A stretch of 64,000 bases of DNA, taken from the NCBI GenBank assembly GCA_011525845.1, contig WYBP01000017.1, positions 186,001-250,000 of the forward strand, given 5' to 3'. Position numbers and translations under genes: made by a program. Below, piece after piece: positions 1-64,000 of this stretch. The DNA comes from Gemmatimonadaceae bacterium (GTDB taxonomy: Bacteria > Gemmatimonadota > Gemmatimonadetes > Gemmatimonadales > Gemmatimonadaceae). Under the pieces are notes generated by a model. It was not told the DNA's origin and made no database searches. It saw only the letters and a list, made by a program, of their open reading frames with translations. Positions within the stretch are counted from its first letter, which is position 1. Each line of letters starts with the position of its first letter.

Positions 1-797
1 GCGACGCGGTGATCGCCTGGAACTTCCGCTCCGACCGGATGCGCCAGATCGTCCGCGCGATGGCCATCGACGGGTTCGACGGGTTCGACGTCCGCGACCG
101 TCCGCGCCTGCACGTGGCGACGATGACGCAGTACGACCAGACCTTCGGCCTCCCGGTGGCCTTCGAGCCCTTCTCCATGACCCGGATCGTCGCCGAGGTG
201 CTGCAGGAGGCGCGGATGACCACGCTGCGCACCGCCGAGACCGAGAAGTACCCGCACGTGACCTACTTCTTCAATGGCGGGAACGAGGTGCCCTACCGCG
301 GCGAGGACCGCCGGCTCGTCCCCAGCCAGAAGGTCGCGACCTACGACCTGATGCCGGAAATGAGTGCGCCGGGTATCACGGATGTGCTCTGCCAGGCGAT
401 CGAGGCGCGCTCGCACCATTTCACGCTCTGCAACTACGCCAACGGCGACATGGTGGGGCACAGCGGCAACCTCGCGGCCACGATCAAGGCGTGCGAGGTC
501 GTGGACCAGCAACTGGCGCGCATCCTGGCGGCGGCCGGGCGTTCCGGCGCGCGGCTGCTGATCACGGCGGACCACGGCAACTGCGAGATGATGATCGACC
601 CCGAGACCGGTGGGCCCCACACGGCCCACACCACCAACCCCGTGCCCCTCGTGCTCGTCGACGAGGGCGTCACCCATCCGTTGCGCGCCGGCGGCGCGCT
701 GTGCGACATCGGACCCACCGTGCTGGCGATGCTGGGCGTCGACGCCCCGGCAGAGATGACCGGCCAGGACCTGAGACTCATCGGAGTGACCGCGTGA
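1..797 (+). CDS. gpmI: 2,3-bisphosphoglycerate-independent phosphoglycerate mutase, C-terminal part
   Basis: Partial gene: its 5' end lies before the window, and the reading frame is already open at base 3. The enzyme interconverts 3- and 2-phosphoglycerate in glycolysis and gluconeogenesis in the cytoplasm. The visible part has the AWNFRSDRMRQI segment, an EKYPHVTYFFNGG motif and the metal-binding ITADHGNCEMM plus GPHTAHTTNPVP motifs, all characteristic of the alkaline-phosphatase-fold iPGM family. The stop overlaps the GTG start of the next gene by 4 nt, so the two are probably translationally coupled. Recognition is secure; only the N-terminal part is unseen. Confidence 0.95.
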   Translation, partial: DAVIAWNFRSDRMRQIVRAMAIDGFDGFDVRDRPRLHVATMTQYDQTFGLPVAFEPFSMTRIVAEVLQEARMTTLRTAETEKYPHVTYFFNGGNEVPYRGEDRRLVPSQKVATYDLMPEMSAPGITDVLCQAIEARSHHFTLCNYANGDMVGHSGNLAATIKACEVVDQQLARILAAAGRSGARLLITADHGNCEMMIDPETGGPHTAHTTNPVPLVLVDEGVTHPLRAGGALCDIGPTVLAMLGVDAPAEMTGQDLRLIGVTA

Positions 798-1489
798 CCC
801 GTCGTCTGCTCGTTCCCAGCATCGCGTTCCTGATCGCCGGCCCGCTCGGCGCACAAGTCGGCTACCCGCCCGAGAAGAGTCCCTACGAGGACCTGCTCGG
901 CAAGCAGGCCGTGACCTATGGCGTGGGGCTCTTCGTCCCCGGCGGCGACCCCGCCGGCGTCGGGCCCGGCAACGCCATCATGGTCAGCGGCCGCTACGAG
1001 CTCAAACTCTCAAACGCCCTCTGGCTGAACACCAGGCTGGGCTACGTGCCGAGCGCGATGCGCGTGGTGAAGGACCCGCTCTTCTCCGACGCGCTCCGCA
1101 TCTACGGGGCGCAGATCGACCAGTACGTGATCGGGGACGCCTCGTTCGGGGTGAACCTCACCGGGAACAAGTCGTGGCGGCGCGTCGTGCCACAGGTGCA
1201 CGGCGGGTTCGGCTTCATCTCCACGCTCGGCGAGGAGTACGACCTCGGCGCCTACCGATTCGGCACCAAGTTCCAGCTGAACTACGGCCTCTCCGCGCGC
1301 ATCGTCACGCGCGGCGCGTGGGAGGTGCAGGCCGACCTCACGCACATGTTCTGGAAGTACAAGTACCCGGCGGACTACGCGGGCGACGGCGGTACCACGG
1401 ACACCAGCATCCTCGGTGACCGCTCCACCTCGCCCTGGAAGGGGAACGCGATCCTGACCTTCGGCGTCAGCCGGTTCTTCTTCCGCTGA
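794..1489 (+). CDS. Secreted outer-membrane beta-barrel-like protein, function unknown
   Basis: 231 residues from a GTG start that overlaps the gpmI stop. The start is chosen because it begins directly with a signal peptide (TRRLLVPSIAFLIAGPLGA, cleavage likely before AQVG). The mature part alternates hydrophobic and polar residues and ends in ILTFGVSRFFFR with a terminal aromatic/Arg, as outer-membrane barrels do. No catalytic motif is visible. It overlaps the downstream tetrahydropterin-synthase-like gene by one base (TGATG). Located in the outer membrane by inference; ligand unknown. A longer in-frame reading upstream exists but runs inside gpmI and is a shadow. Confidence 0.7.
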   Translation: MTRRLLVPSIAFLIAGPLGAQVGYPPEKSPYEDLLGKQAVTYGVGLFVPGGDPAGVGPGNAIMVSGRYELKLSNALWLNTRLGYVPSAMRVVKDPLFSDALRIYGAQIDQYVIGDASFGVNLTGNKSWRRVVPQVHGGFGFISTLGEEYDLGAYRFGTKFQLNYGLSARIVTRGAWEVQADLTHMFWKYKYPADYAGDGGTTDTSILGDRSTSPWKGNAILTFGVSRFFFR

Positions 1490-1914
1490 TGACGCCGCGC
1501 GCCTCGCTCACCCGGCGCGTGACCTTCTCGGCGGCGCACCGCTACCGCCGGCCGGAGTGGGACGACGCGCGCAATGAGGCGACCTTCGGACCCTGCGCGC
1601 GGAAGAACTGGCACGGGCACACCTACGTCTGCGACGTGACCGTCTCGGGCGCCGTGGACCCGGTCACCGGATTCTGTGCCGACCTGGGTGCGCTGGACCG
1701 TGTGCTGCGCTCGCGCGTGGTGGAGGTGCTCGACCACCGGAACCTCGTGCTCGACGTCCCGGCGTTCGCGGAGGGGAAGCTCATCCCGACCACCGAGAAC
1801 CTGGCCTGGTGGATCGCGCGAGAGGTGCAGGACGCGCTCGGCGCCTCGGCCCGCGTCTCCCGCGTGCGCGTGGCCGAGGAGCCCGGGCTCTGGGCCGAGG
1901 TCGAACCGGCGTGA
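1489..1914 (+). CDS. 6-pyruvoyl-tetrahydropterin synthase / 6-carboxytetrahydropterin synthase family protein
   Basis: 141 residues. The family converts dihydroneopterin triphosphate to 6-pyruvoyl- or 6-carboxy-tetrahydropterin, the latter (QueD) for queuosine-type deazapurines. The zinc-binding and active-site pattern is clear: FSAAHRYRRPEW near residue 11, then CARKNWHGHTY with the active Cys followed by the HxH zinc ligands, DLGALDRVL, LDHRNL and a PTTENLAWWI segment. ATG overlaps the previous stop (TGATG), and the next gene starts by overlapping this stop. No queC or queE is adjacent, so whether it serves queuosine or another pterin route cannot be decided here. Its place in a molybdopterin operon is suggestive but unproven. 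Confidence 0.85.
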   Translation: MTPRASLTRRVTFSAAHRYRRPEWDDARNEATFGPCARKNWHGHTYVCDVTVSGAVDPVTGFCADLGALDRVLRSRVVEVLDHRNLVLDVPAFAEGKLIPTTENLAWWIAREVQDALGASARVSRVRVAEEPGLWAEVEPA

Positions 1915-2642
1915 CGCGGTTGCGGGAGGGCGCGGCGAGCCTCGACGCGGTGGATGAGGTCCCCGTCTGGCTCGAGGTGAACGGCGAGCCGGCGGTGACC
2001 TGGATGTGCACGCCCGACCAGCTCGACGCGCTCGTGGTCGGCTGGTGCTACGGCGAGGGATACATCGACAGCCGCGCCGACCTCCTCACCATGCGCCCCT
2101 GTGCGAAGGAACCGGGCTTCTGGGTCACGGTCCCGGCCGAGCGGTTCGAGACGGTGGAGGGGCAGGAGCGGCGGCGGGTGCTCGCCTCGGGATGCGGGGC
2201 CGTGACGACCATCCTCGGGTCGCTGAGCAGCGTGCCGCGGCGCGCCGCGCGCCCGCCGGTGCCCGACCTCGCGCAGACGCGCGTGCTCTTCAAGGCGCTC
2301 TTCGCGCGCGGGGAGCGCTACCAGAGCACCGGGGGGATCCACGCGGCCGCGCTCACCGACGGCGAGACGCTGCTCACCCACGCCGAGGACATCGGGCGTC
2401 ACAACGCGGTGGACAAGGTGCTCGGCGCGCGCCTCCTCGCGGGGGAACGCCCGGACGACCTGATCCTCCTCGTGACGGGGCGGATATCGGGGGAGCTCGC
2501 GTTCAAGGCCGCCCGCGCGCGGATCGCCGTGGTCGCGACGCCCTCGGTGCCGAGCACCATCGCGGTGGACATCGCCAAGGCCGCAGGGATGATCCTCGTG
2601 GGACGTGCGGTCTCCGGAGCCCCGCAGGTCTGGGAGCCATGA
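1911..2642 (+). CDS. fdhD: FdhD, sulfurtransferase for formate dehydrogenase
   Basis: 243 residues from GTG at 1911; longer in-frame starts lie inside the upstream gene and read as Arg/Gly-rich shadow, so they were discarded. FdhD passes sulfur from IscS to the Mo-bis-MGD cofactor before insertion into formate dehydrogenase. Diagnostic motifs: GGIHAAAL, HAEDIGRHNAVDKVLG and TGRISGELAFKAARA. The loop that carries CxxC in the E. coli protein reads SGCGAV here, keeping only the first Cys. Operon partners mobA and mobB fit a bis-MGD role. No formate dehydrogenase gene is present in this window. Confidence 0.93.
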   Translation: MTRLREGAASLDAVDEVPVWLEVNGEPAVTWMCTPDQLDALVVGWCYGEGYIDSRADLLTMRPCAKEPGFWVTVPAERFETVEGQERRRVLASGCGAVTTILGSLSSVPRRAARPPVPDLAQTRVLFKALFARGERYQSTGGIHAAALTDGETLLTHAEDIGRHNAVDKVLGARLLAGERPDDLILLVTGRISGELAFKAARARIAVVATPSVPSTIAVDIAKAAGMILVGRAVSGAPQVWEP

Positions 2643-3250
2643 GCTGCACGGGCGTCATCCTCGCCGGAGGGGGCGCGTCGCGCTACGGGGGACGGCCGAA
2701 GGGGCTCGAGCGCGTCGGGGGTGAGCGGATCATCGACCGCGTCGCGCGTGCGCTGGCGGGGGCGACGGACACGCTCCTCGTGATCGCGAACGCACCCGGC
2801 GCCCAGGACTGGATGCCGGGCGTGCGCGTGGCCGGGGACCTCCGGCCGGGCGAGGGCGCGCTGGGCGGGTTGCATGCGGCGCTGGCCCACGCCGGCACCG
2901 ACATCGTGCTCGTCGCGTGGGACATGCCGTTCGTGCCCGCGACGCTGCTGCGCGAGCTGCGCGAACGCGGCGAGCGGGAGGGCGTCGACGCCCTGCTCCC
3001 CGAGAGCGACGGATCACGTCGCGGCGTCGAGCCGCTCTGCGCCTGGTACTCGGCGCGCTGCCTCCCGGGCGTCGAGGCCGCCCTGGACGCGGGGGACCGG
3101 CGCGTGGTCGCCTTCCACGCGCAGGTCGCGACGCGGCGACTGACCCTCGAGGAGGTGGGCGCGTTCGGGGACCCGGCGCTCCTGTTCGGGAACGTGAACA
3201 CGCCCGAGGACCTCGCGCGGGCGGAGCGACAGGTGGCGGCGCATGGATGA
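2639..3250 (+). CDS. mobA: Molybdenum cofactor guanylyltransferase
   Basis: 203 residues. Transfers GMP from GTP to molybdopterin to give Mo-MGD in the cytoplasm. The N-terminal nucleotide-binding signature VILAGGGASRYGGRPKGL, the GALGGLHAAL motif and the metal-binding VAWDMPFV segment (DMP) are all present, and FGNVNTPEDL near the C-terminus is the usual MobA ending. ATG overlaps the fdhD stop by 4 nt, and the end overlaps mobB by 8 nt. Length is normal for the family. Confidence 0.95.
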   Translation: MSCTGVILAGGGASRYGGRPKGLERVGGERIIDRVARALAGATDTLLVIANAPGAQDWMPGVRVAGDLRPGEGALGGLHAALAHAGTDIVLVAWDMPFVPATLLRELRERGEREGVDALLPESDGSRRGVEPLCAWYSARCLPGVEAALDAGDRRVVAFHAQVATRRLTLEEVGAFGDPALLFGNVNTPEDLARAERQVAAHG

Positions 3251-3815
3251 CCGCGTGGATGGCCGCATGGATGGCCGTGCGGCGTTGCCGCCGATGCTGG
3301 CGGTCGTCGGTCGCAAGCACTCGGGGAAGACGACGCTGGTGGTGCGGCTCTCGGCGGAGCTCACGCGCCGCGGTCACCGCGTGATGACGCTCAAGCACGG
3401 CTCGCACACCTTCAACCTCGACCCGGAAGCGACGGACACGTATCGTCACTACCACGAGGGGAACGCCGAGCGCGTGGCGATGTCCTCCCCCGACAAGTTC
3501 GCGCTGGTGATGCGCTGGGAGCAGGAGCTCCCACCGGAGGAGATCGTCGCGCGGCACCTGGCGGATGCCGACCTCGTGCTCTGCGAGGGGTTCAAGGCGT
3601 CGGCGATCCCGAAGGTCGAGATCTTCCGGCGCGACGCGCATGAGTCGCCGCTCTTCGACGCGGCGCTGCCGAACGCGGCGAGCTGGCGGGCGATGGTGTC
3701 GGACGCCGAACCGGCGTCCTTCGCCGGCAGGCGCTTCGACCTCGAGACACCGGGGTGGCTGGACGCGCTCGCCGACTGGGTGGAGCACGAGTTCCTCAAG
3801 GGAGGTCAGCGATGA
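3243..3815 (+). CDS. mobB: Molybdopterin-guanine dinucleotide biosynthesis adapter MobB
   Basis: 190 residues; GTP-binding P-loop protein that assists MobA. Walker A is VGRKHSGKTTLV; LKHGSHTFNLD, an ADLVLCEGFKASAIPKVEI segment and the C-terminal YxxxxxL-type end match MobB. The first about 17 residues (MDDRVDGRMDGRAALPP) are not family-like, so an internal start near 3294 (MLAVVGRKH) is possible; ATG 3243 is kept because it overlaps mobA as the other genes do. The stop overlaps the dacB start by 4 nt. Confidence 0.93.
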   Translation: MDDRVDGRMDGRAALPPMLAVVGRKHSGKTTLVVRLSAELTRRGHRVMTLKHGSHTFNLDPEATDTYRHYHEGNAERVAMSSPDKFALVMRWEQELPPEEIVARHLADADLVLCEGFKASAIPKVEIFRRDAHESPLFDAALPNAASWRAMVSDAEPASFAGRRFDLETPGWLDALADWVEHEFLKGGQR

Positions 3816-5371
3816 TCGGGCGATCGACGACGAAGGCCATCGGGGTGGCAGCGCTCCTCGGCGTGCTGGCGTGCCAGACGCCGGTCTCGCTCGAGCCGGC
3901 GCCCGTCGCCGCCACTCGCGAGGCGGCGCCACGCCCGGCGCCCGCGAACGCGCCGCGTCCGGCACCGACGCACCCGGCCCTGCGTCACTTCGCCGACTCG
4001 CTGCTCTCCGACCCGATGTTCCGGTCCGCGAACTGGGGCGTGCTGATCGTCGATCCCACCGACGGGGACACGCTCTACTCCCGCAACGCGGGCAAGCTCT
4101 TCATGCCGGCGTCCAACCAGAAGCTGCTCACGGGCGCGGTGGCGCTCGCGGAACTGGGCGCGGGCTTCCGCTTCGAGACGCAGGTGCTCGGCGCCGCCTA
4201 TCCCGTGAACGGGATCCTCACCGGCGACCTGGCCGTGGTCGGGAGCGGGGACCCCTCGGTGAGCGACTCGCTCGCCGGCAGCGCGCTGGCGCCGCTCCGC
4301 GCCCTCGCCGACTCGCTCGCGGCGCGGGGCATCAAGGAGATCACGGGAAGACTGATCCGCGGAGCGGATGTCTTCCCCGACAGCTCCCTCGGCTTCGGGT
4401 GGGCGTGGGACGACCTCGACTACGGCTACTCGGCACCCGTGGACGAACTCTTCTTCAACGAGGGGTTCGCGACCGTCACCGTGTATGGCGGTGACCGTCC
4501 GGGCGCGCCGGTGCGCATCCGCACGGCGCCCGCCACCACCCTGCCGCGGATCGGGCGGGTGGACGTGGTGACGGGGATGCACTGTTGCATGGAGCGCTCC
4601 CGCGTGCAGTGGCAGGGGGACCTGCGCGGACGGCACCCGGTGGTGGACCTCCGCGGCTCGGTGCGCCCCCGCGACTCGGTGACGGTTACCGTCGCGCTGC
4701 GCCACGCCTCCGGCGCCTGGCTCGACGCGTTCGCGGAGGTGCTCGCGGAGCGCGGGATCGTGGTGCACGGCGGCGTCGAGCCCGACGCCCTCGCGGACAC
4801 CAGCGGGATGTCGGTGCTCGCCACGCGGCGCTCCCCCCCGCTCGCCGAGATCCTCGCGCGGTTCGAGAAGCCCTCCCAGAACCAGATCGGCGAGCTCCTC
4901 TTCAAGACGCTCGGTCGCGTGCGCACCGGCTCGGGCACGGCGGACAGCGGCCGCGTGGTGGTCGAACGCCAGCTCCTGGCCTGGGGGGCGGACAGCGCGG
5001 GCTTCGCCGTGCGCGACGGGAGCGGGCTCTCGCGGCACAACTACGTCTCGCCCGAGACGATCGTCCGCCTGCTGGACGCGATGCGGCGGCGGCCGGACTT
5101 CGACGTCTTCTACCAGGCGCTCCCCCTGGCCGGCGTGGAGGGCACGCTGGACAAGCGCATGCTGGGGACGCCCGCCGAGCGGAATGTGCGCGCGAAGACC
5201 GGAACGCTCGACAAGGCGCGCGCGCTCTCGGGGTACGTGACCGCCGCGGACGGGCGGCTCCTCCTCTTCTCGATGATCGCGAACAACCACGTGGTCGCCA
5301 ATCGCGAGGTGGAGCGGGTGCAGGACGCGCTGCTGGCGCGCCTCGCGGCCCTTCGCGCCGGGGACCGCTGA
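3812..5371 (+). CDS. dacB: D-alanyl-D-alanine carboxypeptidase/endopeptidase, PBP4 type
   Basis: 519 residues, peptidase family S13, a periplasmic enzyme that trims peptidoglycan. The N-terminus looks like a lipoprotein signal (GVAALLGVLAC, Cys21), followed by a Pro/Ala linker. Catalytic motifs are SNQK (Ser101-Lys104), SRHN in DGSGLSRHNYVSP, and KTG in AKTGTLDKA. A large insert between the first and second motifs is typical of PBP4. It sits inside the molybdopterin operon, coupled to mobB upstream and moeA downstream by 4- and 1-nt overlaps, an unusual context for a cell-wall enzyme. Confidence 0.93.
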   Translation: MIGRSTTKAIGVAALLGVLACQTPVSLEPAPVAATREAAPRPAPANAPRPAPTHPALRHFADSLLSDPMFRSANWGVLIVDPTDGDTLYSRNAGKLFMPASNQKLLTGAVALAELGAGFRFETQVLGAAYPVNGILTGDLAVVGSGDPSVSDSLAGSALAPLRALADSLAARGIKEITGRLIRGADVFPDSSLGFGWAWDDLDYGYSAPVDELFFNEGFATVTVYGGDRPGAPVRIRTAPATTLPRIGRVDVVTGMHCCMERSRVQWQGDLRGRHPVVDLRGSVRPRDSVTVTVALRHASGAWLDAFAEVLAERGIVVHGGVEPDALADTSGMSVLATRRSPPLAEILARFEKPSQNQIGELLFKTLGRVRTGSGTADSGRVVVERQLLAWGADSAGFAVRDGSGLSRHNYVSPETIVRLLDAMRRRPDFDVFYQALPLAGVEGTLDKRMLGTPAERNVRAKTGTLDKARALSGYVTAADGRLLLFSMIANNHVVANREVERVQDALLARLAALRAGDR

Positions 5372-6627
5372 TGCTCGAGGTGGGCGACGCGGTCGCGCGC
5401 ATCCTGGAGGGCGTCGCGCCGCTCGCCGCGGAGGAGGTGGCGCTCCGGGATGCCGTCGGTCGCGTCCTCGCGGCCGACGTGCGCTCCCCGATCACGCTGC
5501 CGCACTGGACCAACTCGGCCATGGACGGCTACGCCGTGCGTGGCGCGGACATCGCGGGGGCGAGTGCCGACCGACCCGTCGTGCTCCCGGTGCTGGGGAC
5601 CATCGCGGCCGGTGCCTTCCCGACTCGCCCCGTCGGCCCGATGACGGCGACGCGGATCATGACGGGCGCCCCCCTGCCCGACGGCGCGGACACGGTCGTG
5701 CGCGTGGAGGACACCGACGGCGGGCTGGAGCGCGTCCGCGTCCTGAAGGACCGTGATGCGGGGAAGAACATCCGGCTGCGGGGCGAGGACCTCACCGAGG
5801 GGGCGATCGCGCTCCCGCGCGGCATGCCCGTCGGCGCCGCGCAGGTGGGGATCCTCGCGTCCGTCGGCGCGGCCGCCGTGCGCGTGCACCGGCGACCGCG
5901 CGTCGCGATCCTCGGTTCCGGCGACGAGCTGGTGGACATCGACCGGTTCGACGAGGTGCGCGCGGGACGCAAGATCGTGAGCTCGAACTCCTACACGCTG
6001 GAGGCGCTCGTCCGCACCTCCGGCGGCGAGCCCCTGGTACTCGGGAACAGCGCCGACACGCTCGAGGCGATGCGGGCCCTGCTGGAGCGCGCCGTCGCCG
6101 CCGCACCCGACCTGATCGTCACCTCGGCCGGCGTGTCGGTGGGGGAGTTCGACCACACGCGCGCCGCACTCGAGGCGATGGGGGCGCGCATGCGGTTCTG
6201 GAAGGTGCGCATGCGCCCCGGAGCCCCCCTCGGCTTCGGACACATCGGCGACATCCCCTGGGTCGGGCTCCCCGGGAACCCCGTGTCGGCGATGGTCACC
6301 TTCGAGCTGTACGTGCGCCCGGTGGTGCGCCGCATGCTGGGGCACACGCGACTCCACCGCCGAGCCGTGCAGGTGCGGCTCGAGGAGCCGGTGCGGATCG
6401 GCGCCTCGCTCACGCATTTCTTCCGCGCGATCGTCACGCCACGCGCGGACGGCACGCTCGGCGCACGGCTCACCGGGCCCCAGGGATCGGGGATCCTCAC
6501 CTCGATGTCGCTGGCGAACGCCTTGCTCGTGGTACCCGCGGACCGTCCGGAGGTCGGCACCGGCGAGACGCTCTCCGCGCTCCTCCTCACCGAGGACGCG
6601 GGGATGGCCGAGGGCTTCGCCCTCTGA
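5371..6627 (+). CDS. moeA: Molybdopterin molybdenumtransferase
   Basis: 418 residues, normal length. Inserts molybdate into adenylylated molybdopterin. Evidence: the TNSAMDGYAVR motif, RIMTGAPLPDGADTVVRVED, the GSGDELVD loop, SAGVSVGEFDHTR and GLPGNPVSAMVTFEL, in the expected order, followed by a short C-terminal domain IV. ATG overlaps the dacB stop. With mobA, mobB and fdhD it makes a late-Moco operon; the early genes (moaA, moaC, moaE, moaD) are not in the window. Confidence 0.95.
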   Translation: MLEVGDAVARILEGVAPLAAEEVALRDAVGRVLAADVRSPITLPHWTNSAMDGYAVRGADIAGASADRPVVLPVLGTIAAGAFPTRPVGPMTATRIMTGAPLPDGADTVVRVEDTDGGLERVRVLKDRDAGKNIRLRGEDLTEGAIALPRGMPVGAAQVGILASVGAAAVRVHRRPRVAILGSGDELVDIDRFDEVRAGRKIVSSNSYTLEALVRTSGGEPLVLGNSADTLEAMRALLERAVAAAPDLIVTSAGVSVGEFDHTRAALEAMGARMRFWKVRMRPGAPLGFGHIGDIPWVGLPGNPVSAMVTFELYVRPVVRRMLGHTRLHRRAVQVRLEEPVRIGASLTHFFRAIVTPRADGTLGARLTGPQGSGILTSMSLANALLVVPADRPEVGTGETLSALLLTEDAGMAEGFAL

Positions 6628-6635
6628 CGCGCCGC

Positions 6636-7337
6636 ATGCGTGAGGCGCTCGCCGCGCTCGAGCACCGGTTCATGCTCACCGAGCACCCCGTGCTGCTCGG
6701 CGGGCGGGTCGTGGTGCTCGACAAGCCGCGCAACTCCGACGACCTGATCAGCGAGGTCGACTACGCGCGCGACGAACGCCTGCCGTACTGGGCGGACCTC
6801 TGGCCCGCGGCCGCCGTGCTCGCCGAGGCCGTGATCACGGCCGGCGAGGCACCACCGCGGCCCGACGGCGGTCGCCCGCGGGCGCTCGAACTCGGCTGCG
6901 GACTCGGCCTCGGGAGCATCGCCGCGATGCTCTCCGGGTACGACGTCACCGCGACCGACTACTACGAGGACGCGCTCCTCTTCACGGCGCGCAACGCCGT
7001 CCGCGCGACCGGGGCGGAGCCGACACTCCGGATGGTGGACTGGCGCGACCTGCCGACCGACCTTGGCACCTTCGACCTCGTCCTCGGCGCCGACGTGCTC
7101 TACGAGCGGGCGCACGCCGCGCTCGTCGCGGAGACCGTGCAGGCGGCGCTGGCGCCGGGCGGGCACATGCTGCTCGCCGACCAGGGGCGGCTCGGCCTGG
7201 CGTCGTTCCTCGAGGAGATGCGCGCGCGCGGGTTCGCGCACGAGGCGCTGCACACCGCTCCACCACCGGCCCCCGCCGAGGCGCCGGAGAACTCCCGCCT
7301 CGCCCCGATCACCGTCTACCGCCTTCGCCATGTCTGA
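6636..7337 (+). CDS. SAM-dependent class I methyltransferase (METTL/Methyltransf_16-like)
   Basis: 233 residues. Motif I is LELGCGLGLG at residues 84-93, followed by acidic motif II VTATDYYEDAL, a DWRD motif and a DLVLGADVLYE motif IV. The preceding PYWADLWPAA stretch is typical of the lysine/nicotinamide methyltransferase-like group. The substrate (protein lysine or small molecule) cannot be told. It follows moeA by 8 nt and overlaps the next gene by 8 nt. Confidence 0.82.
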   Translation: MREALAALEHRFMLTEHPVLLGGRVVVLDKPRNSDDLISEVDYARDERLPYWADLWPAAAVLAEAVITAGEAPPRPDGGRPRALELGCGLGLGSIAAMLSGYDVTATDYYEDALLFTARNAVRATGAEPTLRMVDWRDLPTDLGTFDLVLGADVLYERAHAALVAETVQAALAPGGHMLLADQGRLGLASFLEEMRARGFAHEALHTAPPPAPAEAPENSRLAPITVYRLRHV

Positions 7338-7788
7338 CTTCCCGCTGAGTCTCGGCCAGATCGGCACGATCCTCTTCTTCGGCGGGTTCGTGGTCTGGAC
7401 CTTCCGCTGGGTCGGCCGGAACCTCCGGGCCCAGATCGGGGAATCCAGCGCGCGCCCGAAGGCCTCTCCCCTCAGCGCCATCGAGATCGAGTCGGTGGTG
7501 GCGCGTGGGCTCGCGCAGCCTGCGGAGCTCTTCAACATGAGCCCCGCGCAGCAGCGCTTCCTCGCCGAGACGGCCGCCTCGATGGAGAAGATCGCGCCGC
7601 GCCCATCGCAGGGAGCGCCGCCGGTGGACTCCGCGCCGCCCCGCACGCACTGCCCGGCCTGCGGGGTGCTCGTCGAGAACCTTCCCCAGCGGACCCCCTG
7701 GCGATGCGAGTGCACCGCCTGCGGCGCCGCGCTCGTGCTGCGGCGCGATGGTCAGCGCTTCGTGATCAGCTTCTCGCCGCGGGACTGA
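7330..7788 (+). CDS. Small membrane protein with C-terminal zinc ribbon, function unknown
   Basis: 152 residues. One transmembrane helix near residues 9-27 (IGTILFFGGFVVWTFRWVG), then a soluble linker, then a zinc-ribbon-like end with CPACG and, about 20 residues on, CECTACG. It overlaps the methyltransferase gene, so it is the last gene of the operon; the next gene is convergent with one base between stops. I do not recognise the family. Confidence 0.65.
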   Translation: MSDFPLSLGQIGTILFFGGFVVWTFRWVGRNLRAQIGESSARPKASPLSAIEIESVVARGLAQPAELFNMSPAQQRFLAETAASMEKIAPRPSQGAPPVDSAPPRTHCPACGVLVENLPQRTPWRCECTACGAALVLRRDGQRFVISFSPRD

Positions 7789-7789
7789 C

Positions 7790-9007
7790 TCAGGCCGTGA
7801 TGATCTTGCCGTCCTCGCGCACGAGGAACTTGAAGGCGATGGGCGTGATGAAGGTGGTGAAGAAGGCCATGAAGACCAGGATCGAGAAGATCTCCTGGGT
7901 GATGATCCCGGCCTCGAGGCCGATGGTGGCGAGGATCAGCTCCACCGCGCCGCGGCCGTTCATCGCCAGGCCGATCACGGCGGACTCACGCCACGAGCTG
8001 CCGCTCAACATCGCCACGCCCCCGGACCCGACCACCTTGCCGACGATCGATGCCACGAGGATCGCGACGAGGAACAGGAAGGAGCTCGGCTCGGCGAAGG
8101 TCGCGAACTCGACGCTGAACCCGAGCGAGACGAAGAAGATCGGCCCCAGGAACCCGTAGGCCAGGGCGCTGAGCCGGTCGTCGATCCGCTCGAACACGGC
8201 CGGATTGATGTAGTCCTTCTTCATGAAGAGGCCGGCGAGGTACGCGCCGATCACGTAGTGGATCCCGAGCTTCTCGGCCACGAGCCCGAAGAAGAGCCCG
8301 AGGATGATGGTCAACGGGAAGGCCGTGCCGCCGAGCGTCGCGAAGAACCGCTTGAAGATGGGCCGCAGCAGCCAGCCGCCGACGAAGATGATCGTCGCGA
8401 AGAACCCCGCCACCTTCAGGATCACGAGCAGCGTGTCGAGCGGCGCGAGCGCGCCCGCCGTGGCGACCGTGAGCACCACGGAGACGAGGACGAACGCGAG
8501 GATGTCGTCCGCGAGCGCGGCGGCCATCACCAGGTTCATGATGCGCCGGTCGTTGAAGTTGAAGTCCTTGAAGATCTTCACCGTCACCGAGATCGCGGTG
8601 ATCGACATCCCCATCCCGATGAAGAGGGACTGCATCATCGTCGCCCCGAAGGCCAGGCCGATCCCCGTGCCCAGGAGCAGCGGGAGCACCATCCCCGCGA
8701 GCGCGATCGCGAGCCCCTGCTTCGAAGCCTTGAGCAGCTGCTCCGGCTCGGTCTCCAGGCCCGCGTGCAGCATCAGGAAGAAGATGCCCAGTTCCGCCAG
8801 GATCCTCACGGTCTCGGTGTCCTGGAAGAGCCCGAAGAGCGCCGGTCCGAACAGCAGGCCGGCGAGCAGCTCGCCCAGCAGCAGCGGCAGGCGCAGCTGA
8901 CGGAACGCGAGGCCGACTCCCCAGACGACGAGGAGGATCAGCAGGAGGTTCTGGATCTCGTGGGACAAGGGCAGCTTCCGAGTGGGAGTACATGGAACTT
9001 CGACCAT
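7790..9007 (-). CDS. CPA2-family monovalent cation:proton antiporter
   Basis: 405 residues with about 12 predicted membrane helices. The family exchanges Na+ or K+ for H+ across the inner membrane. The conserved ALADDILAFVLV (paired Asp) and GIFFLMLHAGLE segments mark it as KefB/Nha-like; there is no C-terminal RCK/TrkA domain, so it is shorter than KefB or KefC. The first about 13 residues (MVEVPCTPTRKLP) look non-native; a TTG at L14 (LSHEIQNLLLILL) is an alternative start. Ion specificity is not readable. Confidence 0.88.
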   Translation of the reverse strand: MVEVPCTPTRKLPLSHEIQNLLLILLVVWGVGLAFRQLRLPLLLGELLAGLLFGPALFGLFQDTETVRILAELGIFFLMLHAGLETEPEQLLKASKQGLAIALAGMVLPLLLGTGIGLAFGATMMQSLFIGMGMSITAISVTVKIFKDFNFNDRRIMNLVMAAALADDILAFVLVSVVLTVATAGALAPLDTLLVILKVAGFFATIIFVGGWLLRPIFKRFFATLGGTAFPLTIILGLFFGLVAEKLGIHYVIGAYLAGLFMKKDYINPAVFERIDDRLSALAYGFLGPIFFVSLGFSVEFATFAEPSSFLFLVAILVASIVGKVVGSGGVAMLSGSSWRESAVIGLAMNGRGAVELILATIGLEAGIITQEIFSILVFMAFFTTFITPIAFKFLVREDGKIITA

Positions 9008-9061
9008 CGCCCGGGGGCGGACAAGACTTGCGGAACGGTCCGCGACTGATTCGACGCGGGC

Positions 9062-9558
9062 TCAGATCCAGCGGCGCACGCGACCCCGGTACGCGTCGTA
9101 GGCGGCGCCGAACTTCCGCACGAGGTACGCCTCCTCACGCCGGATGACCACGAGGTCGAGCGCGATCGCCGCGGGCACCGCCATCAGGAGCACGGCCAGC
9201 CGGTCCTGCCAGATCCCGATCCCCGCCTGCAGCAGCACGAAGCCGAGGTAGATCGGGTTCCGCGTGAAGCGGAACGGCCCCCGGTCGAGGATCACGCGCG
9301 TCGGCTTCCACGGCTTCACCGAGGTCCTCCCCGCCGAGAACTGACGCATCGCCGCCAGCATCAAGACGAACGCCAGCACGACGAGCGCGATCCCCAGGCC
9401 GCCCCATCCCTCCGGGCGCGCGGGCCCCGGCCAGAACCGGTCCGCCAGGTAGCCGACCAGGATCGACGCGAGCAGGATCAGCGGTGGCTTGATCGGCAGG
9501 TCGGGGTGGTCCGGTCCGCCATCCACGCCCGCGCCGGTCGGCGACTCCGGCGCGCCAC

Positions 9559-9562
<4 letters not shown>
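9062..9562 (-). CDS. Isoprenylcysteine carboxyl methyltransferase-like membrane methyltransferase
   Basis: 166 residues, about four membrane helices. The C-terminal [16 protein letters not shown] motif and the [24 protein letters not shown] ending are typical of the ICMT/PEMT family of SAM-dependent membrane methyltransferases. ATG at 9562 overlaps the stop of the upstream Fe-S oxidoreductase (ATGA), so it is co-expressed with the ETF module; longer in-frame readings upstream lie in that gene and are shadows. Substrate unknown; quinone, lipid or Cys methylation are all possible. Confidence 0.82.
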
Positions 9563-11616
<2,054 letters not shown>

Positions 11617-11620
11617 GCGG

Positions 11621-12607
11621 TCACCCCGAGGCTTTGGCCTTCTTCACCGCTTCCGTGAGCACGGGCAGGATCTCGAGCGCGTCCCCGACGATGCCGTAGT
11701 CGGCGACCTTGAAGATCGGCGCTTCCTTGTCCTTGTTGATCGCGACGATGGTCTTCGAGGTGCGCATCCCCGCGAGGTGCTGGATGGCGCCGGAGATGCC
11801 ACACGCGACGTAGAGGTCGGGACTCACGAGACGCCCCGTCTGGCCGATCTGGTCCGCGTGCGGGCGCCAGCCGTCGTCGGTGACCGCGCGCGTGGCCCCG
11901 ACCGCCGCGTTGCCGAAGGCCGCGGCGAGGTCCTCGACGAGCTTGAAGTTCCCGGCCTCCTTGAGGCCGCGACCGCCGGAGATGATCACCGGCGCTTCGC
12001 CGAGGTCGAGCTTCGCGGCGTTCCCCGCAGCAGTCTCCGTGACCTTCACGCGCGAGGCCGCGGGATCGCCGGCGGGCGCGAGCGCCTCGCTGGCGCCCGC
12101 CTTGGCGTTCTCCTTCGGGAGGAAGGCGCCGGGGCGCACGGAGAGCACCGCCGGCGTCGCCGTGAGGGAGAGCGTCTGCAGCACCTTCCCCGTGTAGCCG
12201 GGGTGCGTGGCGACGATCGCGGCCCCCTTCACCTCGAACGCGATCAGGTCGGAGGCGACGGGCACCTTGAGCTTCGCGGCCACCCTCGGCGCGATGTCCT
12301 TCCCCGTGGCCGACGCCGCGCAAACGAACGCGCGGTATCCGCTCCCCATCCGGGCGGCGATCGTGCCGGCCACCGCCTCGGGGTTGTTGTGCGTGAAGCC
12401 CGCGTGCTCCACCACGAGCACCTTGTCGGCGCCGTGCGCACCGAGCGCGGCGGCGTGCTTCCCGACTCCTGGTGCGCCGAACAGGACGGCGTGCACCTCG
12501 CCCCCGGAGGCATCGGCGATGGTGCGGGCGGCGGTCACGGCTTCGAGCGCGGCGCGGCGGAGGTCGCCCGAGCGCGACTCGGCGAATGCGAGGACGTTGG
12601 CAGACAT
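11621..12607 (-). CDS. etfA: Electron transfer flavoprotein alpha subunit
   Basis: 328 residues, normal length. The FAD-binding C-terminal domain carries [14 protein letters not shown], a [22 protein letters not shown] loop with the conserved Arg, and [10 protein letters not shown] followed by [13 protein letters not shown]. EtfA and EtfB form a soluble heterodimer that takes electrons from acyl-CoA dehydrogenases. The ATG overlaps the etfB stop by one base (TGATG). The next gene is the membrane Fe-S oxidoreductase, and an acyl-CoA dehydrogenase lies about 4 kb away. Confidence 0.96.
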
Positions 12608-13359
12608 CAGAGGACCTTCGCTTCTTCCTTGAGGAGTCGGACGAGCTCCGGCACGACCGCCGGGCCCTCGCCGATGATGCGACCCGCCGAGCGCTCGGCG
12701 GGGAGCGCCATCGCGTCGAGCGCGAGGCGCTGCTCCGGCAGTTGGGCCGGCTTGGTCTCGAGCGGCTTCTTCTTCGCCGCCATGATCCCCTTGAGCGAGG
12801 GGTACCGGGGGCGCGCGATCCCTTCATCGATCGTGACGACGGCGGGGAGCGGGCACTCGACCAGCTCGTACGCGCCCTCGAGCTCGCGGCGCATCTTGGC
12901 CGTGGTGCCCTCGAACTCGAGCTTGGAGATCGCCGTCACGCAGGGGAGCCCGAGGAGCTCGGCGACCATCGCGCCCACCGCGCCATGCGCGGTGTCGATG
13001 CTCATCCGGCCGAACATGATCAGGTCGTAGCCGCCGTCCTTGAGCTCCGCCGCGAGCGCCGTGGCGATCGCGTACGAGTCGACCGGCGCGCCGTCGTGCT
13101 TGAGCTGCACGGCGCGGTCGACGCCCATCGACATCGCCTTGCGGAGCGTCTCCTGCACGACGTCCCCGCCGAGCGAGATGACGGCGACCTCACCGGCGTT
13201 GGCCTTCTCCTTGATCTGGAGCGCGGCCTCGACGGCGTACCCGTCGAAGTCGGAGATGTCGAACTTGAGCCCCGTCTCGTCGACGGCCTTGCCGGAAGGG
13301 GCGATCTTGAAGCGGACGTCCATGTCGGGGACGCGCTTGATGCAGACGGCGATCTTCAA
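12607..13359 (-). CDS. etfB: Electron transfer flavoprotein beta subunit
   Basis: 250 residues from a TTG start at 13359, giving the normal EtfB N-terminus LKIAVCIKRVPD. No ATG or GTG is near in frame; the reading upstream of this point runs into the heptad repeat and is not protein-like. AGG lies about 9 nt before the TTG as a weak ribosome-binding site. AMP-site and recognition-loop segments are present (VISLGGDVVQETLRKAMSMG; GRMSIDTAHGAVGAMVAELLG). First gene of the etfB-etfA-oxidoreductase-methyltransferase operon. Confidence 0.95.
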   Translation of the reverse strand: MKIAVCIKRVPDMDVRFKIAPSGKAVDETGLKFDISDFDGYAVEAALQIKEKANAGEVAVISLGGDVVQETLRKAMSMGVDRAVQLKHDGAPVDSYAIATALAAELKDGGYDLIMFGRMSIDTAHGAVGAMVAELLGLPCVTAISKLEFEGTTAKMRRELEGAYELVECPLPAVVTIDEGIARPRYPSLKGIMAAKKKPLETKPAQLPEQRLALDAMALPAERSAGRIIGEGPAVVPELVRLLKEEAKVL

Positions 13360-13397
13360 CGTGGGACCTGTGGTTTGGAGGGACTCTCTGAAACTAC

Positions 13398-13463
13398 AGG
13401 TGGGAGAGGGGAGATGGGAGGTGTGAGAGCGCCCCCTCACCTCTCCCATCTCCCCTCTCACCT
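13398..13463. repeat. Heptad repeat element A, inverted pair
   Basis: Four phased 7-mers GTGGGAG, AGGGGAG, ATGGGAG, GTGTGAG at 13400-13427, a GC-rich spacer, then four reverse-complement 7-mers CTCACCT, CTCCCAT, CTCCCCT, CTCACCT at 13436-13463. The arms pair almost fully, so either transcript would fold into a stem of about 28 bp. The element begins 11 nt downstream of the fatty-acid-hydroxylase stop and ends about 40 nt before the etfB start. Same unit family as five other loci in this window. Confidence 0.9.
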
Positions 13464-13474
13464 CTGCCGTTCAT

Positions 13475-14785
13475 TCACATCATCGGCGCCAGTTCCGTCC
13501 GCGTCAGTTCGGCGCGGTACCTGGTGAGCACCCCGAGCGATGCCAGCGCGAAGAGGATCGCCGCTCCGGCCGCGGTGGCGGGGACCACGCCGGTGGCGAG
13601 CAGCACCCCCGCGACCCCCGCCAGCACCACGAGCCGCGCGGTCTCGAGCGTCGCCGCCCAGCGCGCGCCCTCGAACACGCCACCCACACCCGCCAGCGCG
13701 ATCGCCACGTAGAACGCGGCCGAGGCACTCTGCACGACCGGCAGCGAATCAGCACGTCCCAGCAGCACGACCGCGGCCGCGAGCGTCACGGTGAACTGGG
13801 TGAACCCGTACCACGCCAGCGGCGCCCGCACCGGCGGGTCGTACTTCTCGAACGTGGCGGCACTCACCTCTCCCGGCCGCTCACTCTCGCCGAGCTCCGG
13901 CGGCTGCCACCCGGGCCGCCCGAACACGATGCGGAGCTTGTGCCGCCACCCCTCGGCGCGCCACGCGTCGCGCGCGATCTGCACGAAGACGTGCACGTTC
14001 GCCCAGAGCGGGTTCCAGCTCCTGAGCGGCTTGGTGATCCCGTAGACCGGCTCCTGCGCCTCGGCGGTGAAGGTGCCGAAGAGCTTGTCCCAGACGATGA
14101 ACACGCCGGCGTAGTTCCGGTCCTGGTACTCCGGGTTCACGCCATGGTGCACGCGATGGTGCGAGGGCGTGTTCATCACCGCCTCGGTCCAGCGCCCGAG
14201 CCGCCCCACCGCGCGCGTGTGGATCCAGAACTGGTAGACGAGGTTGATCGCGTTGCACGCGACGAACATCCGCCACGGGACGCCGGCCAGCGCGAGCGGG
14301 ATGTAGAAGACCCAGGACATCAGCCCGTGCAGCGCGCTCTGCCGGAGTGCCACCGGCAGGTTGTACTCCTCGCTCGAGTGGTGCACCACATGCCCCGCCC
14401 AGAGGATGTTCACCTCGTGCGCGTAGCGATGCGAGAAGTAGTAGGCGAGGTCCACCAGCACGAAGACCGCGGCCCAGCTGAGCAGCGCGGGCATGTCAAC
14501 CGTGAACCCCGGGAACGCCCCGGCCGCGCCGAACGGTTGCCGCTCGGGCCAGTGCGGGAGCGCCTCGACGAAGCGCTGCGCGGCGAGGTGCCGCTCCGCC
14601 AGAATGTAGATGCCGATGCTGAAGAACTTCGTGAAGACGCCGGCCAGCTGGCTGATGACGCCGAGGCTGAGGTCCGAGATCGCGTCGTTCAGGCGCAGCA
14701 CGTGGGGCGCGCGCCAGCGGCTCCACGCCAGTTCCAGCGCGATGAGCAGGAAGAAGAGCGGGATGGAGGCCTGGATGATGTCCAT
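13475..14785 (-). CDS. Sterol desaturase / fatty acid hydroxylase family membrane protein
   Basis: 436 residues; a di-iron membrane enzyme family that hydroxylates or desaturates lipids. Histidine boxes: HRYAHEVN, HVVHHSSEEYN and TPSHHRVHHGVNPEY, between hydrophobic helices. After about residue 290 there is an extra hydrophobic domain of roughly 140 residues (four helices) beyond the usual family length. Start ATG 14785 leaves only 24 bp to the divergent SDR gene; longer in-frame readings upstream are shadow. The lipid substrate is unknown; proximity to the acyl-CoA oxidation genes may be meaningful. Confidence 0.88.
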   Translation of the reverse strand: MDIIQASIPLFFLLIALELAWSRWRAPHVLRLNDAISDLSLGVISQLAGVFTKFFSIGIYILAERHLAAQRFVEALPHWPERQPFGAAGAFPGFTVDMPALLSWAAVFVLVDLAYYFSHRYAHEVNILWAGHVVHHSSEEYNLPVALRQSALHGLMSWVFYIPLALAGVPWRMFVACNAINLVYQFWIHTRAVGRLGRWTEAVMNTPSHHRVHHGVNPEYQDRNYAGVFIVWDKLFGTFTAEAQEPVYGITKPLRSWNPLWANVHVFVQIARDAWRAEGWRHKLRIVFGRPGWQPPELGESERPGEVSAATFEKYDPPVRAPLAWYGFTQFTVTLAAAVVLLGRADSLPVVQSASAAFYVAIALAGVGGVFEGARWAATLETARLVVLAGVAGVLLATGVVPATAAGAAILFALASLGVLTRYRAELTRTELAPMM

Positions 14786-14804
14786 CGCCCCGGAATAGTA
14801 GATT
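14776..14804 (+). promoter_or_regulatory. Possible leaderless promoter for the SDR gene
   Basis: TAGATT at 14799-14804 is a good -10 hexamer and lies 6 nt before the GTG start at 14810, the spacing expected when transcription begins at the start codon. A weak -35 match TGATGT is at 14776-14781 with 17 nt between. It overlaps the start of the divergent hydroxylase gene. No Shine-Dalgarno sequence precedes the GTG. Confidence 0.4.
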
Positions 14805-14809
14805 ACCGC

Positions 14810-15634
14810 GTGCCCCCGACCAACTCCGAGTTCTCTCGCCCCCTCGCCGTCGTCACCGGTGCCTCGGCCGGACTCGGCAAGGTCTTCGCCAGGCAGCTGG
14901 CGGAGCGCGGCTTCGACCTCCTGCTCGTGGCCCGCGACAAGGACCGCCTCCTCGCGCTCGGCGACGAACTCTCCCTCCAGTACGCGATCAGCGCCGAGGC
15001 GTGGCCCGCCGACCTCTCCCGCGACGAGGGAATGCGGACGCTGGCGGAGAAGCTGGCCAAGGACCCGCGTGTCATGGTCCTCGTGAACAACGCCGGGTTC
15101 GGCACCAAGGGGAAGCTCGCGACGCGTCCGGTGAGCGAGCAGGCCACGATGCTCGAGCTGCACGTGATGGCCCCCTTCCTCCTCACACGCGCCGTCCTTC
15201 CCGGGATGATCGAGCGGCGCGAGGGGCGGATCATCACCGTCTCATCCGTGGCGTCATTCACGGCGAGCGCCGGCGGCGTGAATTACTGCGCCACCAAGGC
15301 CTACCAGCGCGTGATGATGGAGTCGCTCGCCCTCGAGCTCGCCGGGACCGGCGTGAAGGTGCAGGCGCTCTGCCCCGGCTTCACGCACACCGAGTTCCAC
15401 GAGCGGATGCAGATCGACAAGACCAAGGGCATCCCGTCCTGGGCCTGGCTGGAGGCGGAGCGCGTGGTGCGTGATTCGCTCGATGCCGCCTTCGGCGACG
15501 GCCCGGTGGTGGTCATCCCGGGCAAGCGCTACAAGTTGATGGTGGCGGTGCTCAAGCACCTTCCGGGATTCATCAAGCGGCCGATGCAGAATCGCTACGC
15601 GCGGGCCCGCCTGGAGCAGAAGCGCAGCGAGTAG
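14810..15634 (+). CDS. Short-chain dehydrogenase/reductase
   Basis: 274 residues from GTG. NAD(P)-dependent oxidoreductase: TGASAGLGKVFARQL cofactor motif, NNAGFG, catalytic Ser in VSSVASF and YCATKAYQ (the YxxxK Tyr/Lys; here Y-C-A-T-K). The Asn-Ala-Gly and C-terminal CPGFTHTEFHERM are of the classical SDR/DltE-like type; Arg in VARDKDR suggests NADPH. The substrate is unknown. The C-terminal tail GFIKRPMQNRYARARLEQK is basic. It converges on the acyl-CoA dehydrogenase across heptad element B. Confidence 0.9.
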   Translation: MPPTNSEFSRPLAVVTGASAGLGKVFARQLAERGFDLLLVARDKDRLLALGDELSLQYAISAEAWPADLSRDEGMRTLAEKLAKDPRVMVLVNNAGFGTKGKLATRPVSEQATMLELHVMAPFLLTRAVLPGMIERREGRIITVSSVASFTASAGGVNYCATKAYQRVMMESLALELAGTGVKVQALCPGFTHTEFHERMQIDKTKGIPSWAWLEAERVVRDSLDAAFGDGPVVVIPGKRYKLMVAVLKHLPGFIKRPMQNRYARARLEQKRSE

Positions 15635-15643
15635 CGGGGGGAG

Positions 15644-15726
15644 CCGGGAGGGGAGGTCTTACGAGGAGGGGGCGCACCGAACCCCCGGCACGCCCCCTCC
15701 CATCTCACCTCTCCCATCTCCCATCT
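15644..15726. repeat. Heptad repeat element B, inverted pair
   Basis: The pyrimidine arm holds four exact-phase units CTCCCAT, CTCACCT, CTCCCAT, CTCCCAT at 15697-15724. The purine arm at 15644-15674 is less regular (GGGAGGGGAGG, then GGAGGGGGCG), and its end pairs with CGCCCCCTCC at 15691-15700. It lies between two convergent stops (15634 and 15731), 6 nt from one of them, so it may serve as a bidirectional terminator. Confidence 0.85.
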
Positions 15727-15730
15727 GCCC

Positions 15731-16963
15731 TTAGGAGAACGCGTTCATCCCCGTCACGGCCTGCCCGATGATGAGCGAGTGCACGTCGTGCGTCCCCTCG
15801 TACGTGTAGACGCTCTCGAGGTTCGCCATGTGCCGCATGCTGGCGTACTCGGCGAGGATGCCGTTCCCGCCGAGGAGACGCCGCGCCTCGCGCGCGATCT
15901 CGGTGGCGATGTTCACGTTGTTCCGCTTGGCGAGCGAGACCTGCTGCGGGGTGAAGGTCCCCGCGTCCTTCATCCGCCCGAGGTGGAGCGAGAGGAGCTG
16001 TCCCTTCACGATCTCCGTCACCATCTCCGCCAGACGCACCTGCTGGATCTGGAAGCCGCCGATCGGCCGGCCGAACATCACGCGCTCCTTTGAGTAGCTG
16101 AGCGCCTCCTCGTAGCAGGCGATCGCGGCGCCGAGGGCGCCCCAGGAGATCCCGTAGCGCGCCTGGGTGAGGCACATCAGCGGGCTCTTGAGCCCGCCGC
16201 TCTTCGGGAGGATCGCGTCGGCGGGGAGGTGCACGTCGCTGAAGACGAGCTCGCTCGTGTCCGAGGCGCGCAGCGAGAGCTTCCCCTTCTGGTCCTTGGC
16301 CTTGAACCCCTTGCTGTCCGTGGGGACGAGGAAGCCGCGGATCGAGGTGCCGACGTCGTCGTTGTCCTCGGTCTTCGCCCAGACCACCGCGACATGCGCC
16401 GTGGAACCGTTGGTGATCCACATCTTGGCACCGTTCAGGATCCAGGTCCCATCCTTCTGCTTCCGCGCGCGGGTGATCATCCCCGCCGGGTTGGAACCGT
16501 AGTCGGGCTCGGTGAGGCCGAAGCAGCCGATCTTCGTGCCCTTGGCCATCTGCGGGAGCCAGTGCTTCTTCTGCTCCTCGGAGCCGAAGGCGAAGATGGG
16601 GTACATCACGAGCGCGCCCTGCACCGAGGCGAAGGAGCGGATCCCGGAGTCGCCGCGCTCGAGCTCCTGCATGATCAGCCCGTACATCACGCTGCTCAGG
16701 CCCGCGCAGCCGTACTCCTCGGGCAGGTTCGCGCCGAGGTACCCTGCCTCGCCCATCTCGGCGATCAGTTCCTTCGGGAATCGCCCGTCCACATAGCAGT
16801 CGCCGATGATCGGCAGGACCTTCTCGTCCACGAAGGCGCGGACGGAGTCGCGGACGGCGCGCTCCTCTTCGGTGAGAGCGGCATCGATGTTGAACAGGTC
16901 GCCGTCGCGGGGCTTGAGCTGCGGGGAGGCGAGGTGAGTCGGGGCGTCGAGGGTCGGGGCCAT
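15731..16963 (-). CDS. Acyl-CoA dehydrogenase, glutaryl-CoA dehydrogenase-like
   Basis: 410 residues. FAD enzyme oxidising acyl-CoA and passing electrons to ETF. Motifs: GLTEPDYGSNPAGM, WITNGSTAHVAVVWA, ARYGISWGALGAA, and the catalytic-base segment TYEGTHDVHSLIIGQAVTG with Glu in YEGTHD. The combination of YGISWG, R-A-R-x-G lacking and TYEGTHDVH fits glutaryl-CoA dehydrogenases best; substrate assignment is moderate. A single heptad-like GTGTGAG lies just upstream of the start (16973-16979). Confidence 0.92.
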   Translation of the reverse strand: MAPTLDAPTHLASPQLKPRDGDLFNIDAALTEEERAVRDSVRAFVDEKVLPIIGDCYVDGRFPKELIAEMGEAGYLGANLPEEYGCAGLSSVMYGLIMQELERGDSGIRSFASVQGALVMYPIFAFGSEEQKKHWLPQMAKGTKIGCFGLTEPDYGSNPAGMITRARKQKDGTWILNGAKMWITNGSTAHVAVVWAKTEDNDDVGTSIRGFLVPTDSKGFKAKDQKGKLSLRASDTSELVFSDVHLPADAILPKSGGLKSPLMCLTQARYGISWGALGAAIACYEEALSYSKERVMFGRPIGGFQIQQVRLAEMVTEIVKGQLLSLHLGRMKDAGTFTPQQVSLAKRNNVNIATEIAREARRLLGGNGILAEYASMRHMANLESVYTYEGTHDVHSLIIGQAVTGMNAFS

Positions 16964-17017
16964 ACCTTGGGGGTGTGAGGGACCCCGGAATCTAACGCCG
17001 GCGTGCGGGGGGCGAGT

Positions 17018-17761
17018 TCACCCCACCGCGCGCTTGGCCCGAGGCACCGCCCCCACCTCCCGGCACTTCCGCCGGAAGGCCGGGCCGTGGTCCAGCGGCA
17101 GCCCGCTCTCGTGCTGCCATTGGTGGACCATCTCGTGGAGGAGCGTCTCCACCGCGGCGGCGATGCCGTCGCGCCGGACGTGGCGGGCGGAGATCGCGAT
17201 CTCGGGCCCCTCCCCCGCCTCGCCGGGGGCGTAGTGCCCGAGCCGCCGCTTCATCCGCCGTGAGATCCGGATCGGGATCGCGGCCAGCGCGGCGCCGAAC
17301 CGGTCGCCATTGAAGCGGGTGTGCCACTCCGCGAGGCGCTCGGCGAGCGGCTCGTCGTCCGGGTGGGTGCGCTCCGGCGCGCGGAGCCGTTCCGCCGGCG
17401 GAAGCTGGAAGGCGACGATCGCCGCGCGCGCCGCCTGCCGCTCCCACTTCCGGCGCGCCATCACGAATCGCACGATCTGCTCGTGCATCTCGGGCGCCTC
17501 CGCGAAGGCCGCGTGCACGCGCAGTTCGAACCCCTTCACGCTCACGAGCACGGCGCGGTTGCGCGTGAGCCGGATCGCGCGGATGTGTTGCAGCCCCATC
17601 GTGCGCAGTCGCTCGAGCAACCGCTCGCCGAGCGCCACGAGGTCCGCCGCCGCGACCGCCGTCTGCGCCTCGCTGTCGTCCTCGTCCGGCAGCGCGTACG
17701 CGTCCGGCGCGTCGGCGAACCCGAACCCCAGCTGCAACTCCTCTGCCGGAACTGGACTCAC
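17018..17761 (-). CDS. SprT-like zinc metalloprotease domain protein
   Basis: 247 residues from GTG at 17761, which overlaps the stop of the phosphoesterase gene by 4 nt. The zinc motif is LLHEMVHQWQHE (HExxH) with a downstream DHGPAFRRKCREVGA that supplies a third His. SprT-like proteins cleave or bind DNA-associated proteins in eukaryotes (Spartan); in bacteria the role is unclear. The N-terminal half (LGLGFADAPDAYALPDEDD and an Arg-rich RLTRNRAVLVSVKG region) is not recognised. Longer in-frame readings upstream are shadows. Confidence 0.82.
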   Translation of the reverse strand: MSPVPAEELQLGFGFADAPDAYALPDEDDSEAQTAVAAADLVALGERLLERLRTMGLQHIRAIRLTRNRAVLVSVKGFELRVHAAFAEAPEMHEQIVRFVMARRKWERQAARAAIVAFQLPPAERLRAPERTHPDDEPLAERLAEWHTRFNGDRFGAALAAIPIRISRRMKRRLGHYAPGEAGEGPEIAISARHVRRDGIAAAVETLLHEMVHQWQHESGLPLDHGPAFRRKCREVGAVPRAKRAVG

Positions 17762-18576
17762 CGCGCGAACACCCGGTCCTGCCGCGGCTCGAAGTCGCCG
17801 GACGCGGCGTTCCAGACGCAGGCGCGGATGCGCACCTCCTTCGGGTCGACCTCGATCTCCTGGAAGGCGGAGGGCAGGCCGCCCCTCGTGCGCTCGCAGA
17901 GCGTGGTGGTGGCGGAGACGATCAGCCGGCGGTCGCCCCGCTCCACCGCATCGATGCGGGTCTGGTGGTCGTGCCCGTTCAGCACGAGTTCCGCCCCCGT
18001 CGCGAAGGCGTCGTCGATCCCGCGCGCGCGGCTCGCGAGCCCCCAGCGCTGGGAGAGGTCGCCCTTGAGCAGGTTGTGGTGGAAGACGAGCACCTTGAGG
18101 TCGCCCGCAGGGGCCGCCGCGAACGCCGCACGCGCCTTCTCCCACTGCGCGGGGCGCACCGCGCCCACCACCCCGGGGTCGCGCAGCCGCGTGGTCAGCG
18201 TGTAGGGCTGCACCCCGTGGCAGGAGTTGAGCCCCACGAGCGTGATGCCGGGGAGCCGGAGCGTCGGCTCCAGGTCGTCGCTGATCCACTTGCGGTAGCC
18301 GCGGTACATCGGCCAGCGCGGGCCGAGCCCCACGGGCTTCCACCACCAGGCCACATCATGGTTGCCGGGGACCACGAGCACGGGCGCGACCGCGCGCGCC
18401 GCGTCGAGGAAGCGCTTGGCGGCCCGGAACTGCCACCGGAAGTTCCGCTGCGTGAGGTCGCCGGCCATCACCACCGCGTCGTAGCGGCGCGAGGCGATCC
18501 GGGCCGCGATCACCTCGAGGTAGGTGGCGACCGCCTGGCGCCCGTAGTGGACGTCGGAGAGCTGGAGGAGCCTCAC
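17758..18576 (-). CDS. Calcineurin-like metallophosphoesterase
   Basis: 272 residues. The dinuclear-metal signature is complete: LSDVHYG, VVMAGDLTQ, VVPGNHD, LVFHHN and NGHDHQTRID. Family members hydrolyse phosphodiesters such as cAMP or lipid A precursors; the specific substrate cannot be read. No signal peptide, so cytoplasmic. Overlaps isocitrate dehydrogenase upstream and the SprT-like gene downstream by 4 nt each, making one transcription unit. Confidence 0.9.
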   Translation of the reverse strand: MRLLQLSDVHYGRQAVATYLEVIAARIASRRYDAVVMAGDLTQRNFRWQFRAAKRFLDAARAVAPVLVVPGNHDVAWWWKPVGLGPRWPMYRGYRKWISDDLEPTLRLPGITLVGLNSCHGVQPYTLTTRLRDPGVVGAVRPAQWEKARAAFAAAPAGDLKVLVFHHNLLKGDLSQRWGLASRARGIDDAFATGAELVLNGHDHQTRIDAVERGDRRLIVSATTTLCERTRGGLPSAFQEIEVDPKEVRIRACVWNAASGDFEPRQDRVFAR

Positions 18577-19595
18577 TTCAGCTTGGCGATCACCGCGTCG
18601 GTGTACTCGTCGGTCCCGGAGGTGCCGCCGACGTCGCGCGTGACGGTCTTGCGCTCGCGGAGCACGGTCTCGATCGCCTTCCGGATCCGGCCGGCGAGCG
18701 CCTCATGGCCGATGTGGTCGAGGAGCTGGCAGGCGGCGAGCATCACCGCGGTGGGGTTCGCGACCCCCTTCCCCGCGATGTCCGGCGCCGTGCCGTGCAC
18801 CGCCTCGAAGATCCCCGTCTCGTAGCCGATGTTCGCGCCCGGCGTGAGCCCGAGCCCGCCGACCAGGCCCGACGTCAGGTCGGAGAGGATGTCGCCGAAG
18901 AGGTTGGTCGTGACGATCACGTCGAAGCGCTCGGGACGCATCACGAGCTCCATCGCGCAGGCGTCCACAATCTTGTCGTCACCCACCACGCGCCCCTCGT
19001 ACTCGGCCGCGATCTTCCGGCCGGTCTCGAGGAAGAGCCCCTGCGAGTACTTGAGGATGTTCGCCTTGTGCACCACGGTCACGCGCTTGCGGCCATGCTT
19101 CACCGCGTGCTCGAAGGCGTAGCGGATCACGCGCTCCGCGGCGGTGCGGGAGACCACCGCCACCGACTGCGCCACCGCGTGCGGGTCGTCGCCGACCTTC
19201 ACGTAGTTCTCGATGCCGACGTAGAGCCCCTCGGTGTTCTCGCGGACGATCACGATGTCCACGTTGTCGAACCGGAGGCCCGGCATCATCGTCTTCGCGG
19301 GCCGCAGGTTCGCGTAGAGGTCGAACTCCTTCCGGAGCGCGACGTTGATCGACCGGAACCCCTTCCCCACCGGCGTCTCGAGCGGGCCCTTGAGGGCGAG
19401 CTTAGTGCGCTTGATGGAATCGAGCGTCGCCTCGGGCAGCGGGTCGCCGAGCGACTGCACCGCGGACATGCCGGCGACCTGGCGGTCCCAGGTGAGGGGA
19501 GCGCCCGCGGCCTCGAGCATGCGGACGGTCGCCTCGGTGATCGCGGGGCCGATCCCGTCTCCGGGGATCAGCGTGACTTCGTGCTTCTTGCTCAT
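18573..19595 (-). CDS. icd: NAD-dependent isocitrate dehydrogenase
   Basis: 340 residues, beta-decarboxylating dehydrogenase family. The substrate loop RSINVALRKEFDLYANLRP carries the Ser-x-Asn-x-x-x-Arg pattern of isocitrate binding rather than the isopropylmalate form. Other motifs: VRENTEGLYVG, VHKANILK and the Mg2+ site NLFGDILSDL. In the cofactor loop EAVHGTAPDIAGKGVANP the positions that are Lys-Tyr in NADP-specific enzymes are Asp-Ile, indicating NAD+. TCA-cycle enzyme in the cytoplasm. First gene of a three-gene operon. Confidence 0.9.
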   Translation of the reverse strand: MSKKHEVTLIPGDGIGPAITEATVRMLEAAGAPLTWDRQVAGMSAVQSLGDPLPEATLDSIKRTKLALKGPLETPVGKGFRSINVALRKEFDLYANLRPAKTMMPGLRFDNVDIVIVRENTEGLYVGIENYVKVGDDPHAVAQSVAVVSRTAAERVIRYAFEHAVKHGRKRVTVVHKANILKYSQGLFLETGRKIAAEYEGRVVGDDKIVDACAMELVMRPERFDVIVTTNLFGDILSDLTSGLVGGLGLTPGANIGYETGIFEAVHGTAPDIAGKGVANPTAVMLAACQLLDHIGHEALAGRIRKAIETVLRERKTVTRDVGGTSGTDEYTDAVIAKLK

Positions 19596-19650
19596 CGGTA
19601 TGGTGGCAGGGGGTTCGGTGTCGGTGATGCGTTCAGCGAGGCGCGGGACC

Positions 19651-20355
19651 TCAGGGCTCGATCACGAGGTCGGCGACGCGCGTGGCGAGTCCCGCGGCCA
19701 GGCCCGCGCCGCCCGGCGCGAGGAGGTCGCCGGCCCAGACCACGGACCTCCCCCGCGTGTCGGCCAGCACGAGCCGGAGCACCACCGCATCGCCCTCGGC
19801 CCGCAGCTCCACCGGGATCAGGGCGAAGCGCGTGTCGCCGAGCGCGGTGAGTGGACGGAGGTTGTCGGCGAGGACGGAGGAGAGCTCCTCGCCCGCCTTG
19901 GGCGGCGTGTTGCGCCAGCGCGCGACCCCCAGCGCGTACGGGTCGGTCGCGTAGGTCGGGTTCCGCTTGGCGCTCCGGACCACGTCCTCCGCGTAGGCCC
20001 AGCGGCGGCCCATGCCGCGGTCGCGCAGCTCGGTGGTGATCGCGGAATCGATCGCGAGCCGCAACTCCGCCCAGTTCACGCGCTGGCTCCACCCCGAGGT
20101 GTCGGCGCGCCAGAGCTGCACGGGCACGATCGCGACGCGCCCCGCGGCGAAGGGGGCGAGCAGCGGGCCAGAAGCGGCAGGCGGCGTGCCCGCCTGGGCC
20201 GCCAGCGAGCCGGGGATCAGCGCGATGGCCGCGGCCAGTGTGAGGAGCGCGCCGCGCGCACGCACGCGCGAACGCACGCGCGAACGCAAGCGCGAACGCA
20301 AGCGCGAACGCACGCGCGCGCGCAGCGGACTCCCGGCGGACGATGGGATTGGCAC
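19651..20355 (-). CDS. Secreted protein of unknown function with Arg-rich, repeat-coded N-terminus
   Basis: 234 residues. The first about 34 residues are a run of Arg-Ser-Arg-Leu/Val units coded by a 12-bp tandem repeat, then a hydrophobic signal segment (ALLTLAAAIALIPGSLAAQA). The mature part is about 180 residues with LRLAIDSAITTELRDRG and RFALIPVELR, and a DTRGRSVVWAGDLLAPG segment suggesting a scan for phenotype-type lipoprotein fold; no known domain recognised. The true start may be downstream of the repeat (a start nearer 20250), since such an Arg-rich leader is odd for a signal peptide. Confidence 0.6.
   Translation of the reverse strand: MPIPSSAGSPLRARVRSRLRSRLRSRVRSRVRARGALLTLAAAIALIPGSLAAQAGTPPAASGPLLAPFAAGRVAIVPVQLWRADTSGWSQRVNWAELRLAIDSAITTELRDRGMGRRWAYAEDVVRSAKRNPTYATDPYALGVARWRNTPPKAGEELSSVLADNLRPLTALGDTRFALIPVELRAEGDAVVLRLVLADTRGRSVVWAGDLLAPGGAGLAAGLATRVADLVIEP
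20264..20321. repeat. 12-bp tandem repeat inside a coding region
   Basis: Four units of ACGCGCGAACGC / AAGCGCGAACGC at 20264-20311 followed by a degenerate fifth to about 20321. On the minus strand it codes R-S-R-L/V units at the N-terminus of the secreted protein. Copy-number changes by 12 bp keep the frame. Confidence 0.85.
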
Positions 20356-20484
20356 GCCTGAAAGCTAAGTCATCCGCCAGAGCCAGGAGAACGGTGCCGC
20401 TCGCGGACCGGATCGCGAGGGTATGCCGCGCCCACACGACCTGCCCATATTCCGCCTTCTCATCCCCATCGCATCCGGCGGGCC

Positions 20485-21309
20485 GTGCTCCTTCGCGAAC
20501 TCACCATCGACGCTTCCGGGCGGACGGCGACCTACCCGTTCTCCGTCCCCGCCGTGCAGGCCATCGCCCGGCTCGAGTTCACGAGCCCGGTCACCTGCCT
20601 CGTCGGCGAGAACGGCTCGGGCAAGTCGACCCTGCTCGAGGGGCTCGCCGTCGCGGCACGACTCCCCACCGTCGGCAGCGTGCCGGTCGCGCGCGACCCC
20701 ACCCTGCGCGCCGCGCGCGAGCTCGGGAGCGCGATGCGGCTGGCCTGGTCGGGGGAGCGCCCGCGCACGCACCGGGGGTTCTTCCTCCGCGCGGAGGACT
20801 TCTTCGGCTTCACGAAGGCGCTCGCGAAGGAACGCGAGGAGCTGCTGCGCGAGATGGCGGAGGTCGACGGCGCCTACGCGGACCGCAGCGCGGAGGCGAG
20901 GACGCTCAAGCTCGGACCGCTGCGCTCCTCGCTCGCCGCGATGGAGCGGCGCTACGGCACCGACCTCGACGCGAGCTCGCACGGCGAGAGCTTCCTCGCG
21001 CTCTTCCGCTCGCGCTTCGTCCCCGGAGGGCTCTACCTGCTCGACGAACCGGAGGCGCCCCTCTCCCCCACCTCGCAGCTCGCGATGCTGGTGATGCTCC
21101 AGGAGATGGTGGCCCAGGACGCGCAGTTCATCATCGCGACGCACTCGCCGATCCTGCTCGCGTACCCGGACGCCGAGATCTGGTCGTTCGACGAGCGCCC
21201 GCCACGTACGGTTCCGTTCGATGAACTCGAGCACGTACGCGTGACGCGCGATTTCCTCGCCGCACCTGAACGCTATCTGCGGCACCTGCGTCACCAAGTA
21301 GATTCCTAG
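20485..21309 (+). CDS. AAA/ABC-type ATPase, RecF/SMC-like
   Basis: 274 residues from GTG. Walker A is VGENGSGKSTLLEG near residue 40; the ABC-like signature region is SHGESFLALF; Walker B is GLYLLDEPEAPLSP; the H-loop is IIATHSPILLAYPDAEIW. This is the chromosomal stand-alone ATPase family with a short middle domain. Role unknown. It is divergent from the preceding secreted protein, with 129 bp between, and followed 55 bp later by an S9 peptidase. Confidence 0.85.
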   Translation: MLLRELTIDASGRTATYPFSVPAVQAIARLEFTSPVTCLVGENGSGKSTLLEGLAVAARLPTVGSVPVARDPTLRAARELGSAMRLAWSGERPRTHRGFFLRAEDFFGFTKALAKEREELLREMAEVDGAYADRSAEARTLKLGPLRSSLAAMERRYGTDLDASSHGESFLALFRSRFVPGGLYLLDEPEAPLSPTSQLAMLVMLQEMVAQDAQFIIATHSPILLAYPDAEIWSFDERPPRTVPFDELEHVRVTRDFLAAPERYLRHLRHQVDS

Positions 21310-21364
21310 CGCCCCACTGCGCCCGGCACATCGCCCGCGCCCGTCCCTCGAGCCCGATCCGACG

Positions 21365-23716
21365 ATGCGACGTCCCACACTCCTCCGCCTCGCCCTCTTC
21401 GTCCTCCTGTCCGCCGCGTCCGTTCCCGGCGTGGGCGCGCAACAGGCCGCGTTCGACCTCTCGGTCAAGAACATCATGCGTGGCCCCGAGCTCACCGGCC
21501 GCGAGCCCTCCCAGGTCCGCTTCACGGCGGACGGGCAGTGGATCTACTTCCGGTGGCTGCAGCCCGGCGCGACGTGGAACGAGTCGCTGAAGCCCTTCCG
21601 CGTCGCCGCCCGCGCGGGCGCCGCACCGGAGCTGGTGACCGACGCGCACATGGACTCCGTCGCGCCGATGCTCGCGAACGGCCGGCGCTCGCGCGACGGC
21701 ACGCGGACCATCGTCGCGGCCAACGGGGACCTCTGGCTGCGCACGCAGGCGCGCGGTGGGATCACGGTCCGCCGCATCACGCAGACGAACGCCAGCGAGT
21801 CCGATCCGCGCTTCTCGCTCGACGAGCGCGAGATCCTCTTCGTGCGCGAGAACAACGCCTACGCCTTCGACCTCGCGAGCGGCCTCACGCGCCAGCTCAC
21901 CGACATCCGGAGCGGCGCGGCGCCGAAGGACCCCGAGCCGCCGAAGGGCCAGCGCGCCGCCCTCGCCGAGCAGCAGAAGGACCTCCTCCAGTACATCCGC
22001 GACCAGCTTGCCGCCGACTCCGCGCAGAAGGCCGAGCGCGAGGCCGCCGAGGGCCGGCGCCTCCCCGTGGTCTGGGTGCCGCAGGCCGAGCGGATCGGCG
22101 GACTGTCGCTCTCTCCCGACGGGAAGAGCGCGCTCCTCTCGACGTTCACGCCGGCCACGGGCACCAAGGGCTCGGACGTCCCTGACTACGTGAACGCGGA
22201 CGGCTACACCCGCATGATCCCCGGCCGGACGAAGGTCGGGGACGCGCAGGGGACGCAGAAGGTCGGCCACCTCGACATCGCCACCGGGAAGGTGACCTGG
22301 CTCGAGCTGACGCCCGACAAGAAGCCCACGGGGGGCGCGAACGTGGGCGACTGGAGCGACGACGGTCGCTTCGCGCTCCTCTTCGTCACCTCGGCCGACT
22401 TCAAGAACCGCTACCTCTGGTCCGTCGCCTCCTCGGGGGGCACGATGGCGATGGTGGACGCCCTGCGCGACGAGGCGTGGGTGAACGGCCCCTGCTTCGG
22501 CTGCACCGGATGGACGCCCGACGGCCGCGCCTGGTTCGTCTCCGAGGCCACCGGGTACTCGCACCTCTACTCCGCGCTCCCCGACGGCTCCGGCCGCGCG
22601 GCGCTCACGAGCGGATCGTGGGAGGTGCTCTCGGTGGACCGCGCCGATGACGGCCGCTCGTTCAACCTGGTGACCAGCGAACCCTCGCCCTTCACGCGGC
22701 AGGGGTACCGGATGGCGATGACGGGCGGCCCGCGCACGCGCATCACCACGGGCGACGGCGGGCACTCCCCGACCATCGCGCCGGATGGAGCCACGATCGC
22801 GACGGTCTATTCCACCGCGAACACGCCGCCGGAGCTCTTCCTCACGCGCGCCGGCTCGGGCACGATGAGCCAGCTGACCACCTCCACCACGGCGGAGTTC
22901 CGCTCGTACGCCTGGAAGGTGCCGCCGATCGTGATGGTCCCCGGCGAGGACGGCACGCCGGTCCCGGCGCGCATCTACCGGCCCGAGGCGCATGGCGCGC
23001 AGCCCAACGGCGCCGGCGTGATCTTCGTGCATGGCGCGGGCTACCTGCACAACGTGCACAACTGGTGGTCGTCGTACTCGCGCGAGTACATGTTCCACCA
23101 CCTGCTCGCCGCGCGCGGCTACACGGTGCTCGACATCGACTATCGCGGCTCGGCCGGCTACGGCCGCGACTGGCGCACCGCGATCTACCGGTGGATGGGC
23201 GGGAAGGACCTCGACGACCACGTGAGCGGGTCGAAGTACCTCACCGCGCAGCACGGGATCGCCCCCGAGCGGATCGGCATCTACGGCGGGAGCTACGGCG
23301 GCTTCATCACGCTCATGGCGCTCTTCAACAAGGCCGAGTACTTCGGCGCCGGCGCCGCGCTCCGTTCGGTGACCGACTGGGCGAGCTACAACCACGGCTA
23401 CACGGGGCGCATCCTCAACCTCCCGCAGGACGACAGGGAGTCGTTCCGGAAGTCGTCGCCGATCTTCTTCGCCGAGGGGTTGAAGGACCCGCTCCTGATC
23501 GCGCACGGGATGGTGGACACCAACGTGCAGTTCCAGGACGTGGTGCAGCTCGCGCAGCGGTTGATCGAGCTGGAGAAGGTGGACTGGGAGATGGCCGTCT
23601 ATCCGGTGGAGAACCACGGCTTCGAACGGCCGAGCTCGTGGCACGACGAGTATCGTCGTATCCTCGAGCTGTTCGACCGGACGATCGGGCCGAACGGGAG
23701 CAAGGTGCGGCGCTGA
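21365..23716 (+). CDS. Secreted S9 (prolyl oligopeptidase) family peptidase
   Basis: 783 residues. Signal peptide MRRPTLLRLALFVLLSAASVPGVGAQ, then a TolB/DPP4-like beta-propeller (repeated W-x-x-D-G and S-P-D-G blades), then an alpha/beta-hydrolase domain. Catalytic Ser is in GIYGGSYGGFITLMAL, Asp in HGMVDTNVQF and His in VENHGFERP. Likely a periplasmic or secreted dipeptidyl/oligopeptidase acting on peptides. Ends before a strong perfect hairpin terminator. Confidence 0.92.
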   Translation: MRRPTLLRLALFVLLSAASVPGVGAQQAAFDLSVKNIMRGPELTGREPSQVRFTADGQWIYFRWLQPGATWNESLKPFRVAARAGAAPELVTDAHMDSVAPMLANGRRSRDGTRTIVAANGDLWLRTQARGGITVRRITQTNASESDPRFSLDEREILFVRENNAYAFDLASGLTRQLTDIRSGAAPKDPEPPKGQRAALAEQQKDLLQYIRDQLAADSAQKAEREAAEGRRLPVVWVPQAERIGGLSLSPDGKSALLSTFTPATGTKGSDVPDYVNADGYTRMIPGRTKVGDAQGTQKVGHLDIATGKVTWLELTPDKKPTGGANVGDWSDDGRFALLFVTSADFKNRYLWSVASSGGTMAMVDALRDEAWVNGPCFGCTGWTPDGRAWFVSEATGYSHLYSALPDGSGRAALTSGSWEVLSVDRADDGRSFNLVTSEPSPFTRQGYRMAMTGGPRTRITTGDGGHSPTIAPDGATIATVYSTANTPPELFLTRAGSGTMSQLTTSTTAEFRSYAWKVPPIVMVPGEDGTPVPARIYRPEAHGAQPNGAGVIFVHGAGYLHNVHNWWSSYSREYMFHHLLAARGYTVLDIDYRGSAGYGRDWRTAIYRWMGGKDLDDHVSGSKYLTAQHGIAPERIGIYGGSYGGFITLMALFNKAEYFGAGAALRSVTDWASYNHGYTGRILNLPQDDRESFRKSSPIFFAEGLKDPLLIAHGMVDTNVQFQDVVQLAQRLIELEKVDWEMAVYPVENHGFERPSSWHDEYRRILELFDRTIGPNGSKVRR

Positions 23717-23775
23717 ATCGCGCCGGTCCCGGAGATTCCGGCACCGCCCATCATCACGTGCTCCACTCAGTGGAG

Positions 23776-23816
23776 GACTGAACCTCCGTGGGGGAATCCC
23801 CCACGGAGGTTCAGTC
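23776..23816 (+). terminator. Rho-independent terminator of the S9 peptidase gene
   Basis: Perfect 19-bp stem (23776-23794 with 23798-23816), 3-nt loop AAT, followed by TTTC. It begins about 60 nt after the stop at 23716. A small extra palindrome CTCCACT-C-AGTGGAG (23761-23775) directly precedes it. Confidence 0.85.
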
Positions 23817-23887
23817 TTTCTCCGCCTCCCCGGGGGACGTCGGGTGGCGAACTTGCAGGTGCACCTGCGACCGCGCGGTGCGGATGT

Positions 23888-23901
23888 TATATTCCTATAT
23901 C
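23888..23901 (+). promoter_or_regulatory. AT-rich palindrome/promoter of the sqr operon
   Basis: ATAT-TCCT-ATAT (23889-23900) is a short inverted repeat in a 70% GC genome, 12 nt before the sqr ATG at 23913. TATATT (23888-23893) or TATATC (23896-23901) could be a -10 box; no good -35 is seen. Sulfide-responsive ArsR-type repressors of sqr genes bind AT-rich dyads over promoters, so this may be an operator. No regulator gene is adjacent. Confidence 0.45.
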
Positions 23902-23912
23902 GGTACATACTT

Positions 23913-25184
23913 ATGAAACGGATCGTCATCCTGGGGGCAGGCACCGCCGGCACCATCATGGCCAACCGGCTTCAGCGCCTCTACAAGCGGCAGGTCGCCA
24001 CGGGCGACGTCGCGATCACCGTCGTCGACCAGGACGACCGGCACATCTACCAGCCGGGCCTCCTCATGCTCCCCTTCGGGATGTATGAGCCCGAGGACCT
24101 CGTGCGCCCGCGACAGCGCCAGGTCTCGGACGCGGTCGAGTACATCCAGGCGGGGATCGACCGCGTGGACGCCGCGACCGACACGGTGCGTCTCGACGAT
24201 GGCCGCACGCTCTCCTACGACGTCTGCATCGTCGCCACCGGGACGCAGGTCGCTCCCGAGGAGACGGAGGGACTGCTCGGCCCCGGGTGGCGCAAGAACG
24301 CCTTCGACTTCTACACGCTCGAGGGCGCGACCGCGCTGCGCGACGCGCTGCGGGACTTCGAGGGCGGCCGGCTGGTGATCAACATCGTCGAGATGCCGAT
24401 CAAGTGCCCCGTCGCGCCCCTCGAGTTCGCCTTCCTCGCCGACTGGTACTTCACGCAGCGCGGGATCCGCGACAAGGTCGAGATCGCGTATGCGACGCCG
24501 CTCGACGGCGCCTTCACCAAGCCGATGGCGTCGCGCGAACTCGGCCACCTGCTCGAGGAGAAGGGTGTGCAGATGGTCACCGAGTTCAACGCCGGCAGCG
24601 TGGACACGGAGGCGGGCATCCTGCGCTCGTGGGACGAGCGCGAGGAGCGGTTCGACCTGCTGGTGACCATCCCGCTCCACAAGGGCGCGGACTTCGTGGG
24701 CCGCTCCCCCGGCCTCGGCGACGGCATGGGCTTCGTGCTCACCGACCCGCACACGCTCCAGGCGAAGGTCAAGGCGAACGTCTTCGCCATCGGCGACGCG
24801 ACGAACGTGCCGGCGTCGAAGGCGGGCTCGGTCGCGCACTTCCAGGCGGAGGTGCTCACCGGGAACGTGCAGCGCCTGCTGCGGGGCGAGGCCCTCGACC
24901 CGGGCTTCGACGGCCACGCGAACTGCTTCATCGAGACGGGCTTCGGCAAGGCCCTCCTCATCGACTTCAACTACGAGACCGAGCCGCTGCCCGGACGGTT
25001 CCCCCTCCCCGGCGTGGGCCCGATGCCCCTGCTCAAGGAGAGCCGGCTGAACCACCTCGGCAAGCTCGCCTTCCGCTGGGCGTACTGGAACGTGCTCCTC
25101 CCCGGACACGACATCCCCGGGATCTCGGCGCAGCTCTCGCTCAAGGGGAAGGTACTCCCCGCCACCCTCACCGCGGCCCACTGA
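23913..25184 (+). CDS. sqr: Sulfide:quinone oxidoreductase-like FAD protein
   Basis: 423 residues from ATG 23913 (MKRIVILGAGTAGTIMANRL); an in-frame ATG 69 nt upstream would include the AT-rich promoter and is rejected. FAD site at the N-terminus, CIVATGTQV, KCPVAPLEFAFL with a conserved Cys, AIGDATNVPASKAGSVAHFQ, and C-terminal amphipathic region with CFIETGFG. It oxidises sulfide (or persulfide) at the membrane and reduces quinone. Followed by TusE/DsrC-like and DsrE-like genes, which would accept the sulfane sulfur. Related NADH dehydrogenase II is less likely given the CP motif and neighbours. Confidence 0.88.
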   Translation: MKRIVILGAGTAGTIMANRLQRLYKRQVATGDVAITVVDQDDRHIYQPGLLMLPFGMYEPEDLVRPRQRQVSDAVEYIQAGIDRVDAATDTVRLDDGRTLSYDVCIVATGTQVAPEETEGLLGPGWRKNAFDFYTLEGATALRDALRDFEGGRLVINIVEMPIKCPVAPLEFAFLADWYFTQRGIRDKVEIAYATPLDGAFTKPMASRELGHLLEEKGVQMVTEFNAGSVDTEAGILRSWDEREERFDLLVTIPLHKGADFVGRSPGLGDGMGFVLTDPHTLQAKVKANVFAIGDATNVPASKAGSVAHFQAEVLTGNVQRLLRGEALDPGFDGHANCFIETGFGKALLIDFNYETEPLPGRFPLPGVGPMPLLKESRLNHLGKLAFRWAYWNVLLPGHDIPGISAQLSLKGKVLPATLTAAH

Positions 25185-25202
25185 CCCGAACCGGAGCTCC
25201 CC

Positions 25203-25514
25203 ATGACCGACCTACTCACGCTCGACCTCGACCGCGACGCCGAAGGCTTCCTGCAGCAGCCGGAGCAGTGGAACCGGGAGATCGGCATCGCCATCGCCCG
25301 CGAGTGCGGCATCGCCGAGATGACCGCCCGCCACTGGCAGGTCTGCGAGTTCATGCGCAACACCTACCTCGCGAACGGCGCCGCCCCCTCCATCCGCACG
25401 CTCGGGAAGGAGTCCGGCGTGACCGTGAAGGAGCTCTACCAGCTCTTCCCGAAGGGCCCGGCGAAGCTCGCCGCCAAGATCGGCGGGATCCCCAAGCCGC
25501 ACGGCTGCATCTGA
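25203..25514 (+). CDS. tusE: TusE/DsrC-family sulfur carrier protein
   Basis: 103 residues, normal size. DsrC/TusE fold indicated by EGFLQQPEQWNREIG, HWQVCEFMRNTYLANG, and the C-terminal tail IGGIPKPHGCI with the penultimate Cys that carries persulfide. The second Cys found about ten residues earlier in dissimilatory DsrC is absent (Ala/Lys there), so this resembles TusE or single-Cys DsrC-like carriers and cannot form the DsrC trisulfide. ATG has a GGAG site; 18 nt after sqr. Confidence 0.9.
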   Translation: MTDLLTLDLDRDAEGFLQQPEQWNREIGIAIARECGIAEMTARHWQVCEFMRNTYLANGAAPSIRTLGKESGVTVKELYQLFPKGPAKLAAKIGGIPKPHGCI

Positions 25515-25539
25515 CCCTCAACCGCAAAGGAGCCGAGCC

Positions 25540-26049
25540 ATGGCCACCCTGACCGCCCCCCAGCTCGAGACCGATCGTCCGACCCCGACCCCGATCGAGA
25601 AGGTCTCCATCATCATCTCCAAGGGCTCCTTCGAGAGCGTCTACCCCGGCCTCATCATGGCCAACGGCGCCCGCATGGAGGGGATCGAGGCGAACGTCTT
25701 CTTCACCTTCTTCGGCATGGACGCCATCAACACCAAGCGGAACGCCTCGATGAAGGTGGCGACCGTCGGCAACCCGGGCCTCCACCTCCCCACCTGGCTC
25801 GGCGCGCTGCCCGGCGTCTCGGCTTTGGTGACCCGGATGTTCAATCGGGAGATGGAGAAGCTCGACATCCCGCCCATCCCGGAGTTCCTCGAACTGCTCT
25901 CCGACTCCGGTGCACGGCTCTTCGCGTGCAAGGCGACGGTGGACATGTTCCACCTCACCAAGAAGGACTTCATCCCGCAGCTCGAGGACATCATCACCGT
26001 GGGCCAGTTCTACGAGATGGCCGCCGGTGGCGAGATCATCTTCACGTGA
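25540..26049 (+). CDS. DsrE2/DsrE-like sulfur-transfer protein
   Basis: 169 residues. DsrE/F-like fold (PF13686 type): VSIIISKGSFESVYPGLIMANGA near residue 21, NVFFTFFGMDAI, and the sulfur-binding Cys in LFACKATVDMFHL. Family members carry persulfide sulfur between sulfide oxidation and TusA/TusE partners. It has a good AAAGGAG ribosome-binding site at 25525-25533 and follows tusE by 25 nt. Ends facing the MFS gene with 17 bp between stops. Confidence 0.85.
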   Translation: MATLTAPQLETDRPTPTPIEKVSIIISKGSFESVYPGLIMANGARMEGIEANVFFTFFGMDAINTKRNASMKVATVGNPGLHLPTWLGALPGVSALVTRMFNREMEKLDIPPIPEFLELLSDSGARLFACKATVDMFHLTKKDFIPQLEDIITVGQFYEMAAGGEIIFT

Positions 26050-26066
26050 GCGTCGGCAGCTGAGCC

Positions 26067-27242
26067 TCAGCGGGTGGCCGCGCGGGCGGGGACGGCGAGC
26101 GTGAAGAGGAACGCCGCGAGGGCCGCCAGCGCGGCCCCCATCGTGAACGCCGTCCCCGGGCCGTGGCGCTCCCAGACGAGGCCGAAGATCACCGACGCCG
26201 GGAGCGCCCCGAGCCCGAGCGCCGCGTTGTACCAGCCGAACGCCGTGCCGCGCCGCGCCGCGGGGACGAGGTCGGCCACGAGCGCCTTCTGCGTCCCCTC
26301 GGTCATCCCGAAGTAGAGGCCGTAGACGAGGAAGAACGCCCACGCCTGCCACTGCTCGATGGCGAACGCGAAGCCGAGGTAGACGGCGGCGTAGATCGTC
26401 CATCCGCCCAGGATCAGCGGGCGGCGGCCGAGCCGGTCGGAGAGCGCGCCCCCGAGCGTGGTGGTCGACGACTTCACCACGTGCAGCAGCGCCCAGAGGA
26501 TCGGGACGAGCGCGGTGGGCACGCCGAGCTGCGAGGCGCGGAGGAGCAGGAACGCATCCGTGGACGTGCTGAGGGTGAACACGAACAGCACCACGAGGTA
26601 GCGCCAGAAGGGGGTGCCGAGCGGTCCGGGCTCGACCGGCGCCGCAGTGACCTCGGGCGGCTCGACCGTGCGCCCCCCCTCCCGCACGACGAAGACCACC
26701 AGGGCGACCGAGATCGCCCCCGGCACCGCCGCCCAGAGGAAGAGCTCGCGCAGGTCCACCCAGCCCAGCCCGAGCACCGCCCAGGCGATCAGCGGACCGA
26801 GCACGGCGCCGAAGCTGTCCGCCGCGCGATGCAGGCCGAACGCGTATCCCCGTTGCCCCTCCTCCACCGAGTCGGCGATCAGCGCGTCCCGCGGCGCCGT
26901 CCGCACGCCCTTCCCGAAGCGGTCCGAGACGCGGATCGCGAGGACCTGCACCGTGCTCTGGCTGAGCCCGACCAGCGGGCGCGCCAGCGCCGCGATGCCG
27001 TACCCGAGGACGATCAGCGGTTTCCGGCGACCCAGCCGGTCGGAGAGCCACCCGGCCGGGAGCCGCAGCAACGACGAGACGCTCTCGGCGAGACCCTCGA
27101 TCACCCCCAGTGCGGCCACCGAGGTGCCGAGCACGGTCGTGAGGAAGAGGGGAAGCAGCGGGTAGATCATCTCGCTCGCCACGTCCGTGAAGAAGCTGAC
27201 GCCGGCGAGCGCCTTCACGTTGCGCGCGAGCGGCTTCCTCAC
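26067..27242 (-). CDS. MFS transporter
   Basis: 391 residues, about 12 membrane helices in two halves; the cytoplasmic loop motif GWLSDRLGRRKPLIVLG and its repeat GALSDRLGRRPLILGG identify the major facilitator superfamily. GTG start at 27242 overlaps the galactokinase stop by 4 nt. Substrate not readable; co-transcription with galK suggests a sugar or sugar-derived metabolite, but the Gly-Lys-Gly-x-Arg-Thr-Ala-Pro motif is also common in drug-efflux MFS. Confidence 0.88.
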   Translation of the reverse strand: MRKPLARNVKALAGVSFFTDVASEMIYPLLPLFLTTVLGTSVAALGVIEGLAESVSSLLRLPAGWLSDRLGRRKPLIVLGYGIAALARPLVGLSQSTVQVLAIRVSDRFGKGVRTAPRDALIADSVEEGQRGYAFGLHRAADSFGAVLGPLIAWAVLGLGWVDLRELFLWAAVPGAISVALVVFVVREGGRTVEPPEVTAAPVEPGPLGTPFWRYLVVLFVFTLSTSTDAFLLLRASQLGVPTALVPILWALLHVVKSSTTTLGGALSDRLGRRPLILGGWTIYAAVYLGFAFAIEQWQAWAFFLVYGLYFGMTEGTQKALVADLVPAARRGTAFGWYNAALGLGALPASVIFGLVWERHGPGTAFTMGAALAALAAFLFTLAVPARAATR

Positions 27243-28450
27243 GGCCACGCGACCCCCGGGCCGGGACGCTGGACGATGAACTCCGCCTTCCCCGCCCGCG
27301 CAGGGAACGCCGCCGCGTACGCCGCGCGCCAGCGCCCGATGACGGCGGTGCTCGCCGCGGCATCGACGATGGCCCAGACCGCACCCCCGAACCCGGCCCC
27401 GAACGCGCTCGCGCCATGCGCACCGCTCGCCATCGCGGAACGCGCGAGGAACATCGTCTCCGGCACCTGGTTCAGCAGCGCCACCTCGGCGCGCTGCTGC
27501 GACTCCACGGCCAGGCGGCCGAGCGCGGCACCGTCCGCGCGGGCGATCGCGTCCAGCGCGCCCGGGACGATCACCTCCGTCTCCCGCCGGAACTGCTCGA
27601 TGCGCGCGAGCTGGCGTGGCGCATCGGGCAGGTGGCGCGCGAGCGCGAGCATCCGCTCCGGCGCGTCGGGGGACGACCGGAGCGCGGAGGCGAGGGACTG
27701 GTCCGCACGGTGCATCGCCTGGTTCCAGGACTGCAGGAGCGAGCGCACGAGGTCCGAGGCACGGTTGTAGTCGTCGCGTGCGGCGCCGGTCTTCGTGGCG
27801 CGGACCCCGCTCACGGCGACGACGATGCTCCAGTGCCGCGGGAAGCGCGCGCGGCCGACGCACTCGGCCGGGAGGTAGCGGAACGCGCCCACCGTGTCGT
27901 CCTCATTGCAGAGGATCGCCACGTGGTCCTGCGCGCCCCCGCGCGTGCCCACGCCGCGCTCACCCGGAAAGGGGCCGAACGGCGCTCCCATCTCGACCGA
28001 TCCGCAGTACTCCGCGAGCGCGAGGGGCGTGCCCAGGTGGTCGCGCCACATCCGTCGCTCCTGGAGGCGGTTGGCCTCCGCCACCGCGATCACGAGCATC
28101 GTCACGAAGGCGCTGGACGACGAGAGCCCCGAGGAGCGCGGCAGGGTGCTCCGCGAACGCACCCGCACCCCCACCTTGAGCGGCGCGAAGTCGCGCGCGA
28201 GGCGGCGGGCGACCGTGGCGATGTACGTGCCGCCATGCGCGCCGCTCGAGCGCGAGTCGCGCCGGAGCGCCACGCGGGCGCTCCGCCCCGTGGCCGCGTC
28301 CTCGACGGTCAGCAGGGGCCGGTTCGTCGGGGTGACCTCGGCCGTGATCCCCTCGCCGATGGCGCAGGTGAGGGAGGGGCCGCCGCCGTAGTCCACGTGC
28401 TTGCCGAAGAGCTCGATGCGCCCCGGCACGAAGATCGTGCGCGTGGTCAT
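27239..28450 (-). CDS. galK: Galactokinase-like GHMP kinase
   Basis: 403 residues. The galactokinase signature PGRIELFGKHVDYGGG is at residues 9-24; the GHMP ATP loop is LPRSSGLSSSSAF; the C-terminal GASAFGAGFGGAVWAI is motif 3. Phosphorylates galactose or a related hexose (GalNAc possible) at C1. Between an MFS gene and a nucleotidyltransferase, both coupled by 4-nt overlaps. The signature deviates from the common GRVNLIGEHTDY (E-L-F-G-K-H-V-D-Y), so the exact sugar is uncertain. Confidence 0.85.
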   Translation of the reverse strand: MTTRTIFVPGRIELFGKHVDYGGGPSLTCAIGEGITAEVTPTNRPLLTVEDAATGRSARVALRRDSRSSGAHGGTYIATVARRLARDFAPLKVGVRVRSRSTLPRSSGLSSSSAFVTMLVIAVAEANRLQERRMWRDHLGTPLALAEYCGSVEMGAPFGPFPGERGVGTRGGAQDHVAILCNEDDTVGAFRYLPAECVGRARFPRHWSIVVAVSGVRATKTGAARDDYNRASDLVRSLLQSWNQAMHRADQSLASALRSSPDAPERMLALARHLPDAPRQLARIEQFRRETEVIVPGALDAIARADGAALGRLAVESQQRAEVALLNQVPETMFLARSAMASGAHGASAFGAGFGGAVWAIVDAAASTAVIGRWRAAYAAAFPARAGKAEFIVQRPGPGVAWP

Positions 28451-29274
28451 GGGCGCGGACGCCGGCCGGCGAGCAGGGTGTCCACGGCGGCGACGTCCCC
28501 CTGGCTCGAGAGGTCGAGCACGCCCGTGCGCTGGCGCACGGCGCGGAAGCGCTCCCCGCGTGCGATCGCCTCGCGGACCGCGTCGGCCAGCTCGAGCTCT
28601 CCCCGTGCGGACGGCCGCACGCGCGCGCAGTCCGCGAAGATCCGCGGGTGGAACCGCCAGAGGTTCATCGAGACCCAGCGCTCGGCCGCACGCGCCAGCG
28701 GATGGTCCGCCGGCGGCTTCTCCACGATCTCCCGGAGCGTGTCGTCCGGCGCGAGGTCGAGCAGGGCGAAGCGCATCACGCGTTCCGGCTCGACGTTGCC
28801 CCGCTCGCTGAGCGCGCGCGCCTCGAACGCGACGAGTCCCGGTCCGTCGAGCGCGACGAGCGCCGCGACCGCGGCCGACGGATAGAGGTTGTCCGCGTTC
28901 AGCATGAGGAACTCCTCCCCGGGCGCGATGGCGGCGCGCGCCGACAGCAGGGCGTCGGCGGTGCCACGGGCCTCGGCCTGTTCCACGAACCGCACCTGCA
29001 GCCGCTCGGGAGGCGCGACACGCAGGTAGCGGTCCCGGAGCGCGCGCTCGCCGGGTGCCACGACGAAGACGACCGTGCGCACGCCCCCCTCGGCGAGCTC
29101 GTGGAGCACATGATCGAGGAGCGGGGTGCCCCCCACCGGGATGAGCCCCTTCGCGCCGGCGCGCGCCGCGGCGCGCTGCTCCGCCGAGAGGCCCGCCACC
29201 GGTGCGTCTGGCGCCTCCGCCCGCATCCGGGTGCCGAGGCCGCGCGCGAGGACCACCGCGGTCGTCGCGCGCAT
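28447..29274 (-). CDS. Sugar-1-phosphate nucleotidyltransferase
   Basis: 275 residues from ATG 29274. NTP-transferase fold: VVLARGLGTRMR (the LAxGxGTRM motif), GAKGLIPVGGTPLLDHVL, LNADNLYPS (metal Asp), and IVEKPPADHP with the conserved Glu-Lys-Pro. Paired directly with galactokinase; it could turn galactose-1-phosphate into an NDP-sugar. A long linker (RAEAPDAPVAGLSAEQRAAARAGA) between the first two motifs is unusual. Substrates not determined. Confidence 0.85.
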   Translation of the reverse strand: MRATTAVVLARGLGTRMRAEAPDAPVAGLSAEQRAAARAGAKGLIPVGGTPLLDHVLHELAEGGVRTVVFVVAPGERALRDRYLRVAPPERLQVRFVEQAEARGTADALLSARAAIAPGEEFLMLNADNLYPSAAVAALVALDGPGLVAFEARALSERGNVEPERVMRFALLDLAPDDTLREIVEKPPADHPLARAAERWVSMNLWRFHPRIFADCARVRPSARGELELADAVREAIARGERFRAVRQRTGVLDLSSQGDVAAVDTLLAGRRPRP

Positions 29275-31037
29275 CACGCGGTGCGCCAGAACCCCCGCAG
29301 CACCTGGATCGCCCCGATCCCGCTCGCCACGAAGACGGCGATCCAGAGCTTCATGAGCCCCGTGTTGCCGGCCAGCGCACTCCCCACGCCGAAGAGCGCG
29401 GCGTACACGAACAGCGTCCCCATCACCCAGCCCAGCATCGCCTGCGGGAGGGAGTCGGGCGAGGGTCCGACCCCGGTGGCCGCCCGCACGTGCGCCCAAC
29501 CGGGCCCGGCCGGACGCACCAACCGGTAGAAGGACTCCAGCACCTTGGGATCGGTCTGCGGCCCGAGGTAGACCGCCGCCACCCAGATCACCGTGGTCAC
29601 CCCCACCGTCGCGAGCAGCGAGACGTGCGCCGCGACCTCCATCCCCATCCCGCGCGCCACGGCGAATGCGACCGCCGTGCCGAACGACCCCACCATCGCC
29701 GCGATCTCCGCAGCGGCGTTCACGCGCCACCAGTACCAGCGCAGCAGGTAGAGGAGCCCCGTCCCCGCGCCGATCGAGAGGAGGAGCGTGAAGCCCGTCG
29801 AGGCGGTGTCGATCACGAAGGTCAGCGCCGAGGCGGCGGCCATCAGTCCCGCGGTCGCGAGCCGCCCCACCGCCACGTAATGCTTCTCGCTCGCGTCGGG
29901 CCGCATGAAGCGCCGGTAGAGGTCGTGCACGAGGTACGACGTGCCCCAGTTCAGGTGCGTGACGATCGTGGAGACGTACGCCGAGAGGAGCCCAGCGACC
30001 ATCAGCCCGAGCCAGCCGACCGGGAGGAAGGTGAGCATCGCCGGGTAGGCGATGTCGTGCCCGATGAGCGAGGCGTCGACGTAGGGGAAGGCGGCGGCGA
30101 TGTCGGAGAGCTGCGGGAAGACGAGGAGCGAACAGAGCGCGACGAGGATCCAGGGCCAGGTGCGCATCCCGTAGTGCGCGACGTTGAAGAAGAGCGTGCC
30201 GATCAGCGCGTCCTTCTCGCTCTTCGAGGCGAGCATCCGCTGCGCGATGTAGCTCCCGCCCCCCGGCTCGGCCCCTGGGTACCAGACCGACCACCACTGC
30301 ACCGCCAGCGGGAGGATGAGCACCGTGAGCGTCACGCTCCAGTTGGAGGTGTCGGGCAGGAACGCGTACGTCTCGGCCGGGAGCTTCGAGAAGAGCCCCT
30401 CGAGCCCGCCGACCTCGGGACGCTGGAGCGCGAAGTAGGCGGCGGCGAAGGAGCCGGTCATCGCGATGCCGAACTGGATGAAGTCGGCCACGAGCACGCC
30501 CCAGAGCCCCGAGATCGCCGCGAAGCTCACGTTCAGCAGCGCGCAGACCAGGAGCGTCTGCCACATCGGCCACCCGAGGAGCATGTTCGCGATCTTGGCG
30601 GCCGCGAGGTTCACGGTCGCCATGATCACGCAATTGAACACGATGCCGAGATAGACCGCGCGGAACCCGCGCACGACGCTCGCCGACTTCCCCGAGTAGC
30701 GGATCTCGTAGAACTCGAGGTCGGTGAGCACGCCCGAGCGCCGCCACATCCGGGCGTAGAACATCACCGTCATCATCCCGGTGAGGAGGAAGGCCCACCA
30801 GACCCAGTTCCCCGCGACCCCTCCCGTGCGGACGAGGTCGGTGACGAGGTTCGGCGTGTCGGTGCTGAACGTCGTCGCGACCATCGAGACGCCGATCAGC
30901 CACCAGGGCGCGGAGCGTCCGGAGGTGAAGAACTCGGCCGTGTTGGCGCCCGCGCGCCGGGCGAGGAAGAGCGCGGGGATGAACGCGACCGAGAGCGCGA
31001 GGACGACGATCAGCCAGTCGAGGGTGGTGAGGCGCAT
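29274..31037 (-). CDS. Sodium:solute symporter (SSF family)
   Basis: 587 residues, about 14 helices, SLC5/SGLT-like. The conserved FTSGRSAPWWLIGVSMVATTFSTDTPN in helix 1, YSGKSASVVRGFRAVYLG, and ISGLWGVLVADFIQF segments fit this family, with the Gly-Ser/Thr sodium-site residues. It probably imports the sugar used by the neighbouring kinase. Stop overlaps the ATG of the nucleotidyltransferase by one base; heptad element C lies between it and the preceding GH109-like gene. Confidence 0.92.
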   Translation of the reverse strand: MRLTTLDWLIVVLALSVAFIPALFLARRAGANTAEFFTSGRSAPWWLIGVSMVATTFSTDTPNLVTDLVRTGGVAGNWVWWAFLLTGMMTVMFYARMWRRSGVLTDLEFYEIRYSGKSASVVRGFRAVYLGIVFNCVIMATVNLAAAKIANMLLGWPMWQTLLVCALLNVSFAAISGLWGVLVADFIQFGIAMTGSFAAAYFALQRPEVGGLEGLFSKLPAETYAFLPDTSNWSVTLTVLILPLAVQWWSVWYPGAEPGGGSYIAQRMLASKSEKDALIGTLFFNVAHYGMRTWPWILVALCSLLVFPQLSDIAAAFPYVDASLIGHDIAYPAMLTFLPVGWLGLMVAGLLSAYVSTIVTHLNWGTSYLVHDLYRRFMRPDASEKHYVAVGRLATAGLMAAASALTFVIDTASTGFTLLLSIGAGTGLLYLLRWYWWRVNAAAEIAAMVGSFGTAVAFAVARGMGMEVAAHVSLLATVGVTTVIWVAAVYLGPQTDPKVLESFYRLVRPAGPGWAHVRAATGVGPSPDSLPQAMLGWVMGTLFVYAALFGVGSALAGNTGLMKLWIAVFVASGIGAIQVLRGFWRTA

Positions 31038-31044
31038 CGTACCT

Positions 31045-31080
31045 GCAGATGTGGGATGGGAGACGTGAGATGGGAGGTAC
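31045..31080. repeat. Heptad repeat element C, single arm
   Basis: Phased units ATGTGGG, ATGGGAG, ACGTGAG, ATGGGAG at 31049-31076 on the plus strand, between the GH109-like stop (31096) and the SSF start (31037), both minus. There is no complementary arm, so it is a half element; its C-rich face is in the transcript. Confidence 0.85.
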
Positions 31081-31095
31081 GACTGCGCCGGCGCC

Positions 31096-32481
31096 CTACG
31101 CTCGTGGCTTCGACCACTCGCCCCTGGTGAAGTCGGGGAACCTCATCGGCGCGCTGTCGGCCGCGACCGACATCTGGCTCAGCGGGAGCGGCGCGCTCCA
31201 GCTCGCCGCATCGTAGACGTCGAAGTCCGGCACGAGCCCCTCGCGCATGCACTGCACGAGGCGCCAGGCCATCACGAAGTCCATCCCGCCATGGCCGCCC
31301 TTCTTGCGGGCCATCTCGCCGATGTTCGTCCAGAGGGGATGCTCGTGCGACGCCTTCCACGCGTCGATCGGGCCGAAGCGCTCACCCCCGGCCTGCCCTT
31401 CGACATAGATGCGCGGGGGATAGTCCTCGAACACCCCCTTCGTCCCCGCCACGCCGTTCAGGCGCGAATAGGGACGCGGGTTGGAGACGTCGTGCTGCAG
31501 GAGGATCGTCCGCCCCTTCGCGGTCTGGATGAGCGAGGTGTTGAGGTCGCCCGTGACGTATCGCTCCTTCCACTTCGGGTCCGCGCGGTCCGGCACCGTG
31601 GCCTCACGGTGGAGCGAGAGTCCGCGTTCGGCGGTGCTCATCGACACCAGCCGCGTCATCCGGTCGCCGTTGTTCAGGTCCATGTACCAGGCCACGGGGC
31701 CGAGGCCGTGCGTGGGGTACAGGTTGCCGTCGATGCGGGTGTGCCAGTGCCGCCGCCAGAGTCCCTCGTCCTTGTCCTCGAAGAGGATCCGCCGCAGGTC
31801 GTGGATGTAGGCCGCCGACCCGTGCTGGACCTCGCCGAACACCCCGTCGTGGACCATGCGGTTCACGAGCATCTCGTTGTAGCCGTAGTTGCAGTTCTCG
31901 AGCTGCAGGCAATGGCGCTCGGCGCGCTCGCTGGCGTCCACCAGGGCCCAGAGGTCCTTCATGGTCGTGCCGGCGGGGCACTCGGTGCCGCAGTGCTTGC
32001 CGGCGCGGAGCGCGGCGAGCATCACCGGCACGTGCCAGGCCCAGGGCGTGGCGGTGTACACGAAGTCGATGTCGTCGCGCGCGACGAGGCGCTCGAAGTC
32101 GAGGTCGCCGTTCGTGTAGGTGGCCGGGGCGCCCATGCCGGCGTCGGTGCACATCTTCACCGCACGGGCCGCCTTCTCGGGCACGATGTCCGCCACGGCG
32201 ACGATCCGCACGCCGTCGATCGCGAGCAGCTCCGAGAGCACGCTGCGCCCGCGGAGCCCGGTGCCGACGATCCCGAAACGCACGGTCTCGCGCGGCGCGA
32301 ACGGCACACCGCGCATCGAGCGTGCGGCGGCCGCGCGGGGCGGTTCGAACTCCGGATGCGCGAAGGCCGTGATGGACTCGGCGATCGCGGGGAGGGGCGT
32401 GAGCGCGCCGGCAGCAGCGACGCCCGCGCCCGTCACGAGGGCCTGCTTCAGCAGGTCGCGGCGGTTCAGGGAGTCGGTCAT
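31096..32481 (-). CDS. GH109-like Gfo/Idh/MocA family protein (NAD-dependent glycosidase/oxidoreductase)
   Basis: 461 residues. Twin-arginine signal (NRRDLLKQALVTGAGVAAAGAL) marks export to the periplasm. Rossmann motif GIVGTGLRGRSVL, the VYTATPWAWHVPVM segment, AGKHCGTECPAG, and YNEMLVNRMVHDGVFGE with the AYIHDLR loop match the GH109 alpha-N-acetylgalactosaminidase group, which uses NAD+ in a retaining oxidation-elimination mechanism. The galactokinase and sugar symporter nearby support an alpha-GalNAc or galactoside function; enzyme specificity is inferred. Confidence 0.85.
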   Translation of the reverse strand: MTDSLNRRDLLKQALVTGAGVAAAGALTPLPAIAESITAFAHPEFEPPRAAAARSMRGVPFAPRETVRFGIVGTGLRGRSVLSELLAIDGVRIVAVADIVPEKAARAVKMCTDAGMGAPATYTNGDLDFERLVARDDIDFVYTATPWAWHVPVMLAALRAGKHCGTECPAGTTMKDLWALVDASERAERHCLQLENCNYGYNEMLVNRMVHDGVFGEVQHGSAAYIHDLRRILFEDKDEGLWRRHWHTRIDGNLYPTHGLGPVAWYMDLNNGDRMTRLVSMSTAERGLSLHREATVPDRADPKWKERYVTGDLNTSLIQTAKGRTILLQHDVSNPRPYSRLNGVAGTKGVFEDYPPRIYVEGQAGGERFGPIDAWKASHEHPLWTNIGEMARKKGGHGGMDFVMAWRLVQCMREGLVPDFDVYDAASWSAPLPLSQMSVAADSAPMRFPDFTRGEWSKPRA

Positions 32482-32528
32482 CGGCGAAACATGTCGACTT
32501 CCGTCCGATGCCGCGAGGGCCGGGCGCC

Positions 32529-33521
32529 TCAGCCGCGCGGTACGCGGATCTCGGTGTGGTCGCCGAGCGAGACGGAGCCGGTCACCCCCTCGACCACCGC
32601 GGCGTCTCCGATCATCGAGTCGTGGAGGATGCACCCGACGAGCGTGGTCCCGTCGCCCACGATGGTGTCGCGGAGCGTGCACCCCTTCACCACGCTCCCC
32701 GCCCCGATCACGACGTTCGGGCCGAGATAGGAGTCCGTGACCGTCGCGCCATCCTCGATCCGCACGGGGGCCGTCATCTCGACGTTCTCGAGCCCCGACT
32801 CGGGGACGTGCGCGCGCCCCTTCTCGAGCATGATCCGGTTGGTCTCGAGGAGGGTGTCCATCTTCCCCGCGTCGTACCAGCCGGCGACGTCGATCACCTT
32901 GATCTTCGCGCCCTTGTCGATCATGTACTGGAACGCCGAGGTGAGGAAGTACTCCCCCTTCTGCGTGGGCTGCGTGAGGGTGTGGGCGATCCCCTCGTAG
33001 AGGAGCTTCCAGTTCCTGATGTAGTAGAGCCCGATGTTCGCCCGCTTGGAGATCGGCGTGCTGGGCTTCTCGACGATCTTCGTCATGTGGTCGTTGGCGT
33101 CGGTGACCACCACGCCGAAGCGCTGGTAGTCCTCGACCTCCTTGGTCCAGATGATGCCGTCGTCCTGGCAGGTCTCGATCACCGAGAGGTCGGCGTCGAA
33201 GATGGTGTCGACGAAGATGATCAGCACCGGCTGGTCGGCGTACGGGCGGGCGAGCTCCACCGCCCCGGCGGTCCCGTCCTGGACCTTCTGCTCGACGAAG
33301 ACGCCCGGGATCGCGAAGGTCTTCCGTGCGTGCTCCTCCACCGCGCCCTTGAGGTGCCCGGTGATGTAGACGACCTGCTCCACGCCCTTGAGCTTCGCGA
33401 CGTCGTCCATCACGTAGTCCATCACGGGCTTGCCGGCGACCTTGAGCAGCGGCTTCGGGACGGTGTGGGTGTGCGGACGCAGGCGCGTCCCCTTGCCAGC
33501 CAGCGGGATGATGACCTTCAC
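32529..33521 (-). CDS. Sugar nucleotidyltransferase with C-terminal hexapeptide tail (RmlA/GlmU-like)
   Basis: 330 residues. NTP-transferase N-terminus MKVIIPLAGKGTRLRPHTHTVPKPLLKVAGKP (signature GxGTRLRPxT with KP), DTIFDAD metal site, IVEKPSTPIS. The last about 80 residues are a left-handed beta-helix (repeated V-I-G-A-G-S-V-type hexads). Makes an NDP-sugar such as dTDP-glucose or GDP-mannose; not resolved. Start overlaps the cupin stop by 4 nt, so the two proteins probably act together. Confidence 0.88.
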   Translation of the reverse strand: MKVIIPLAGKGTRLRPHTHTVPKPLLKVAGKPVMDYVMDDVAKLKGVEQVVYITGHLKGAVEEHARKTFAIPGVFVEQKVQDGTAGAVELARPYADQPVLIIFVDTIFDADLSVIETCQDDGIIWTKEVEDYQRFGVVVTDANDHMTKIVEKPSTPISKRANIGLYYIRNWKLLYEGIAHTLTQPTQKGEYFLTSAFQYMIDKGAKIKVIDVAGWYDAGKMDTLLETNRIMLEKGRAHVPESGLENVEMTAPVRIEDGATVTDSYLGPNVVIGAGSVVKGCTLRDTIVGDGTTLVGCILHDSMIGDAAVVEGVTGSVSLGDHTEIRVPRG

Positions 33522-33898
33522 GGTGCGGAAGTCCCCTCTCGACCATAGCGGTCGGACAGTCGCACCACGTCGTCGAGGTGCGGGGTGGATGCCTCGAGCA
33601 CGTCACAGTCCGTGACGGCCTCCATCTGGTGCACGGTGCCGGGCGTGTTGCGGAAGCTCTGGCCCGCCTTGAGGGGCTGCTCGACCAGCGCATCCCCCGT
33701 GCCGACCCGGTAGATCATCTCGCCGCGCAGGAGGTGGATCGTCTCGTCCTTCTGGTTGTGGTACTGCACGGAGAGCGCGTGCCCCGCCTTGATGTGCAGC
33801 ACCTTGCCCACGTAGTGCTCCGTGTGCGCCCAGATCGTCTCGTGCCCCCAGGGTTTCTCCACGAACCGCACGTCGAACTTCCCTGACTTCGCTGTCAT
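33518..33898 (-). CDS. Cupin protein, phosphomannose isomerase type II-like
   Basis: 126 residues. Beta-barrel cupin with VEKPWGHETIWAH, HNQKDETIHLLRGEM (metal-binding HxxxxE) and PGTVHQMEA; matches the C-terminal isomerase domain of ManC-type enzymes (ends DDVVRLSDRYGREG). It sits next to a nucleotidyltransferase, so the pair could be a split ManC: isomerase plus pyrophosphorylase. ATG 33898 overlaps the ferredoxin stop by 4 nt. Longer in-frame readings are shadows. Confidence 0.82.
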   Translation of the reverse strand: MTAKSGKFDVRFVEKPWGHETIWAHTEHYVGKVLHIKAGHALSVQYHNQKDETIHLLRGEMIYRVGTGDALVEQPLKAGQSFRNTPGTVHQMEAVTDCDVLEASTPHLDDVVRLSDRYGREGTSAP

Positions 33899-34488
33899 GC
33901 GAGGAACTCCACGGGTGTGGCCTGCAGGCTCGAGGGCGTCGTGACGCAGGCCCCGATGCACTGCCCGCATCCAGTACAGGCCGCGCCCACCACGGGGCGG
34001 CCACGCTCGTCCAGCTTCAGTGCGTCCGCGCCCACGGGACAGACGCGCACGCAGATCCCGCATTCCACGTCGCGCCAGGTGATGCAGCGCGATTCATCGA
34101 CGGTGAGCTTCGCCATCTTCACGTCCAGCCACCCCCACGACGGCACTTCCAGCGCGGGTGTGGGACAGGCGGCCGCGCAGGGCATCGTCTCGCACATGAT
34201 GCAGGCCTGCGTCGCCACGTCGAGCGAGGGCGTCCCCGACGCGAGGCCGGCCGAGGGAGGCAGGTTCACGATCGCGTGCACCGGGCACGCCTCCCCGCAC
34301 GCCCCGCACCGCGTGCACGCCGCCACGAACGCCGGCTCGGGCAGCGCGCCGGGCGGCCGCTGATAGAGCGGAGGCGCGACCCGCTCGCCGAGCGCCCCCA
34401 CCGCCTCGCGCAGCGCACGCTGCAGCCCCTGCGTGAAGAAGCCACGCCGGTTCACCGTCTTCGCCTGGATGGGGTCGTCGCGGTCCAT
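33895..34488 (-). CDS. NapF-like ferredoxin with four [4Fe-4S] motifs
   Basis: 197 residues. Four cysteine clusters: CTRCGACGEACPVH, CIMCETMPCAAACPTP, CITWRDVECGICVRVCP and CTGCGQCIGACV. An N-terminal NRRGFFTQGLQ twin-arginine-like motif lacks a hydrophobic core, as in NapF/NapG. NapF helps mature periplasmic nitrate reductase, but no nap genes are in the window; the fdhD-mobA Moco genes are about 30 kb away. Alternatively it is a generic electron carrier. Confidence 0.78.
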   Translation of the reverse strand: MDRDDPIQAKTVNRRGFFTQGLQRALREAVGALGERVAPPLYQRPPGALPEPAFVAACTRCGACGEACPVHAIVNLPPSAGLASGTPSLDVATQACIMCETMPCAAACPTPALEVPSWGWLDVKMAKLTVDESRCITWRDVECGICVRVCPVGADALKLDERGRPVVGAACTGCGQCIGACVTTPSSLQATPVEFLA

Positions 34489-34535
34489 CGCCCGGAATCT
34501 GGCGGGCGGCCCGCGGAGCGTCCACCGCCGGACGC

Positions 34536-35081
34536 CTACCGTGCCGCGAGGAGCTTGCCGCGCAGCCGATCCAGCCGGTGCTTCACCGAGCCGTCCATCA
34601 CCGTGTCGCCCACGCGGACCACGACGCCGCCGAGGATCCGCTTGTCGACCGAGAGGTGCGGCACCACGGTCTTCTTGAGCGCCTTGGTCAGCGCCGCCGT
34701 GAGCGACTCGCGCGTGGCCGCATCGACCTCGCGGCTCAGGGTCACGCGCGCGTGCACGCGCCCCTCGGCCGCGTCGAGCAGGCTGTGGTACTCCACCGCG
34801 ATCTCGGGGATCAGCATCTGCCGCCGGTTCGTCACCACCTTCTGCACGAAGCGCACGAAGAGCGGCGCCCCCTGCCCCGCGAGCGCCTTGCCCAGCACCG
34901 CGTTCTTCTGCGCCGCGCTCACCTGCGGCGCCTCGAGGAAGTGCCGCAGCGTCTCGTCGCTCGCCACCGCGTCCCCGAGGGCACCCACGAGCGCGCCCCA
35001 GCCCGCCGTGTCGTTCGCCTTCCGCGCCAGCGCGAGCAGCGCCTCGGCGTAGTTGCGGGCGATCGAGACGTCGCGCATCAC
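34536..35081 (-). CDS. atpH: ATP synthase F1 subunit delta
   Basis: 181 residues, normal length. IARNYAEALLALARKA at the N-terminus, LGKALAGQGAPLFVRF in the middle and the C-terminal VDKRILGGVVVRVGDTVMDGSVKHRLDRL are the family marks. Links F1 to the peripheral stalk. Overlaps atpF by 4 nt. It is the last gene of the atp run here; the next gene downstream is the ferredoxin, not atpA. Confidence 0.94.
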   Translation of the reverse strand: MMRDVSIARNYAEALLALARKANDTAGWGALVGALGDAVASDETLRHFLEAPQVSAAQKNAVLGKALAGQGAPLFVRFVQKVVTNRRQMLIPEIAVEYHSLLDAAEGRVHARVTLSREVDAATRESLTAALTKALKKTVVPHLSVDKRILGGVVVRVGDTVMDGSVKHRLDRLRGKLLAAR

Positions 35082-35644
35082 TTGCTCCCGAGCGTCGCGA
35101 GGTACTCCTCGACCAGCTTCCGGTCGGCGGCGGCGTCGAGCTTCTGGCCGATCAGGCGGCCGGCGCCGGCGAGCGCGATGTCCACCGCCTCGCGGCGGAG
35201 CTCGTCGATCGCCTTCACCTTCTCGCTCTCGATCTCCTTGCGCGCCCGGTCGAGCAGTTCGCCCTGCTGCACCCGCGTCGCCTCGAGCATCTCGGTGCGC
35301 ATCGACTCCGCGGTCGCGCGCCCCTCGGCGATGTAGCGCTGCGCCTCCGTGCGGGCCGCCTCGATCGACGCCTTCTGCTCGGCCAGGATCCGCGCCGACT
35401 CCGCGCGGTCGCGCTCGGCGGCCGCCATCGCGTCCGCGATCGCCTGCTCGCGCGCGTTCACCGCGTCGAGGATCGGGCCGAAGGCGAACTTGCGCAGCAG
35501 CAGGAAGAGCGCCGCGAAGATCACCATGGTCCAGAACATCAGGCCATAGTGCGGGTCGAGCAGGTTCGGGTTCCCCCCTTCGGCGGCGAGGGCCGGCGTG
35601 GCGGGGACCGCGAGGGCGGCGAGGATGGTCAGCGTGGAGCGCAT
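35078..35644 (-). CDS. atpF: ATP synthase Fo subunit b
   Basis: 188 residues. A leader-like N-terminus (MRSTLTILAALAVPATPALA) precedes a membrane helix GLMFWTMVIFAALFLLLRKFAF and a long Glu/Ala/Arg-rich coiled coil. The extra N-terminal hydrophobic stretch is longer than in E. coli and may be a signal peptide. Peripheral stalk subunit. Starts 85 nt downstream of atpE and overlaps atpH. Confidence 0.93.
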   Translation of the reverse strand: MRSTLTILAALAVPATPALAAEGGNPNLLDPHYGLMFWTMVIFAALFLLLRKFAFGPILDAVNAREQAIADAMAAAERDRAESARILAEQKASIEAARTEAQRYIAEGRATAESMRTEMLEATRVQQGELLDRARKEIESEKVKAIDELRREAVDIALAGAGRLIGQKLDAAADRKLVEEYLATLGSK

Positions 35645-35729
35645 GGCGTCAGTCGATGGAAGGAGGTACCGGGTCCGACGCGCGCGGTGATCCGCCCGGA
35701 TGGCGGACCACCGCGGCGCCGGGGTCGGA

Positions 35730-36002
35730 CTAGAACTTGCCCTGGATCTGGAACGCGATGACGACGCCGAAGAGCGCGGCGCCCTCGATCAGCGCCGCGA
35801 GGATCAGCGCGGCCGTCTGGATCTTGCCGGCCGCCTCGGGCTGGCGGGCCATGCCCTCGACCGCCTGGCCGCCGATGCGGCCGATGCCGAGGCCGGCACC
35901 GATCACCGAGAGGCCGGCGCCGAGGCCGGCACCGATCAGCGAGAGGCCGGTGTTGTTGCTCGCCACTTCCGCGGCGGCCTGGAAGAACGGATAGATGCTC
36001 AT
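35730..36002 (-). CDS. atpE: ATP synthase Fo subunit c
   Basis: 90 residues, two helices with the GAGLGAGLSVIGAGLGIG motif in helix 1 and RQPEA loop. The ion-binding carboxylate is Glu in LAALIEGAALFGVV, with Gly rather than Ser/Thr next to it, which favours proton rather than sodium coupling. ATG at 36002. Separated from atpB by 231 nt containing heptad element D, an uncommon distance for this gene pair. Confidence 0.95.
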   Translation of the reverse strand: MSIYPFFQAAAEVASNNTGLSLIGAGLGAGLSVIGAGLGIGRIGGQAVEGMARQPEAAGKIQTAALILAALIEGAALFGVVIAFQIQGKF

Positions 36003-36112
36003 CGTGGGACCCTGTGTTGTTGTGATCCTGCGTTGTCCTGCGCGCCGTGCCGGCCGCTCCCCGCCAACGGACTCGCGTCCAGCGGGATTCCCCCGGCGCT
36101 CGCCGAGGTACA

Positions 36113-36230
36113 GGGGAGAGGTGTGAGGTGTGAGGAGTGAGGTACTGCACCTCGCCGCCCGCACCCGCCGACCTCTCCCATCCCTACACCCTCATACCTC
36201 CCACCTCACACCTCACACCTCACATCTGCA
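36113..36230. repeat. Heptad repeat element D, inverted pair inside the atp operon
   Basis: Purine arm GGGAGAG, GTGTGAG, GTGTGAG, GAGTGAG at 36114-36141; pyrimidine arm with CTCATAC, CTCCCAC, CTCACAC, CTCACAC, CTCACAT at 36191-36225, preceded by less regular units from 36173. Lies 8 nt after the atpB stop and before atpE. The arms can pair into a long hairpin in atp mRNA. Confidence 0.9.
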
Positions 36231-36233
36231 GTC

Positions 36234-37211
36234 CTAGTGGTGCGCCTCACGGATCTGCCCGATGAACACCGACGAGAGCAGCGTGAAGATGAACGCCTGG
36301 AGGAACGCGACGAAGATCTCCAGCACCATGATCAGCACCGCCATCGTGATCGGCGCGAGCGCGACCAGGCTGGAGAAGGTCAGCACCGTGCCCGCGAAGC
36401 CGAAGAAGAGCCCGACGAACGCCAGCACGACGATGTGCCCCGCCGTCATGTTCGCGAAGAGACGGATCGCGAGCGCGAACGGCTTGGTCAGCTTCCCGAT
36501 CATCTCGACCGGGCTCATGATCAGGAACATCAGTGGCCGCATCACCACCGGCAGGTCGTTGTTCCAGTAGAAGAGCGTGTTCAGGTAGCCCCAGCCGTTC
36601 GCGCGAATGCCCGCGACCTCGACCGTCACGAAGGTCAGGAAGGCCAGCGTGGCGGTCACCGAGATGTTCCCCGTCGCCGTGGAGCCGAAGGGCACCAGGC
36701 CGAGCAGGTTGAGCGTCAGGATGAAGAAGAAGACCGTCAGCAGGTACGGGACGAACTTCTCGCCATGGTGGCCGACGTTCGGCAGGATGACCTCGTTCCG
36801 GATGTAGAGGATCATCGCCTCGGCCACGTTCGGGCCGCCCTTCGGCGCCTGGCCGGACCGCGTCGCGCGCGCATGGCGGCGCGCCGAGACCGTGAGGAGG
36901 GTGAAAAGCAGGATCGCGCCGATGAAGAGGAAGACCACGTGCTTCGTCGGCGAGAGGTCGAGCGTCACCGGCCCGATGTGCACCGGCTCGAAGTGCGGGA
37001 GCGTGATCTCCTTGAAGAACGGCGGGAGGATCCACGGCACTTCCATGTGGTTCCCGTCCGTGATGTGCGGCGTGATGATGTCCACCTTCTCGGCCTGCGC
37101 GGTCTCGGCAGCGGCCGCGGACGCCGGCGCCTCGGCGTGCTCCTGCGCGCGCAGCGGCGCGGCGGCAAGGAGGACGGCGGCCAGCAGGGAAGCGAACGGT
37201 CCGATCTTCAT
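36234..37211 (-). CDS. atpB: ATP synthase Fo subunit a
   Basis: 325 residues from ATG 37211. About six helices; the essential Arg is in KPFALAIRLFANMTAGHIV. The N-terminus has a signal-peptide-like stretch (MKIGPFASLLAAVLLAAAPLRA) and about 60 periplasmic residues before the first core helix, longer than in E. coli. Proton channel next to the c-ring. Overlaps the upstream AtpI-like gene by 4 nt. Confidence 0.95.
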   Translation of the reverse strand: MKIGPFASLLAAVLLAAAPLRAQEHAEAPASAAAAETAQAEKVDIITPHITDGNHMEVPWILPPFFKEITLPHFEPVHIGPVTLDLSPTKHVVFLFIGAILLFTLLTVSARRHARATRSGQAPKGGPNVAEAMILYIRNEVILPNVGHHGEKFVPYLLTVFFFILTLNLLGLVPFGSTATGNISVTATLAFLTFVTVEVAGIRANGWGYLNTLFYWNNDLPVVMRPLMFLIMSPVEMIGKLTKPFALAIRLFANMTAGHIVVLAFVGLFFGFAGTVLTFSSLVALAPITMAVLIMVLEIFVAFLQAFIFTLLSSVFIGQIREAHH

Positions 37212-37555
37212 GATCTCAGGAAGAGAGGCTCGACGAGCATCGTGACGAAGAGGAATCCGGCGAGGCTCACCAGCGCCGGCCCGGAGGCCAGCCCCAGCGC
37301 CTGCACCCCGACGAACGCGTACACCAGCAGGACCGCGAGCCGCAGCAGCGAGCCGAGTCCCCATCCGGCGATCGGGTTCGTGGCCACGAAGGGCCGCGCC
37401 ACCGCGAACGCCACCAACTGCACCCCGAACGCGATCACCGCGCTCGTCCAGACCGCCCGCGCCAGCTCCGCGCCCGGGCGCAGGACCGTGATCCCCAGCG
37501 CGCCGCCGAAGATGATCGCGGCGGCCACCGCTCCGAAGACCAGTCCCTTCTTCAT
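37208..37555 (-). CDS. AtpI/Fo-associated small membrane protein
   Basis: 115 residues, about four helices (MKKGLVFGAVAAAIIFGGALGI; LARAVWTSAVIAFGVQLVAF; GSLLRLAVLLVYAFVGV; ALVSLAGFLFVTMLVEPLF). Placed between atpZ and atpB with 4-nt overlaps on both sides, the usual site for ATP synthase subunit I. Sequence similarity is not strong by eye, so assignment rests on position and topology. Confidence 0.7.
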   Translation of the reverse strand: MKKGLVFGAVAAAIIFGGALGITVLRPGAELARAVWTSAVIAFGVQLVAFAVARPFVATNPIAGWGLGSLLRLAVLLVYAFVGVQALGLASGPALVSLAGFLFVTMLVEPLFLRS

Positions 37556-37833
37556 CGCCCCCTGCCCTCGCGCTCGCTCTCGCGAGCCTGTTCCTCGTCC
37601 CGCCGCTGGTCCGCCATCAGGCTCCGGTACATCGAGTAGAAGGCCGCGCCAGCGCCGACGAAGACGCCGAGGTAGAGGAAGAGGGGTTCGGTGCCGAACC
37701 GCCCGTCCAGCCACTGCCCGACGAAGAGGAAGAAGACGATCGAGATGGCGAACTGCAGCCCCAGGCCGGCGTACCGCCCGGCCGCACCCAGGGACGACGC
37801 CGAACCAGGTTTCCGGAGCGGATCGTCTGCCAT
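37552..37833 (-). CDS. atpZ: AtpZ/AtpI family protein
   Basis: 93 residues, two helices with the AGLGLQFAISIVFFLFVGQWLDGRFG segment (conserved Gly and WLD) of the AtpZ family, which assists c-ring assembly and Mg2+/Ca2+ handling. ATG 37833 chosen because the sequence upstream in frame (MFSLCTEACAFF) belongs to the promoter region. First gene of the atp operon. Confidence 0.8.
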   Translation of the reverse strand: MADDPLRKPGSASSLGAAGRYAGLGLQFAISIVFFLFVGQWLDGRFGTEPLFLYLGVFVGAGAAFYSMYRSLMADQRRDEEQARESEREGRGR

Positions 37834-37844
37834 TTCAGGAGCGA

Positions 37845-37873
37845 AAACTAGGAGCTTGTGAAAAAAAGCGCAA
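37845..37873 (-). promoter_or_regulatory. Sigma-70-like promoter of the atp operon
   Basis: On the minus strand TTGCGC (37873-37868), 17-nt spacer, TAGTTT (37850-37845). The predicted start would be only about 5 nt upstream of the atpZ ATG, so the transcript is nearly leaderless. The spacer holds a T7 tract, and an inverted repeat AGCTTGTG/GCGCAAGCT overlaps the -35 box. Confidence 0.5.
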
Positions 37874-38012
37874 GCTTCCGTACAGAGGGAGAACACGCGT
37901 CGCCGGGCCCCGCGTTCACCGTCGCCCCTCCGTCGCGGCAGCTACATTCCGAGGAGCCCGGCGCCGCCCCATCGTCGACGCCGCACCCCACGCCTGACCC
38001 CAGGGACCTCCC

Positions 38013-38828
38013 ATGCTCCTGTCCTCGCTCCGGCACGCCCGGTCGCCCCGCATCGCCCGCGCGATCCTCGCGGGCGCCGTCGCCGTCTCCCTCGGCGCCT
38101 GCGTCCGCCCCGCCATGCAGGCGGAGCCCGCCCCGCTCGCGAGCGACCGCCCCAGCTTCTCCACGGGCACCTCGATCGCCGAGGTCGGGCACCCGCTGCT
38201 CGAGATCGGGACCACCTACGCGCGGACCGATGGCGCGAACGTCCTCGTGATCGGGGAGCCCACGCTGCGGGTGGGGCTCTCCCCCCGGATCGAGCTCCGG
38301 CTCACCGCCCCGAACTACCTCATGGTCCGGCCGGATGCGATCCGCGCGGATGGGCTCGGGGACGCGGGCATCGCCGCCAAGGTGACGCTCCTGGCGATCC
38401 CGGACGGGGCGTCCCGGATCCACCCGCACCTCTCGCTCCTGGCCGGCACGAGCCTCCCCACCGGCTCCGAGACCTTCGGCAGCGACCGCGCCCTCCCCTC
38501 GGCCTCCCTCATCGCCGGCTGGGCGCTCTCCGACCGGGTGGGGCTCGGCGCAAACCTGATCTGGGGCCAGGCGGACGTGGGCGGGGGTACCGCGGACACC
38601 TACGCCGCGGTCGCGGGGCTCAGCGTCTCCCACACCGACCGGTTCGGGAGCTTCACCGAGCTCTACTCCACCCGCGGCCCCTCGGCCGACTGGGACCCCG
38701 CCTCGCTGCAGTACGGGGTCACCTACCTGCTGCGGCCCTCGCTCCAGCTGGACGGGCATGCAGGCGTTCGGCTGAAGGACACGAGCGAGGGGTACTTCCT
38801 CGGCTTCGGGCTCACCCGCCGCTTCTGA
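38013..38828 (+). CDS. Outer-membrane beta-barrel protein, transporter-like
   Basis: 271 residues. Signal peptide ending LGAC (lipoprotein-like Cys29 or signal peptidase I site), then a barrel with repeated short beta strands and ending GFGLTRRF (terminal Phe, as in outer-membrane barrels). Resembles the PF13557 barrels seen with aromatic catabolism and metal handling. Function unknown. Ends 6 bp before a weak GC hairpin (38851-38867). Confidence 0.65.
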   Translation: MLLSSLRHARSPRIARAILAGAVAVSLGACVRPAMQAEPAPLASDRPSFSTGTSIAEVGHPLLEIGTTYARTDGANVLVIGEPTLRVGLSPRIELRLTAPNYLMVRPDAIRADGLGDAGIAAKVTLLAIPDGASRIHPHLSLLAGTSLPTGSETFGSDRALPSASLIAGWALSDRVGLGANLIWGQADVGGGTADTYAAVAGLSVSHTDRFGSFTELYSTRGPSADWDPASLQYGVTYLLRPSLQLDGHAGVRLKDTSEGYFLGFGLTRRF

Positions 38829-38970
38829 GGGGTGGGTCGCGGGGCCCTTCCGGCGGCTGATCCGCCGAACAGTTGCCGAAGAGCGGTGCCGGTCGTCTTC
38901 CGGGTTGTCCTCAGATTCGTGACCCCTGAGGAAGTCCGTATCACGATTTGACTTAGCCGTGACAAGTCGT

Positions 38971-38999
38971 TTGACGGATCGTCTGGGTGTTGATAAGTT
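38971..38999 (+). promoter_or_regulatory. Sigma-70-like promoter of the BsuPI gene
   Basis: TTGACG (38971-38976), 17-nt spacer, TAAGTT (38994-38999), giving a leader of about 65 nt to the ATG at 39071. It is the best consensus match seen in the window, in a locally AT-richer stretch. Confidence 0.6.
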
Positions 39000-39070
39000 A
39001 GTTCTGTGAGAATCGGCTCCATGCGCGATGCGCGCGCGGGAAGACCATCTCGCCACCCGGTGATCGTCCG

Positions 39071-39541
39071 ATGAACGGAAAGGTTCCTCTCACACTGCTG
39101 TGTTTCTCGGCGCTCGCATTCGCATGCGGCCCGCGTTCACGCAGCGAGGGGACCACGGCGGCCGGCGACACGCGGCGCGCGACTGCGCCGGCGAACTCCA
39201 ACTCCCCGCTCGCCCCGGCACTCGACGTCACCGTGAACGAGCGCGTGCGCTTCTCGTTCAACGTGACCAACGCGTCGAAGAAGAAGCTCGAGGTGAACTT
39301 CCCCGACGGGCAGACGCACGAGGTGATCGTGCTCGACACGCTCGGCCGCGAGGTGTGGCGCTGGAGCGAGGGGCGGCTCTTCACGCAGGCGATGCAGAAC
39401 AAGGTGCTGCGCACGAGCGACCGCCTCGAGTACAACGAGGTCTGGCGCGATCCGGCCCCCGGCACCTACGTCGCGGTGGCGCGCCTCGCGAGCGAGAACT
39501 ACCCGGTGGAGCAGCGCGTGGAGTTCACGGTTCGGAGATAG
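39071..39541 (+). CDS. BsuPI-related secreted/lipoprotein protein
   Basis: 156 residues. Signal peptide ending LAFACG (lipobox AFAC, Cys19). The mature domain of about 110 residues has RVRFSFNVTNASKKKLEVNFPDGQTHEVIV and RVWRWSEGRLFTQAMQ-type strands of the BsuPI intracellular proteinase inhibitor family (PF12690), here exported. Role unknown. Followed by a classical terminator inside heptad element E. Confidence 0.8.
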   Translation: MNGKVPLTLLCFSALAFACGPRSRSEGTTAAGDTRRATAPANSNSPLAPALDVTVNERVRFSFNVTNASKKKLEVNFPDGQTHEVIVLDTLGREVWRWSEGRLFTQAMQNKVLRTSDRLEYNEVWRDPAPGTYVAVARLASENYPVEQRVEFTVRR

Positions 39542-39545
39542 GGAC

Positions 39546-39654
39546 GAGGTGGGAGGTGTGAGGTGTGAGGGGGCGGCCGAGGGATCGGTCGCCTTTTTCG
39601 TTTCGTCGCCGCGCGGGTCCTTACACCTCCCACCTCCCTCCTCCCACCTCCCGA
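39546..39654. repeat. Heptad repeat element E, inverted pair around a terminator
   Basis: GTGGGAG, GTGTGAG, GTGTGAG at 39549-39569 starting 7 nt after the stop, then the 39572-39598 terminator, then CTTACAC, CTCCCAC, CTCCCTC, CTCCCAC, CTCCCGA at 39620-39654. The outer arms can pair around the terminator hairpin. Confidence 0.9.
39572..39598 (+). terminator. Rho-independent terminator after the BsuPI gene
   Basis: Nine-bp stem GGCGGCCGA / TCGGTCGCC (one G-U pair) with loop GGGA and a following T5 tract, then CGTTT. Located 30 nt after the stop at 39541. Confidence 0.85.
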
Positions 39655-39695
39655 TCGCCGTTCGAACGTTATCTTCCCGAGCGCCGTATCCCTCC

Positions 39696-40724
39696 GTGCC
39701 CTCATCCACCCTCGGCCTTCCCGACGTGACCCCAACGCCAGCCGGCGACCTCGAGCTCCTCGCCCAACTCGCGCAGGCCCGCGGCGACATCGCGAAGCAG
39801 ATAAGCCGCCGCATCGTCGGTCAGCACCAGGTGGTGGACAACATGATCTCGGCCATCCTCGGCGGCGGCCACGTGCTGCTCGTCGGCGTGCCGGGGCTCG
39901 CGAAGACCCTCCTCATCCAGACCATCGCGCAGGCGCTCGACCTCGAGTTCTCGCGCGTGCAGTTCACGCCCGACCTGATGCCGAGCGACATCACCGGCAC
40001 CGAGCTGCTCGAGGAGGACCATGGCACCGGGAAGCGCGCCTTCACCTTCGCGCGCGGCCCGGTGTTCGGGAACATCGTCCTCGCCGACGAGATCAACCGC
40101 GCGCCGCCGAAGACGCAGGCCGCACTGCTCCAGGCCATGCAGGAGCACTCGGTGACCGTCTCGGGGAAGACCTACGCGCTCCCCGAGCCCTTCTTCGTGC
40201 TCGCCACGCAGAACCCCATCGAGCAGGAGGGCACCTACCACCTCCCCGAGGCGCAGCTCGACCGCTTCATGTACGAGCTCCGGATCGGGTACCCGACCGT
40301 GGCCGAGGAGGAGGAGATCGTCTCGAGCACCACCGGCGTGCAGGACCACACCGTGAAGCCCGTGCTCCCGGCGGACACGCTGCGGGAGATGATGCGGCTC
40401 GTGCGGCGGCTCCCCGCCCCGCCCGAGCTCGTGAGCTACGCCGTGAGCCTCGCGCGCGCCACGCGTCCCGACGAGCCGGGCGCCTCGGCGATGGTGAAGA
40501 AGTACATCAGCTTCGGCGCCGGCCCGCGCGCGGGGCAGTACCTCGTGCTCGGCGCCAAGGCGCGCGCGGCGATGGATGGCCGCACGGTGCCGGATCTCGA
40601 GGATGTGGATGCGGTCGCGTTCAGCGTGCTGCGCCACCGCGTGGTGCTGAACTTCCAGGCGGAGGCGGAGGGGATGGGGATCGAGAAGATCCTCGCGCTC
40701 GGGGGGCGGGCCAAGGGGAAGTAG
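39696..40724 (+). CDS. MoxR-family AAA+ ATPase
   Basis: 342 residues from GTG 39696 (a GTG at 39726 is an alternative). Walker A GVPGLAKTLLIQT, Walker B IVLADEINRAPPKTQ, sensor 1 ATQNPIEQEGTY, sensor 2 LGAKARA. MoxR proteins act as chaperones for metal or cofactor insertion, normally next to DUF58 and von Willebrand-domain genes; none follow here, the next gene being a secreted DUF2911 protein. Role therefore unassigned. Confidence 0.92.
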   Translation: MPSSTLGLPDVTPTPAGDLELLAQLAQARGDIAKQISRRIVGQHQVVDNMISAILGGGHVLLVGVPGLAKTLLIQTIAQALDLEFSRVQFTPDLMPSDITGTELLEEDHGTGKRAFTFARGPVFGNIVLADEINRAPPKTQAALLQAMQEHSVTVSGKTYALPEPFFVLATQNPIEQEGTYHLPEAQLDRFMYELRIGYPTVAEEEEIVSSTTGVQDHTVKPVLPADTLREMMRLVRRLPAPPELVSYAVSLARATRPDEPGASAMVKKYISFGAGPRAGQYLVLGAKARAAMDGRTVPDLEDVDAVAFSVLRHRVVLNFQAEAEGMGIEKILALGGRAKGK

Positions 40725-40800
40725 GCGCCGAGGACTGCGAAACTCTTTCCGGTCTCCACGCCTTGGTGAGGGCAGTCCCCTTCCAGCCTCCGGAGACCTG

Positions 40801-41352
40801 ATGTCCCGCCAGCCCCTCCTGCCGCACGCTGCGATCGCCCTCGCCGCGTGCCTTCTCTTCGCCCCCGGCGCCGCGGCGCAGGGCTACCCGTTCTCCCAGC
40901 GCGCGAGCGTCACGCAGAACGTCGCGTTCACGGAGATCACGGTCTCGTACGGCCGTCCCGTGGCGCGCGGCCGAGAGCTCTGGGGCAGGCTCGTCCCCTG
41001 GGACAGCGTCTGGCACCCCGGCGCCGACTCGGCGACAGTGATCCGGTTCAGCCGGGACGTGACCATCGAGGGGCGCGACCTGAAGGCCGGGGAGTACTCC
41101 CTCTGGCTGATTCCCAAGGAGCGCGGCGCCTGGACGCTGATCCTGAGCCGGGCGGCGCGTGTGTTCCACACCCCGTACCCCGGCGCCGAGCACGACGCCC
41201 TGCGGCTCGACATCGCGCCGGACAGCGCCTCGCACCTCGAGTCGATGTCGATCTACTTCCCCATGGTGCTGCGCGACGAGGCCGAGATGCGCGTGCAGTG
41301 GGGGACGCGGCTCGTGGCCGTCCGCCTCAAGGCGCCCTGGCGGCCTGCCTGA
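40801..41352 (+). CDS. DUF2911 secreted protein
   Basis: 183 residues. Signal peptide MSRQPLLPHAAIALAACLLFAPGAAAQ. Mature domain with SQRASVTQNVAFTEITVSYGRP, GELWGRLVPWDSVWHPGAD-like pattern and the KAGEYSLWLIPKE segment of DUF2911 (PF11138). Common in soil bacteria with predatory or copiotroph lifestyles; function unknown. Followed 37 bp later by a 9-bp GC hairpin (41390-41412). Confidence 0.82.
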   Translation: MSRQPLLPHAAIALAACLLFAPGAAAQGYPFSQRASVTQNVAFTEITVSYGRPVARGRELWGRLVPWDSVWHPGADSATVIRFSRDVTIEGRDLKAGEYSLWLIPKERGAWTLILSRAARVFHTPYPGAEHDALRLDIAPDSASHLESMSIYFPMVLRDEAEMRVQWGTRLVAVRLKAPWRPA

Positions 41353-41389
41353 TTGCCGCCGGTGCGCGGCCGGAGCTACTCTAGTCGTC

Positions 41390-41412
41390 CGCCCGGGGTG
41401 CGACCCCGGGCG
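41390..41412. terminator. GC hairpin between DUF2911 and the BTAD regulator
   Basis: Perfect 9-bp stem CGCCCGGGG / CCCCGGGCG with loop TGCGA, no T tract. Probably ends the DUF2911 transcript or attenuates entry into the regulator. Confidence 0.5.
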
Positions 41413-41475
41413 ATGACGGGGCGGTGACGTCGCCGACGGAACCTGGACGCGACGCGAGACGAGGATTCCTCCGGC

Positions 41476-44400
41476 GTGATACGGGTACGGGCGTTGGGCG
41501 ACGGGGTGGTGCAGCTCGGGCGCAAGCGGATCACGCTGGCGACCGAGGGCATCTTCGCACTGGCGTTCCATCTCGCCGTTCGTGCGGGGGAGCGGATCGG
41601 GCGCGACGAGCTCGTGGAGACCTTCTGGCCCGGGAGTGAGCCGACGAACGGCCGGCACGCGCTCCGGCAGATGATGTACCGGCTCCGGCAGAAGGGATTC
41701 GTCCTGGATGAGGAGTCGGGCGAGGAGCTCTACCTCGACCCTGCCCGGGTCGACTGCGACCTCTCGGCCGTGCTCGGCGAGGAGTGGCCCGAGACCGCCG
41801 ACGCCGCCGCCGTCGAGGCGGCCGGCCAGCCGACACCGACCTTCACCCGACACATCAGCGAGCGGTTCCAGGAGTGGAACGACGAACTGCGCGCGCGCGT
41901 CGAACGCCAGCATCGGCGCGCCGCGCTGCGCCAGATCGTGCGCGCCCGGCGCGAGGGGCGCTGGTCGGACCTCGAGGTGTGGGCGCGCCAAGTGCTCCGC
42001 TCGGATCCGCTGAACGAGGAGGCGACCCTGGCGCGCGCGGAGAGCGCGGCGATGGCCGGCTCGAAGGCGATGGCGCTCGAGATCCTGGACCAGTACATGG
42101 AGGAACTCGGCGACCGCGCAGCACAGATCGGATTGCCGGCGACGGTACTGCGGCGGCGGATCGCGGAGCGGAAGCCGGAGTGGCCGAACCGAGGGCCGCG
42201 TGAGGTGCCGCTCGTGGGGCGGGCGGAGCTGATGTCGAAGTTGACGGGGCTGGTGGATGCGGCGGGGAGGGGGGAAGGAAGTGCGGTTCTACTCTGGGGT
42301 GCTCCCGGTGTTGGAAAAAGCCGGATCGCTGACGAGGTGGTTTCATACGCGGCCCTCTCCGGTTTCCAGATTGCCTCGGTCGGAGCTTCGCGCTCAGCGC
42401 GCACCCTTCCTCTCGGAACGATGCTTTCCTTCGCCCCCGCACTTCTCGAGATGCCGGGCGCCGCAGGCTGCCATCCCTCTAGCCTCTCACTTCTTGAGCG
42501 AGCGCGGAACTACCAGCGCGAGCCGACCGCTCATGATCCACCACACGCCACTAGCGCAAGCGATACCTCCATCGCGCTGGCGCTGCTCGACCTGATCGAA
42601 TCTGTAAGCGCCGAACGGCGGCTACTACTTCACGTGGACGACCTGCACTACAGCGACTCGCGTTCTCGCGACTCGCTCGCCTTCCTCTTCGCGGAGTCAT
42701 CCGCATCGCGAGTCCTGTGGTTGACCACAAGTCGCGCGCGATTCGGTGCGGCTTCTGGGAGTCCGTCCGATCGCACCGCACTGATGGAGCGCTTAGTGCG
42801 CCCTCTAGAGGAAGACGCAGCTGTCGCGTTGGCTGAAGCGACGACAACGTCCTCTCAGCTCTCACTGTCTCCCGAAGAGACCCTCCAGATTGCTCGCGCA
42901 TCCGGAGGAAACCCGCTATTCGTACGCGAGCTCGCGATTCACTTCGCTCGCCGGCGCGCAGAAAGCCCTGTACCGCAGTCACTTGCGCAGCTAATGGAAG
43001 ATCGTCTCGCGAGACTCGACGCAGTCCAGACTCGCTTGCTTCGCCTCATCGCGCTACTGGGCGCGCATGCAACCATCCCGCGCATTCGCAACATCTCGAT
43101 GCTCCAAAGCGACGACATCGCTGTTGCGCTGGAGGTTCTTGAGCGAGAGGGAATGATTCGCATGAATGCGTCACACGTCATTACACTTCACGACTGCTGG
43201 CACACTGCAGTATTGGAAGGTACGAGTCCTGTCGCGCGCGCCGCGCTTAGCCTCGACTGTGCAGAGAGCCTAGCCACACACCCCGACAGTCTCGACGACG
43301 AGGTTCGTCGCTGCCGCGCAGCGGAGCTATACGAGGACGCGGGCGACCTGACGGCTTCTCACGCGCTGCTACTTCAGGCCGCCGACCAGCTGTCTGCTCG
43401 CGGACTCGACGCTAATGCGTGCGTCGTGCTTGAGCGCGCACTGAAGTCCGAACGCGACGCGACTCCACTCCTTCAGCATCGCATGAAGTACAGTCGGGCG
43501 CTCTTCAGCTGCGGCCGACTGTCGGAGTCACTGACAACGGCGTCAGAGACGCTGGAGAGATTCGGCCAGGCGCTTGAACGGGACCAAGGAACACGTGTTG
43601 CTCTATCGTGCCTGCAGCTGGACGCGCTTGCGAAGCTGCGTCAACAGCACAGGGACGCACTGAAATCGGTGGTGAACCTCGCCGCTGATCCGACGACACC
43701 CGTCGAAGCGAGACTACAAGCTTGCTTGACTGCGATCGCAGTCGCGTTCAACGACACATCATCAGAGGTCGAAGATGTGCTGTTCTCGATAGCCCATTCG
43801 ATTGAGCGCGCACCGCGACTTTCAGTCGCAGGGCAGCTCGTGCTACTCATTTACCACACGGAGCGCGGGGATCGAGCGAACGTGGACGCCACCGAGAGTC
43901 GACTCGCCGCACTTGAGTCTGAGCCGGTGTCAGACCAGTTGCGCTGCCGAACACTCAGATCACGCGCGCTTGCGCAGCGGTTCGCGGGAAATCGCATCCG
44001 CGCAGTTGAACTCGGCGAGCGCGCGTACGTGACTGCGATGCAGGGCGGACTTCTCGGAGATGCGACGTTCGCTGCGGAACACATGGTGTTCGCGGCGCTG
44101 GACGCATGTGATACGGATGCGGTCGAGTCCTGGTTGTTGCGCTGGGACTCTGCCAGCGTCACGTCCCGCTACTTCGAGCGTCGTCACGCGCGCACCCACG
44201 CTGAATGCCGAATTCTGATCGCGAAGGGTGATTTCGAGTCAGCGCTCGCGCAGTATGGCAATGAGGTCGCCGAGCTCACGTCCGATCCCATGGGGAAGCG
44301 GCGCGCCGTCGATCTCGCTGCGATCTCGCATTGTCTCGCAGCGCTTGGACGTAGGGACGAATGCTTGCGAGCGATCGACTCCGGCCTGCAAGTAGCGGAA

Positions 44401-44598
44401 GACAGTCGACCGTCGGGACAGGTTGACTACATGCTTGAAAGCATACTCTGCGCGCTTGCGCTGCTCGGTGAATCGCACCGAGCGACCGCTGTCGCTACTA
44501 GGTACCTGCAAAGACGACAACAAGAGTTCTCGTTTCCCATCCCACCCGCCTTCTCGACTCTCCAGCGTCAGCTAGTTGCTCTGCGCCATCACGGGTAG
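41476..44598 (+). CDS. BTAD/AAA/TPR signal-transducing transcription regulator, composition mosaic
   Basis: 1040 residues from GTG (AGGA ribosome-binding site about 10 nt upstream). Residues about 1-90 are an OmpR-like winged helix, with a DELVETFWPGSEPTNGRHALRQ-type strand; residues about 90-240 are a BTAD/TPR-like helical domain. A STAND-type ATPase has Walker A GAPGVGKSR at about 275-283 and Walker B LLLHVDDLHYSDS near 385. The rest (about 600-1040) is helical TPR-like. SARP/LuxR-MalT style regulators of this layout bind DNA and are controlled by a ligand or protein sensed by the TPR part. From about base 42280 the GC falls from the 77% of the upstream line to near 52% in some lines, with AT-rich codon choices, so the gene looks chimeric. 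Its last 27 bp overlap the convergent HD-GYP gene. Confidence 0.85.
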   Translation: MIRVRALGDGVVQLGRKRITLATEGIFALAFHLAVRAGERIGRDELVETFWPGSEPTNGRHALRQMMYRLRQKGFVLDEESGEELYLDPARVDCDLSAVLGEEWPETADAAAVEAAGQPTPTFTRHISERFQEWNDELRARVERQHRRAALRQIVRARREGRWSDLEVWARQVLRSDPLNEEATLARAESAAMAGSKAMALEILDQYMEELGDRAAQIGLPATVLRRRIAERKPEWPNRGPREVPLVGRAELMSKLTGLVDAAGRGEGSAVLLWGAPGVGKSRIADEVVSYAALSGFQIASVGASRSARTLPLGTMLSFAPALLEMPGAAGCHPSSLSLLERARNYQREPTAHDPPHATSASDTSIALALLDLIESVSAERRLLLHVDDLHYSDSRSRDSLAFLFAESSASRVLWLTTSRARFGAASGSPSDRTALMERLVRPLEEDAAVALAEATTTSSQLSLSPEETLQIARASGGNPLFVRELAIHFARRRAESPVPQSLAQLMEDRLARLDAVQTRLLRLIALLGAHATIPRIRNISMLQSDDIAVALEVLEREGMIRMNASHVITLHDCWHTAVLEGTSPVARAALSLDCAESLATHPDSLDDEVRRCRAAELYEDAGDLTASHALLLQAADQLSARGLDANACVVLERALKSERDATPLLQHRMKYSRALFSCGRLSESLTTASETLERFGQALERDQGTRVALSCLQLDALAKLRQQHRDALKSVVNLAADPTTPVEARLQACLTAIAVAFNDTSSEVEDVLFSIAHSIERAPRLSVAGQLVLLIYHTERGDRANVDATESRLAALESEPVSDQLRCRTLRSRALAQRFAGNRIRAVELGERAYVTAMQGGLLGDATFAAEHMVFAALDACDTDAVESWLLRWDSASVTSRYFERRHARTHAECRILIAKGDFESALAQYGNEVAELTSDPMGKRRAVDLAAISHCLAALGRRDECLRAIDSGLQVAEDSRPSGQVDYMLESILCALALLGESHRATAVATRYLQRRQQEFSFPIPPAFSTLQRQLVALRHHG

Positions 44599-45912
44599 GT
44601 CGGACGCGAGAGCCAGAACTGTACTCGAGTCGGGACTGACGGGATGCTCCGCAATCGCCAGTACTATCTCGCGACGAATCTCAGTCCAGACTTCGTCTGT
44701 GAGAATCGCGGCACAGATCTTCGGGTCGAACTGACGCCCACTCTCACGTCGAATCTCCGCTCTCACGACTTCTTCGCTGAGCGCCGGTCGATACGGGCGC
44801 GACGTGCTCATTGCGTCGATAGTATCGGCAAGGGCAATCACGCGCGCGCCAATCGGGATGTCCTCTCCCTGCGCTCCGTCTGGGTAGCCGCGTCCGTCCC
44901 ACGCTTCGTGATGATACTGCACCATCGGAACCAGGTCTTCGAAGTGAGACACCTTACAGACGAGTGCGGAGCCGCGCGACGCATGGGACTTCATCGTTTC
45001 GTACTCGGCGTCGGTTAGCCGCCCAGGCTTTCTAAGAATCGGCGCGAACTCCTCATATATCTTGCCCACGTCGTGCAACAGGGCCGCAGTCATAACGCGT
45101 TCAGTCAAGCGAGAACCCAGCCCGGCGGCCTTCGCGATCGCACGGGCGTAGCGCGCTACGCGCTGGGAGTGACCGGACGTGTACGGATCCCGCGCCTCAA
45201 TTGCAGCCACCATCAACTGGAGCAGCTCTTCGTTGATCTTCTGCAGTGCCACGTTGGTCTTGTACAGCTGCCGCATTCCCAGCATCGGTAGCGCCAGTGC
45301 CGCCGACAGCTCGGGACCAAATCGCACGTAGATGAACGCAAAGAAGAAAATCAGCGGAAACGCGAGCAAGTCGTATGTAGCGGAGAGTCGCATGCTGCTG
45401 ATCCAATGCGACTTTGTATCACGACCGCTCGCTACAGAGACGACAGTGCTTACCGCCAACTTGTTGACGACCAAGAACACGGCAACCATTGCGAGAAATG
45501 CCACCGCTGGAGGCGTACCGTCGAGAAGCGAGCCGCCACCGAGCGTCAGGTAGGTTGCGACTGCGAACGCCTCGGCGAAGACGAACTGAGACACGTTGAA
45601 CAGCGTCTTAATTGGCTCGCGGCGCGCGAGGAGCTCCGCTCCCAAGATGCTGGCGAAGACCGTGACGACCGCAGCGAAGTTCGGCGAGATGACGGCGATA
45701 CTCAGGAACGGAAGGAATCCAATGCTTCCGGCTGTCGCCTTAGACGTCTTGTATCCCAGGGCGGACGCGAGAAGACCAAATCCCGTGAAGAAGGCGGCTG
45801 CCTTCCACTGCTCCGAAGTCGGGATTGGGCCATATGCCAGCAACGCCGCAGACGCCAGCGCAGCGCCTACGGCAACCGTCTCGACGATCCGAACGACCCG
45901 AGTTTGACTCAT
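44572..45912 (-). CDS. HD-GYP-domain membrane protein, c-di-GMP phosphodiesterase-like
   Basis: 446 residues. Residues 1-215 hold about six membrane helices; the C-terminal domain is HD-GYP: H280-D281 in LLHDVGKIYEEF, H310 in MKSHASRG, H334-H335 in QYHHEAWDG, GYP at 342-344, and LADTIDAMS. Such enzymes hydrolyse c-di-GMP; the membrane part probably senses something. Lower GC than the surroundings. Starts 36 nt after the stop of the micro-ORF, with a 6-bp hairpin between, and its 3' end overlaps the BTAD-regulator gene. No ribosome-binding site is evident before the ATG. Confidence 0.9.
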   Translation of the reverse strand: MSQTRVVRIVETVAVGAALASAALLAYGPIPTSEQWKAAAFFTGFGLLASALGYKTSKATAGSIGFLPFLSIAVISPNFAAVVTVFASILGAELLARREPIKTLFNVSQFVFAEAFAVATYLTLGGGSLLDGTPPAVAFLAMVAVFLVVNKLAVSTVVSVASGRDTKSHWISSMRLSATYDLLAFPLIFFFAFIYVRFGPELSAALALPMLGMRQLYKTNVALQKINEELLQLMVAAIEARDPYTSGHSQRVARYARAIAKAAGLGSRLTERVMTAALLHDVGKIYEEFAPILRKPGRLTDAEYETMKSHASRGSALVCKVSHFEDLVPMVQYHHEAWDGRGYPDGAQGEDIPIGARVIALADTIDAMSTSRPYRPALSEEVVRAEIRRESGRQFDPKICAAILTDEVWTEIRREIVLAIAEHPVSPDSSTVLALASDLPVMAQSN

Positions 45913-45923
45913 GAAGAAGTGAG

Positions 45924-45940
45924 GAGGACCCCCCGTCCTC
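45924..45940 (-). promoter_or_regulatory. Hairpin between the micro-ORF and the HD-GYP gene
   Basis: Six-bp stem GAGGAC / GTCCTC with a 5-nt loop CCCCC (minus strand GGGGG). It could lower read-through into the HD-GYP gene and so favour the micro-ORF product. Confidence 0.45.
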
Positions 45941-45948
45941 GCTATTTA

Positions 45949-46020
45949 CTAAATCCAGCTGGCCGAATCACCCAACACGATCGCGCAGATCGCGCTCACC
46001 AGTGACGAGATGTACGACAT
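45949..46020 (-). CDS. 23-residue hydrophobic peptide, micro-ORF
   Basis: Reads MSYISSLVSAIC followed by AIVLGDSASWI, stop TAG. It is too short for an ordinary gene call but is preceded by a very strong Shine-Dalgarno sequence (GGGGAGGTGA) ending about 6 nt before its ATG, while the HD-GYP gene has none. Hydrophobic middle, Cys, and polar C-terminus resemble secreted signal peptides. Lies 36 nt ahead of the HD-GYP gene on the same strand. Its translation and any function are inferred from position and ribosome-binding site only. Confidence 0.55.
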   Translation of the reverse strand: MSYISSLVSAICAIVLGDSASWI

Positions 46021-46117
46021 CGAGACTCACCTCCCCTTTGACAACATCACCCGATACTCACCGGGCGTCTGACAAGGTTCGGCTCCGCTCGTGCGTCCTG
46101 ATTGACGCTTCCGCTCT

Positions 46118-46139
46118 GTTCTCTCCGCTTGGAGAGAAC
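46118..46139. promoter_or_regulatory. Perfect hairpin upstream of the micro-ORF
   Basis: Nine-bp stem GTTCTCTCC / GGAGAGAAC with loop GCTT, in the leader about 100 nt upstream of the micro-ORF ATG. No T tract on either side, so it is more likely an operator or leader structure than a terminator. Confidence 0.5.
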
Positions 46140-46198
46140 GGGGGGTACCCTTTAGTCCTCGCTCGTTAAATGGTCCTCGGAACCCTCGCGGTGACGAC

Positions 46199-46226
46199 GC
46201 GGCGGCCAGGTCGCCCCGGCCGCCGC
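46199..46226 (-). terminator. GC hairpin downstream of the 46247 gene
   Basis: Nine-bp perfect stem GCGGCGGCC / GGCCGCCGC with a 10-nt loop, 20 nt past the stop of the minus-strand gene ending at 46247. No T tract follows; probable transcript end separating that gene from the micro-ORF/HD-GYP unit. Confidence 0.5.
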
Positions 46227-46246
46227 GCTGGTGCAACACTCAGGTC

Positions 46247-47029
46247 CTAACGCGTCGGCGTCCGCCGATCCTCGACCACCACGTTCGATGCCGCCGACGC
46301 GACCGCCGGACCCATCCACCGGTTGGTCGCATCCAACACCGCCAACACCGCCGCCGTCTCCGCGCTGTCGCGCACCTCGCAGCTCCCGGTCAGCAGCACG
46401 GACTCACGCCCGCTCCGCGCCAGCACCGCCGCGAACACGAACTCGCGCTCGAACGCACTGATCACCCGCGCACCCTCCAGCGAGAAGATCCCGGCCACCG
46501 GCCCGGCCATCGACAACGCCATCAACGCCGCCCGGGCCGCCACATCTACACGGCTCCGGTCACTCTGCAGCCCCTCCTCCGCCTCGCCGGCGAAGTGCTC
46601 GGCCCCCACCCGCAACGTCACCTTGCAGGTGACCCCGCGAGCCCGGGAACCGCGGACCTCCACATCCTCGAAGTACACGGGCCGTCCCAGCTTCCCCGCC
46701 CCGTTCACCTCGGCCGTCTGCGTCCCCGTCCCGCTCGTCGGGGTCGGACGCTTCGACGTCGCAGCGATCGAGATCTTCCGGTGGTCCACCCGAAGCCCCA
46801 GCTGCGCCATCAACGCGCTCTCGATGTTCCGCACCACCTGCTTCGGCGGGGTGTCCCCCGTCACCAGCACGTGGATCGCATCCACCCCTCCACTCTCCGT
46901 CGCCGTGATCCGCACCGACACGACATCCGTCAGCGACGCGATCAACTCCTCCGCGCGCTGCAACGGAAGCACTGACCCGGCGATCGGCGAACCTCCACCC
47001 GCACTGTTCTGCTGTGGCTGCGGTGTCAC
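46247..47029 (-). CDS. Conserved-type protein of unknown function, two-domain
   Basis: 260 residues from GTG 47029 with AGGA 7 nt upstream; the longer reading from 47161 begins in sequence without protein-like character. N-terminal domain: VVSVRITATESGGVDAIHVL and PPKQVVRNIESALMAQLGLRVDHRKISIA; C-terminal domain begins VYFEDVEVRGSRARGVTCKVTLRV and contains RSRVDVAARAALMAL. I recognise this pattern from hypothetical proteins of other phyla but not a function. It is downstream of the NtrC-type gene on the same strand, 147 nt away. Confidence 0.65.
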   Translation of the reverse strand: MTPQPQQNSAGGGSPIAGSVLPLQRAEELIASLTDVVSVRITATESGGVDAIHVLVTGDTPPKQVVRNIESALMAQLGLRVDHRKISIAATSKRPTPTSGTGTQTAEVNGAGKLGRPVYFEDVEVRGSRARGVTCKVTLRVGAEHFAGEAEEGLQSDRSRVDVAARAALMALSMAGPVAGIFSLEGARVISAFEREFVFAAVLARSGRESVLLTGSCEVRDSAETAAVLAVLDATNRWMGPAVASAASNVVVEDRRTPTR

Positions 47030-47176
47030 GTATCCTGGGGCGAAACGGTGGGAATCAATGCATCGCGACAACTGCCTACTTTCTGCACGGTCTCCCCGGC
47101 GAGCCCCAACCCAGGATCCCTCCCTGTCTCCAATCTTGTCAGTTCCGGCCCCTAAGGGCAAGAAAATGGTCCTGCA

Positions 47177-48775
<1,599 letters not shown>

Positions 48776-48779
48776 CTTT

Positions 48780-48812
48780 GGAGGTGTGAGGGGGGAGGTG
48801 GGAGGTGTGAGG
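48780..48812. repeat. Heptad repeat element F, single arm
   Basis: Four exact-phase units GTGTGAG, GGGGGAG, GTGGGAG, GTGTGAG at 48784-48811, between the gcvT stop (48821) and the NtrC-like start (48775), both on the minus strand. No inverted partner. It fills nearly the whole 45-nt gap and lies in the ribosome-binding region of the TTG start. Confidence 0.9.
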
Positions 48813-48820
48813 GCGACCCT

Positions 48821-49933
48821 CTACCGCTTGACCGTTCCCTTCTTCCAGAACGGGAATGGGGTGATCGTCCCCGTCACGCGCTTGCCGCGGATCTCGACTT
48901 CCAGCGTGTTCCCCTCCTTCGCGTGCGCGGTGGGGACGTAGGCGGTGCCGAGTCCGACGCCCAGTGATGGGCTCATGATCCCCGACATCACCTGGCCACT
49001 CGACTTCCCGTCCACGAACACCGGATAGCCGTGCCGCGGGATCGCCTTCTCGGTGAAGGTGAAGCCGACGAGCTTGCGCGCGACGCCGGCTGCCTTCTGC
49101 CGCTCCAGCGCGGCGCGGCCGACGAAGTCGCCCTTCTTCATCTTGACGAGCCAGCCGAGCCCGGCCTCGAGCGGCGTGTAGGTGTCGTCGATGTCGTTGC
49201 CGTAGAGCGCCATCCCCATCTCGAGGCGGAGGGAGTCGCGGCAGCCGAGTGCGACGGGGGTGATCCTCCCCGTCTTCATGAGGGCGGCCCAGAGGCGCGC
49301 GGAATCCTTCGCGGCGTGGTACAGCTCGAAGCCGTCCTCGCCGGTGTAGCCGGTGCGGGAGAGCGTCATCGGCACGCCGGCGACGGTAGTCTCCGTGAAC
49401 CAGTAGTACTTGATCGCGTCGAGGTCGGCGGGGGTGAGCGCCTTGAGGATCTCCTGCGCCGCGGGCCCCTGCACCGCGAGGAGGCCGATGTCGTCGCTCA
49501 CGTCCTCGAGCTCGGCGTCGAACTTCCCGAGGTACTGCTTGATGTGCGCGAGATCCTTGTCCTTGTTGGACCCGTTCACGACCATCATCAGGTGGTCGGC
49601 GTAGCGGTAGACGAGGCAGTCGTCCACGAAGGTGCCTTCCTCGGTGAGGATCCCCGAGTAGTGGACCTGGCCCACTGCGAGCGCGGCGACGTCGTTCGAG
49701 GTGACGAAGTTCACGAACTCGACCGCCTGCCTGCCGCGCACCAGGAACTCGCCCATGTGGCTCACGTCGAACACGCCGCACCCGGTGCGCACGGCGTTGT
49801 GCTCGGCCGTGATGCCGCTGGGGTACTGGATCGGCATCTCGAAGCCGGCGAACGGGACCATCTTGGCCCCCGCGGCGACGTGCATGTCGTGGAAGGGCGT
49901 GCGCTTGAGCGTGGTGGCGCTGGTGTCGGCCAT
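48821..49933 (-). CDS. gcvT: Glycine cleavage system T protein (aminomethyltransferase)
   Basis: 370 residues from ATG 49933. MVPFAGFEMPIQY, GVFDVSHMGE, the folate-site Asp in YVDDCLVYR-type segment, SRTGYTGEDGFELY and a C-terminal GKRVTGTITPFPF match T protein. Transfers the aminomethyl carbon from lipoyl H protein to tetrahydrofolate. No gcvH or gcvP in the window. Promoter region is shared with the divergent cytochrome; no glycine riboswitch motif was found. Confidence 0.94.
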   Translation of the reverse strand: MADTSATTLKRTPFHDMHVAAGAKMVPFAGFEMPIQYPSGITAEHNAVRTGCGVFDVSHMGEFLVRGRQAVEFVNFVTSNDVAALAVGQVHYSGILTEEGTFVDDCLVYRYADHLMMVVNGSNKDKDLAHIKQYLGKFDAELEDVSDDIGLLAVQGPAAQEILKALTPADLDAIKYYWFTETTVAGVPMTLSRTGYTGEDGFELYHAAKDSARLWAALMKTGRITPVALGCRDSLRLEMGMALYGNDIDDTYTPLEAGLGWLVKMKKGDFVGRAALERQKAAGVARKLVGFTFTEKAIPRHGYPVFVDGKSSGQVMSGIMSPSLGVGLGTAYVPTAHAKEGNTLEVEIRGKRVTGTITPFPFWKKGTVKR

Positions 49934-50113
49934 TGGTCGGGGCGTCGGGGCGGGAGCGGCGGAGCGAGATGACCCCCACGAACGGGGGGATGCGCAATAT
50001 GCCGAAGTGGCAGGGGGGACGAAACCCCCATCACGGCGGTCGATCGATGGCACCGTCGGCCACGATCGGCCCGTCGCTTGCGCCCTCCGGACCGGCGACG
50101 ACAGCATTGTCCG

Positions 50114-50998
50114 ATGCCCGCCGCCCGTCTTGCCACTCTGCTGATCGCCGGTGTGGCGGCGCTCGCCGGACTCGCCGCCGGCGGCGTCCATCTCGTGAGC
50201 GAAGGGCGGCTCCGGGACGTCCCGACGGTCGCCCCATTCGCCACCCCCATCCCTGCCGATTCGGCGAGCGTGGCGAGGGGTGAACACCTGGCCAGGACGC
50301 GCGGATGCTTCTCCTGCCACGGCGATCAGCTCCAGGGCCGGGACTTCTCGGAGGACTGGCCGGACGCGGGCACGACGGTGGCACCGAACCTCGCGTCGCT
50401 TGCGCGTGCGGAGGATGCCGCCACGGTCGAGCGGGCCCTCCGTCACGGGATCGGCCGGGACGGACGCGCGCTCTGGTCGATGCCCGCCTAAAACTTCCTC
50501 CGCCTGCGCGACGAGGACGTCGCGGCGCTGATCGCGTTCCTTCGCGCACGGCCTGCAGTGGAGATCCAGCTCCCGGAGCCGCGACTCTCGTGGGCGATCC
50601 GTTGGGACCTCGCCGCTCGCGGCGGGACGCACATGCCGGAGTGGGTGCGAGAGGTGCCGCCGCTCACGGTCGACTCCACCTCGGACCCCCTCGGCGCGCA
50701 GGGTGAGTATCTCGCGATGACCGCCTGCAACGAGTGCCATGGGCTCGACCTTCGCGGTTCGAGCGACGGTCCCCCGGACCTCGCGATCGTCGCGGGCTAC
50801 ACGGCGGAGGAGTTCTCCCGCCTGCTCCGCACCGGTGTCGCGCGCGATGGGCGCAGCGAACTCGGCCTCATGAGCGATGTCGCACGGAACCGCTACGTGC
50901 ACCTTCGCGACGATGAGGTCGCGGCGCTCCGCGCCTTCCTGCGAACACTCGCGGGAGCGCCCGTACCGCAGGGCGTGTTCTGGCGGGACGCTCGTTGA
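50114..50998 (+). pseudogene. Diheme cytochrome c interrupted by one in-frame TAA
   Basis: Reading from ATG 50114 gives a membrane-anchor/signal segment, heme motif CFSCH, then SMPA followed by TAA at 50489-50491, and continues in the same frame with NFLRLRDEDVAALIAF and a second heme motif CNECH to 50998. Related proteins have MPA/S-x-NF-R-x-L-x-D-E-D-x-A-A-L-I-A-x-L, so TAA probably replaces a Tyr (TAC/TAT) or similar codon. Everything either side is intact. Could be a real nonsense mutation, a sequencing error, or a truncated monoheme protein. Confidence 0.8.
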
Positions 50999-51057
50999 TT
51001 GCCGCGCACGATCCCGCGCCGCAACTTCGGGACATTAGAACCCAACCGGAGTCCCGA

Positions 51058-54051
51058 ATGCCCGTTCGATACCTCGCCGCTCCCCGCACGGTCGCGTGCC
51101 TCGCCGCCGCGATCCTCGTCGCGACGCTCGTTGCGACCACGCTCCCCGCCCAGGCCCCCACGCCCGCGAACGCCGCGGCGGTGACCGCCGACGCGAAGCG
51201 CCCGCTCTCGCTCGAGGACCTCCTGACGTGGAAGGGCATCCGCTCCCCCACTCTCTCCAATGATGGCCGCTGGATGGCATACATCCTCGCGCCGAACGAA
51301 GGGGACGCGGAGTTCGTGGTGCGCGGTACCGCCGCCGGCGCCGCGGAGACGCGCGTGGCGATCGGGGAGCCGCCCTCCGGCTTCGGCGCCGCGGGCGGCA
51401 TCGCGATCTCCGGGAACGGACGCTGGGCCGCCTACACGGTGTACCCGAACGCCGAGGAGGCGAAGAAGGCGCGGAAGGACCGGCGCACGCTGCCGACCAG
51501 GGTCGGCGTGATCGAGCTCGCCACCGGTACCAAGCGGGAGTTCGAGCGGGTGCGGAGCTTCCGCTTCGCGGGAGACCGCTCGGACGTGATCGCGCTCCAG
51601 CATCTCCCACCCGACGCGCCCGCTGGAGCGGGCGGCGGCAACGCGGGCGGTGGGGCCGCGAGCGGTTCGCTCGTGACCATCGTCGACCTCGCGGGGGGCA
51701 CGCCCTTCACGCTCGCTGGTGTGGGCGAGTTCGCGTTCGACGCGGCCGGCCAGTTCCTCGCGTGGACGATCGACCAGCGCGACCAGATCGGGAACGGCGT
51801 GCAGCTGCGCGAGATGGCCACCGGCGTGGTGCGCGCGCTCGACGCGGAGAAGGCGAAGTACCATCGGCTCACCTGGGCGGACACGGGCGACGCGCTGGCC
51901 GTCCTCCGCACCCGCGCCGACTCGGCCACCAAGGACACGCTGTCCACGGTGCTCGGCTGGACGCGGCTCGCCTCGCGCACGCCGGCGACGGTCACGATCG
52001 ACGAGAAGAGCGCCGGGATCGCGGGCGGACTCGTGGTGAGCGCGGACCGCTCCCCGCGGTGGAGCGACACGCAGGGGACGATCTACTTCGGGCTCCGCGC
52101 GCCGCGGGAGCCCCTGCCGCCCTCGACGGGAGCGCCGATCGGCGGCGGCAACGCCGCACCGGCACCCGGCGCGGGCGCGGGAGGACAGGTCGCCCCCGCG
52201 CGGCAGGACGACGAGACACCGTCGCTGATCATCTGGCACTGGAAGGACCCGCGCCTCCAGAGCGCGCAGCAGGTGCAGGAGAACCAGGACCGAAGCTTCA
52301 GCTACCTCGCGGCCTGGCACGTCACCGACAAGCGCGCGGTGCAGCTGGCGGACGACAAGGTGCGCACGGTGACCACCGGCTTTGGCGACCGCTACGGGCT
52401 CGGCGCGGACCAGACGCCGTACGAGCGGCAGGCCTCCGTGGACGGCCGCCAGCTGCGCGACCTCTACGCGATCGACCTCCGGAGCGGCACGCGCGAGCTC
52501 ATCGCGAAGGGGATCCAGAACCCGGGAGGCAGCTTCGCGAGCCTGCTCGCGCCCGACGGGCTGCGCACGGCCTGGTACGACGACGGCCACTGGAACGTGT
52601 ATGACTTCGCCTCGAAGGGCTCGCGCCGCGTGTCGGAGGGCGCGAACGCCGTCTTCTGGGACGACGAGGACGACCACAACGTGGTGAAGCCGCCGGCCGC
52701 GCCGCCGTTCGGCTGGTCGCGCGACTCGAAGTTCCTCTTCGTGCGCGACAACTGGGATGTGTGGCGTCTCGCGGTCGCCGGTGGCGCCGCACTCAACGTG
52801 ACCGGCACCGGCAAGGCGCAGGGTGTTCGCCACCAGGCGCGCGTCGGCGCGGACCCGAAGGAACGCGGCATCGACCTCACGCGCCCGATCTTCATCGAGA
52901 CCTACGGCGAGCGCACCAAGAAGGAGGGGCTCGTGCAGGTGGACCCGGCGCGCGGCGGCACCCGCGCGCTCGCGTGGGAGGACGCGAAGGTCGACTACCG
53001 GAAGGCGCGCGACGCCGACACCTGGGCGTTCACGCGGCAGACCTTCACCACCTTCCCCGACTGGCACGTGGCCGACGCGGGACTCGCGAACCCCCGCCGT
53101 CTCACCGACGCCAATCCCCAGCAGAAGGACGTCGCGTGGAGCGCCGGGATGCGGCTCGTGGACTACACCTGCGACAACGGCGGCCCCGCACTCCAGGGCG
53201 CGCTCTTCCTCCCCGCCGGCTACGAGGAGGGGAAGAAGTACCCGACGCTCACCTACATCTACGAGAGGCTCTCGCAGGGGGCGCACGCGTACGCGCAGCC
53301 GAACGCCACGCGCTACGCGAACCCGAGCGTCTACACCTCGCGCGGCTACGCGTACTTCATGCCGGACATCGCGTACCACCTCGACGATCCGGGGCGTTCC
53401 GCGGTCTGGTGCGTGGAGCCGGCCGTGAAGGCCGCGATCGCGACCGGGATCGTGGACGCCGCGAACGTGGGGCTCCAGGGGCACAGCTGGGGCGGGTACC
53501 AGACGAGCTTCATCACCACGCAGAGCAAGCTCTTCAAGACCGGGATCGCGGGCGCGCCGCTCACCGACATGGTGTCGATGTTCAGCTCGGTGTACTGGAA
53601 CTCGGGGAACACGAACCAGGGGATCTTCATCTCGAGCCAGGGACGGTTCCGGAACAGCTACGCGAAGGATCCGGACGCCTACCTGCGCAACTCGCCCAAC
53701 CGCTTCGCGAACAACCTCGACATCCCGTTCATGATCCTGCACAACGACCGGGATGGCGCCGTGGACTTCAACCAGGGGATCACCTACTACAACACGCTCC
53801 GCGAGCTCGGGAAGGAGGTCATCCTCCTCGAGTACGTGGGGGAGAACCACGGCCTCGCGCGCCCGACCAACCAGAAGGACTACGCGGTGCGGATGCAGGA
53901 GTGGTTCGACCACTTCCTGCAGGGGAAGCCCGCGCCGGAGTGGCTGAAGGAGGGGGTGCCCCGGCTCCAGATGGAGGAGCACCTGCGCGAGCGGAAGCCG
54001 CTGGTGGACCCGAAGGCGAAGCCGGTGGAGAAGAAGAAGGTGGCGATGTAG
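51058..54051 (+). CDS. Secreted S9 (prolyl oligopeptidase) family peptidase, large
   Basis: 997 residues from ATG 51058, signal peptide MPVRYLAAPRTVACLAAAILVATLV. Large N-terminal propeller-like part with Gly/Ala-rich inserts (for example around residue 195-220), then hydrolase domain: Ser in GLQGHSWGGYQTSF, Asp in HNDRDGAVDFNQG, His in VGENHGLARP. Second S9 enzyme in the window, unrelated in detail to that at 21365. Likely extracytoplasmic peptidase. The in-frame start 63 nt upstream lies inside the pseudogene end and is rejected. Confidence 0.9.
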   Translation: MPVRYLAAPRTVACLAAAILVATLVATTLPAQAPTPANAAAVTADAKRPLSLEDLLTWKGIRSPTLSNDGRWMAYILAPNEGDAEFVVRGTAAGAAETRVAIGEPPSGFGAAGGIAISGNGRWAAYTVYPNAEEAKKARKDRRTLPTRVGVIELATGTKREFERVRSFRFAGDRSDVIALQHLPPDAPAGAGGGNAGGGAASGSLVTIVDLAGGTPFTLAGVGEFAFDAAGQFLAWTIDQRDQIGNGVQLREMATGVVRALDAEKAKYHRLTWADTGDALAVLRTRADSATKDTLSTVLGWTRLASRTPATVTIDEKSAGIAGGLVVSADRSPRWSDTQGTIYFGLRAPREPLPPSTGAPIGGGNAAPAPGAGAGGQVAPARQDDETPSLIIWHWKDPRLQSAQQVQENQDRSFSYLAAWHVTDKRAVQLADDKVRTVTTGFGDRYGLGADQTPYERQASVDGRQLRDLYAIDLRSGTRELIAKGIQNPGGSFASLLAPDGLRTAWYDDGHWNVYDFASKGSRRVSEGANAVFWDDEDDHNVVKPPAAPPFGWSRDSKFLFVRDNWDVWRLAVAGGAALNVTGTGKAQGVRHQARVGADPKERGIDLTRPIFIETYGERTKKEGLVQVDPARGGTRALAWEDAKVDYRKARDADTWAFTRQTFTTFPDWHVADAGLANPRRLTDANPQQKDVAWSAGMRLVDYTCDNGGPALQGALFLPAGYEEGKKYPTLTYIYERLSQGAHAYAQPNATRYANPSVYTSRGYAYFMPDIAYHLDDPGRSAVWCVEPAVKAAIATGIVDAANVGLQGHSWGGYQTSFITTQSKLFKTGIAGAPLTDMVSMFSSVYWNSGNTNQGIFISSQGRFRNSYAKDPDAYLRNSPNRFANNLDIPFMILHNDRDGAVDFNQGITYYNTLRELGKEVILLEYVGENHGLARPTNQKDYAVRMQEWFDHFLQGKPAPEWLKEGVPRLQMEEHLRERKPLVDPKAKPVEKKKVAM

Positions 54052-54053
54052 TC

Positions 54054-55043
54054 ATGGCCACCGCGAAGAAGTCCGCCTCGAAGACGGCGAAGAAGCGCGC
54101 CCCGAAGAAGTCCAAGAAGGCCGCGGCCGCGAGGACGCGGGGGCTCGACGCCCTGCGGCTCGACAGCGCCGCGCCTCCCGCCGCGGTGCAGGCGCTCGCC
54201 GCGCGGATCGCCGACGACGGCGGCCGGGTGCTCGCGACCTACCGCGACCCGCTCGGCGGCCGCTGGCAGCTGCTCGCGTCACTGCCGATCGACATCGTGG
54301 CGCCGACACCCTTCCAGCGCGACCTCTCCGACGCGCACGTCGCGCGGCTGGCCGATGCGATCGACAAGATCGACCGCTTCCTCGACCCGATCGTCGCGGT
54401 CACCGCGGAGGACGGGCAGTACTGGTCGCCCAACGGCTACCACCGGCTGGGCGCGATGAAGCAGCTCGGGGCGAAGGCGATCGTCGCCCTGGTGGTGCCG
54501 GAGCCCGAGGTGGCGCACCGCATCCTCGCGCTCAACACGGAGAAGGCGCACAACCTGCGCGAGCGCTCGCTCGAGGTCGCGCGGCTGGCCGAGGCGTTGA
54601 GCACCATGGGGGACCGCACGGAGAAGTCGTACAGCGAGGAGTTCGAGGAGGCGGCGCTGATCACGCTCGGCCTCTGCTACATGGAGAACGGGCGCTTCTC
54701 GGGCGGGGCCTACCACCCGATCCTCAAGCGCTGCGACCAGTTCCTGGGCGCGAAGCTCCCGGCGGCGCTCGAGACGCGCCGCGCGCGGGCGGCCAAGCTG
54801 CTCGAGCTCAACGAGCACGTGAACACCGCGGTGAGGGGACTCAAGGAGAAGGGGCTCGAGAGCCCGTACCTCAAGGCGTTCGTGGTGGCGCGCATCAACC
54901 ACCTGCGGTTCGTGAAGGAGAAGCACCCCGACTTCGACTCCACGATCGAGAAGATCCTCGGGGCCGCCCGGCGCTTCAACCCAGGGAACGTGAAGGTGGA
55001 CCAGGTCGCGCGGAGCGGCGGGGCCCCGTCGGGCGAGGAGTGA
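54054..55043 (+). CDS. ParB/sulfiredoxin-like nuclease-domain protein with Lys/Ala-rich N-terminus
   Basis: 329 residues, ATG 3 nt after the peptidase stop. The first about 30 residues are AKKSASKTAKKRAPKKSKK-like, resembling histone H1/AlgP tails. Then a ParB N-domain: LPIDIVAPTPFQRDLSDAHV, VTAEDGQYWSPNGYHRLGA and a region with LNTEKAHNLRERSLE. The GYHRLGA motif corresponds to the GERR-type nucleotide-binding motif. Not a partition ParB (no ParA, no parS seen); may bind DNA. Function unknown. Confidence 0.75.
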   Translation: MATAKKSASKTAKKRAPKKSKKAAAARTRGLDALRLDSAAPPAAVQALAARIADDGGRVLATYRDPLGGRWQLLASLPIDIVAPTPFQRDLSDAHVARLADAIDKIDRFLDPIVAVTAEDGQYWSPNGYHRLGAMKQLGAKAIVALVVPEPEVAHRILALNTEKAHNLRERSLEVARLAEALSTMGDRTEKSYSEEFEEAALITLGLCYMENGRFSGGAYHPILKRCDQFLGAKLPAALETRRARAAKLLELNEHVNTAVRGLKEKGLESPYLKAFVVARINHLRFVKEKHPDFDSTIEKILGAARRFNPGNVKVDQVARSGGAPSGEE

Positions 55044-55044
55044 G

Positions 55045-55545
55045 GTGATCCGGCTTCGCGAGGCGACGGAGGAGGACGCCGAGGAGATCGCGGCGCTGCG
55101 CAACGCGGCGGCGGACCACCTCACGGCTCGCTTCGGGAAGGGGCACTGGTCGGGCCACTCGACGCCGGAGGGGGTCGTCCACCGGATGCGGCAGGGCACC
55201 GTCTACGTCGTGCGCACGCGGGTGCGGCTGGTGGCGACGCTCGCGCTCACCGGGCGCAAGCCCTGGGCGATCGACCCGAGCCACTTCCGGCCGGTGGAGC
55301 GCCCCCTCTACCTCGTGGACATGGCCGTCCTGCCGGCACGCCAGGGGCGCGGCGTCGGGCGGGGCGCCCTGGTCGACGCCGTCCGCATCGCCCGGGGACG
55401 GGGTGCCGGGTCGCTGCGCCTGGACGCCTACGACGCGCCGGCGGGCGCCGGCGGGTTCTACGAGCGCTGCGGGTTCCACGAGGTCGGGCGCGGCTCGTTC
55501 CGCAAGGTGCCGCTCATCTTCTACGAGCGGATCATCGAGGGGTGA
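55045..55545 (+). CDS. GNAT N-acetyltransferase
   Basis: 166 residues from GTG 55045, one base after the previous stop. Beta-strand pattern with the acetyl-CoA motif VLPARQGRGVGRGALV (R/Q-x-x-G-x-G/A) and the C-terminal AGAGGFYERCGFHEVGR. Substrate unknown. The N-terminal IRLREATEEDAEEIAALR is typical of this family. Confidence 0.88.
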   Translation: MIRLREATEEDAEEIAALRNAAADHLTARFGKGHWSGHSTPEGVVHRMRQGTVYVVRTRVRLVATLALTGRKPWAIDPSHFRPVERPLYLVDMAVLPARQGRGVGRGALVDAVRIARGRGAGSLRLDAYDAPAGAGGFYERCGFHEVGRGSFRKVPLIFYERIIEG

Positions 55546-55650
55546 AGCGGGTCTAATGAATCACGGACGCCCGATCACGCGTACGGCACGTAGATTATGC
55601 GTACAACCCGGACCGTCCGGCCGCTGTCCAACTCGCGGACACCCACCGCC

Positions 55651-56361
55651 ATGACGCACTCCAAGCTCACACTCGGCGCCTCACTCGCGCTCGCCGCACT
55701 TTCGCTCGCGGCGTGTGCGGGCCCGCGCGCGACTGCCACCGCCACCGCTCCCGTCCCCGCGGCCGCCCCCGCGGCCTCCCCTGCTGCGCCGACGATGGGT
55801 TCGGAGGCCGCCAAGGCGCGGGCGCGTGCCGACAGCCTGCGCTACCCGTACACGCAGGCCGACATCGACTTCATGCGCGGGATGATCCACCACCACGCCC
55901 AGGCGATCGTGATCTCGCGCTGGGCCCCCTCGCGCGGCGCCGACGCGGAGGTGATCCGGCTGACCGAGCGGATCATCAATGCCCAGAACGACGAGATCCG
56001 GCTCATGCAGACCTGGCTGCGGGACCGCAACCAGGACGCACCGGAGGTCACCCCGACGGGGATGATCAAGGGCCACGAAGGCATGGACCATTCCATGCAC
56101 ATGCCGGGGATGCTGAGCGCGGAGCAGCTCGCCGAGCTCGACGCCGCCCGTGGCGTGGACTTCGACCGGCTCTTCCTGCAGTACATGATCCAGCACCACC
56201 GCGGCGCCGTGCAGATGGTCCAGGCCCTCTTCGGGTCGCACGGTGCCGGGCAGGACGAGACCATCTTCAAGTTCGCCTCCGACGTGCAGGTGGATCAGAC
56301 CACCGAGATCCGTCGGATGATGTCCATGCTGCTCGCACGAGGCGGGATCCCGCCGCAGTGA
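55651..56361 (+). CDS. DUF305 secreted lipoprotein
   Basis: 236 residues from ATG 55651; lipoprotein-like signal SLALAALSLAACAG. Duplicated DUF305 helices: MIHHHAQAIVISRWA and MIQHHRGAVQMVQALF with His/Met, and an intervening HEGMDHSMHMPGM Met/His stretch. DUF305 proteins (CopM and relatives) bind copper or other metals in the periplasm. Next gene is an LVIVD-repeat protein; the two commonly occur together. Confidence 0.85.
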   Translation: MTHSKLTLGASLALAALSLAACAGPRATATATAPVPAAAPAASPAAPTMGSEAAKARARADSLRYPYTQADIDFMRGMIHHHAQAIVISRWAPSRGADAEVIRLTERIINAQNDEIRLMQTWLRDRNQDAPEVTPTGMIKGHEGMDHSMHMPGMLSAEQLAELDAARGVDFDRLFLQYMIQHHRGAVQMVQALFGSHGAGQDETIFKFASDVQVDQTTEIRRMMSMLLARGGIPPQ

Positions 56362-56414
56362 TGCGCCGGCGATCGCGCTGGCTGATCCACCTTCATCTTC
56401 AAGAGGAGTCCGTG

Positions 56415-58430
56415 ATGTCCCTCAGTCTCCCGCGCCGCTCCGGCGCGCTCGCAGGTACGGCGCGCGTGGCCGTCGCCGCGCTGCTCGGCGCGGCCGTCGC
56501 CTGCGCCCCGTCCACGACCTCGGCCCCGTCGCAGTCGCCGACGCCCGCGGCCTCGCGCCCCGACCCGCGGGTGGGCCTCAAGGCCGGCCTGCACGATGCG
56601 GGCGAGGCGATCTCGAACCTCAAGGTCGTCGCCAAGGCGGTCTCCCCGCCGGGCTTCGCCGGGATCACCAACTCCGACCTGGCGTTCACGGGCAACTACG
56701 TGATCCAGGGCAACTACAACGGCCCGGTGATCTGGGACATCTCGGACCCGGCGAAGCCGGTGCTCGTGACGGCCTACACCTGCCCGGCCTCGCAGAACGA
56801 CGTGTCGGTCTACAAGAACCTGATGTTCATGTCCGCCGAGGCGAACAACGGGCGCGTGGACTGCGCACCGGGCGGCGTGCCCGACACGGTGAGCGCGATG
56901 CGCTTCCGCGGCGTGCGCGTGTTCGACATCACCGACATCAAGAACCCGAAGCTGGTCGCGAACGTGCAGACCTGCCGCGGGTCGCACACGCACACGGTGC
57001 TCGAGGACCCGAAGGACCGCGAGAACATCTACATCTACGTCTCGGGTTCGGCCGGCGTCCGCTCGCCGAACGAGATGGCCGGCTGCGTGCGCGAGACGCC
57101 GGACAAGAACCCCAACTCCTCGCTCCTCCGCATCGAGATCATCAAGGTCCCGCTCGCGAACCCGGCGGCGTCGGCGATCGTGAACCGCGCGAACATCTTC
57201 GCGGGCCTCACCGATCCGCCGAGCCACGGCCCGGCCGAGGCCGACAAGGCCGCGGCGGCCCGTGCGGCGGCGGCGGCGCGTGCGGCGGGCGGGTTCACCG
57301 CCACCATCCCGAGCTCCGGTGAGGAGATCGTGATCGGCGGGCCCTTCCTCCGCTCGCTGCTCGACTCGCTCGTGAAGGAGCGCGGCGGGACCGGCGCCCC
57401 GACGGCGGCCGACAGCACCAAGCTGCGCGCCGACCTGCAGGGGCTCATCAACCGCCTCGTGGGCGGTGCGGCGGAGCCCGGCGGCCCGATCTCGGTCGGC
57501 TCGCAGTGCCATGACATCACCGTCTACCCGTCGCTCGGCCTCGCCGGCGGCGCGTGCGAGGGGCATGGCCTCCTGCTCGACATCAGCGACCCGGTGAACC
57601 CCACGCGGCTCGACGCCGTGGCGGACTCGAACTTCGCCTACTGGCACTCCGCCACCTTCAACAACGACGGCACGCAGATCCTCTTCTCCGACGAATGGGG
57701 CGGCGGCGGCGCGCCGAAGTGCCGCGCGACCGACAAGATGGAGTGGGGCGCCAACGCGATCTTCACGATCGAGAACCGCAAGATGAAGTTCCACAGCTAC
57801 TACAAGATCCCGGTCGCGCAGACGGCGAACGAGAACTGCGTGGCGCACAACGGGTCGCTGATCCCGATCCCCGGGCGCGACGTCATGGTGCAGGCCTGGT
57901 ACCAGGGCGGGATCTCGGTGTTCGACTGGACCGACCCGGCGAAGCCGTTCGAGATCGCCTCGTTCGACCGCGGTCCGGTGGACTCCACCCGGATGGCGAT
58001 GGGTGGCTCCTGGTCGGTGTACTGGTACAACGGCGCGATCGTGAGCTCGGAGATCGCCCGCGGCCTCGACGTCGCGGAGCTCGTGCCGAGCGAGTTCATC
58101 TCGCAGAACGAGATCGACGCGGCCAAGAGCGTGCGCTGGACGCACCTCAACGCCCAGGGCCAGCCGAAGATCTCCTGGCCGCCGACGTTCGCGCTCGCGC
58201 GCTCGTTCGTGGACCAGCTGGAGCGCAAGAAGTGCCTGACCCCGACCCGCATCTCGGCGGTGCGGGACCAGCTGCGGGCGGCCGAACGGGCCGCGGCGGC
58301 GCAGCGCTCGACGTTCCTCTCGACGCTGGCGATCCAGCTCGAGGCGGACGCGCGCAACTCCTGCGACGCGCCCAAGGTGGAGATGCTCCGCAAGGCCGTG
58401 CAGGACCTGCAGAACGTGGTCGTGTCGTAG
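56415..58430 (+). CDS. LVIVD-repeat beta-propeller lipoprotein/secreted protein
   Basis: 671 residues from ATG 56415 (AAGAGGAG site 6-13 nt upstream). Signal segment then repeated propeller blades, e.g. GPVIWDISDPAKPVLVTAYT and RGVRVFDITDIKNPKLV, the LVIVD signature. Contains Cys-rich and Ala-rich insert (AAARAAAAARAAG) and a C-terminal helical region. Probably a periplasmic scaffold or metal-linked protein with the DUF305 protein; function unproven. Confidence 0.83.
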   Translation: MSLSLPRRSGALAGTARVAVAALLGAAVACAPSTTSAPSQSPTPAASRPDPRVGLKAGLHDAGEAISNLKVVAKAVSPPGFAGITNSDLAFTGNYVIQGNYNGPVIWDISDPAKPVLVTAYTCPASQNDVSVYKNLMFMSAEANNGRVDCAPGGVPDTVSAMRFRGVRVFDITDIKNPKLVANVQTCRGSHTHTVLEDPKDRENIYIYVSGSAGVRSPNEMAGCVRETPDKNPNSSLLRIEIIKVPLANPAASAIVNRANIFAGLTDPPSHGPAEADKAAAARAAAAARAAGGFTATIPSSGEEIVIGGPFLRSLLDSLVKERGGTGAPTAADSTKLRADLQGLINRLVGGAAEPGGPISVGSQCHDITVYPSLGLAGGACEGHGLLLDISDPVNPTRLDAVADSNFAYWHSATFNNDGTQILFSDEWGGGGAPKCRATDKMEWGANAIFTIENRKMKFHSYYKIPVAQTANENCVAHNGSLIPIPGRDVMVQAWYQGGISVFDWTDPAKPFEIASFDRGPVDSTRMAMGGSWSVYWYNGAIVSSEIARGLDVAELVPSEFISQNEIDAAKSVRWTHLNAQGQPKISWPPTFALARSFVDQLERKKCLTPTRISAVRDQLRAAERAAAAQRSTFLSTLAIQLEADARNSCDAPKVEMLRKAVQDLQNVVVS

Positions 58431-58447
58431 GACGGTCGGCTGTGCCG

Positions 58448-58483
58448 GGCGGGTCCACCGGGTAGACTTCAGGTGGATCCGCC
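58448..58483 (+). promoter_or_regulatory. Hairpin abutting the UbiB-like start codon
   Basis: GGCGGGTCCACC (58448-58459) pairs with GGTGGATCCGCC (58472-58483), 12 bp with one G-U pair and a 12-nt loop, and ends directly at the ATG at 58484. The GGTGG ribosome-binding region lies inside the stem, so it may mask translation; it may also terminate the preceding gene. Confidence 0.5.
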
Positions 58484-59887
58484 ATGCACACCCTCCGCGT
58501 AGTCCTCGCACTCGGGCCCTTCGTCGTCTCCATCCTCCGCGACCAGCGGCGGTGGATCGGCTGGGGCCCGAGGCTCGTCCGGACGCCGGCGTTCCACCGG
58601 CGGCGCGCCGAACGCCTCGTGGCGCGCATCGCCGCGCTCGGCCCCACCTTCGTCAAGCTCGCGCAGGTCTTCTCCGCGCGCGCCGACCTGATCCCGGAGC
58701 CGTACCTCTCGCAGCTCGGCACGCTGACCGACCGCGTGCCGCCGGTGCCCTGGCCGGAGATCCAGCGGCTCATCCGCGAGGCCTATGGCGCCGACGCGGA
58801 GACGCTCTTCGAGCGGATCGACCCGGCGCCGGTCGCGGCGGCGTCGCTGGGACAGGTCCACCGCGCACGGTGGCGCGGGCGCGACGTGGCCGTGAAGATC
58901 CTCCGCCCGGACATCGAGGCGGCCGTCGCGCGCGACGTGAAGGCCGCGCTCGCGATCAGCGCCTGGGCGGCACGGCGCTGGCCGATCCCCCACGTGCTCG
59001 GGTTCAAGGCGCTGGTCGAGGAGTTCTCGGCGCGCATCAGCGAGGAGATGGATTTCCGGCTGGAGGCGGAGTACGCCACCGAGGTGCGCGCGAACTTCGC
59101 GGGGAACACGCGGGTGGTGATCCCCGAGGTGATGCACGAGATGACGCGCCAGCGGGTGCTCGTGCTGGAGTTCATCCAGGGCACGCGCGTGGACCGGCTC
59201 GACCCCAGGGGCGTGGACGCGCGCCGCCTCGCGGGGGCGGTGGTGGAGGCGTACGTGCAGATGATGCTCGTCGACGGCCTCTTCCACGCGGACCCGCACC
59301 CCGGGAACCTCCACGTGGCGCCGGACGGCCGGCTGATCCTGCTCGACTTCGGCATGATGGTGCGGGTGCCGGCCGAGCTGCGGCTCCGCCTCATCCGCAC
59401 CGTGTTCGCGGCGATCCGGCGCGACCCGAAGGGCGTCGCCGAGGGGTTCTACGCGCTCGGCCTGGTCGCGGAGGGCGCCGATCCCGCCGAGATCGCGAAG
59501 CTGACGGAACTGCTGGTGGAGATGGCGGACCAGCGCACCACCACGCAGGAGCGGATCGAGAAGATGCTGACCAACCGCATCATGTCGTCGCTCTACGACT
59601 TCCCGGTGATCCTCCCGCGCGACCTCGTCTACTTCGCGCGCGCGGCGTCGTTGATCGAGGGGATCGGGACGCGGTACGACGCCTACTACAACGCGATCGA
59701 GGTGGGCACGCCGATCGTGACGCGCATGCGCAGCCGCATCCTCAAGTCGCTCGGTGAGGACGCGAAGCCCACGGTGGAGGAGGTCGCCGCGGTCGCGGGA
59801 TGGGCCGTGGGCCGTGCCTGGCGCGACGCACGCGAATGGCTGCACGGGCTGGCGGTTGCCTCGGCCGGCGACGCTCCACAGACTTGA
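58484..59887 (+). CDS. UbiB/ABC1 (AarF) family atypical kinase
   Basis: 467 residues. KxGQ-type motif GPTFVKLAQVFSARADLIP, Ala-rich loop APVAAASLGQVH, VAVKILRP, LFHADPHPGNLHV, and DFGMM. These proteins support quinone (ubiquinone or menaquinone) biosynthesis or lipid handling. C-terminus lacks clear membrane helices. The hairpin in its leader suggests regulated translation. Confidence 0.9.
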   Translation: MHTLRVVLALGPFVVSILRDQRRWIGWGPRLVRTPAFHRRRAERLVARIAALGPTFVKLAQVFSARADLIPEPYLSQLGTLTDRVPPVPWPEIQRLIREAYGADAETLFERIDPAPVAAASLGQVHRARWRGRDVAVKILRPDIEAAVARDVKAALAISAWAARRWPIPHVLGFKALVEEFSARISEEMDFRLEAEYATEVRANFAGNTRVVIPEVMHEMTRQRVLVLEFIQGTRVDRLDPRGVDARRLAGAVVEAYVQMMLVDGLFHADPHPGNLHVAPDGRLILLDFGMMVRVPAELRLRLIRTVFAAIRRDPKGVAEGFYALGLVAEGADPAEIAKLTELLVEMADQRTTTQERIEKMLTNRIMSSLYDFPVILPRDLVYFARAASLIEGIGTRYDAYYNAIEVGTPIVTRMRSRILKSLGEDAKPTVEEVAAVAGWAVGRAWRDAREWLHGLAVASAGDAPQT

Positions 59888-59915
59888 CGCTCGTCCCTCA
59901 CCCCCGGAGATCTCG

Positions 59916-60566
59916 ATGCGCCTCTCACACGCTGCCGCCCTCGCCGCCGTCGCGCTGCTCACGGGCGCTGCCACCCCCGCGTCACCCCCCGCGGAGACGA
60001 TCAGCTTCTTCATCACGAGCACCGGCCCCGGCGCGGGCGCCGACCTCGGCGGGCTCGCGGGCGCCGACCGCCACTGTGCACGGCTCGCCGAGGCCGTGGG
60101 CGCGGCGAACCGCACCTGGCGCGCCTACCTGAGCACCGTCGCGCGTGACGGCCAGCCCGCCGTCCATGCGCGCTACCGGATCGGCAGCGGTCCCTGGTAC
60201 AACGCCAAGGGCGTGAAGGTGGCCACGGACGTCGCCGACCTGCACAGCGATGCCAACCTGCTCGGGAAGGAGAACAGCCTGAACGAGAAGGGGGAGATGG
60301 TGAACGGGCGCGGCGATACGCCGAACATGCACGACATCCTCACCGGCTCCACGCTGGAAGGGCGCGCCTCGTCCGACACGACCGACACCACCTGCCGGAA
60401 CTGGACCAGCAGCTCCGAGGGGAGCGCGTTGGTGGGGCATCACGACAAGCAGGGAGGCGGCGCGAACCCCACGTCGTGGAACTCCGCGCACGGCTCGCGC
60501 GGGTGCAGCCTGCCGAACCTGCAGTCCAGCGGCGGGAACGGGCTCTTCTACTGCTTCGCCATCTGA
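59916..60566 (+). CDS. Secreted protein, lectin-like (DUF1554-like)
   Basis: 216 residues. Signal peptide MRLSHAAALAAVALLTGAATPA. Mature protein has Cys pairs (CARLAEAVG, TTCRNWTSSSEG, RGCSLPNLQSSGG, LFYCFAI) and WRAYLSTVARDG, GLAGADRHCARL, resembling C-type-lectin-fold secreted proteins in many myxobacteria and planctomycetes. Ligand unknown. Just upstream of a dipeptidase-like gene on the same strand. Confidence 0.7.
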   Translation: MRLSHAAALAAVALLTGAATPASPPAETISFFITSTGPGAGADLGGLAGADRHCARLAEAVGAANRTWRAYLSTVARDGQPAVHARYRIGSGPWYNAKGVKVATDVADLHSDANLLGKENSLNEKGEMVNGRGDTPNMHDILTGSTLEGRASSDTTDTTCRNWTSSSEGSALVGHHDKQGGGANPTSWNSAHGSRGCSLPNLQSSGGNGLFYCFAI

Positions 60567-60569
60567 GGC

Positions 60570-61745
60570 ATGCGCACGCGTAGCCGTTGGCTGGTCGCCG
60601 CCCCCGCGCTCGCGGTGGCGGCCGCGGTGGGCTTCTTCGCTGTCGTCCCACGCGTGGTGGACGGACGGATGAACGCGGTGGACGAGGGGAAGGCGGTCGC
60701 GGTCGGCGAACGGGCGGCGGCGCTGCACGCCACCCTGCGGGTCGCGGACCTGCACGACGACCTGCTGCTCTGGGACCGGTCGGTGCTCGGCCCCGGCACG
60801 CGCGGCCACACGGACGTCGCGCGACTCGCGGCGGGGGGCGTGGCGGTCCAGGTCTTCAGCACCGTCACCAAGACGCCGAAGGGCCAGAACTACCAGCGCA
60901 ACAGCGGCGAGACGGACAACATCACGCTCCTCGCCGTGGCCTCGCGCTGGCCGCCCCGGAGCTGGGGCTCGCTGCTGGAGCGGGCGCTGCACCAGGGCGC
61001 GAAGCTCGAGCGCGCGGAGGCCGCCTCAGGCGGAGGGCTGATCATCGCGCGAAACCGCGCCGACCTCGAGCGCGCGCTCGCGGCCCGCGAGACGGCGGCC
61101 GACCCGAAGCCCGTGATCGGGCTGCTCGCCACGGAGGGGTTGCAGTCGATCGAGGGGCGACTCGAGAACGTGGACACGCTCTTCGCCCACGGGTTCCGGA
61201 TGGCGGGCCTCACGCACTTCTTCGACAACGAGGTCGCGGGCTCCGCGCATGGCGTGGCCAAGGGGGGCCTGACGCCGCTGGGCCGCCAGGTGGTGCGCCG
61301 GATGGAGGCGCTCGGGATGATCGTGGACCTCGCGCACGTCTCGCCGCAGGCATTCGACGAGGTGATGCTCATGGCCGAGCGTCCGGTGGTGGTGAGCCAC
61401 ACCGGCGTGCACTTCGTCTGCCCGGGACCCCGCAACCTGAGCGACGTGCAGCTGGCGACGCTGGGCGCACGCGGCGCGCTCATCGGCATCGGCTACTGGG
61501 ACGGCGCGGTCTGCGACCCCTCACCGCGCACCGTCGCCGCCGCGATCCGCCACGCGGTGAACGTCGCCGGCGAGGACCACGTCGCGCTCGGGTCGGACTG
61601 GGACGGCGCGACCACCGTCGCGATCAGCGGCGACCGGGTGGCGCAGGTGACGCAGGCGCTGCTCGACCTCGGCATGGCGGAGGAGGTCATCCGCAAGGTG
61701 ATGGGCGAGAACGCGATCCGGTTCTTCCTGGCCGCGCTCCCGTGA
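60570..61745 (+). CDS. M19 family (renal dipeptidase-like) zinc peptidase
   Basis: 391 residues. An N-terminal membrane segment (RSRWLVAAPALAVAAAVGFFA) anchors it. Zinc site: VADLHDDLLLWD (HxD), GLLATEG (bridging Glu), IVDLAHVS and VVSHTGVH (His ligands). Also EDHVALGSDWDGA. Hydrolyses dipeptides or possibly D-amino-acid dipeptides; starts 3 nt after the lectin-like gene stop. Confidence 0.88.
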   Translation: MRTRSRWLVAAPALAVAAAVGFFAVVPRVVDGRMNAVDEGKAVAVGERAAALHATLRVADLHDDLLLWDRSVLGPGTRGHTDVARLAAGGVAVQVFSTVTKTPKGQNYQRNSGETDNITLLAVASRWPPRSWGSLLERALHQGAKLERAEAASGGGLIIARNRADLERALAARETAADPKPVIGLLATEGLQSIEGRLENVDTLFAHGFRMAGLTHFFDNEVAGSAHGVAKGGLTPLGRQVVRRMEALGMIVDLAHVSPQAFDEVMLMAERPVVVSHTGVHFVCPGPRNLSDVQLATLGARGALIGIGYWDGAVCDPSPRTVAAAIRHAVNVAGEDHVALGSDWDGATTVAISGDRVAQVTQALLDLGMAEEVIRKVMGENAIRFFLAALP

Positions 61746-61848
61746 CCTCGGTCACCGACCGGGACTCCCAGTAGAGTCGCTATTGACGGGCTGTCCGGCC
61801 GGCAGCATCGTTGCGCGTCGCACCCCCACCATTCACCCGGAGTCGCCC

Positions 61849-63258
<1,410 letters not shown>

Positions 63259-63278
63259 CCGGCGCGATATCCGTGTGC

Positions 63279-63315
63279 ACGAGCCCCCCGTTCCCCTTGG
63301 GAACGGGGGGCTCGT
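63279..63315. terminator. Strong bidirectional hairpin between the S8 and DUF6702 genes
   Basis: Perfect 17-bp stem with a 3-nt loop (63279-63295 paired with 63299-63315). It lies between convergent genes ending at 63258 and 63378, so it probably terminates both. No long T tract. Confidence 0.7.
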
Positions 63316-63377
63316 CGCTTGTGGAAGTCTGGGGCGGACCGATGCTCCGGTTCCGGGCGACAGCCTGCCGCGGCGAC

Positions 63378-63881
63378 TCAGCGCGCACCGGGGATGCGCA
63401 CGGCCGCGCTCGCCCGCGTGAAGAGTTCCGTGCGCCGCCCACTGTTCCAACTGAACTGCACGATATTCACCTGGTCCGCGTGCAACTCGGTCAAGAGCAG
63501 GTTCCTGAACTCCCCGAGACCGGCCCCCGGCGCGGTCGACGCGCGGAAGCAGAGTTCGTAGACGTCCGTGCGGCGCTCGATGCCGCAGCGTTGCAGGGTG
63601 ACCCGACCGCCGCGTGCGTCCGTCACCTGCAGCCTGGCGCGCACATAGTCTTCCGCCTCGTCCGCGCGGACGCTCGAGTCGGCAGGGGCGTCCCGGCCAG
63701 CGAAGCGCGCGACGGAGGCGGAGAAGTCATCCGCAAAGGTGCGGATCCGCATGAGGAGCTCGCCGCGCTCCACCTGCACGGTGGTGTGCGTGCTGTGGAT
63801 CTCGTGCACGAGCATCGCGGACTCCCGGTCTACGGATGCGCCCCAGCCGAGGGCGAGCACCAGGAGCACCGGTGCGATCAT
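63378..63881 (-). CDS. DUF6702-like secreted protein
   Basis: 167 residues from ATG 63881, which overlaps the TGA of the upstream gene (ATGA). Signal segment MIAPVLLVLALGWG. Mature part has MLVHEIHSTHTTVQVERGELLMRIRTFADDFSASVARF, YVRARLQVTDARG and RVTLQRCGIE, resembling DUF6702 proteins found next to HupE/UreJ-like genes. A longer start at 63902 is possible but less likely. Function unknown. Confidence 0.7.
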   Translation of the reverse strand: MIAPVLLVLALGWGASVDRESAMLVHEIHSTHTTVQVERGELLMRIRTFADDFSASVARFAGRDAPADSSVRADEAEDYVRARLQVTDARGGRVTLQRCGIERRTDVYELCFRASTAPGAGLGEFRNLLLTELHADQVNIVQFSWNSGRRTELFTRASAAVRIPGAR

Positions 63882-64000
63882 GGGAGGCGCTGCCAGGCCC
63901 ATACGGAGGCCACGCCGGCGACGGTGGCGGAGACCGAGACGACTCGCGCGCGGAAGACTGCGCCGTCCGGGCCGGCCAGTCGACGGGCGCGCGCGATAAC
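63878..64000 (-). CDS. C-terminal end of an upstream gene, possibly HupE/UreJ-like membrane protein
   Basis: Only the last 40 codons are present; the gene runs off the window. Visible sequence ends VIARARRLAGPDGAVFRARV followed by VSVSATVAGVASVWAWQRLP, with a hydrophobic last helix. The stop overlaps the next gene start by 4 nt. HupE/UreJ identity is a guess from its DUF6702 partner. Confidence 0.45.
   Translation of the reverse strand, partial: VIARARRLAGPDGAVFRARVVSVSATVAGVASVWAWQRLP

Follow-up and report, generated by a model that had tools for sequence, protein, structure and literature searches.

A conserved micro-ORF within a structured RNA ahead of a MASE9-HD-GYP gene in Gemmatimonadota: a putative peptide-signalling cassette linked to c-di-GMP

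This study addressed the question of whether a micro-ORF lying ahead of an HD-GYP gene in a Gemmatimonadaceae bacterium encodes a peptide, and whether this peptide could be sensed by the membrane protein encoded next to it. The window, by which we mean the whole stretch of DNA analyzed, comprises 64,000 nucleotides. The original prediction for this window had proposed a peptide-sensing circuit consisting of the micro-ORF peptide, a membrane phosphodiesterase and a TPR regulator. The genes concerned are as follows.

45949 to 46020, minus strand: micro-ORF of 23 codons, candidate pro-peptide MSYISSLVSAICAIVLGDSASWI (from orthologous micro-ORFs and pN/pS)
44572 to 45912, minus strand: membrane-bound MASE9-HD-GYP, a putative c-di-GMP phosphodiesterase and peptide sensor
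41476 to 44598, plus strand: convergent SARP-like/AAA_16-STAND/TPR regulator
46247 to 47161, minus strand: 304-aa protein, a conserved upstream neighbor outside the polymorphic part

The translation signals on which the prediction was built were confirmed: a strong Shine-Dalgarno sequence (GGGGAGGTGA, 46036 to 46027) precedes the micro-ORF, and the HD-GYP gene of the window has none close to its ATG. Counterpart micro-ORFs of 14 to 35 codons were found before the same MASE9-HD-GYP gene in each of the 40 orthologous loci of Gemmatimonadota whose upstream sequence is intact, their length being constant at 23 codons within the genus of the window; at one locus (L020), the Shine-Dalgarno sequence of the micro-ORF is weak. 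The prediction was to be abandoned if relatives carried no conserved short ORF at this position, and it withstood this search. It had also suggested looking for a synonymous-rate bias, which is present: over 22 codons in eight sequences, pN/pS was 0.54, compared with 1.02 +/- 0.23 in column shuffles, of which 1 in 500 was equally low. On this comparative evidence, the micro-ORF is a real gene under coding constraint, conserved across a bacterial order. No known small-protein family in NCBIfam matches its peptide.

With regard to the surrounding RNA, a 9-bp hairpin ahead of the micro-ORF (GTTCTCTCC-AAGC-GGAGAGAAC, 46139 to 46118) and a 6-bp hairpin behind it (GAGGAC..GTCCTC, 45940 to 45924) had been predicted. 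Both exist, as parts of a larger conserved RNA with the following elements.

46134 to 46146, minus strand: 5' strand of the long-range helix P1, ACCCCCCGTTCTC (covariation)
46118 to 46139, minus strand: hairpin P2, the predicted 9-bp hairpin
46079 to 46091, minus strand: 5' strand of helix P3, CGAGCGGAGCCGA, which pairs with the Shine-Dalgarno region
46037 to 46078, minus strand: apical part of P3 including hairpin P4, variable in sequence with the hairpin retained
46021 to 46036, minus strand: Shine-Dalgarno sequence of the micro-ORF and 3' strand of P3
45928 to 45940, minus strand: 3' strand of P1, GAGGACGGGGGGT, 8 nt past the micro-ORF stop and overlapping the 6-bp hairpin at 45924 to 45940 (covariation)

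Helix P1, which was assessed by partner permutation, is a covarying long-range helix that encloses the entire micro-ORF, its 3' strand lying 3-23 nt past the micro-ORF stop across loci. In the genus of the window, the 9-bp and 6-bp hairpins share bases with P1 and are thus alternative pairings to a portion of this helix. A known riboswitch or Rfam RNA was rejected, given that no covariance model of Rfam 15 matches the element; the sole match with E <= 1 was on the opposite strand and far below the gathering score. A repeated element was likewise rejected, since a loose pattern returned at most a few copies per genome and its matches bearing a micro-ORF precede HD-GYP; apparent double copies represent overlapping contig ends in three genomes and two alleles in one genome. 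No sigma-70-like promoter was found upstream, and our search of an open literature library returned no description of such an RNA. Within these searches, the element is a previously undescribed RNA with a coding ORF embedded inside. As it is strongly conserved in its own right, the ORF could in principle be a chance reading frame after a Shine-Dalgarno sequence that belongs to a non-coding RNA. The conservation and codon bias of the micro-ORF led us to reject this explanation, and together with the constant length within the genus, the Trp-containing tail and the peptides of other phyla described below, they make it exceedingly improbable.

Since the RNA pairs with the Shine-Dalgarno sequence of the micro-ORF and closes around the ORF beside the HD-GYP start, synthesis of the peptide and of the sensor is probably coupled. 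An RNA enclosing the ORF is also compatible with a cis-acting leader peptide, and in this respect counts against the reading as a signalling cassette. In such a translational attenuator, ribosomes on the micro-ORF would open or keep P1, and stalling near the Trp codon or the stop would set HD-GYP expression, the peptide having no function off the ribosome. The position of the 3' strand of P1, adjoining the HD-GYP start, the missing Shine-Dalgarno sequence of the HD-GYP gene in the window, and the Trp that 37 of 40 peptides carry near the stop are all in line with this. Nevertheless, the alleles of the tail change together with the sensor domain, which is not predicted for a peptide that acts on the ribosome. 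Furthermore, the peptides found in other phyla also pair with related HD-GYPs, at loci that showed no GAGCGGAGC motif, and some relatives (L009, for example) possess their own Shine-Dalgarno sequence before HD-GYP. We therefore consider a leader peptide unlikely.

The putative partner of the peptide had been described as an HD-GYP protein with about six membrane helices, and this holds: Pfam matches above cut-off were obtained for HD_5 (1.3e-31) and MASE9 (5.9e-7), and a confident AF2 model (pLDDT 90) exhibits some six membrane helices. The HD-GYP motif is complete, with both HDxGK and GYP, and the catalytic residues are invariant in 27 orthologues. By its domains and motifs, the protein is a MASE9-sensor HD-GYP and a putative c-di-GMP phosphodiesterase.

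The Gemmatimonadota micro-peptides are hydrophobic, 14-35 residues long and carry few charges. The Trp of the 37 peptides lies within the last 4 residues, and the other three peptides lack it. Relative to this Trp, position W-5 is A/G/S in 84% of peptides (background 32%) and position W-4 is D/E/G/N in 89% (background 15%). An N-terminal Lys or Arg is present in 7 of 40 peptides; as most of them lack it, they do not qualify as classical Sec signal peptides. This composition, together with an allelic edge described below, delimits a candidate signal segment and a polymorphic region.

45952 to 45969, minus strand: predicted C-terminal signal segment DSASWI, presumably released by processing (from the allelic edge in the last codons, the Trp and the W-4/W-5 composition)
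42475 to 45969, no strand assigned: polymorphic cassette, approximate extent projected from edges in other genomes

The cassette begins in the final codons of the micro-ORF, includes HD-GYP and reaches the TPR part of the regulator. In two pairs of close relatives, identity is 91-95% in the flanks, compared with 51-53% in the sensor, 74-77% in the catalytic part and 40-43% in the regulator; a third close pair carries one common allele. Between L002 and L005, divergence sets in at the C-terminus of the micro-ORF, with identities of 96% for the RNA, 91% for codons 1-18, 45% for the last codons and 54-65% for HD-GYP, and this edge recurs in another family (L025/L027). One metagenome bin contains two alleles between near-identical ends, and contigs join at the cassette through identical stretches of 141, 127 and 149 nt, as they do at branch points of an assembly graph. 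Alleles of the putative signal and sensor diverge far beyond the flanking genes and coexist, as those of a pherotype locus would.

Partial Mantel tests of the peptide against the HD-GYP sensor gave r values of 0.33 (p 0.0005) and 0.61 (p < 0.0005), and against the catalytic part -0.11 (p 0.88) and 0.04 (p 0.35), statistics that may be inflated through shared ancestry. On these distances, peptide divergence follows the sensor domain of HD-GYP and not its catalytic domain. Small membrane proteins are known to regulate sensor kinases and transporters, and co-divergence with a partner of about six membrane helices could also be expected of a non-secreted micro-protein subunit, a membrane-resident peptide that directly regulates its cognate HD-GYP with no cell-cell signalling; the hydrophobicity, small size and few charges of the peptides would suit this role. 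However, the polymorphism is concentrated in a short polar C-terminal tail, alleles coexist in one population, and the Actinomycetota peptides resemble cleavable signal peptides, so that a subunit of this kind appears improbable.

The convergent regulator comprises 1040 aa, with a SARP-like winged helix followed by AAA_16/STAND and TPR-type helical repeats, and its 3' end overlaps that of HD-GYP by 27 bp. AAA_16 was found in 18 of 18 regulators, Trans_reg_C in 14 of 18 with weak E-values, BTAD in 4 of 18 and TPR families in at most 7. Profile matches in the PDB include MalT, PH0952 and the NprR repeats; NprR matched the TPR profile at 1.4e-4, with better E-values for MalT and unrelated TPR proteins. 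RRNPP membership was rejected, as RRNPP proteins are cytoplasmic, of about 300 aa, with an N-terminal HTH directly before the TPR domain. The circuit originally proposed stands in part. Its pairing of a peptide with a membrane phosphodiesterase is well supported by comparative genomics, namely conservation, coding constraint and co-divergence with the sensor. For the TPR link, we found only the convergent position, kept in 17 of 20 loci, and the shared polymorphism; the architecture is not that of RRNPP proteins, and peptide distances did not correlate with those of the TPR part, which are saturated. The structural resemblance of the regulator to STAND and NLR proteins, its STAND ATPase with a hypervariable TPR part and the allelic replacement of the entire cassette would also suit a polymorphic immunity or self-recognition locus, in which STAND-TPR would serve as an NLR-like sensor and the micro-ORF as a small toxin or trigger; hypervariability would then stem from phages or competition among kin and not from pheromone specificity. 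This is very unlikely, given that the SARP-like DNA-binding end is conserved, the HD-GYP catalytic site is intact, and it is the HD-GYP sensor that peptide divergence follows, as opposed to the TPR part, whose distances are saturated.

We thus regard the locus as probably a peptide-signalling cassette of pherotype-like character, in which a membrane c-di-GMP phosphodiesterase would act as the sensor, a reading built on sequence comparison. For its operation, we infer secretion, processing, binding, a c-di-GMP output, a role of the regulator and translational coupling. The micro-ORF would yield a pro-peptide of 14-35 residues, in which a hydrophobic leader precedes some 6 C-terminal residues that typically follow the pattern [D/E/G]-x-x-x-W-x. 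MASE9-HD-GYP, encoded downstream in the same orientation, would be the sensor, its specificity set by the membrane domain, and peptide binding would alter c-di-GMP hydrolysis. The regulator would be a further co-polymorphic member, probably the output or a second sensor.

Related MASE9-HD-GYPs in Actinomycetota and Bacillota were also found to be preceded by short signal-peptide-like peptides, most of them with a Trp. In four Actinomycetota genomes, two such peptides stand in tandem before MASE9-HD-GYP, and judging by sequence, the peptides of this phylum have the appearance of cleavable signal peptides. An order-wide search around the Bacillota locus yielded one further genome and zero further orthologues. 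Tentatively, and with slightly more doubt than belief, we propose that these loci represent a new class of peptide signalling in bacteria, in which pro-peptides are sensed by MASE9-HD-GYPs, linking cell-cell signalling to c-di-GMP, with polymorphic cassettes in a new RNA in Gemmatimonadota, tandem peptides in Actinomycetota, and members in Bacillota. To our knowledge, peptide quorum sensing is hardly known in diderm bacteria. If the proposal is correct, a dedicated peptide signal would directly reach a c-di-GMP-degrading membrane receptor in diderms, instead of acting through a histidine kinase or a regulator of imported peptides. It would also provide a candidate ligand class for the MASE9 sensor domain, together with numerous natural allele pairs on which specificity could be tested, and since alleles coexist in metagenome bins, selection on the cassette is directly open to testing.

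Among known systems, the window protein shares Pfam MASE9 and HD_5 and a complete HD-GYP motif with MASE9-HD-GYP phosphodiesterases, for which our search of the open library returned no ligand or paired peptide for MASE9 and no peptide-HD-GYP pair. The regulator resembles AfsR/SARP and MalT-like STAND-TPR regulators in its SARP-like winged helix, AAA_16/STAND ATPase and TPR superhelix, but its AAA-TPR part is hypervariable within a genus. Downstream-peptide RNA, TnaC and ErmCL are riboswitch-controlled or attenuator leader peptides; they have in common with our locus a structured RNA controlling a short ORF and a leader ORF within a long-range helix, whereas our element has no Rfam match, its ORF and the downstream protein are jointly polymorphic, and peptides accompany related HD-GYPs in other phyla. 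ComQXPA of Bacillus is a highly polymorphic pherotype cassette of signal precursor and membrane sensor with coexisting alleles (PMC4408185), an organization that our putative precursor and sensor share, but here the output would consist of c-di-GMP hydrolysis together with a SARP/STAND regulator. Among the annotated neighbors in the window, we recognized no isoprenyl transferase, histidine kinase, response regulator or AgrB, the partners in ComQXPA and Agr. In ComRS/XIP of streptococci, a very short ORF encodes the pro-peptide, the mature signal is formed by its C-terminal 7-8 residues with a Trp motif, a TPR-type regulator is involved, and peptide and receptor co-diverge (PMC5131902). The sequence features of ComRS-type pro-pheromones are all present here, namely the short ORF, the hydrophobic leader, the C-terminal Trp segment and co-divergence with the sensor, along with a TPR-type protein in the putative circuit. 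In contrast to ComRS/XIP, the partner that co-diverges, and thus the likely receptor, is the sensor domain of a membrane HD-GYP and not the TPR protein, which is SARP-like/STAND instead of Rgg-type RRNPP, and the system occurs in Gemmatimonadota with a structured RNA around the ORF.

This analysis revealed that the 23-codon open reading frame proposed ahead of the MASE9-HD-GYP gene is present, with the translation MSYISSLVSAICAIVLGDSASWI, and belongs to a polymorphic locus. The predicted Shine-Dalgarno sequence (SD) of this micro-ORF was found as GGGGAGGTGA, and the HD-GYP gene, as claimed, has none near its ATG. The genes of the locus and its surroundings are as follows:

39549-40724, plus strand, MoxR ATPase gene, conserved outer neighbour
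41476-44598, plus strand, SARP/STAND-TPR regulator gene
44572-45912, minus strand, MASE9-HD-GYP gene
45949-46020, minus strand, micro-ORF
46247-47161, minus strand, gene of a 304-aa protein
47177-48775, minus strand, sigma-54-type regulator gene, conserved outer neighbour

The HD-GYP assignment holds, both MASE9 and HD_5 passing the Pfam cut-off, and the AF2 model (pLDDT 90) shows the expected six or so membrane helices and then a long helix that leads to the HD domain. With this protein as query against 61 related genomes, orthologues were found to reach other families of the order, and a micro-ORF precedes the gene in all 40 Gemmatimonadota loci with intact upstream DNA. Its length is 14-35 codons across these loci, and exactly 23 in the eight compared within-genus loci with a complete ORF; nearly all carry a strong SD, that of L020 being weak. 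The codon bias fits coding constraint: pN/pS is 0.54 versus 1.02 +/- 0.23 in column-shuffled alignments, a value reached by 1 of 500 shuffles, and the two remaining frames give higher ratios. In 37 of the 40 peptides a tryptophan falls among the four C-terminal residues; position W-5 before it is A/G/S in 84% (background 32%), and W-4 is D/E/G/N in 89% (background 15%). This composition resembles that of a processed C-terminal peptide, and processing of the micro-ORF product may be expected on these grounds.

In the best-supported explanation, the membrane domain of the HD-GYP protein senses the peptide as a signal, and the two would form allele-specific pairs. Two close pairs within the genus have flanking proteins of 91-95% identity, versus 51-53% for the HD-GYP membrane part, 74-77% for its catalytic part and 40-43% for the regulator; a third pair, G002/G011, has one allele for both genes (93/92% and 82%). 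Within the regulator, the DNA-binding end is conserved, and identity drops to about 20-40% in the AAA-TPR part. The drop in DNA identity starts within the micro-ORF, at its last codons: between loci L002 and L005, identity is 96% in the RNA, 91% in codons 1-18 and 45% in the last codons. The same edge is seen in an independent pair from another family (L025/L027), near-identical up to codon 20 and changing abruptly after it. Contigs end inside the micro-ORF in several metagenome bins (G008, G009, G038, G046), and upstream and downstream contigs overlap by exactly 141, 127 and 149 nt in G092, G096 and G134, as at branch points of an assembly graph. In an approximate hand tally, leaving out four genomes possibly without the locus, the 304-aa gene is separated or cut by a contig end on its HD-GYP side in 12/45 genomes and is separated on its sigma-54 side in 3/49 (Fisher p 0.01). 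The polymorphic cassette is seen most directly in bin G248, which holds two alleles (L241 on C75, L242 on C156), either belonging to different strains or both present in a single genome. Their RNA and first codons are near-identical, their micro-ORF tails differ (MTYLTALICSLCLGGWITSA versus MTYLVSLITFALGGWMVTTG), their HD-GYPs share 59% identity over the sensor part and 73% over the catalytic part, and they rejoin inside the regulator (238 nt, 99.6% identity).

With regard to co-divergence, distances were compared by partial correlation, flanking-gene distance being held constant. Peptide distance follows that of the HD-GYP membrane part (last six residues, r 0.33, p 0.0005; whole peptide, r 0.61, p < 0.0005), but not that of the catalytic part (-0.11, p 0.88; 0.04, p 0.35, respectively). 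No correlation was found with the 304-aa protein or with the regulator TPR part, whose distances are saturated. One main rival to a sensed signal is that the peptide is a non-secreted subunit of the membrane protein.

Peptides were also found beyond the phylum. Four Actinomycetota genomes have MASE9-HD-GYPs (57-60% identical to one another's reference) that each follow two short ORFs resembling signal peptides (e.g. MSRLLGKFPRVAFYALLLVSLALASGAGRKWS and MKKVLFRNRYVFGLFVLLAFALASGAGVKWS). At these loci (L190-L193, in G062, G063, G070 and G069), the tandem ORFs lie some 150-460 nt ahead of the HD-GYP match, and the peptides end in KWS/KWD/KWA or similar. A single short peptide lies ahead of MASE9-HD-GYP in a Bacillota bin (MLFRIIKALFAVAALVFAGGASWQVG), a bin labelled Thermaceae (without Trp) and a bin labelled Slackia. 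The GAGCGGAGC motif was not seen beside the peptide loci outside the phylum, and the association is not universal, since several other MASE9-like loci examined have no such peptide. At L098, a DUF5317 gene follows the HD-GYP gene.

The micro-ORF is enclosed by a conserved RNA element without a match in Rfam, of which both predicted hairpins form part or alternatives. In helix P3, which contains two tandem G.A motifs, the SD region GGGAGGTGACGC is paired by GCGGAGCC(G/A)ACC. The apical hairpin, P4, varies in sequence. The 5' strand of the long-range helix P1 begins about 113-147 nt ahead of the ATG and its 3' strand lies 3-23 nt past the stop codon, so that the micro-ORF sits inside the P1 loop and the 3' strand adjoins the HD-GYP start. 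P1 differs in sequence between groups with pairing preserved: own partners sum to 745.5 versus 570 +/- 23 when permuted (0/2000 reach 745.5), and to 400 versus 319 +/- 16 with one representative per group (0/5000). The 9-bp hairpin (P2) and the 6-bp hairpin both exist and, in the window's genus, share bases with P1, and are therefore alternatives to part of it. A strict P3 pattern was found in 59/249 genomes of the phylum, all within the window's order; neighbourhoods were checked for part of the matches, and some matches are coding-sequence look-alikes. This element probably sets when the peptide is made and links that to translation of the HD-GYP gene; alternatively, it may sense a ligand. 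The position of the allele edges, a co-divergence specific to the sensor and the occurrence of peptides in other phyla argue against the other main rival, a cis leader peptide, as the complete explanation; leader and signal roles are nevertheless compatible.

The order sigma-54 regulator, 304-aa protein, RNA and micro-ORF, HD-GYP and convergent regulator is conserved in the family, the last being present at 17/20 loci and also near HD-GYP at several loci of a second family. In none of the 20 relatives was a DUF2911 gene found where the window has one (40801-41352). The 304-aa protein matches no family in Pfam or NCBIfam; a homologue (L128:2881-3519, 30% identity) lies just upstream of the peptide and MASE9-HD-GYP in the Bacillota bin and shows a weak LeuA_dimer match (9e-4, below cut-off). 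In several relatives (G031:C7, G034:C19, G049:C34, G052:C69 and others), the 304-aa gene match is split or crosses one or two in-frame stops, which may reflect read-through at the match end or gene decay.

The regulator is an AAA_16 protein; among its orthologues, matches to winged-helix (Trans_reg_C), BTAD and TPR models are weak. Its gene is convergent, as originally predicted, its structure model shows an extended helical repeat, and its architecture does not fit that of RRNPP regulators. Its profile matches include TPR repeats of both MalT (sugar) and NprR (peptide). As it shares the polymorphism and the gene order, the regulator probably belongs to the circuit.

A search of an open-access library found no paper that pairs peptides with HD-GYP. 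The locus is not classed with ComRS, since the TPR protein lacks the architecture of RRNPP regulators, nor with ComQXPA, since neither a ComQ nor a histidine kinase was recognised in the genes around it. ComRS has a short ORF with a Trp-containing C-terminal signal (PMC5131902), and a short ORF with a Trp-containing C-terminal segment is likewise predicted here from sequence. ComQXPA is a polymorphic signal-sensor cassette whose pherotypes coexist (PMC4408185), and the present locus resembles it in its polymorphic cassette, known from sequence, of a putative signal and a putative sensor.
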